Origin: a virus
IMG/VR virus record: IMGVR_UViG_3300034375_001279
Coordinates: 1 to 23,604 of that record
Direction: 5' to 3' (one strand)
Length of the DNA stretch: 23,604 bases
Shown here piece by piece: positions 1-23,604 of this stretch; the first letter of the stretch is position 1, and each line of letters begins with the position of its first letter. Made by a program: the position numbers and the translations under genes. The notes under the pieces were generated by a model that was not told the origin of the DNA, searched no databases, and was given only the letters and a program-made list of their open reading frames with translations.

Positions 1-100
1 CTGTTTCAGCAGGTAAAGTAAGAGTATTAGTTCCTGCTACAGCAGGTGCTGAGATTGTTATTTCACCACTCGTATCACCAGTTAATTTTATACTTGCCAT
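1..100 (-). CDS. Tail fibre or fibre-associated protein, N-terminal fragment (runs off the left edge)
   Basis: Only the first 33 codons are in the window. The protein begins MASIKLTGDTSGEITIS and continues into PAVAGTNTLTLP. This opening is common at the N terminus of marine phage tail fibre or tail-spike-like proteins, where a short beta-rich leader precedes variable receptor-binding modules. That family memory is my only basis for the role. The start is ATG at 98-100, and it shares one base with the TAA stop of the gene before it (TAATG), so translation is probably coupled. The gene is the fifth fibre-type gene after the gp17 equivalent. The body of the protein lies outside the window, so its function is unproven. 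Confidence 0.6.
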   Translation of the reverse strand, partial: MASIKLTGDTSGEITISAPAVAGTNTLTLPAET

Positions 101-279
101 TAGTCTGCTTCCTGTATTGTGTTACCCTCGGCAACCCATTCTTGAATTGCTTGGTAGTGTGTGTTTGCTGTGTCTATTGGTACAAAAACATTTTCATTGT
201 TTTGTGAATTTGTAACCATATACCCAATTAATGTTCCAAACTCGTGGTGATTAATCTTTTTTACTGTTTCTATAATCAT
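100..279 (-). CDS. Small tail-region protein, 59 aa
   Basis: A short open frame that starts MIIETVKKINHHEFGTLIGY and ends IQEWVAEGNTIQEAD. The C-terminal pattern (YQAIQEWVAEGNTI) recurs in short proteins beside tail fibre genes of many phages. Some of these are loosely called tail assembly chaperones, but I know of no proven biochemical role. The start is ATG two bases after the TAG stop of the preceding 368-residue fibre protein. The stop overlaps the next start as TAATG. Placement inside a run of fibre genes and tight coupling on both sides support a real gene that helps make or fold fibres. There are no membrane segments or cysteines. Confidence 0.7.
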   Translation of the reverse strand: MIIETVKKINHHEFGTLIGYMVTNSQNNENVFVPIDTANTHYQAIQEWVAEGNTIQEAD

Positions 280-281
280 AT

Positions 282-1388
282 CTATAATTCCGAATCTAAT
301 CTAAAAATTGCATCTGCATCATTTTTGTTTCTTAAAACTCCACCTTGTCCTGCTGTAGCACCTGATACAGTTGCTCTTACCTGTATTTTATTTAAATCTG
401 TTCCTGTACTATCTACTATTGTTAAACTTGAAGCATCAAGACTTCCTGTTCCTGTTGTTTGATAATCACCTGATGTAACTAAAGTAGGTGTGCTTCTCAA
501 CGCAACAGGCAAAGCAAGTAAACCAATAAATAAAGTAGAACTTGAAAAAAATCCATTCACCTGATTATGGTATGTGTCAGAATTATCTTCTTGATAACAA
601 TACCTCTGACATCTAGCTAGACTTGTTGCTCTATCTTCAAACTGAAATGGTGGTATGCTGTTAGCATCAAATGTTCCTATTTCCATTTGTATTCCTGTTA
701 TGTACCAATCATTAGATGTGCTGTCTGCTAGGTTTACTTGTCCTACTGCTCTGTTTGCATTAGTTGATGCTTCCCATGAAGTTGCTAGTGTTCCTGATGT
801 AAAATCACTTCCTGCACCAAGCCACCACCTAGCATGTAAAGATAGATTATTATCATTGTCTAGTGTTCCTGTTGTATCACCTGCAAAAGATAATAATTTT
901 TTTTCCCAAGTATTTGCACTATCTATTGTATATGCTTTACATATTATTCTTACATTATCAGCATCTCTTAGTTCTAATATATATGTTCCTGTTTTGTTAG
1001 ATTTAACCCAAAATGATATGGTAACTACCTCAGAATCAGATGTGCCTTTATTTAACATTTGTAAATTCTGCCCCTCAAATCTTTGCATGATAGCCATATT
1101 ATTAGTTCCTGTAGGTGAGGCATTTGCTGTCGTGCAATCTAATTTTAAACTATTAGAAAATCCTTGACCATTAGGTACATCTGTAGATTGTGATTGTGTC
1201 CATGTTCCAAGATTAGATAACCCTAATGAAAATCTGTCTAATGTAGAATATCCTGTACCTGTAATTCCTGTAACACTTGTACCTCTTTGAGCTATAGCCA
1301 TATCACCATTTATAATCAATGGAGTAGCAGTCTTTCTATCTAAAGCTACTGTGTTATCTGATACTGTACCATGTAAAGTGAGTGCCAT
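282..1388 (-). CDS. Putative receptor-binding tail fibre or carbohydrate-binding protein, 368 aa
   Basis: The protein has no enzyme motif that I can see. After a short leader (MALTLHGTVSDNTVALDRKT) comes NGDMAIAQRGTS at about residues 27-38 and GYSTLDRFSL. This combination is typical of phage tail proteins with a jelly-roll, carbohydrate-binding-like domain. The middle is rich in beta-prone, Ser/Thr/Asn segments (SFWVKSNKTGTYILEL, WYITGIQMEIG, FQFEDRATSLARCQRYCYQ). The C-terminal third looks like a distinct beta module ending in RLDSEL. A good ribosome binding site (AGGAGA) lies in the end of the preceding gene, 9 bases before ATG 1386-1388. It probably binds a surface glycan of the host, as inferred from position and composition. 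Confidence 0.7.
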   Translation of the reverse strand: MALTLHGTVSDNTVALDRKTATPLIINGDMAIAQRGTSVTGITGTGYSTLDRFSLGLSNLGTWTQSQSTDVPNGQGFSNSLKLDCTTANASPTGTNNMAIMQRFEGQNLQMLNKGTSDSEVVTISFWVKSNKTGTYILELRDADNVRIICKAYTIDSANTWEKKLLSFAGDTTGTLDNDNNLSLHARWWLGAGSDFTSGTLATSWEASTNANRAVGQVNLADSTSNDWYITGIQMEIGTFDANSIPPFQFEDRATSLARCQRYCYQEDNSDTYHNQVNGFFSSSTLFIGLLALPVALRSTPTLVTSGDYQTTGTGSLDASSLTIVDSTGTDLNKIQVRATVSGATAGQGGVLRNKNDADAIFRLDSEL

Positions 1389-1391
1389 TAA

Positions 1392-1598
1392 TTATTCTCC
1401 TATCAATGCATTTACTTCTGCATCTGTTAATCCTAAGTCTTTTAATTTTTGTCTGCCATTTGCTTTGTCTGTTTCTTTTTGAGCCAATTTATCTAACATT
1501 GCTTGTGTATCTGCAGAATCAGATGTTATTTCAGCTTGTCTAACAGTTTCTTCTTCTGATGTCATCTCAATGATTACACCATCAACACATTTTTTCAT
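1392..1598 (-). CDS. Small acidic tail-region protein, 68 aa
   Basis: A short charged protein that begins MKKCVDGVIIEMTSEEE and ends LKDLGLTDAEVNALIGE. The middle (residues 20-50) is predicted helical, rich in Ala, Glu, Lys and Gln. The pattern 'MKKCVDG..IEMT.EEE ... KL..LGLTDAE...L.GE' recurs in short genes between phage fibre genes. The function is not established as far as I know; a helper for fibre assembly or attachment is a guess from position. The start codon shares a base with the stop of the 226-residue protein before it (TAATG). The next fibre gene starts 3 bases after its own stop, and that gene's ribosome binding site lies inside this one. Confidence 0.7.
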   Translation of the reverse strand: MKKCVDGVIIEMTSEEETVRQAEITSDSADTQAMLDKLAQKETDKANGRQKLKDLGLTDAEVNALIGE

Positions 1599-2278
1599 TA
1601 GCTTTTTACTCCAAATAAAACATAAGAACTTCCTGATACCATGTCTCCATTATCAAAGAAAATTCTAAAACCTTGATTATCTTCTGCTACACTGCAACAA
1701 CCACTACCCATTGTTAATGCACTATCACCATTAACATCTATATAACCACAATGAAAAGCAATTATAGTTTTTCTGTCAGTTGCTCTTGGCTCATGTATCT
1801 CATATTTTTGAACAGCAAATTCACCTGTCCCTGTGCCTGTTGCTCCGATATGAGTAATAGAACTCATAGTATCATCATCAAAATCAATACCTACTCCACG
1901 ATAGGCTTGCATTTGATAATCTGAAACTGTTGTCATTACTGTTCCTGTATTATCATTAAATCTTAAAAGTAATCTACCAACATCTGTAACAGGTCTCATT
2001 CTTGCATATAAAACATAACTTTTATAAGTAGTTGTAATTATAGATGTACTAAATTCAACTGTTGATGTATTTGAACTTAAAGTTTCACCTGCTAATCTTA
2101 CAAAATTTCCAGTTCCTGTTAAAGATGAACCATCTCCTATAAAGGAGTTTGCAGTAAGATTCCCACTAGAATCCATAGACATTTTATTTACGCCATTAGA
2201 CTGAAAATCTATAGCACCACTTGTATCAGATTCTAGCTGTAAGCCTGAAGTTGTATCTGCATTAATCTTAACTGTCAT
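1598..2278 (-). CDS. Putative tail fibre or fibre-tip protein, 226 aa
   Basis: The protein begins MTVKINADTTSGLQLESD, followed by IDFQSNGVNKMSMDSSGN and SFIGDGSSLTG. This leader is widely shared by marine phage fibre proteins and resembles the repeated beta module in front of variable tips. The rest (residues 60-226) is Ser/Thr/Gly-rich and ends SSYVLFGVKS, without catalytic motifs. I chose ATG 2276-2278 rather than the in-frame GTG at 2293. The ATG forms the TAATG overlap with the gp17-type gene stop, the same junction type seen at seven other places here, and homologous leaders usually begin MTVKI or similar. It probably extends or tips the fibre formed by the upstream protein. That role is inference. 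Confidence 0.72.
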   Translation of the reverse strand: MTVKINADTTSGLQLESDTSGAIDFQSNGVNKMSMDSSGNLTANSFIGDGSSLTGTGNFVRLAGETLSSNTSTVEFSTSIITTTYKSYVLYARMRPVTDVGRLLLRFNDNTGTVMTTVSDYQMQAYRGVGIDFDDDTMSSITHIGATGTGTGEFAVQKYEIHEPRATDRKTIIAFHCGYIDVNGDSALTMGSGCCSVAEDNQGFRIFFDNGDMVSGSSYVLFGVKS

Positions 2279-3822
2279 TAAAGTATTACCCACCTAGCAC
2301 CTGATGGCACAGTTACAGTAACGCCACTAGCTATAGTAATTGGAGAGACTGACATGCCATTAGTGTTTGTTGTTAATGTGTAACTAGCATCTATGCTGTT
2401 ACTGTTTTCATAGATAGCACCACCTGCTGATGCTCCACCACCGATTGCACCCCATGCAGAGCCATCATAACCCTCAAAAGATGTTTCATCTGAATTAAAT
2501 CTAATATATCCAGCTGATGGTGAACCGTCTCTTTGTGCTGTTGTACCTGATGGTAACTCAGCTGACCCTGTTGTACTAGTTTTAGTAACCACACCAGTAA
2601 GGTCAGTTACTGCGTCATTCCACGCTGAACCATCATAGACTCTTAGTTTGTCTGTTGTTGTGTTGAAATACAAATCACCAGCAGTTAAGGCGTCACCGTC
2701 ATTGTCTAGTGTAGGGTCAGAAGCCTTAGCTCCTAAATATGTGTCATCAAAGTTATCTGCTGCTGCCTCAGCTGCTGCTTGAGCTGCTTGAGCTGCGGTC
2801 GCAGAAGTTGCTGCATTAGTCTCAGATGTACCAGCATTTGTAGCAGAAGTCGCTGCGTTGGTCTCTGATGTTGCAGCATTGGTCTCAGAAGTTGAAGCCG
2901 CAGACGCACTAGACGCCGCATTGGTTTCACTTGTAGAAGCTGCACTTGCTGAGCTAGCTGCTGCCGTAGCAGAGGAAGCTGCATTAGTTTCACTTGTAGC
3001 TGCATTAGTTGCAGACGTAGCTGCATTTGTTTCTGATGTACTAGCATTACTGGCTGCTGTAGAAGCTGTAGATGCAGACGAAGCTGCGTTTGTAGCTGAT
3101 GTTGAAGCATTTGATTCGGATGTTGCAGCATTAGAAGCTGAAGTTGAAGCTGCTGACGCACTGGCTGCTGCATTTGTTTCAGCAGTTTCTGCATTAGTCT
3201 CAGCTGTTTCAGCATTAGTCTCAGCAGTTTCAGCCGCTGTTTCACTAGCTGCTGCTGCGGTCGCACTAGCTGCCGCTGCTGTAGCCGAAGCTGCTGCATT
3301 GGTCTCACTAGTAGAAGCGTTGGTCGCACTGGTTGCTGCATTAGTTGCCTGTGTTGTAGCCTGAGCTACCTGAGCAGACATAGCTGTTTCTGACCAATTC
3401 TTAGTAGCTGCGTCCTGTGCGTTCACAGGGTCAGCAACGTTGGTCATACGTTTATTTTGTGCGTCCCATTGGAAATTTGTTGCTGATATTTTAACGACGT
3501 CATCTGCGTCATCAATAGCTTCTTGAGCCATAAAGAAGGCTTGGTCACTATCCGTGTCTAAATCTGATTCTGTTAGTACTGAACCTGACGCATAATCTAC
3601 GAGCTTTGTGCCCTGACTTGTGGTTCTACGGATTTCTATAGCTGTAGAGGAAGCTGGAGCTGTGGTAAATGTAATCTGTGTACCAGCACCATTCCATGTA
3701 AATGCTGTAGTTAAAACACCATCTATAGTAATAGAGACGTCTTCTTGTGCCCTATAGCTAAAAGGTACAGAATAGGTAGTTGTGCTACCGTCACCTGTGT
3801 ACCTTACAAAACTGTTTGCCAT
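2278..3822 (-). CDS. Tail fibre protein with T7 gp17-type N terminus, 514 aa
   Basis: Residues 1-145 follow the T7 gp17 tail-attachment domain: YTGDGSTTTYSVPFSY, IEIRRTTSQGTKLVDYASGS, LTESDLDTDSDQAFFMAQEA and KRMTNVADPVNAQDAAT each have a recognisable T7 counterpart. Residues about 150-355 form an Ala/Ser/Thr/Asn-rich heptad stalk, presumably a trimeric coiled coil. Two short modules follow (LYFNTTTDKLRVYDGSAW and YIRFNSDETSFEGYDGSAW), then a C-terminal beta segment ending SGARWVIL. The total length is close to T7 gp17 (553), but the T7 tip domain is not recognisable, so host binding may be left to the following fibre genes. The ribosome binding site GAGGAAA lies 5 bases before the ATG. A promoter-like motif precedes it at 3840-3862. 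Confidence 0.93.
   Translation of the reverse strand: MANSFVRYTGDGSTTTYSVPFSYRAQEDVSITIDGVLTTAFTWNGAGTQITFTTAPASSTAIEIRRTTSQGTKLVDYASGSVLTESDLDTDSDQAFFMAQEAIDDADDVVKISATNFQWDAQNKRMTNVADPVNAQDAATKNWSETAMSAQVAQATTQATNAATSATNASTSETNAAASATAAAASATAAAASETAAETAETNAETAETNAETAETNAAASASAASTSASNAATSESNASTSATNAASSASTASTAASNASTSETNAATSATNAATSETNAASSATAAASSASAASTSETNAASSASAASTSETNAATSETNAATSATNAGTSETNAATSATAAQAAQAAAEAAADNFDDTYLGAKASDPTLDNDGDALTAGDLYFNTTTDKLRVYDGSAWNDAVTDLTGVVTKTSTTGSAELPSGTTAQRDGSPSAGYIRFNSDETSFEGYDGSAWGAIGGGASAGGAIYENSNSIDASYTLTTNTNGMSVSPITIASGVTVTVPSGARWVIL
2785..3330 (-). repeat. 26 gapless heptad repeats coding for a fibre stalk
   Basis: These 546 bases inside the fibre gene encode residues 165-346 as 26 consecutive seven-residue units such as SETNAAT, SATNAAS, SASAAST and AETNAET, with no insertion or skip. 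The DNA has a 21-base period but the units vary at synonymous and non-synonymous sites, so this is a diverged coding repeat, not a fresh tandem array. The period of seven and the alanine content fit a long trimeric coiled coil between the attachment domain and the distal modules. The same stretch opens long spurious frames in other registers, which are not genes. Confidence 0.9.
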
Positions 3823-3839
3823 GTGTTTCCTCTAAAATG

Positions 3840-3862
3840 ATTCTTCTAAGACGGGAACTTTA
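3840..3862 (-). promoter_or_regulatory. Candidate phage promoter before the tail fibre gene (phi17-like position), copy A
   Basis: On the minus strand the motif reads TAAAGTTCCCGTCTTAGAAG followed by AAT. A second copy at 18513-18535 matches 20 of 23 positions. It starts on the TAA stop of the 1270-residue internal protein gene and ends about 20 bases before the fibre start. It is separate from the ribosome binding site GAGGAAA, so it is not just a translation signal. In T7 the phi17 promoter lies at this exact point of the gene order. The repeat and its position are seen. The reading as a promoter for a phage single-subunit RNA polymerase is inference; an RNA processing or replication-related signal is also possible. 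Confidence 0.55.
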
Positions 3863-6800
3863 GTAGTCCATGATATTTTGTAATATCTTTTTCCTGTCTG
3901 CTCCATACCTAGCAAAACCTTGAGCGTCAAACAATTCACCTCTAAGTATTGTTTCCTCTATCTCAGGAAAAGCTGTTGTTACTTTAGACCATGACATCTT
4001 TTCAGCACTATCAATTATCTTTAATATTTCTTTCTGTTGATAATCTTCTAACAATGTGTATTCAGGTGATGGTAAAGAATAGATGTAACTATTTTTATCC
4101 ATTATCAACTCTTCAATATACCCTCTTAAAGTTAAATCTTTTTTACCTTTGTAAGACCATTTAGTTTCACCTACTTGTTCCATCCAGTAATCATAAGCTG
4201 ATTGTCCCTTTTTGTTCTTAAGGTCTCTTAAATCTAGTTGAGTACTAGGCACTTTAGTAGATGGTCTAGTATATTTAAAATCCCTGTTTCTAAAGAAATG
4301 AGCTACTGCTGGGTTATCAAATTTAGTCCATGCAAATGGAGAAGAAACTAGATTTGCCCCTAAGAACCATCCTCTAGGTCTTTTAACTTTTTCACCAAAC
4401 ATGTTTCTCTCAGGCATAACGCCGTCAGCTCCTGTAGGGTCGAGACGTTTCATCCTGTCAACAAAGCTGGTTAATTCTTTTGCTTCATCATCCCACACTC
4501 TGTTGTTATAGCGTAAGAACCCTGATAAAGGTGTTGCTTTATATATTGCTCTAGCCATAACAGAACCAGCTGTTCTTTCAGCTGATTGCATACGCATTGC
4601 TTCATCTGATAAGAAGAAATGAGCTGTATCTAATATGTTTGTTGTATAAAACTTAGATGTTAAATTTCTAACAACAGAAGCAATTGCTGTTAATACTACT
4701 TCATTACCTTTATCTTCATAACCTTCAGGCAACACTTTAGAGTTGTGTGATTGTTGTATTTCATACCAGTCTACCATATCTGCTGCAATACCAAATGGCA
4801 TAAACATTGGGTCTAACCTGTTAAAACTAACATAACCACCATCATCTCTTCTATAAGAATATGGTTGCCACCCTGTAGCTTTAGTACGTTCTTTGTTAAC
4901 TCTGTAATCTCGGTCACCACCGCCTGTAACTTTACCTGACAAAGCTGCATAGATACCAGCTGACCATATTACGTAACCCATTTGTATGCGTCCAATAGCC
5001 TCAGCTGCTGCCTCAGGGTCAACTGCTTTAGATAGGTCAGTCATAGCTAGCCCACCTTTTCGTGGGTCAAAGTTAAGTGTACCACCATCTTTAGTTCTAA
5101 GTAGTTGTCTCATCTCTATTTGAAAACGCCCTAGAAATGGTAAATGTTGCATATTCCATCTAATTAAATTAGAAGGTGTATTAATAAAGTGCATACCTAA
5201 TACACGTAGTAGAGGGTATTCATTAGTCAGGTTCATTATACCTTTGGTAATGTTTACTGGAGCATCCCCACCTGTAATAGCATCTTTTACATTATAGTGC
5301 TGTGTATATGAACCTTCTTGTGCATAACGTAAAGGCGTGTTATATGCTTTTAAATCTTCAGGTCTTAGTTGTGCTTTCTCTTCAGGTGTAAAGTCTTCTA
5401 GCTTTTTAGCTTCACCTTTACTATCTGTATATATCTTTTCATACTCTTTAAATTTAGCTTTATATTCTTTATTTTGTTTAAAAGCATTCCATTTATTACT
5501 TACTAGTTCTGGGTGTTTAGACACAATAGTTTCATGTATGTTTGCAGCCATTCTACCTTTAAACAGCATTGATTTTAAAAACTCATCTCCAGCTCCTAAT
5601 GTTCTTAGTGGTGTTGTTACAGCATAGGTAGTTGGCTCTACTAAATACTTTTGAGCTAATGCACCTGTTCTACCTAATGGTGTTGTTATTAATTCTGCAC
5701 TAGCATTTAACCATCTTTGTAATTGTCCTTGTCTAATGTTGCTATCTACTTTTAGTTGTTGTCTATCTAGTAAAGGTCTTCCTTGTATAAATGCCATTTT
5801 TGCTCTAGACAGAGCGTGTCCTGTATATGCAAACTGCATAGCTAAAGTGTTGTAAGATTCTCTAAATACTGCTTGTGCACGGTCTCTGTCGTGTTTTACA
5901 AGGTTAGCAGCTTTAAAAGCCATAACGAATGGTTTATGTATAAACTGAGTCATCCCTGACATAATGTTTAATATATGAGTATCAGGAGAAGATAATAAGT
6001 TATTGTTTATATACTCAGCTGCTAAATCAATTTTTTTAAAGTTTTTAACATTATCTAATGCATTTATTATTTGTTTATCATCATCTAATAATGCAAGACG
6101 TTTTAAAAACTCTTCAGGGTCATCTTCTAAAAGTCTTTTCATTACAGGGTCTTGTGGGTCTGCTTTTAAATCAGCCGCTTCTAGTGCTGTTCTTGTAACT
6201 CGTCCAGCTGTTGTTGCCCTTGCGGGGTTTTCTGTAATTTCTTTTTGTTTTTTAGACAATGAACGTACTAATGTTAGGCGTTTTACACTTTCTTCTACTA
6301 GTTGTTTTCTGTCCGCAGTTGATAAATCAGGTCTGTTAAGTCTGTTACTTAACATTTGTACTTCATATAATTGACGTTGTATTAAATTACTGTGTGCGAT
6401 AACTACAGCAAACATATCTTTTTGTGATGCTAAGTCTTCACCTCTTCTTAGTACTTCTTCAGGTTCTAATCCCATTTCTTCAGCTATTTCTCTCATTTGT
6501 TTTAGTGATACTTTAGGTGATGCTAATTCTGTAGCTGTTTCTTGAATAACGCTATCTAACAAATGTGCATTTTTAGGGTCATCCATCCTGTCATAGTTAA
6601 AATCTTTATAAGGTGGTTTTCCCCTTCCTAGTGGAATTTGTCTAAGATTTTTGATAAACGTGGGATTGTCAGTGTCCATCTCTATTTTACTAAAAGATGG
6701 GTCATCCTTAGCTTTTTTAGGTTTGTTCTTATACAGCATAGGTGATTGTTTCACCTCTGTTAAGTCCTTAAATAAGGTTCTACCTGTTGTAGTGTCAACA

Positions 6801-7672
6801 CCGTAGTCATGTAAATCTTTTAATTGTTTTACAGCTGTGTTCTGCATTTGCTTGTTTGTTAGTTTAAAACTAAATGCAGATGTACCCGCACCAAAAGCTG
6901 TCCCAAATGCACCGCTGACACCAGCTGCTACCCCCATTTGTTTATAACTAAATTCGTCTTGTACACCAGTGTTAATAGCATTGACTTGTAATAAAGTGTC
7001 GTGTGTTCCACCAGCAAAAGCCGATATACCACCTTCTATCGCTGCTCCTTTCTTAGCTGCTTTACCCAGTGCTTCTTTTTCTGCTTGCTTAGCTGCTTCT
7101 TTAATTTGTTTATCAGTAATCTCTTTAGCCATCTTACCTTTAAGTTGCTCTTTTAAAGACACTTTAAATGCTTCTTTAGAAGCTACACCACCTATACCAG
7201 CACCTATTAAATTTATAGGGTCAGCTATCATTGCCCCACCAGCGTCTACTAACCACTCTCCAAATGTTCTATTAGGGTCATTCCAAAATGATGGTAAGGT
7301 TTCAAAGGTTTGCTGTAAGTATGCAAACTGTTTTAATCTATCATTGTCTTCTTCTGTAGATGTAGAAATAACATCTGCACCCATAGAAAAGGTGTTGTAG
7401 TTACCCCATGTTCTGTCTTCATAAAACTTTTCTAAGATATCAGCTGAAGAATAATCATTATACTCTTCTGTTCCTTCTCTATAGTTATAATAACTTCTAG
7501 CTGTTTCAATAAATCTTTCTGATTGTATTTCATCTAGAGCACGCTTTTCTGTCTCTGCTTTTCTTAGGTCTTCTGTTTGTAGCTTTTCTTGTCTAGCTTC
7601 TCTAGTTCTTTTTCGACGGTCATTAGCGTCTTCTTTTTGTTGTGTTTCAAAAGGGTTAATATAATCAACCAT
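3860..7672 (-). CDS. Large internal virion (ejection) protein, T7 gp16-like, 1270 aa
   Basis: Position after gp14- and gp15-like genes and before the tail fibre, and a length close to T7 gp16 (1318), identify this as the large internal core protein, ejected into the cell to help form the DNA channel across the envelope. The N terminus (1-60) is highly charged and probably helical. Hydrophobic glycine-rich stretches at about residues 145-165 (GGAMIADPINLIGAGIGG), 209-222 and 245-265 (GVAAGVSGAFGTAFGAG) could interact with membrane. I see no lytic transglycosylase motif near the N terminus where T7 gp16 has one. The rest is mostly helical and charged, with an aromatic-rich C-terminal third. The ATG overlaps the previous stop as TAATG. 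Confidence 0.85.
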   Translation of the reverse strand: MVDYINPFETQQKEDANDRRKRTREARQEKLQTEDLRKAETEKRALDEIQSERFIETARSYYNYREGTEEYNDYSSADILEKFYEDRTWGNYNTFSMGADVISTSTEEDNDRLKQFAYLQQTFETLPSFWNDPNRTFGEWLVDAGGAMIADPINLIGAGIGGVASKEAFKVSLKEQLKGKMAKEITDKQIKEAAKQAEKEALGKAAKKGAAIEGGISAFAGGTHDTLLQVNAINTGVQDEFSYKQMGVAAGVSGAFGTAFGAGTSAFSFKLTNKQMQNTAVKQLKDLHDYGVDTTTGRTLFKDLTEVKQSPMLYKNKPKKAKDDPSFSKIEMDTDNPTFIKNLRQIPLGRGKPPYKDFNYDRMDDPKNAHLLDSVIQETATELASPKVSLKQMREIAEEMGLEPEEVLRRGEDLASQKDMFAVVIAHSNLIQRQLYEVQMLSNRLNRPDLSTADRKQLVEESVKRLTLVRSLSKKQKEITENPARATTAGRVTRTALEAADLKADPQDPVMKRLLEDDPEEFLKRLALLDDDKQIINALDNVKNFKKIDLAAEYINNNLLSSPDTHILNIMSGMTQFIHKPFVMAFKAANLVKHDRDRAQAVFRESYNTLAMQFAYTGHALSRAKMAFIQGRPLLDRQQLKVDSNIRQGQLQRWLNASAELITTPLGRTGALAQKYLVEPTTYAVTTPLRTLGAGDEFLKSMLFKGRMAANIHETIVSKHPELVSNKWNAFKQNKEYKAKFKEYEKIYTDSKGEAKKLEDFTPEEKAQLRPEDLKAYNTPLRYAQEGSYTQHYNVKDAITGGDAPVNITKGIMNLTNEYPLLRVLGMHFINTPSNLIRWNMQHLPFLGRFQIEMRQLLRTKDGGTLNFDPRKGGLAMTDLSKAVDPEAAAEAIGRIQMGYVIWSAGIYAALSGKVTGGGDRDYRVNKERTKATGWQPYSYRRDDGGYVSFNRLDPMFMPFGIAADMVDWYEIQQSHNSKVLPEGYEDKGNEVVLTAIASVVRNLTSKFYTTNILDTAHFFLSDEAMRMQSAERTAGSVMARAIYKATPLSGFLRYNNRVWDDEAKELTSFVDRMKRLDPTGADGVMPERNMFGEKVKRPRGWFLGANLVSSPFAWTKFDNPAVAHFFRNRDFKYTRPSTKVPSTQLDLRDLKNKKGQSAYDYWMEQVGETKWSYKGKKDLTLRGYIEELIMDKNSYIYSLPSPEYTLLEDYQQKEILKIIDSAEKMSWSKVTTAFPEIEETILRGELFDAQGFARYGADRKKILQNIMDY

Positions 7673-9507
7673 TATTTATAATCTCCCATTGCTTTTTCTA
7701 TGTCTTCAGGTGATACCTGTAGAGTGTCTGCTAAGACCTTGTAAAGGTTTTCTATTTCAGATTGTTCTAACGATTTCCAATATTGAGACATATCTTCTTT
7801 TGTAGCGTTATCAAAATAATCTCTTACAAAGTTATTAATGTATGGATACAATTTATCTAGTTTAAACATACGTTGGTCTTCAGCATCACTAGTTAAGAAT
7901 TTATCATCATCATCCGTAAATGTTGGTTTCTTACTAATAGCTTCAGTGTTGTCAAAATCTTGAGTTAGACCCTCTGTTTTACCTTTAAGTTTTGTCATTA
8001 AAGCTTCTCTTTCAGCTGTTTCCTTTTCTTCACGCTTTGCTTTTTCTCTACGTGTTTCAACATTTTCTTTTCTGTGTGTTTCTTTTCTACCATAAATACC
8101 AAAGTTATCAATTACACTTTCTTTGACTTCTTTCATAAATGCTCTCTTTTCAGCACGTGTTGCATTGCTGCCTTCAGGAGAAGTGTGAAAGTCTATTATT
8201 TCACGTTCTATAAAATCTCTTACATCACTAGCTTTTAGTGTATCTTTCTCACCACCTACATCTTCAGAAGTAGCCCTAACTATTTCATCTGTTTTACTGT
8301 TGTAGACAGGGTCTCTGTCATAGATAGGCTTACGTGTTTCTGCTTCTCTAAGTAGTATTCTATAACTGTCATCATAAGGAACACCATCTTTGTTTGCCTC
8401 AGCCATCAACTCTGTAAGACTATCAAATTTACCTTCTGCTATTTTTCTTTTAAAACTATTTACAGAAAAGGAATCAGAATTAGGTGATTGTATTTGGTTC
8501 GCAATTTTAGTTAAGGTTTCTATATACAGTGGATTTCCATATTGTTCTAATTCTTCTTTAAATTGACTTAATTGTAAAGGAGTTATGTTGTCAAGCTCCG
8601 ATGCTCTTTTATATATGTTAGTAACGGCATCTTCTTCTTCGTACTTTCTAAGTTGACGATTCTGTTGTACTAAGGTCATTCTTCTGCCTTCTATTTTCCT
8701 TTTCAGGGCTGTTGCATCTTTATTATTGGCTGATAACAATGACCCTAGTTTTTGACCATTCTTACCAGTGCCTCTGTCAGCATTTAAATACTCTATTGCT
8801 CTATCTAAATCGTCTACTGTCTTACCTGTAGAATACAAAGTACTAGCAGCAAACAAAGCTGCATCATTTATTTGTTTATTGCTGTATGTCCCATCTTGTG
8901 GAAGTTTAGCAAAGATACTGACTCCGCCATCATCAACTGCATCATTAGCTAATATAAAACTACCTAAAGTTTGTACTTTCTTTTGAGATGCTACTTGAAA
9001 TCTTTGTTCAGCATCAACAGATAACAGTTTAGCTTTTTGTTCATTAAAGACTGAAGCATATCCCCCTGCATAATATTTGTCTGCTTGACTAAAATCAGAT
9101 TGAACGTGGTCAGCTAAAAATTCATCCATAGTTTGTTCATCAGGATTGTAATTAGATAAGTTTTGTTTAGCAAAATTAATGTCTTCCGCAGCTTTTAATT
9201 TTCCTAACCAAACGTTATTGGTAGCAGAAGCATACATATTATTTAATGTTTCATTTTCTCCTGATTTTATAACTTTTTCAATTTGTTGTGCTGACATGCC
9301 TTGTGCTGTTAATTTATTAATTTCTACAGCAGCTTCATCTTTTTGTGTTTCAATGTATTGAGCACCTAATTTTTCTAACTGTGGTTGCACTTTCCCTAGT
9401 GATTTAATTAGCCCTGATACTGCTGTATCTTCTACAGATGCTTTTCCAGCACCTGCAAATGTAGAGCCAAAATATTTATTAGTTACTTTAGATTCATATG
9501 CCATCAT
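7672..9507 (-). CDS. Internal virion protein, T7 gp15-like, 611 aa
   Basis: The gene sits between gp14-like and gp16-like genes. The protein is mostly helical and charged, opening MMAYESKVTNKYFGS with FAGAGKAS close behind. Such short, small-residue-rich starts are usual for gp15-type ejection proteins. In T7, gp15 (747 residues) stacks with gp14 and gp16 in the capsid core and is ejected to form part of the periplasmic channel. Residues 460-505 (RKETHRKENVETRREKAKR and so on) are a very charged probable long helix. Two ATG codons are possible: 9507, which overlaps the upstream stop as ATGA, and 9504. They differ by one Met. No enzyme motif is visible. Assignment rests on position, length and composition. 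Confidence 0.8.
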   Translation of the reverse strand: MMAYESKVTNKYFGSTFAGAGKASVEDTAVSGLIKSLGKVQPQLEKLGAQYIETQKDEAAVEINKLTAQGMSAQQIEKVIKSGENETLNNMYASATNNVWLGKLKAAEDINFAKQNLSNYNPDEQTMDEFLADHVQSDFSQADKYYAGGYASVFNEQKAKLLSVDAEQRFQVASQKKVQTLGSFILANDAVDDGGVSIFAKLPQDGTYSNKQINDAALFAASTLYSTGKTVDDLDRAIEYLNADRGTGKNGQKLGSLLSANNKDATALKRKIEGRRMTLVQQNRQLRKYEEEDAVTNIYKRASELDNITPLQLSQFKEELEQYGNPLYIETLTKIANQIQSPNSDSFSVNSFKRKIAEGKFDSLTELMAEANKDGVPYDDSYRILLREAETRKPIYDRDPVYNSKTDEIVRATSEDVGGEKDTLKASDVRDFIEREIIDFHTSPEGSNATRAEKRAFMKEVKESVIDNFGIYGRKETHRKENVETRREKAKREEKETAEREALMTKLKGKTEGLTQDFDNTEAISKKPTFTDDDDKFLTSDAEDQRMFKLDKLYPYINNFVRDYFDNATKEDMSQYWKSLEQSEIENLYKVLADTLQVSPEDIEKAMGDYK

Positions 9508-10133
9508 TTATTACCTAATGTTGTTGTTGGAATTGTATACTGACCTGCAGGAGTGTACCCTTTAAAACCATCTGAACCACCATAACTAACAGCACCTGAT
9601 TGGGCTACAGTGCTAGCTGTTTTAGGTTGATTTATAAGAGCATTAGGGTTTTGTGAATAACCTAAAGCTGTTACACCTATTTCTAACATAGTTCCTAACC
9701 CATTTGGTGGGCTTACTGGTTTAAGATATTGAGAACGAGTCTTCTGCATATTTGCATAAGCTTGTGTATATTGATAATTAGCTTTATACATATCTGATAA
9801 GAAAGCGTTTTGTAGTTCAACGTAATCTGTGTCAGCTGTCCCAGCTAAATCTTGCACTACCTTAAATGGATTACCAAAGCCTAAGTTAAGTGCTTGTGCT
9901 TGTTTCTTACGTACATCCATCTTACGTTTAAAGTCTTCAAGAGCAAATTCTCTAGCTGCTTCTACTTTCTCACCTTCTATCTTTTGGATGTCATTAAGGT
10001 AAGATATGTTAGCATTTTGTTCAGTAATCTTATTAGCTTCTGTTTGAGCTTTTGCTGCTGCTCGTTGGGTTTGATAACCCTGTACAGATTGCATTACTGA
10101 CATTACTGCCATTGCTTCAGCTACGCCACACAT
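9504..10133 (-). CDS. Internal virion protein, T7 gp14-like, 209 aa
   Basis: The length is close to T7 gp14 (196), and the gene has the same neighbours (gp13-like before, gp15-like after). The N terminus MCGVAEAMAVMSVMQSVQGY is hydrophobic and small-residue-rich. It is followed by a long Ala/Gln/Glu helix (residues 20-75), an aromatic segment (DYVELQNAFLSDMYKANYQY) and a Gly/Ser/Pro-rich tail. T7 gp14 is ejected first and inserts in the outer membrane, which suits the amphipathic N-terminal part. The start ATG 10131-10133 has a strong ribosome binding site AAGGAG five bases upstream, within the end of the gp13-like gene, giving a 13-base overlap. Its stop overlaps the next start as ATGA. Confidence 0.83.
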   Translation of the reverse strand: MCGVAEAMAVMSVMQSVQGYQTQRAAAKAQTEANKITEQNANISYLNDIQKIEGEKVEAAREFALEDFKRKMDVRKKQAQALNLGFGNPFKVVQDLAGTADTDYVELQNAFLSDMYKANYQYTQAYANMQKTRSQYLKPVSPPNGLGTMLEIGVTALGYSQNPNALINQPKTASTVAQSGAVSYGGSDGFKGYTPAGQYTIPTTTLGNK

Positions 10134-10597
10134 ATTATCTCCTTCATCATTAAATAGAATGGAATTTTACCTTTGCCATATTGTTCTTCTCGTTTTATTG
10201 TTTTAAATCCTAAATATCTAAGCCACTTCATAGACTTTTCATTTCTAGCATCTACATAGTTAAATAAATATTTATAACCTTTACCCATTTGTGATACCCA
10301 TTCAGGTGATTGTGTTACAAATTCTTTTTTGTAATTAAATAACTCATCACTAGATAATAACCAAGCTACGCCGTAGTCACGGTCTAACGTCGGTACACTA
10401 CCAAACATGCCCACAACATATTCTTCTTCTGTTCCTATCACACTCCATGTTCTATGTCCTCTTTCTTGGAAAGGTGTCATAAGAGCCTCAGCAGCTCCTA
10501 TGTTATCTGATGCTTTTATTTCGTCTCTGTCTTCTTGCCTTATTTTAGGTGCAAGAAAAGCTATGTCTGCTGAAATTGCTTGTCTTACGTATGCCAT
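10121..10597 (-). CDS. T7 gp13-like protein with GNAT-type fold (DUF2833 family), 158 aa
   Basis: The protein begins MAYVRQAISADIAFLAP and carries the DUF2833/gp13 pattern: EIKASDNIGAAEALM at about 26-40, a strand-like EEYVVGMFGSVP, the gp13-type AWLLSSDELF, then YLFNYVDARNEKSMKWLRYLGF at 110-131. That last segment resembles the C-terminal half of GNAT acetyltransferases. T7 gp13 is linked to virion assembly. No acetyl-transfer activity is known for the family, and I do not see a clear acetyl-CoA-binding Q/RxxGxG/A loop. The ATG follows directly on the TAA of the tail tube gene, with ribosome binding site AGGAGA inside that gene. Identification is by pattern plus position between gp12 and gp14. 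Confidence 0.8.
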   Translation of the reverse strand: MAYVRQAISADIAFLAPKIRQEDRDEIKASDNIGAAEALMTPFQERGHRTWSVIGTEEEYVVGMFGSVPTLDRDYGVAWLLSSDELFNYKKEFVTQSPEWVSQMGKGYKYLFNYVDARNEKSMKWLRYLGFKTIKREEQYGKGKIPFYLMMKEIICVA

Positions 10598-13084
10598 TTA
10601 TATTCTCCTAGAACGTCTATGATAGTAACCTTCCACTTCAGCACTAGGAATAAACATAGGTAAGTGTGAGCTACTCTTTATATCTAATGTAAATAATGTA
10701 TTTCTACTTTGTACAGGAACAATAATAGTACCTGACGAAATCGCTGGGTTATCTACTGCTCCTGATAAACCAATAATGTAACCATTCATAAATGTAGTAT
10801 ACGTATCTCTATTCTCAGGTGTCACTTCTACTTGGAAGAATCCACTGTCTTCATAATCAAATGATATGGTACGTATCTGATACCTACCTGAAGTAACAGC
10901 TATAGACCCTTGTCCTGAAGATTCTCTTACATATTGTGGTGACAATGTATATTTAGATTCATAAGGGACACCTATGATTAAACTAGTGTGGTCACCTTCT
11001 ATTGTATATGTTGAACCTGTTGTATTTGTTACTGTGTAATTAGCTCCTGTAGAAGCATTTACAGCTATTAATCCTGTTTTAGCTCCATATGGGCTAGTGA
11101 ATGTAGTGAGGTCAGTAGCTGAATCATAAGTACCAGTTACTGTTGTTTTAAGGTCTACATAAACATTATGACCTATGGTTGAGTCTGCTAAATCTTGTAA
11201 GTCAATACGTAATAACTTTGTGTCTGTTCCTTCAGCTACAAATAGATATACAAAACTACGGTCTATCATTCCACCTATTATTTTAACATTGTCTAGTTGC
11301 CATTTAGACCACGCTGTTTGTACTTTCTCACCTCTATCAAAGAAGTATTTGTACATATACATGGTGTTGGCATTGGTAGGTGATACAGCTGTTCCTGTAG
11401 TGTATGGTGCTGTCTGAGTGTCAGCTGTATCTGAACACAGCACTATCAAAGAATCTTCTGTTGTGTTACTTAATATTGAATAAGCGTTGTCAGGTATCAA
11501 AGTTTGTACCGCAACAGTAACATCTAAACCGTCATTAGTTAATGTATCATTGTCTGAATAATATTCTCTTACTGCTGTGTTTGCATTACGTACTTGTGAG
11601 AAGTAAGCATATCTACCTGAAGATACAGGTGTTACATTGGCATTGTGTGAGAATGTTGATACTTCATTCAACACAGCTGAGGTCGGGGTAATTGTCTCAG
11701 CTGCTGAAGCGAGTTTATACTGTGATGTGTCGGAGAATAACAGTAAGGTCTCGTTGAATGATATTGAATTTCTTAATACGTTAACAGTTGTACCTGAAGC
11801 TGCAACATCTATAACATCTGTATCTAATACTTGTGTTACTGTTGTTGCAAAGAAATTAAAGAAATCAGCATTACCTGATAATATTAAGTTCTCTCCAGCT
11901 AATATACCTAGTCTATTTTTATAGAATGTAAGGTTCTGTATTTTCTGTCCTACAAATGTAGGGTCAGGATTTGTTACATCATTCCCAGCGTCTCTTTCTG
12001 TATAGCTTTGTTTAGCAAAAGTAAATGTCCCATCATTGTTGTTAATAAGAGCGTGTGGCATAGTAGCATTATTAAGACCTGTACTTGTGTTAGGTGCTAT
12101 ACATTCTTCCCAAACACCATTGCCTACATAGTTAACATAGTAATCTGATGTTGTATCACCAGCATCCCCTGTTACTTTAATCTTATCATTTAACTTTGCA
12201 TAATAAGGTAGCTTAGTAAAATCTTGTATTTCATCTTTAACAGCATATAGTTCAGCATTACCCGCTCCATCATGTGTCTCTACTGTGTAGCTAGTGTTTT
12301 GGTCTACTACATAACCACGCAGTGCAGACTGATGTTCTGTAAATGTAAACTCAGCTGTAACTGCTGAATAACTGCTTAAACCTTGTGTTGTAGTTAGTGT
12401 TGCTCCTGTGTCTGCTCTAGTTAATTTAAACTCTATACTAGAAGAAGAGTCCCAATAAGTACTGCTTGTACCATATCTAAAGATATCTATTAGCTTTGCT
12501 GTGTCTCTAAACTGTGTGTCATGGTTAGCGTCACTACCGTCAGGCATTTGTATAATTGCATTAATACCATAAGGCAAGTCAGGGTGAGTAAGGTGTATTG
12601 CATACTCTCTACCAAAGTTAGTTACCTTAAACACTATATAAAAGTATTCTTCTTTAGCTGCTGTAGTTGTACCACTTTGTGTTGGTGTTATAGATTTGTT
12701 AGATACAAAAGTATAGTCAGCAATGTTAACCATCTTAAAATCATTCTTAGGGTTAGTAGTCGTAAGATAAGATGTACCATCAGGGTAAGTCACAGTCTTC
12801 TCATTACCTTGTAAGTCAAAAACTCTTACACCACCATTGTAAAATGCAGCCATGTACTTATTGTTCTCATCTCTTTGTATGCTCCATATCTTTGTAGTGT
12901 TAGGAAACACATTTGTAGCATCTAGTGTAGCTATATATTCTGATGGTGGGCGTTTGCCTAAGCCTTTGATTATATTGTTTTGACAATTAATCTGTTCTTC
13001 ACCTTGATTAATACCACGTTGGGTAGGGGTTTGTTGGCTTATACCATTCAGAAAGTTAGGTATTGATTGAGAAACTACTGCCAT
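10598..13084 (-). CDS. Tail tubular protein B, T7 gp12-like nozzle protein, 828 aa
   Basis: The N terminus is diagnostic: VSQSIPNFLNGISQQTP, QINCQNNIIKGLGKRPPSEY. This is the conserved opening of gp12-type tail nozzle proteins. The length (828) is close to T7 gp12 (794). The body is beta-rich with internal signatures such as QNLTFYKNRLGILAGENLILS and SRNTLFTLDIKSSSHLPM near the end. The C terminus is arginine-rich (YYHRRSRRI). It forms the distal part of the short tail, below the gp11 ring. The ATG shares one base with the gp11-like stop (TAATG). Confidence 0.95.
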   Translation of the reverse strand: MAVVSQSIPNFLNGISQQTPTQRGINQGEEQINCQNNIIKGLGKRPPSEYIATLDATNVFPNTTKIWSIQRDENNKYMAAFYNGGVRVFDLQGNEKTVTYPDGTSYLTTTNPKNDFKMVNIADYTFVSNKSITPTQSGTTTAAKEEYFYIVFKVTNFGREYAIHLTHPDLPYGINAIIQMPDGSDANHDTQFRDTAKLIDIFRYGTSSTYWDSSSSIEFKLTRADTGATLTTTQGLSSYSAVTAEFTFTEHQSALRGYVVDQNTSYTVETHDGAGNAELYAVKDEIQDFTKLPYYAKLNDKIKVTGDAGDTTSDYYVNYVGNGVWEECIAPNTSTGLNNATMPHALINNNDGTFTFAKQSYTERDAGNDVTNPDPTFVGQKIQNLTFYKNRLGILAGENLILSGNADFFNFFATTVTQVLDTDVIDVAASGTTVNVLRNSISFNETLLLFSDTSQYKLASAAETITPTSAVLNEVSTFSHNANVTPVSSGRYAYFSQVRNANTAVREYYSDNDTLTNDGLDVTVAVQTLIPDNAYSILSNTTEDSLIVLCSDTADTQTAPYTTGTAVSPTNANTMYMYKYFFDRGEKVQTAWSKWQLDNVKIIGGMIDRSFVYLFVAEGTDTKLLRIDLQDLADSTIGHNVYVDLKTTVTGTYDSATDLTTFTSPYGAKTGLIAVNASTGANYTVTNTTGSTYTIEGDHTSLIIGVPYESKYTLSPQYVRESSGQGSIAVTSGRYQIRTISFDYEDSGFFQVEVTPENRDTYTTFMNGYIIGLSGAVDNPAISSGTIIVPVQSRNTLFTLDIKSSSHLPMFIPSAEVEGYYHRRSRRI

Positions 13085-13686
13085 TAATAAGTCCTTCTAG
13101 GTGGTCTGTTAATTATTGAATATGTATTTGCATCCCCTTCTAGTATGTTTACATCCTCACTTCTAGAATCAGATTGCTTAAAGTTATTATAAGCTTCCTG
13201 TTCATCTATACTCATTAACTCAGATAAACCAGCATCACCAATAAATCTAGCTGCAAAACGTCTAGCTGCTTTTACTGTAATATAGCGTCTAGCGTATTCA
13301 GGTAGTTGTTCAAATTGTTGTATCAGCACAACATCTAATGGTGGGACACTTGTAAAAATGTCTGTGTGATTATCTAGGTCATACAGTTTACCATCACGTA
13401 TTACTACGTTTTGATATCTGTGTGTTGCATGGGCGTCAGCTTGGACGCAGTTGGAAGGTAATGGAATCTTACTATCATCATCTATTGAGTAAGTTACATT
13501 GTATTCAGAGTTAAAGTTCCAGCCCTCACTTTGTACAGAGAGGCTAGTCTCATCAAGTATATTTATAGCGACAGATACATCTACGTTTGTTATGCCGCTA
13601 ATTGAGTTAACAGGTGCTTCTCCAATAGCAGAGAGCATGGTGTTGATAGCTTGTAACTCGGTAGTTGGTGTTATTTGTGTTGCCAT
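13084..13686 (-). CDS. Tail tubular protein A, T7 gp11-like gatekeeper, 200 aa
   Basis: The protein opens with TELQAINTMLSAIGEAPVNS, the hallmark of gp11-type tail tube proteins. It also shows ETSLSVQSEGWNFN, VPPLDVVLIQQFEQLPEYAR and YITVKAARRFAARFIGD at about residues 136-152. Length 200 is near T7 gp11 (196). It forms the ring that joins the portal to the nozzle protein. The gene is the first after the terminator at 13696-13727. It has its own ribosome binding site (GAGGAA, 4 bases before the ATG), located right after the terminator stem. Its stop overlaps the next start as TAATG, so it is coupled to the gp12-type gene. Confidence 0.94.
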   Translation of the reverse strand: MATQITPTTELQAINTMLSAIGEAPVNSISGITNVDVSVAINILDETSLSVQSEGWNFNSEYNVTYSIDDDSKIPLPSNCVQADAHATHRYQNVVIRDGKLYDLDNHTDIFTSVPPLDVVLIQQFEQLPEYARRYITVKAARRFAARFIGDAGLSELMSIDEQEAYNNFKQSDSRSEDVNILEGDANTYSIINRPPRRTY

Positions 13687-13695
13687 AATTTCCTC

Positions 13696-13727
13696 AATAA
13701 AGAGGGGACAGCATAAGCCATCCCCTC
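13696..13727 (-). terminator. Rho-independent terminator after the capsid gene (T-phi-like)
   Basis: On the minus strand GAGGGGA pairs with TCCCCTC across an inner TGGC-TTAT-GCTG, giving an 11-pair stem (two G-U pairs) with a four-base loop at 13702-13727, followed by TTTATT. It lies between the capsid stop and the gp11-like start, where T7 has its T-phi terminator. The U tract is short, so read-through is expected, which is also needed for transcription of the tail genes downstream. On the plus strand no T tract follows, so it acts in the direction of the genes. Confidence 0.85.
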
Positions 13728-13748
13728 AAGGTTAAGTATAAGAAACGA

Positions 13749-14732
13749 TTAAGCTTCTTTAATACCTACAGCTGCTTCAGGTCTAAGCACGCCGTGACCC
13801 ATAGCATATTTAGCTACCATCAATGTACCTTGACGTCTTATGTCATATTCCATTTCAGTTGCTAAGTCCATGAGCTTAACAGTACCAGCTGCTGAAGGGT
13901 GACAAACCAATGCAACATAGTTAGATAAATCAACTTGTTGTGGGTTTGAACCACCAGCTGTAGCAGAACCGCCGTCAACGTTTGTTGAAGCTGAGAAGTC
14001 AGAAGCCACAAAGTGTGGTGTTGGTACTAGTTCAATACCAGCAATCTTGACTACTTTACCTTCAGCAATAGAACCTTGACCACTAAAGTCAACGTTAATA
14101 GCGTTGGTAGCGTTTGCTAATTTGTAATACTCTTCAAGTCTGATGAAGCACTTACGTCCTTCTCTTGGCACATAGTTAGCGTCAAGCTGTTTAGCAGCGT
14201 CGAAGAGTGAATCAATCACAGCGTTAGCAGCTGTAGCAGCTGTCGCACTAGCGATTGAAGTGTTTGTTAACACAGTTCCTGAAGCATAGCCTGAATCAGC
14301 TACGTTTGCAGAAGCTTGTGCTGCTTGTCCGATTGTTTGTAGAATGTGCTTATCTTTTTGAAAAGCTAATGCTCTACCGATTTCGGAAGAATAAGAGCCT
14401 CTAACATCATAATGATTCTTTGCTTCTTCTATGTTAGAAAGAAAAACAGAAGATATCAATAAGTCATTGATTGTTATGATTTTCTCGTTGTGGTTTACGT
14501 CACTACCAGTGATTTCTGTACCAGCTGTATGATAAGAAGCATCAATTCTGCCCATTACAGGGAATTGTGCACTTTTACCATTACTGATTGTACGTACAGT
14601 CTCAGCTCCTTGAGTTACTGAAGCACGTTCAAATGAAGTTAATACCTCTCCTGAAAATACTTTAAGAAATAGAGCGTCTTCTGAACCACCAGTGTTGATT
14701 TTACCGACTGATACTGGACTAGCACCTGCCAT
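13749..14732 (-). CDS. Major capsid protein, T7 gp10-like, 327 aa
   Basis: A T7 gp10A-type capsid protein (345 residues in T7). Visible signatures include LFLKVFSGEVLTSFERASV, KSAQFPVMGRIDASYHTAG, EKIITINDLLISSVFLSNIE and EIGRALAFQKDKHILQTIGQ. The fold is expected to be HK97-like; it builds the icosahedral shell over the scaffold. The C terminus ends GHGVLRPEAAVGIKEA. I see no extended second product like T7 gp10B after the stop, because a terminator follows within 50 bases. The ribosome binding site AAAGGAG lies 7 bases before the ATG, among the best in the window, and a structured leader precedes it. Codon use favours clean synonymous choices, as for a highly expressed gene. Confidence 0.96.
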   Translation of the reverse strand: MAGASPVSVGKINTGGSEDALFLKVFSGEVLTSFERASVTQGAETVRTISNGKSAQFPVMGRIDASYHTAGTEITGSDVNHNEKIITINDLLISSVFLSNIEEAKNHYDVRGSYSSEIGRALAFQKDKHILQTIGQAAQASANVADSGYASGTVLTNTSIASATAATAANAVIDSLFDAAKQLDANYVPREGRKCFIRLEEYYKLANATNAINVDFSGQGSIAEGKVVKIAGIELVPTPHFVASDFSASTNVDGGSATAGGSNPQQVDLSNYVALVCHPSAAGTVKLMDLATEMEYDIRRQGTLMVAKYAMGHGVLRPEAAVGIKEA

Positions 14733-14868
14733 AATAAATCTCCTTTGGTTGTAGTTTAGTTGTTGTTAAACGCCTCTAAGATTCACCCCAAGATTGTCTT
14801 CCGCAGAAGGTCAAGTTGCACTACTTGTCGGCAACAGCCACCTAAAAAGGTCGCACTGTTATATTTTA
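14733..14868 (-). promoter_or_regulatory. Structured, G+C-rich leader of the capsid gene
   Basis: This is the longest gap in the window (136 bases). The stretch 14761-14860 has 47 G or C in 100 bases, well above the genes around it. Read on the minus strand it can form at least three neighbouring hairpins: ACCT-TTTT-AGGT at 14840-14851, extendable by two pairs past a mismatch to 14837-14854; GTTGC with an 11-base loop to GCAAC at 14815-14835; and CTTC-TGCG-GAAG at 14798-14809. An alternative GGC-TGTT-GCC at 14830-14839 competes with the first two. The segment next to the start is unstructured (AACAACAACTAAACTACAACC) and leads to AAAGGAG. T7 has promoter phi10 here. The hairpins are seen; a role as promoter region, mRNA-stabilising leader or processing site is inference. 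Confidence 0.5.
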
Positions 14869-15309
14869 CTAAAACTTATTCTTTTTACTACTGTTTTCTG
14901 AGGGTGTTAAATATTGTAAATTACCTATTACATGTAAGCCTGATACAGTTTCTCCTTGTAGGGGAATTATATGGTCTACGTGATAGCCTTTAGGAACATT
15001 CATATAAAACTTTCTAATAAGTTCTTCTTCAGACCAAGTCGGTGTTCTCAGTAATTCAGATGCTCTTCTTTTGGCACTGTGTACTCTGTATGTTAATTTG
15101 CCTTTCTTAGACTGTTTATATTTCTTTTGTGTTAATCTACCTTTATTAGACTGTTTATATTTCTTCAGTGCTAATTTACCTTCATCAGACTGTTGATATT
15201 TCTGCTGCTGTTTTTTATAAGCTGCAGTCTTATTATATAACCTGTGGTACGCTTTCCTATACTCTTTATAAGACTCAAAGTCTTCTTTGTTCAATCCAAA
15301 TTTATCCAT
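14869..15309 (-). CDS. HNH homing-type endonuclease, 146 aa
   Basis: The C-terminal half carries an HNH nuclease core: YHVDHIIPLQG at residues 109-119 (the DH pair at 112-113), then GLHVIGNLQYLTPSEN at 124-139 with the Asn at 130 and 139, and a basic end SKKNKF. The N-terminal half (1-35) is helical and charged. Residues 36-74 are three 13-residue repeats of the form KKYKQSxKGKLT, probably DNA-contacting. This layout is typical of free-standing phage homing endonucleases. The start ATG 15307-15309 overlaps the previous stop as TAATG; the in-frame GTG at 15321 is less likely. The gene lies between the small basic genes and the capsid leader, a place where T7 has no gene, so it looks like an insertion. 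Confidence 0.87.
   Translation of the reverse strand: MDKFGLNKEDFESYKEYRKAYHRLYNKTAAYKKQQQKYQQSDEGKLALKKYKQSNKGRLTQKKYKQSKKGKLTYRVHSAKRRASELLRTPTWSEEELIRKFYMNVPKGYHVDHIIPLQGETVSGLHVIGNLQYLTPSENSSKKNKF
15088..15204 (-). repeat. Three tandem 39-base repeats in the HNH gene
   Basis: The three units encode Q36-L48, K49-Q61 and K62-Y74 of the endonuclease (QQKYQQSDEGKLAL-like, KKYKQSNKGRLTQ, KKYKQSKKGKLTY). Units two and three share a run of about 20 identical bases (ttagactgtttatatttctt on the plus strand), so one duplication is recent. The repeats are rich in Lys, Gln, Tyr and Ser, fitting a linker that binds DNA. Confidence 0.85.
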
Positions 15310-15551
15310 TAGCACTTCCACTTACGTAAAGCTAGAGCCTTACGTGTTGGCTTTCCATTTGGTTTTTTCATTGCACCTTTAACACCACTCATTCTTGCAC
15401 AGAAACTTTTACGTCTCCCAGCTGCTTTAGAACCTTTAGGTGCTTTTCCTGTTACAGGTGGTTTAAGATTAGCCCCAGTCTTACGTTTGTAATAACGTCT
15501 ACCAGCGGCATTTAATCCGCCACTAGGGCTTTGGTGTTTCTTTGCTGGCAT
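15309..15551 (-). CDS. Small basic protein, DUF6321-like, 80 aa
   Basis: The protein begins MPAKKHQSPSGGLNAAGR and contains YYKRKTGANLKPPV, AAGRRKSFCARMSGVKGAM and a C-terminal RKWKC. I recognise this pattern as the DUF6321 family, short basic proteins common in marine phages near structural genes; the function is not known. It has 24 Lys or Arg and no Asp or Glu in 80 residues, and two cysteines (51 and 80). The ATG follows directly on the TAA of the 49-residue gene. Its stop overlaps the endonuclease start as TAATG. Nucleic acid binding inside or during head assembly is a reasonable inference. Confidence 0.82.
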   Translation of the reverse strand: MPAKKHQSPSGGLNAAGRRYYKRKTGANLKPPVTGKAPKGSKAAGRRKSFCARMSGVKGAMKKPNGKPTRKALALRKWKC

Positions 15552-15701
15552 TTACTTTTTCTTTCTTACTGTTTTCTTTTTAGGGAAACCAGCTTTCATA
15601 TTAGAATAAGCTGTCTTGCTTATGGTAGATTTAGACTTGGGTCTACTTGTTCCAGCTTTCTTACGAGCATTTATATTTGCATATAATCCACGTTTAGCCA
15701 T
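15552..15701 (-). CDS. Small basic protein, 49 aa
   Basis: A frame that opens MAKRGLYANINARKKAG and ends PKKKTVRKKK. The start MAKRGLYANIN is shared by short proteins in many marine T7-like and other phages, usually beside the scaffold or capsid genes. No function is known to me. It has 17 Lys or Arg and no acidic residue in 49. The ATG overlaps the stop of the 18-residue frame (TAATG), and its own stop abuts the next ATG. The coupled arrangement and the conserved start support a real gene despite the small size. DNA or RNA binding is likely from charge alone. Confidence 0.8.
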   Translation of the reverse strand: MAKRGLYANINARKKAGTSRPKSKSTISKTAYSNMKAGFPKKKTVRKKK

Positions 15702-15757
15702 TAACATTTACCTCTTTTTTTAGTCTTCCCTTTTTTCATTGGTTTACCATATGACAT
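15701..15757 (-). CDS. Possible 18-residue basic peptide
   Basis: The frame reads MSYGKPMKKGKTKKRGKC and then TAA. It has 8 Lys or Arg and no acidic residue in 18. The ribosome binding site AGGAG lies 7 bases before the ATG, just after the scaffold stop. The stop overlaps the next gene's ATG as TAATG, exactly as in other real junctions here. These two facts are the reason to list it. It could also be a leader that only carries ribosomes to the 49-residue gene, since that gene has no strong site of its own other than a weak AGAGG within this frame. No homologue comes to mind beyond a general resemblance to 'MSYG/MPYG..KK' starts of small phage proteins. Confidence 0.6.
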   Translation of the reverse strand: MSYGKPMKKGKTKKRGKC

Positions 15758-15767
15758 CGTATGTCTC

Positions 15768-16502
15768 CTATAAATTACTGTTTGCTAATTTCTCTTGTAC
15801 TTCAGCTTGAAAAGCTGGGTCTTTAGCATATCTTGGGTCGCCCATGTCAGCTTGTACTTGAGCCCATGATTCATAGCCACCTTGTGAAGTAGCACCTGCT
15901 TTACCTGATAATAATTTAGGGTCGCTTCCTTCAGCCGCTATATACCTAGCTTGTAAACCTGTAACAGCTAGCTTGATAGTTTCCATCTCACCACTATTAA
16001 CAGCTTTGTTGTAAGCTTCTACTTCAGCTGTAGACAAGTTGTTGCCAGCCCATTGAGTCATCTCTATGTAAGCTGCTTCTCCACCTACTATACTCTTAAC
16101 TTCACTACCTTGTTGTAGTGCTCTAGCTTCTTGTCCAGCAATAAACTGGTCTACTATATCTCTACTGATACCAACTTTCTCTAATCTTTCATAAGACTCA
16201 TCAGCTAGTTGTCCACTCTCTGCATACTCTGCACTGAGTGAATCCATGTCAAGTCCAGCAGACTCAACAGCTTCATCAGCTTGTATTTCTAAATCACTTT
16301 TAGGTTGTTCTTCAGCCTTCGCTTCTTCCTTAGGCTCTTCTTTAGGTTGCCCTAATTTAGCTTCTAATTCAGCGTATGATTTAGCCATGTCTTCTACAGA
16401 ATTAAACTTCTCAGGTAAGCCTTCAGGTTTAGATACTTGTTCTTCTACTGCTGGGGCTTCTGATGTTGTCTCATCTGATTGTACTACTACTTGTTCTACC
16501 AT
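15768..16502 (-). CDS. Capsid assembly scaffolding protein, T7 gp9-like, 244 aa
   Basis: The protein is acidic and Glu/Ala-rich at the N terminus, with GLPEKFNSVEDMAKSYAELEAKLG at 28-51, a pattern frequent in phage scaffolds. A charged low-complexity stretch follows (EEPKEEAKAEEQPKSDLE), then helices with GISRDIVDQFIAGQEAR at about 109-125, and a C-terminal region with GGYESWAQVQADMGDPRYAKDPAF, the usual end of gp9-type scaffolds that contacts the capsid protein. T7 gp9 has 307 residues. It sits between portal and capsid as expected. Ribosome binding site AAAGGAG, about 9 bases before the ATG, is strong. It is not part of the mature virion by analogy with T7. Confidence 0.92.
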   Translation of the reverse strand: MVEQVVVQSDETTSEAPAVEEQVSKPEGLPEKFNSVEDMAKSYAELEAKLGQPKEEPKEEAKAEEQPKSDLEIQADEAVESAGLDMDSLSAEYAESGQLADESYERLEKVGISRDIVDQFIAGQEARALQQGSEVKSIVGGEAAYIEMTQWAGNNLSTAEVEAYNKAVNSGEMETIKLAVTGLQARYIAAEGSDPKLLSGKAGATSQGGYESWAQVQADMGDPRYAKDPAFQAEVQEKLANSNL

Positions 16503-16516
16503 TTATTTCTTCTCCT

Positions 16517-18064
16517 TTATTGTGGTTTAGTCATGTTATCAGCAACAGGTTTTACTACATCCTGTGCCATATCCATCATTTGTTGCTGTTGCATTTGCTG
16601 TTGTGCAGCTTCTTGCTCTTGAGCTAGTTGTTCTTGACTCTTAATTAAGCCTTCAGTGTCGATACCTAAGCTAGTAGCAACACGGGTAATCAAGTCACTA
16701 GGGTTTAATGACTGTACTACTTCAGGACTAATCTGTGCAAGCTGTCCTATCTCCATAACAAATTCTCTTAATTTCTGTAGGTCATTACCACGTCCTAAAG
16801 CTTCTATACCTGTGATAACAGTAGGTGCTACAGAATCTTTTGGAAGTTTTGGTATCTCATTGGATTGAGACATACGTTTCATTAATACTTGTACTAATGG
16901 TAATTGAAACTCTTGAGATAATAATGAGTATATACCACCCATACTAGTCTCTAACTGTTCAGCCATGTAACGTATTTCTTGTGCTGTTACACGTTCAGCA
17001 TCTCTTTGTATTGCTGTGTGTAATAAGAAAGCGTATGACATACGTTCCTCTAGTCGTCCTATGCTACGTTCTACAATAGACAAATCATATTGCTTATCAG
17101 TTTGTAGACATGTTACGTCGTCTCTTTGTCCTGTAATTATGTCGCCGTTTCTAGTGTTAGCCAAATCTCGTTTACGGGTTACAGCGTTAGGGCGTACCAT
17201 GAAAACTATTTTACTTGCAGCTGCTGATGATTCTACTAGTGATTGTGATAGTCCTTCTAGTGACCTTAGGTCTCCTAGAAATTCCTCTACATAACCACGT
17301 CCATAGTCTTCACCATCTACTCTTACCATACGTAATGCTTGGTAAGGCATGTTGTCTGCTGGGTATGTACCTACTGAGCTTGGTATTTTGTGTCCCATAA
17401 CTTCTTGACATACATAGTATTTGCTGTCAGGTAATCTGTATATATGAGTGTATATCTCACAGTCCTCATCTTCTTTATAATCAGGATATTTACCTATAAC
17501 TTGTAGTGTTTCTTCATCCAATGCTATTGGACTAATGTTTTCTTTAATAATTACTTCTAATAAATTACCTTCCTCATCTCTTCTACAAACAAATTGTGTT
17601 ATACCATATACACGCATGTTGCCTTTCTTAGGTAGATATGTTAGTACATTACCACTTACAATAAGATGTTTTAGTGCTTCAAATACAGATACTCTAAGTG
17701 CTAGGTTCTCTATTTTCTTGTGTATCTCACGCTCAATTTTGGCTAGAGACTTCTCAATTTCAGATTGTAATTCAGGGTTCTGCTCTAGTTCCTCTTTAGT
17801 TTTACCTGATAAAGATAATCTAAAGAAGGGTGAGTTGGGTGGTAATAATAATAATAGAAGTTTGGAAGCTAGGTTGTTAACACCACGTGCTCCCACTGAT
17901 TGGAATGGGGTATATAGGTCTGAGCTTGACTCGAAGCCTTCGTCAGGAATAAGGGTAGGTATTGTAAGTTCTGAGCACTCACGGGCTCTATCTAGATAAT
18001 GCTGTCTATCTTCTTTAAGCTTTTCATAGCGTTGTTTTGCTGTTTCTTTCATCATCTCTTTCAT
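16517..18064 (-). CDS. Portal (head-tail connector) protein, T7 gp8-like, 515 aa
   Basis: Diagnostic gp8-type segments are present: RYEKLKEDRQHYLDRARECS near the N terminus, FQSVGARGVNNLASKLLLLLLPPN at about 53-76, FEALKHLIVSGNVLTYLP, RMVRVDGEDYGRGYVEEFLGDL and ERVTAQEIRYMAEQLE at about 366-381. The length is close to T7 gp8 (536). Twelve copies form the connector through which DNA is packaged and ejected. The C-terminal tail is Gln/Met-rich (QEAAQQQMQQQQMMDMAQ), as often seen in this family. The start I keep is the first ATG (18062-18064), two bases after the previous stop; ATG at codon 4 or 5 is possible and changes little. Confidence 0.96.
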   Translation of the reverse strand: MKEMMKETAKQRYEKLKEDRQHYLDRARECSELTIPTLIPDEGFESSSDLYTPFQSVGARGVNNLASKLLLLLLPPNSPFFRLSLSGKTKEELEQNPELQSEIEKSLAKIEREIHKKIENLALRVSVFEALKHLIVSGNVLTYLPKKGNMRVYGITQFVCRRDEEGNLLEVIIKENISPIALDEETLQVIGKYPDYKEDEDCEIYTHIYRLPDSKYYVCQEVMGHKIPSSVGTYPADNMPYQALRMVRVDGEDYGRGYVEEFLGDLRSLEGLSQSLVESSAAASKIVFMVRPNAVTRKRDLANTRNGDIITGQRDDVTCLQTDKQYDLSIVERSIGRLEERMSYAFLLHTAIQRDAERVTAQEIRYMAEQLETSMGGIYSLLSQEFQLPLVQVLMKRMSQSNEIPKLPKDSVAPTVITGIEALGRGNDLQKLREFVMEIGQLAQISPEVVQSLNPSDLITRVATSLGIDTEGLIKSQEQLAQEQEAAQQQMQQQQMMDMAQDVVKPVADNMTKPQ

Positions 18065-18066
18065 AA

Positions 18067-18291
18067 TTAACTAATGTTCAATCCTGACCCTGAAGTAGGA
18101 ATAGACAAGCCTGTTGTTTGTAAAGCTTTTGTACCTTTACGCTTGACTTTCTTTTTCTTTTCTGCTTCAGTTAACTTCTCTTCAGCTACCTTAAGTGTTG
18201 GTGCTATTTCTTCTCCTGATGGTGAAGCTATAGGTGGAGCTGGAGTAGGTGCTGGTGGTGGTGTTGAAACTCTTGGGCTACCTGTGCACAT
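18067..18291 (-). CDS. Small proline-rich protein, possible T7 gp7.3-like tail assembly protein, 74 aa
   Basis: Residues 3-30 are Pro/Ala-rich (STPPPAPTPAPPIASPSG), 35-55 are a charged helix (EEKLTEAEKKKKVKRKG), and the end reads TSGSGLNIS. T7 gp7.3, which lies in the same place just before the portal gene, also has a low-complexity body and a basic segment followed by a Ser/Gly-rich end close to GGGINI. I take this as a distant counterpart on position, composition and C terminus; sequence identity is otherwise low. T7 gp7.3 is needed for tail assembly and adsorption. The ribosome binding site AAGGAG lies 6 bases before the ATG. The portal gene starts two bases after its stop. Confidence 0.55.
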   Translation of the reverse strand: MCTGSPRVSTPPPAPTPAPPIASPSGEEIAPTLKVAEEKLTEAEKKKKVKRKGTKALQTTGLSIPTSGSGLNIS

Positions 18292-18306
18292 GTTGTCTCC
18301 TTATTG

Positions 18307-18507
18307 TTACTTATCTCTTTCTTTAAGTTGGTTAATAAAGCGAACAACATCACGTTGTCCAGCCTTGAAGTATATGTCCTTCATTTCATCTGAGATATCA
18401 GGTGATTGCTCAGGATATAAACTATTTAACAGCTTGATAAACTGTGGTACTGTTTTAGGTAAGGTGGTTTCTTCTTCATTCTTACCTACTATATCTTTTA
18501 TAAACAT
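18307..18507 (-). CDS. Small protein of unknown function, 66 aa
   Basis: The protein reads MFIKDIVGKNEEETTLPKTV and continues with PQFIKLLNSLYPEQSPDISD, then YFKAGQRDVVRFINQLKERDK. The block 'LPKTVPQ...LL...YP...PDI...E...YFKAGQR.VV' recurs in short proteins ahead of the portal gene in marine podoviruses; no function is known to me. It is probably all-helical. It is the first gene after the promoter-like motif at 18513-18535, so it would be first in the morphogenesis transcript. The ribosome binding site AAGGAT lies 6 bases before the ATG and overlaps the end of that motif. By position it corresponds to T7 genes 6.5 to 7. Confidence 0.72.
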   Translation of the reverse strand: MFIKDIVGKNEEETTLPKTVPQFIKLLNSLYPEQSPDISDEMKDIYFKAGQRDVVRFINQLKERDK

Positions 18508-18512
18508 ATTTT

Positions 18513-18535
18513 ATCCTTCTAAAACGGGTACTTTA
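18513..18535 (-). promoter_or_regulatory. Candidate phage promoter before the portal block (phi6.5-like position), copy B
   Basis: The minus strand reads TAAAGTACCCGTTTTAGAAG followed by GAT, matching copy A at 3840-3862 in 20 of 23 positions. It begins on the TAA stop of nrdB and ends just before the next start. In T7 the phi6.5 promoter is located between the DNA replication genes and the portal block, the same point. The last bases (AAGGAT) may double as a ribosome binding site. Copy and place are seen; promoter function is inference. Confidence 0.55.
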
Positions 18536-19483
18536 AGTCCATAGTGTACCAGTTATTGTTCCTTTATTGTATTCAGTTGCTCTATTCTCAAAGAAGTTAG
18601 CGTGCTCAACACCATTAAGAACCCAGTCTAACCACTCTAATGGGTTATCTTTTACTTTGTAGTTAGGTTTCAATGATAGTTGTAACAACCTGCGGTCAGC
18701 AATGTACCTTATGTATTGCTTAACTTCCTTAGGTTCTAGCCCACGAATGCCCCCTTGCTCAAATGCTAGGTCAATAAACTTATCCTCTAGCTCAACCATG
18801 TCTCTACAGGTTTGATAGATAGTGGCTTTAAAATCATCATTCCACATACTTGGGTTCTCTTTAATCATTTCTTTAAACAGTTTAATCATACTCTCTACGT
18901 GGTGTGACTCATCACGTATTGACCATGTAACTATTTGACACATACCTTTCATGCGACCAAAGCGTTGGAAATTAAGTAGCATAACAAATGAAGCGAACAG
19001 TTGTAGTCCTTCACCGAACGCAGAGAAACAAGCTATGTCTCTAGCCAGTCCTTCTACACCTTTACCTTTGTCTTTAAATAAGTACTTATGTTTATCAGCC
19101 ATCTCTTTGTATTCTTGAAACGCTTTAAACTCTGACTCCGGTAAACCTAATGTATCATTTAACATAGAATAACTATGTGCATGATTAGCTTCACTGGCTG
19201 CAAAAGAAGTTAACATCATACGTACTTCAGGCACTTTAAACTTAGGTAAGTATTTATCTAAGTAAGCCTTAGCTATATCTACGTCACCTTGTGTAAAGAA
19301 TTTAAGTATCTGATTAATAAGATTCTTCTCAGGTTCTGTCAGCCTTTCATTCCAGTCTCTTACATCTTCATGTAAAGAAACCTCTGAAGGTAGCCAGTGC
19401 ATTTTCTGTTGCATGTCATAGGACTCAAACGCCCAGTCATATGTAAATGGTTTATAGTGTGTACGTTCTTTAAATAAATTCAT
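18533..19483 (-). CDS. nrdB: Ribonucleotide reductase class I, small (radical) subunit, 316 aa
   Basis: The protein houses the metal-radical cofactor that starts reduction of ribonucleotides by NrdA. All ligands of a di-iron class I small subunit can be placed by spacing to E. coli NrdB: D67, E98, H101, E158, E192 and H195, and the radical tyrosine is present at Y105 (SEANHAHSYS). The C terminus GTITGTLWT resembles the tail that docks on NrdA. At 316 residues it is shorter than E. coli NrdB (376), as usual in phages. I start at ATG 19481-19483, which overlaps the nrdA stop as TAATG and follows GAGGG; the in-frame ATG at 19504 has a ribosome site with almost no spacing. Promoter-like motif copy B overlaps its stop. 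Confidence 0.95.
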   Translation of the reverse strand: MNLFKERTHYKPFTYDWAFESYDMQQKMHWLPSEVSLHEDVRDWNERLTEPEKNLINQILKFFTQGDVDIAKAYLDKYLPKFKVPEVRMMLTSFAASEANHAHSYSMLNDTLGLPESEFKAFQEYKEMADKHKYLFKDKGKGVEGLARDIACFSAFGEGLQLFASFVMLLNFQRFGRMKGMCQIVTWSIRDESHHVESMIKLFKEMIKENPSMWNDDFKATIYQTCRDMVELEDKFIDLAFEQGGIRGLEPKEVKQYIRYIADRRLLQLSLKPNYKVKDNPLEWLDWVLNGVEHANFFENRATEYNKGTITGTLWT

Positions 19484-21234
19484 TATCCCTCGCAAGCTAT
19501 ACATTCCCCATCAGGAATAATTGTTCGTTCTATCTTTTGTGACACTAGTTCTGCTCTCTTTATTGCTTCTGAGCGACAGTAGTAAAGCGTCTTGAGTTTT
19601 CTTTTCCAAGCCAACATGTGTATGTCATGTAGTTCACGAATGTGTACATCAGCTGGAACGAATACATTAACAGATTGTCCCTGACAAATAAACTCTTGTC
19701 TGTCTGCTGCATGTTCTATTATCCACTGTTGATTAATTTCTATGGCTGTCTTGAATGTATCCTTTTCATAATCAGTAAGACCTTTGAGTTCTAATACTGA
19801 ACCTCTGTTGGCTAGTATCTTCTTCCATGTCTTCTCATCATTCATACCTTTACTTTCTAATAGTTTCTCTAGGTGTTTATTCTTAACCAAGAATGAACCT
19901 GACATTGTCTTCTGCACATAGGCATTAGCCCTGTATGGTTCAATAGCCGGTGATGTAGTACCGCAGATGATTGAGCTAGAAGCGTTAGGTGCGATAGCAA
20001 GTAGGTGAGCGTTACGCCTACCCGTACCTTCCATGTCAGGTGCTTCACCTTTCTTAATAGCTAGTCGTTTAGATTCTTTGACAGCCTGTTCCTTAATGTG
20101 TTTAAACATCTGTAAGTTTTTAGACTTAGCTAAAGCTGATTCAAATGGTATGCCTTTAGATTGTAAGTAAGAATGGAATCCCATTGCACCTAACCCTAAG
20201 CTACGTTCATTCACAGCAGAAAACTTAGCCTTGTATAAAGTGTCAGGTGCGTTGTCAATAAAGTGCTGTAGCACATTATCGAGAAAGTGAATTAAATCAG
20301 GTATGAACATTGGGTCAGCCTTCCACTCATCATACTTTTCTAAGTTGACTGAAGACAAACAACACACAGCTGTACGTTCTTCATTAGTTGGTAAGGTTAT
20401 TTCTGTACATAAATTAGAATGGTTTACTTTTAAACCTAAATCTTTTTGTGCTTGAGGTAGTCCATCATTAACTGTGTCACCAAACATAATGTATGGCTCA
20501 CCTGTGGCTACTCTGTTTTCTAATATACGCTGCCATAACTCACGTGCTGATATAGTTCTTACTGTCTCATTTGTATGTGGGTCAGTTAGATTCCAGCTAT
20601 CATCAAACGTTGGTTCTTTAATACAGTTGTCAATCAACTCCATGAAGTCATTAGATAAGTTAACACCATGATGTAGGTTAAGACACTTCCTGTGTACATC
20701 ACCACCACTAGGCTTACGCATATCTAGAAACTCTATAATCTCAGGATGGCTTACGTCCATGTAAGCGGCATAGCTGCCCCTTCTAGTCTTTCCTTGTGAG
20801 AAGGCTAACATCTCTGAGTCTACTACATGTAGAAAAGGTATTGACCCTGACGACTGAGAACCATTGCTAGTGCTAGTACCATCAGAACGTACATGACCCC
20901 AGTAACCACCAACGCCGCCACCGACTGAGGCTAGCCAAGCGTTCTCTGTGTAGTGTCCAGTCAGTCCTTCTCTACTATCAGGTACATAATTAAGGAAGCA
21001 TGAAATAGGCATGCCTCTCTCTGTACCACCATTAGTTAAAATAGGTGTGGCGTACATGAACCATAGCTTAGATGAATAATTATATATACGCTCAGCCATC
21101 TCATCATTAGCAGAGAAAGCTTTAGCTGCTCTCATGAATGCATCTTGTGGTGAGGTCTCTTCAGGTAATAAGTACCTATCATGTAAGGTAGTCTTACCAA
21201 ACGAGGTTAACAATTCATCTCTGCTATAATCCAT
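19483..21234 (-). CDS. nrdA: Ribonucleotide reductase class I, large (catalytic) subunit, 583 aa
   Basis: The enzyme reduces ribonucleotides to deoxyribonucleotides for phage DNA synthesis. Active-site pieces are all visible (numbering from the ATG used): redox Cys 79 (PISCFLN), the thiyl motif NLCTEI with Cys 276, partner Cys 291/292 (AVCCLSSVNL), the Tyr pair 551-552 (TLYYCRS) for radical transfer, and the C-terminal CxxC (GECIACEG). The protein begins directly at the ten-stranded barrel region; the N-terminal ATP-cone of E. coli NrdA (761 residues) is absent, so dATP feedback inhibition is probably lost. I chose ATG 21232-21234 because AGGAG sits 5 bases upstream; the GTG at 21240 is too close to that site. 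Confidence 0.95.
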   Translation of the reverse strand: MDYSRDELLTSFGKTTLHDRYLLPEETSPQDAFMRAAKAFSANDEMAERIYNYSSKLWFMYATPILTNGGTERGMPISCFLNYVPDSREGLTGHYTENAWLASVGGGVGGYWGHVRSDGTSTSNGSQSSGSIPFLHVVDSEMLAFSQGKTRRGSYAAYMDVSHPEIIEFLDMRKPSGGDVHRKCLNLHHGVNLSNDFMELIDNCIKEPTFDDSWNLTDPHTNETVRTISARELWQRILENRVATGEPYIMFGDTVNDGLPQAQKDLGLKVNHSNLCTEITLPTNEERTAVCCLSSVNLEKYDEWKADPMFIPDLIHFLDNVLQHFIDNAPDTLYKAKFSAVNERSLGLGAMGFHSYLQSKGIPFESALAKSKNLQMFKHIKEQAVKESKRLAIKKGEAPDMEGTGRRNAHLLAIAPNASSSIICGTTSPAIEPYRANAYVQKTMSGSFLVKNKHLEKLLESKGMNDEKTWKKILANRGSVLELKGLTDYEKDTFKTAIEINQQWIIEHAADRQEFICQGQSVNVFVPADVHIRELHDIHMLAWKRKLKTLYYCRSEAIKRAELVSQKIERTIIPDGECIACEG

Positions 21235-21242
21235 ATTCACTC

Positions 21243-21497
21243 CTATAATATGTTGAGAGGGTTCACATGTGTGTTCTCTCTAATTAATATATCTATATAC
21301 TCTTTTGCTTTCTTTAAATCCTCAAGCTTACCTTCCATGTCCTTGTGCTTGGTACGCCAACGACATAGATATTTGATAACATTAGCCTCACAGTATGGTA
21401 TTTCATTCTCGATAATAAACTGTATGGGTTGTATCTTATATCTTGAGTAATGCTTAGGGTTAATTGCGTTTACTTCTACCTTCTTCTTGGTTGCCAT
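21243..21497 (-). CDS. DUF3310 family protein, 84 aa
   Basis: The family signature is clear: INPKHYSRYKIQPIQFI at about residues 12-28, CEANVIKYLCRWRTK at 36-50 and KLEDLKKAKEYIDILI at 57-72. DUF3310 proteins (sometimes named nucleotide kinase-like or SaV-like) are frequent in phage replication regions. Their biochemical role has not been established to my knowledge. The gene starts inside the end of the exonuclease gene (22-base overlap) with no strong ribosome binding site of its own, suggesting coupling. It ends just before nrdA, and its last codons contain the nrdA ribosome binding site. Confidence 0.88.
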   Translation of the reverse strand: MATKKKVEVNAINPKHYSRYKIQPIQFIIENEIPYCEANVIKYLCRWRTKHKDMEGKLEDLKKAKEYIDILIRENTHVNPLNIL

Positions 21498-22270
21498 AGT
21501 TTTACTTCTCCAGTTTTTTTGTTGTACTCACCGTGTCGCAGTATACGAGCACACCTAGCTTGTTGTAATGCTTCAGCTTCTGTGTATCCCTTCTTATCAT
21601 AGGCTTGTAAAACTTTGTCCCACAGGTCTAAGAGGGGTACATTAATATCTGTCCCTAGTATCTTCTCAGCTGTCTTGATACCCACAGTAGGACACCCAGT
21701 GTATCCGTCTACTGCGTCACCAATAAGTGCCTGAGTCATGAACCAGTAGTCAGCTTCATATGGTGTGACCCTTTGGATATTAACACCATCAGAAGATACA
21801 CCCACTGGTATTTGTTTTAAGTCTTTATCAATAGATACAATAACTTTATCTATATCAAAATGTGGGTCAGGTGTAGTAGCTAAAATACCTAAGACATCAT
21901 CAGCTTCTACGTTGTCCCACATGATTCCTTTGTGATGTTCCATAATATACTTACGCAACACTGGAAGTATTAGTGGCTTACGCTTAGCTTTACGATTGTC
22001 TTTGTATGTAGGCAATACATCCTTTCTAAAATTAGAAGGAGATGTTAAACATATCTTAACTCTGTCTGCTTGTAAGTCTTCTTTAAGTTTCTTAATAGCT
22101 TCATCTACTAGACCATAGCACTTGTCTTCATATGAATGAAGAGTCCATAGTCCATTGCCCCAGTTAATTGCTTCTTCATTTTGAAGAGCAATCTGATAAA
22201 TAAGAATGTCACCATCAATAAGTATTTCTCTTTTTGTACCTTTAGGTACTTGTGGTTGTCTTTGTGTCAA
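21476..22270 (-). CDS. 5'-3' exonuclease / flap endonuclease, T7 gp6-like, 264 aa
   Basis: A FEN-type nuclease. Metal-binding acids appear in order: ILIDGDILIY (Asp 19 and 21), YKDNRKAKRKP at about 84-94, NVEADDVLG near 113-121, VSIDKDLKQIP near 143-153 and ALIGDAVDGYTGCPTVGIKTA at about 180-200, the helix-hairpin-helix-like DNA-binding loop. T7 gp6 (300 residues) removes RNA primers, helps concatemer recombination and degrades host DNA. The start is TTG 22268-22270: it overlaps the polymerase TGA stop (TTGA), has GGAG 8 bases upstream, and no in-frame ATG precedes the conserved LIDGD. Use of TTG could lower expression relative to the polymerase. A weak promoter-like motif lies near its 3' end. 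Confidence 0.92.
   Translation of the reverse strand: MTQRQPQVPKGTKREILIDGDILIYQIALQNEEAINWGNGLWTLHSYEDKCYGLVDEAIKKLKEDLQADRVKICLTSPSNFRKDVLPTYKDNRKAKRKPLILPVLRKYIMEHHKGIMWDNVEADDVLGILATTPDPHFDIDKVIVSIDKDLKQIPVGVSSDGVNIQRVTPYEADYWFMTQALIGDAVDGYTGCPTVGIKTAEKILGTDINVPLLDLWDKVLQAYDKKGYTEAEALQQARCARILRHGEYNKKTGEVKLWQPRRR
21622..21644 (-). promoter_or_regulatory. Weak third match to the promoter-like motif, inside the exonuclease gene
   Basis: The minus strand reads TAATGTACCCCTCTTAGACC then TGT. It agrees with the consensus of copies A and B at 16 of the first 18 positions and 17 of 23 in total. It lies in codons for NVPLLDL, so part of the match is forced by coding. If active it would drive DUF3310 and the reductase genes. 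It may equally be a chance match in a long coding region. Confidence 0.2.
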
Positions 22271-23604
22271 TGTGTTTCGCTCCAGTTGTTACCGACTTTG
22301 TATTCACCAGTCAGTGGTATTCTTAAATCAAAGTACTTTCCTGTTGCTTCGATAGCTTCAACAGCTTTCTCACCTATGATGTCTGTCCAGTCTGAGCCAC
22401 ACTCTACTTGTATCTCATCATGTACCCACACCACTTGGTTAACATTCATGTAACCTTGTGTTCTTTTATTAAACTCAACCAACCAACGTTTACATACTAA
22501 TGCACCACTTGATTGTAGTAATGTATTCAATGCTGAGTGTGCTGAGCGTACCTTAACGTTCCTGCCATCTAGTCCTTTGATGTAACCTTTAGCTGCTGCT
22601 TTTTGTACAGCTTCTATAAGTTTACTTAAGGCTGGTAAGTTGTTTAAGAATCTTTGCTTAACTTGTTTGGCTTCCTTCACTGTCTTACCAGTAACATCAG
22701 CTATCTTGTTCACGCCACCACCATACAAGAAACAATAATAGAAACGTTTAGCTAAGTCTCTTGAGTCTAGACCAGCTAGCTTCTGTGTTTCTGTGTGGAT
22801 GTCACCATCAAGTACTACCTTAGTGTATGCACCATTGTCAAACTTAGCCATGTAGTGTGCTAACATTCTGACTTCTAATGCTGATACATCTATACCCACT
22901 AGCTTACGATTGAATGGTGTAGTAAATAATTCTCTACACTCTTTACCGTAAGGTGCGTGAGCACTGGGTACTTGTGCTAAATTAGGGTAGGCATGGCTGG
23001 CTCTTGCAGTCACTGTCGAGTTGGTGTTGCAAGTGCCGTGAAGTCTGCCAGCTTTAACAAGCTTCAACCATGCCTGATTACCTGTGGCTAACTGTCCAAT
23101 CCTTTTATCTAAAAGGAAATGTTCAGCGAGGAGTTTTGCCTCAGGATAATCTAAACTGTTTAGTACTGAGTCATCAACCTTAGGCTTACCATCAGTTGTA
23201 TACTCATCAGGTTTCCAGTCATACTTATCTATCAGTCTTTGTGATACGTGTTGTCTACTGGATGGATTAAATGTTTCTTCATGCTTCTTAATAAATGGTT
23301 GACCCTTAACATACCCTCTAGTCTTGTTGTTAACTTTAGGTATGAATGTTGTCTCTTTAATTATAGGCGGGAACAGTTCTTGTAGTTCCTCTTCTATCTC
23401 TAAGCGTCTAGCTTCTAGTTTACCATAGAGTTCTTTGGCTTTGTCTTCATCAAACATAAAGCCATATTGTTCTTGGTTGAATATAAGTTTAGCTACGTCA
23501 TGCTCTAGTTCCATAGCTTGTTTAGAGTAACCTTTCTTTTCTATTGCTCGATACAAACCAACGTTAACATGTACGTCTTGCTTACAGTACTCTAACATTT
23601 CAGG
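22267..23604 (-). CDS. DNA polymerase I family (T7 gp5-like), C-terminal part, runs off the right edge
   Basis: A replicative family A polymerase; the frame stays open to the edge, so the N terminus with most of the 3'-5' exonuclease is missing. Numbering from the in-window Met at 23598: exonuclease motif III YCKQDV (4-9); motif A GIDVSALEVRMLAHYM with Asp 237; motif B SRDLAKRFYYCFLYGGG with Arg 280, Lys 284 and Tyr 288; motif C WVHDEIQVE with His-Asp-Glu 393-395. Tyr 288 equals T7 Tyr 526 (E. coli Phe 762), so a T7-like, dideoxy-sensitive enzyme is expected. The C terminus ends NNWSETH. Its TGA stop overlaps the exonuclease TTG start. T7 gp5 works with thioredoxin; the matching insert is not obvious to me here. 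Confidence 0.96.
   Translation of the reverse strand, partial: PEMLEYCKQDVHVNVGLYRAIEKKGYSKQAMELEHDVAKLIFNQEQYGFMFDEDKAKELYGKLEARRLEIEEELQELFPPIIKETTFIPKVNNKTRGYVKGQPFIKKHEETFNPSSRQHVSQRLIDKYDWKPDEYTTDGKPKVDDSVLNSLDYPEAKLLAEHFLLDKRIGQLATGNQAWLKLVKAGRLHGTCNTNSTVTARASHAYPNLAQVPSAHAPYGKECRELFTTPFNRKLVGIDVSALEVRMLAHYMAKFDNGAYTKVVLDGDIHTETQKLAGLDSRDLAKRFYYCFLYGGGVNKIADVTGKTVKEAKQVKQRFLNNLPALSKLIEAVQKAAAKGYIKGLDGRNVKVRSAHSALNTLLQSSGALVCKRWLVEFNKRTQGYMNVNQVVWVHDEIQVECGSDWTDIIGEKAVEAIEATGKYFDLRIPLTGEYKVGNNWSETH

Follow-up and report, generated by a model that had tools for sequence, protein, structure and literature searches.

Results

A structured RNA leader at the capsid gene

The noncoding gap in front of the major capsid gene of IMGVR_UViG_3300034375_001279, an HTVC019P-like (T7-like) phage, contains a cis-linked structured RNA whose existence is near certain from comparison of related sequences. 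The core, a short hairpin of two helices, has a YNMG tetraloop and an invariant asymmetric loop in which a C lies opposite AYAA. It is present in a single copy, on the sense strand and just 5' of the capsid gene, across a broad range of T7-like phages. The window, by which we mean the whole stretch of DNA analysed, is this 23,604-base virus record. The features on which the analysis draws are as follows.

13702–13727, minus strand: strong intrinsic-terminator-like hairpin (11 pairs, then TTTATT), directly 3' of the capsid gene
13749–14732, minus strand: major capsid gene (PF21703 Gp10A-like, E 1.7e-89; phrog_267 major head protein)
14733–14868, minus strand: capsid leader gap, 136 nt, noncoding, 5' of the capsid gene
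14740–14746, minus strand: ribosome-binding site AAAGGAG of the capsid gene, read directly, with small changes in relatives
14772–14774, minus strand: 3' side of helix P2a, GGC, inside a conserved AGAGGC
14789–14815, minus strand: conserved core, with P2 (14815–14811 with 14793–14789; two U-U mismatches in this sequence), unpaired C 14810, P3 (14809–14806 with 14801–14798), UGCG loop (14805–14802) and ACAA (14797–14794)
14830–14832, minus strand: 5' side of P2a, GCC, the outer closing helix with GGC 14772–14774
14834–14859, minus strand: hairpin P1, outer helix 14859–14855 with 14838–14834, inner helix 14851–14848 with 14843–14840
14869–15321, minus strand: HNH/endonuclease VII-like gene, directly 5' of the leader (phrog_1035, E 1.9e-12; phrog_1271, E 1.9e-4)
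15552–15707 and 15309–15551, minus strand: two very small, strongly basic proteins between scaffold and capsid (phrog_25774; DUF6321)

The nearest named relatives of the capsid protein belong to HTVC019P-type Pelagibacter phages, at no more than 86% protein identity. Upstream of the capsid gene, the HNH-like gene, the two small basic proteins and the scaffold gene lie on the same strand. Near-identical copies of the HNH/endonuclease VII-like gene occur in just two of six related IMG/VR loci, and this patchiness suggests a recent mobile insertion at the boundary of the leader; here, and also in loci L385 and L386, it stands between a small basic protein gene and P1. Comparable small basic proteins precede the leader in HTVC019P, HTVC120P and CRP-125, and those between scaffold and capsid could be nucleic-acid binding partners. 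Elsewhere in the window, tandem repeats with a 21-nt period occupy 2785–3360 within an open reading frame at 2278–3822.

Base composition and folding energy

The gap had been singled out as unusually rich in G+C. The count behind that claim holds (47 of 100 bases at 14761–14860), but the contrast is mild: the record averages 37.3%, the capsid gene 41%, and 5.9% of the record's 100-nt windows attain 47. Folding, proposed as a check, gave energies at the level of shuffled sequence. Dinucleotide shuffles of the 136-nt gap fold as well as the gap itself, whichever strand is taken (z −0.27 and −0.16), 76 of 200 shuffles being equally good or better for the fold at z −0.27. The G+C and folding signal of this gap alone is not beyond chance. 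Single-sequence folding z is about 0 for the gap and likewise for the cores family-wide, so folding energy by itself would have discarded the structured leader.

Covarying helices in pelagiphage leaders

Capsid relatives (80) were taken from IMG/VR for comparison of their leaders. Alignment A1 holds 34 leaders, which remained of 175 after thinning at a similarity ratio of 0.955; its rows were picked by a sequence pattern that set no condition on the stems. The leader is kept from P1 onwards, and the sequence just before P1 varies among relatives. RNAalifold returned 18 pairs for the 34 leaders, 14 of them with two-sided changes. For the named structure, P1+P2a+P2+P3, 98.8% of cells are paired; none of 500 shuffles reached its cell counts or its covariation score, and sliding the partners by 1–3 columns lowered pairing to 31–52%. 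The original prediction called for just such an alignment of the gaps in related phages. Compensatory changes are found in its stems (14 of the 19 pairs of the named structure change on both sides) and the leader is conserved; both results strongly favour reading the gap as a structured RNA leader of the capsid gene.

The evidence is unevenly spread over the helices. All nine pairs of P1 show two-sided compensatory changes. P2a is complementary in 95.1% of cells and changes from GCC/GGC to GCU/AGC in two leaders, and the P2 pairs vary too little among these 34 leaders to give covariation evidence. Outside the core, the two arms of a leader match each other better than they match arms of other leaders (0 of 20,000 permutations equalled this), a comparison confounded by relatedness.

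The original prediction named three adjacent stems and a competing one. Two of the three are real helices: the stem at 14840–14851 is the inner part of P1, paired in 33 of 34 leaders and covarying, and that at 14798–14809 is P3, paired in all 34 and covarying. The third, 14815–14835, is paired in only three of 34 leaders and was rejected as a chance stem of this one sequence. The competing stem at 14830–14839 survives in part. In 33 of 34 leaders, GCC 14830–14832 is complementary to GGC 14837–14839 in the 3' arm of P1. The stem is no longer than 3 bp, however, and some of its bases are also used by P1 and by the GCC/GGC helix. Since the same GCC is complementary to both 14772–14774 and 14837–14839, its partner is ambiguous. 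The alternative GGC/GCC stem (minus strand) includes AGC/GCU forms although it excludes P1. The ribosome-binding site AAAGGAG was confirmed where it had been placed.

The core recurs before T7-like capsid genes

A first IMG/VR pattern scan was built from the core. Among the matches listed, a T7-like capsid gene follows in 173 of 189 places over all loci, and in 103 of 119 when new loci and the window are counted; 16 of the 189 are chance matches in unrelated sequence with no T7-like capsid after them. The core is present before three capsids with 31–41% identity. Loci of capsid relatives gave the general form R-C-[4-6 bp]-YNMG-[4-6 bp]-AYAA-Y, flanked by P2, a variable helix. In 101 distinct cores, collected with a scanner that accepted only AYAA or UYAA, a paired P3 and a closing base able to pair, the tetraloop is UGCG (43), UACG (33), UGAG (13) or a rarer form, the 3' loop is ACAA (56) or AUAA (45) and the closing pair is G-C (83) or A-U (18).

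The strict core is found in 216 of 235 T7-like capsid leaders, with no occurrence elsewhere in the same loci (987,401 bases per strand) or in 11,750 shuffled leaders. These 235 come from 241 redundant loci, six having been dropped for too little upstream sequence or an unrecorded capsid start, and all were chosen through capsid similarity except L202, L282 and L283, which entered as motif matches. Inspection of 14 of the 19 negative leaders revealed mostly near variants (ACAC, AAAA or a longer P3).

Pairing in P3 was assessed independently of selection by a blind IMG/VR scan in which the loop, AYAA and outer pairs were fixed and two P3 positions per side left free. It gave at least 120 matches. 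In all 120 listed, the bases at the free positions are complementary, and the capsid-linked ones among them show 17 different combinations. Just upstream of a T7-like capsid gene lie 117 of these 120; two more are on contigs that end too soon, and one (L450) is a chance match in unrelated phage sequence. From the 3' end of the core to the inferred capsid start the distance is 52–146 nt in 113 of the 117 and 376–610 nt in the other four. Alignment A3, of cores from the wider family, was filled by a scanner that required a paired P3 and the first pair of P2. The free evidence there is confined to pair 10–30 (69 of 71), the remaining P2 pairs and the loop class, a selection bias from which A1 and the blind scans do not suffer.

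Model R1, which defines this RNA family, has a sole match in the window, at 14782–14821 (39.3 bits, E 1.4e-8), the window being one of its training rows. The sequence there fits the family form R-C-[4 bp]-YNMG-[4 bp]-AYAA-Y with P2 pairing. The genes upstream of the leader vary among phages (scaffold, HNH, tRNA, psbA/hypothetical or small basic protein). Hence, the element is linked to the capsid gene and not to an upstream gene.

The core in named phage isolates

Twenty GenBank isolate records were read and scanned with R1. Nine have a match at E 0.0033 or better: Syn5, HTVC019P, RHEph01, BB8, CRP-125, HTVC025P, CRP-361, P-SCSP1h and P-SCSP2. Syn5, HTVC019P, BB8, CRP-125 and HTVC025P are training rows of the model; CRP-361, P-SCSP2 and P-SCSP1h, from outside training, score 32.2, 27.8 and 20.3 bits. 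A variant element with a weak R1 score or none was recognized by eye in HTVC120P (6-bp P3), LUZ100 (enlarged P3, 13.1 bits), P-SSP7 and NATL1A-7 (AUAC) and ctgrD200 (ACAC). Five of the 20 isolates, T7, Rostov-1, phTUNSm, VSW-3 and ProddE, do not have the element, and S-RIP1 was kept outside the count of presence and absence as its record begins at the capsid gene. The hosts of the element-bearing phages span six host groups. Over the 38 records scanned, a strong match (E below 0.01, 26 records) is always single, and all other matches have E above 0.05.

T7 and Rostov-1, both without the element, have a T7-type promoter at the same position. By resemblance, phTUNSm presumably has a promoter of its own type there. 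In HTVC120P, the capsid gene is interrupted by about 190 nt (684–874) and two capsid coding sequences are annotated; the interruption has a look that we take to be group I intron-like.

An RNA rather than a DNA signal

Cores tolerate G-U pairs: of 71 cores, for example, 12 have U-G at one pair, and four have G-U at another. These pairs, the YNMG loops and the single orientation argue for a signal in RNA rather than in DNA. The proposal that the gap is a promoter region has in its favour that the element precedes a highly expressed late gene. It finds no support in phages whose promoters have been located. The only phage promoters of Syn5 are at 4929 and 44797, and with the capsid gene starting at 20017 the nearer is about 15 kb upstream; according to PMC3950665, over 37 kb are served by a single promoter. 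The experimentally mapped promoters of LUZ100 lie off the element, the nearest being phi7 (20586–20635), about 560 nt upstream of the capsid gene and described by its authors (PMC10134795) as local and capsid-controlling. Judged on Syn5 and LUZ100, which are other phages bearing the element, no promoter of the T7 phi10 type coincides with it. Within the window, no repeated intergenic promoter-like motif was seen among the best 20 of at least 60 repeat families. With the RNA-type features of the core and its one copy per genome, a promoter or other DNA-level signal is scarcely credible.

A T7-like RNA polymerase is encoded by all 20 isolates, which makes co-occurrence with the element uninformative as a discriminator. 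The element could in principle be an RNA that acts on this polymerase, by anti-pausing, pausing or marking a termination boundary, in the manner of the HK022 put RNAs. P1 and P2/P3 of the pelagiphages are two adjacent hairpins, as in the put layout, two unassigned 3' ends of LUZ100 (T14 and T15) lie upstream of its capsid gene, and the polymerase is encoded by every one of the 20 isolates. However, the five element-free isolates share the polymerase family, and HK022 has its best R1 match, which is not credible, inside a gene (12.7 bits, E 0.8). The Syn5 polymerase is moreover processive to about 30 kb in vitro without the element, as reported in PMC3950665. We regard this explanation as improbable.

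A proposed role of the leader in capsid output

Among the options offered by the original prediction, an mRNA-stabilizing or processing leader fits best, with a mechanism that we infer; a switch between two folds, also on that list, is conceivable. Our preferred reading, held tentatively, is that the element is a capsid leader which acts in cis and after transcription, most likely by forming or protecting the 5' end of the capsid mRNA. It would set the output of the capsid gene within the long polycistronic late RNA. In several lineages, the stretch just 5' of the core carries a tRNA, an arm resembling one or, like P1 in the window, an additional hairpin. RNase P or another nuclease may cut there and leave the invariant hairpin near the new 5' end, where it could recruit a factor or prevent decay. 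Most likely, the element would thus mark or form, and then shield, the 5' end of a separate capsid mRNA.

Where a phage has a single promoter, capsid can exceed its neighbours only through events after transcription, and at 52–146 nt from the start in nearly all listed cases the core is too far away to mask the ribosome-binding site. For 23 of 79 cores, a T-arm is present in the 150 nt on the 5' side, those of the Syn5-like type being about 20–26 nt away. All eight tRNAs that ARAGORN called in the 241 capsid loci precede the capsid gene by 400 nt or less; five share its strand and three are on the opposite one. Upstream of the core are tRNA-Asn in LUZ100 and RHEph01, tRNA-Gly in NATL1A-7 and tRNA-Met in L282. 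The presence of these tRNAs and T-arms suggests that the capsid mRNA may be cut free here, with the hairpin guarding its 5' end.

Two further observations concern these structures. In L364 and many of L202–L281, leaders of cyanophage type have uncalled tRNA-like acceptor/T-arm structures about 20–26 or about 92–99 nt upstream of the core. L062, L072 and L073 carry a tRNA-Thr (2756–2829) on the opposite strand, which ends 172 nt before the capsid start.

Several findings count against the 5'-end reading. A tRNA or T-arm is present in a minority of lineages only, and family-wide the 62 nt upstream of the core are only modestly enriched in structure (mean z −1.13 versus −0.49 in controls). LUZ100 does possess a promoter, phi7, some 560 nt before its capsid gene, and a phage RNA polymerase in every isolate is compatible with a transcriptional partner. 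Finally, the invariant loop argues for a specific partner, which would be superfluous for simple end protection.

The same loop speaks for a protein-binding translational element, in which a phage or host protein (ribosomal, capsid or small basic phage protein) on the C/AYAA hairpin would raise or repress capsid translation. An invariant asymmetric loop with a constant tetraloop class is typical of a specific site, and the element is nearly always at the capsid gene. The capsid protein itself is unlikely as the ligand, because the element is kept at 31–41% capsid identity and across host phyla, and the element does not overlap the ribosome-binding site. We consider translational control of this kind rather unlikely.

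Beyond the post-transcriptional capsid leader lies a wider and more speculative proposition. The element may represent a new functional-RNA class, near-universal in one large part of the T7-like phages, whose C/AYAA loop would be recognized by a partner conserved across host phyla (phage RNA polymerase, ribosome or core host nuclease). It would possibly have replaced a local capsid promoter as the means of raising capsid output in phages where one promoter drives the transcription of tens of kilobases.

Many T7-like phages bear the element, with marine and other bacteria as hosts; SAR11, Prochlorococcus and Synechococcus, which rank among the most abundant marine bacteria, are among these hosts. 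The element probably helps the phages make enough shell protein from one very long message. It bears on how phages with one or two promoters overproduce capsid protein relative to its transcriptional neighbours, a question that a compact, single-copy, strongly conserved RNA at the capsid gene makes directly testable. It is also a genomic marker of T7-like capsid genes in metagenomes and may give a useful expression leader.

Comparison with known RNA families and systems

No Rfam 15 family matched the element at gathering score in the whole window, 10 pelagiphage loci or 16 further loci, and a permissive scan of 14600–15000 gave only a 14-bit microRNA match (E 6.8). The literature examined held no description of this leader. 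Fremin and co-workers have reportedly assembled a large catalogue of phage structured RNAs, which may contain it under a number. With respect to Rfam 15 and the literature examined, the element appears to be a new, undescribed family of structured mRNA leader with a putative function.

A self-cleaving ribozyme or ligand-sensing riboswitch could account for the highly conserved internal loop and for the competing 3-bp stem kept in nearly every pelagiphage leader. Yet no Rfam ribozyme or riboswitch model falls on the element in the stretches scanned, the conserved core is small (about 27 nt) and the ribosome-binding site has no expression platform, making this very improbable. Structured leaders do occur in cyanophage and marine viral sequence, as in the Rfam cis-regulatory families manA, wcaG, PhotoRC-II and glutamine-II. 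A 2010 catalogue of 104 candidate RNAs (PMC2864571) includes marine and cyanophage motifs; the word 'capsid' is not in its main text. None of the four families matches the element. P-SSP7 has a glutamine-II riboswitch match (389–442, 48.1 bits) about 250 nt upstream of its capsid gene and separate from the element.

The put RNAs of HK022 are short tandem hairpins that act in cis, after which the elongating polymerase ignores terminators. Gene context and polymerase type differ from those of the element, and HK022 has no credible R1 match.

T7 provides two further comparisons. Its RNase III sites are structured RNAs between genes of a polycistronic message, and a processing site of the kind found in T7 early mRNA was among the options first proposed for the gap. 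A phage leader hairpin with an asymmetric loop would suit such a site. The duplex of the element is much shorter (P3 of 4–6 bp, P2 of about 5 bp), and its invariant loop and tetraloop class are conserved beyond the needs of a duplex-length signal, leaving this option unsupported and highly improbable.

The second comparison is with the phi10 promoter and gene 10 leader of T7, which share with the element the site just before a T7-like capsid gene and the service of high capsid expression; likewise, the terminator-like hairpin at 13702–13727 occupies the position of the T7 terminator. T7 has the promoter and lacks the core (its best R1 match, 15.1 bits, lies elsewhere), whereas the element is a covarying RNA without a promoter. 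In the phages that carry it, the element would do the job of T7's dedicated capsid promoter plus leader.
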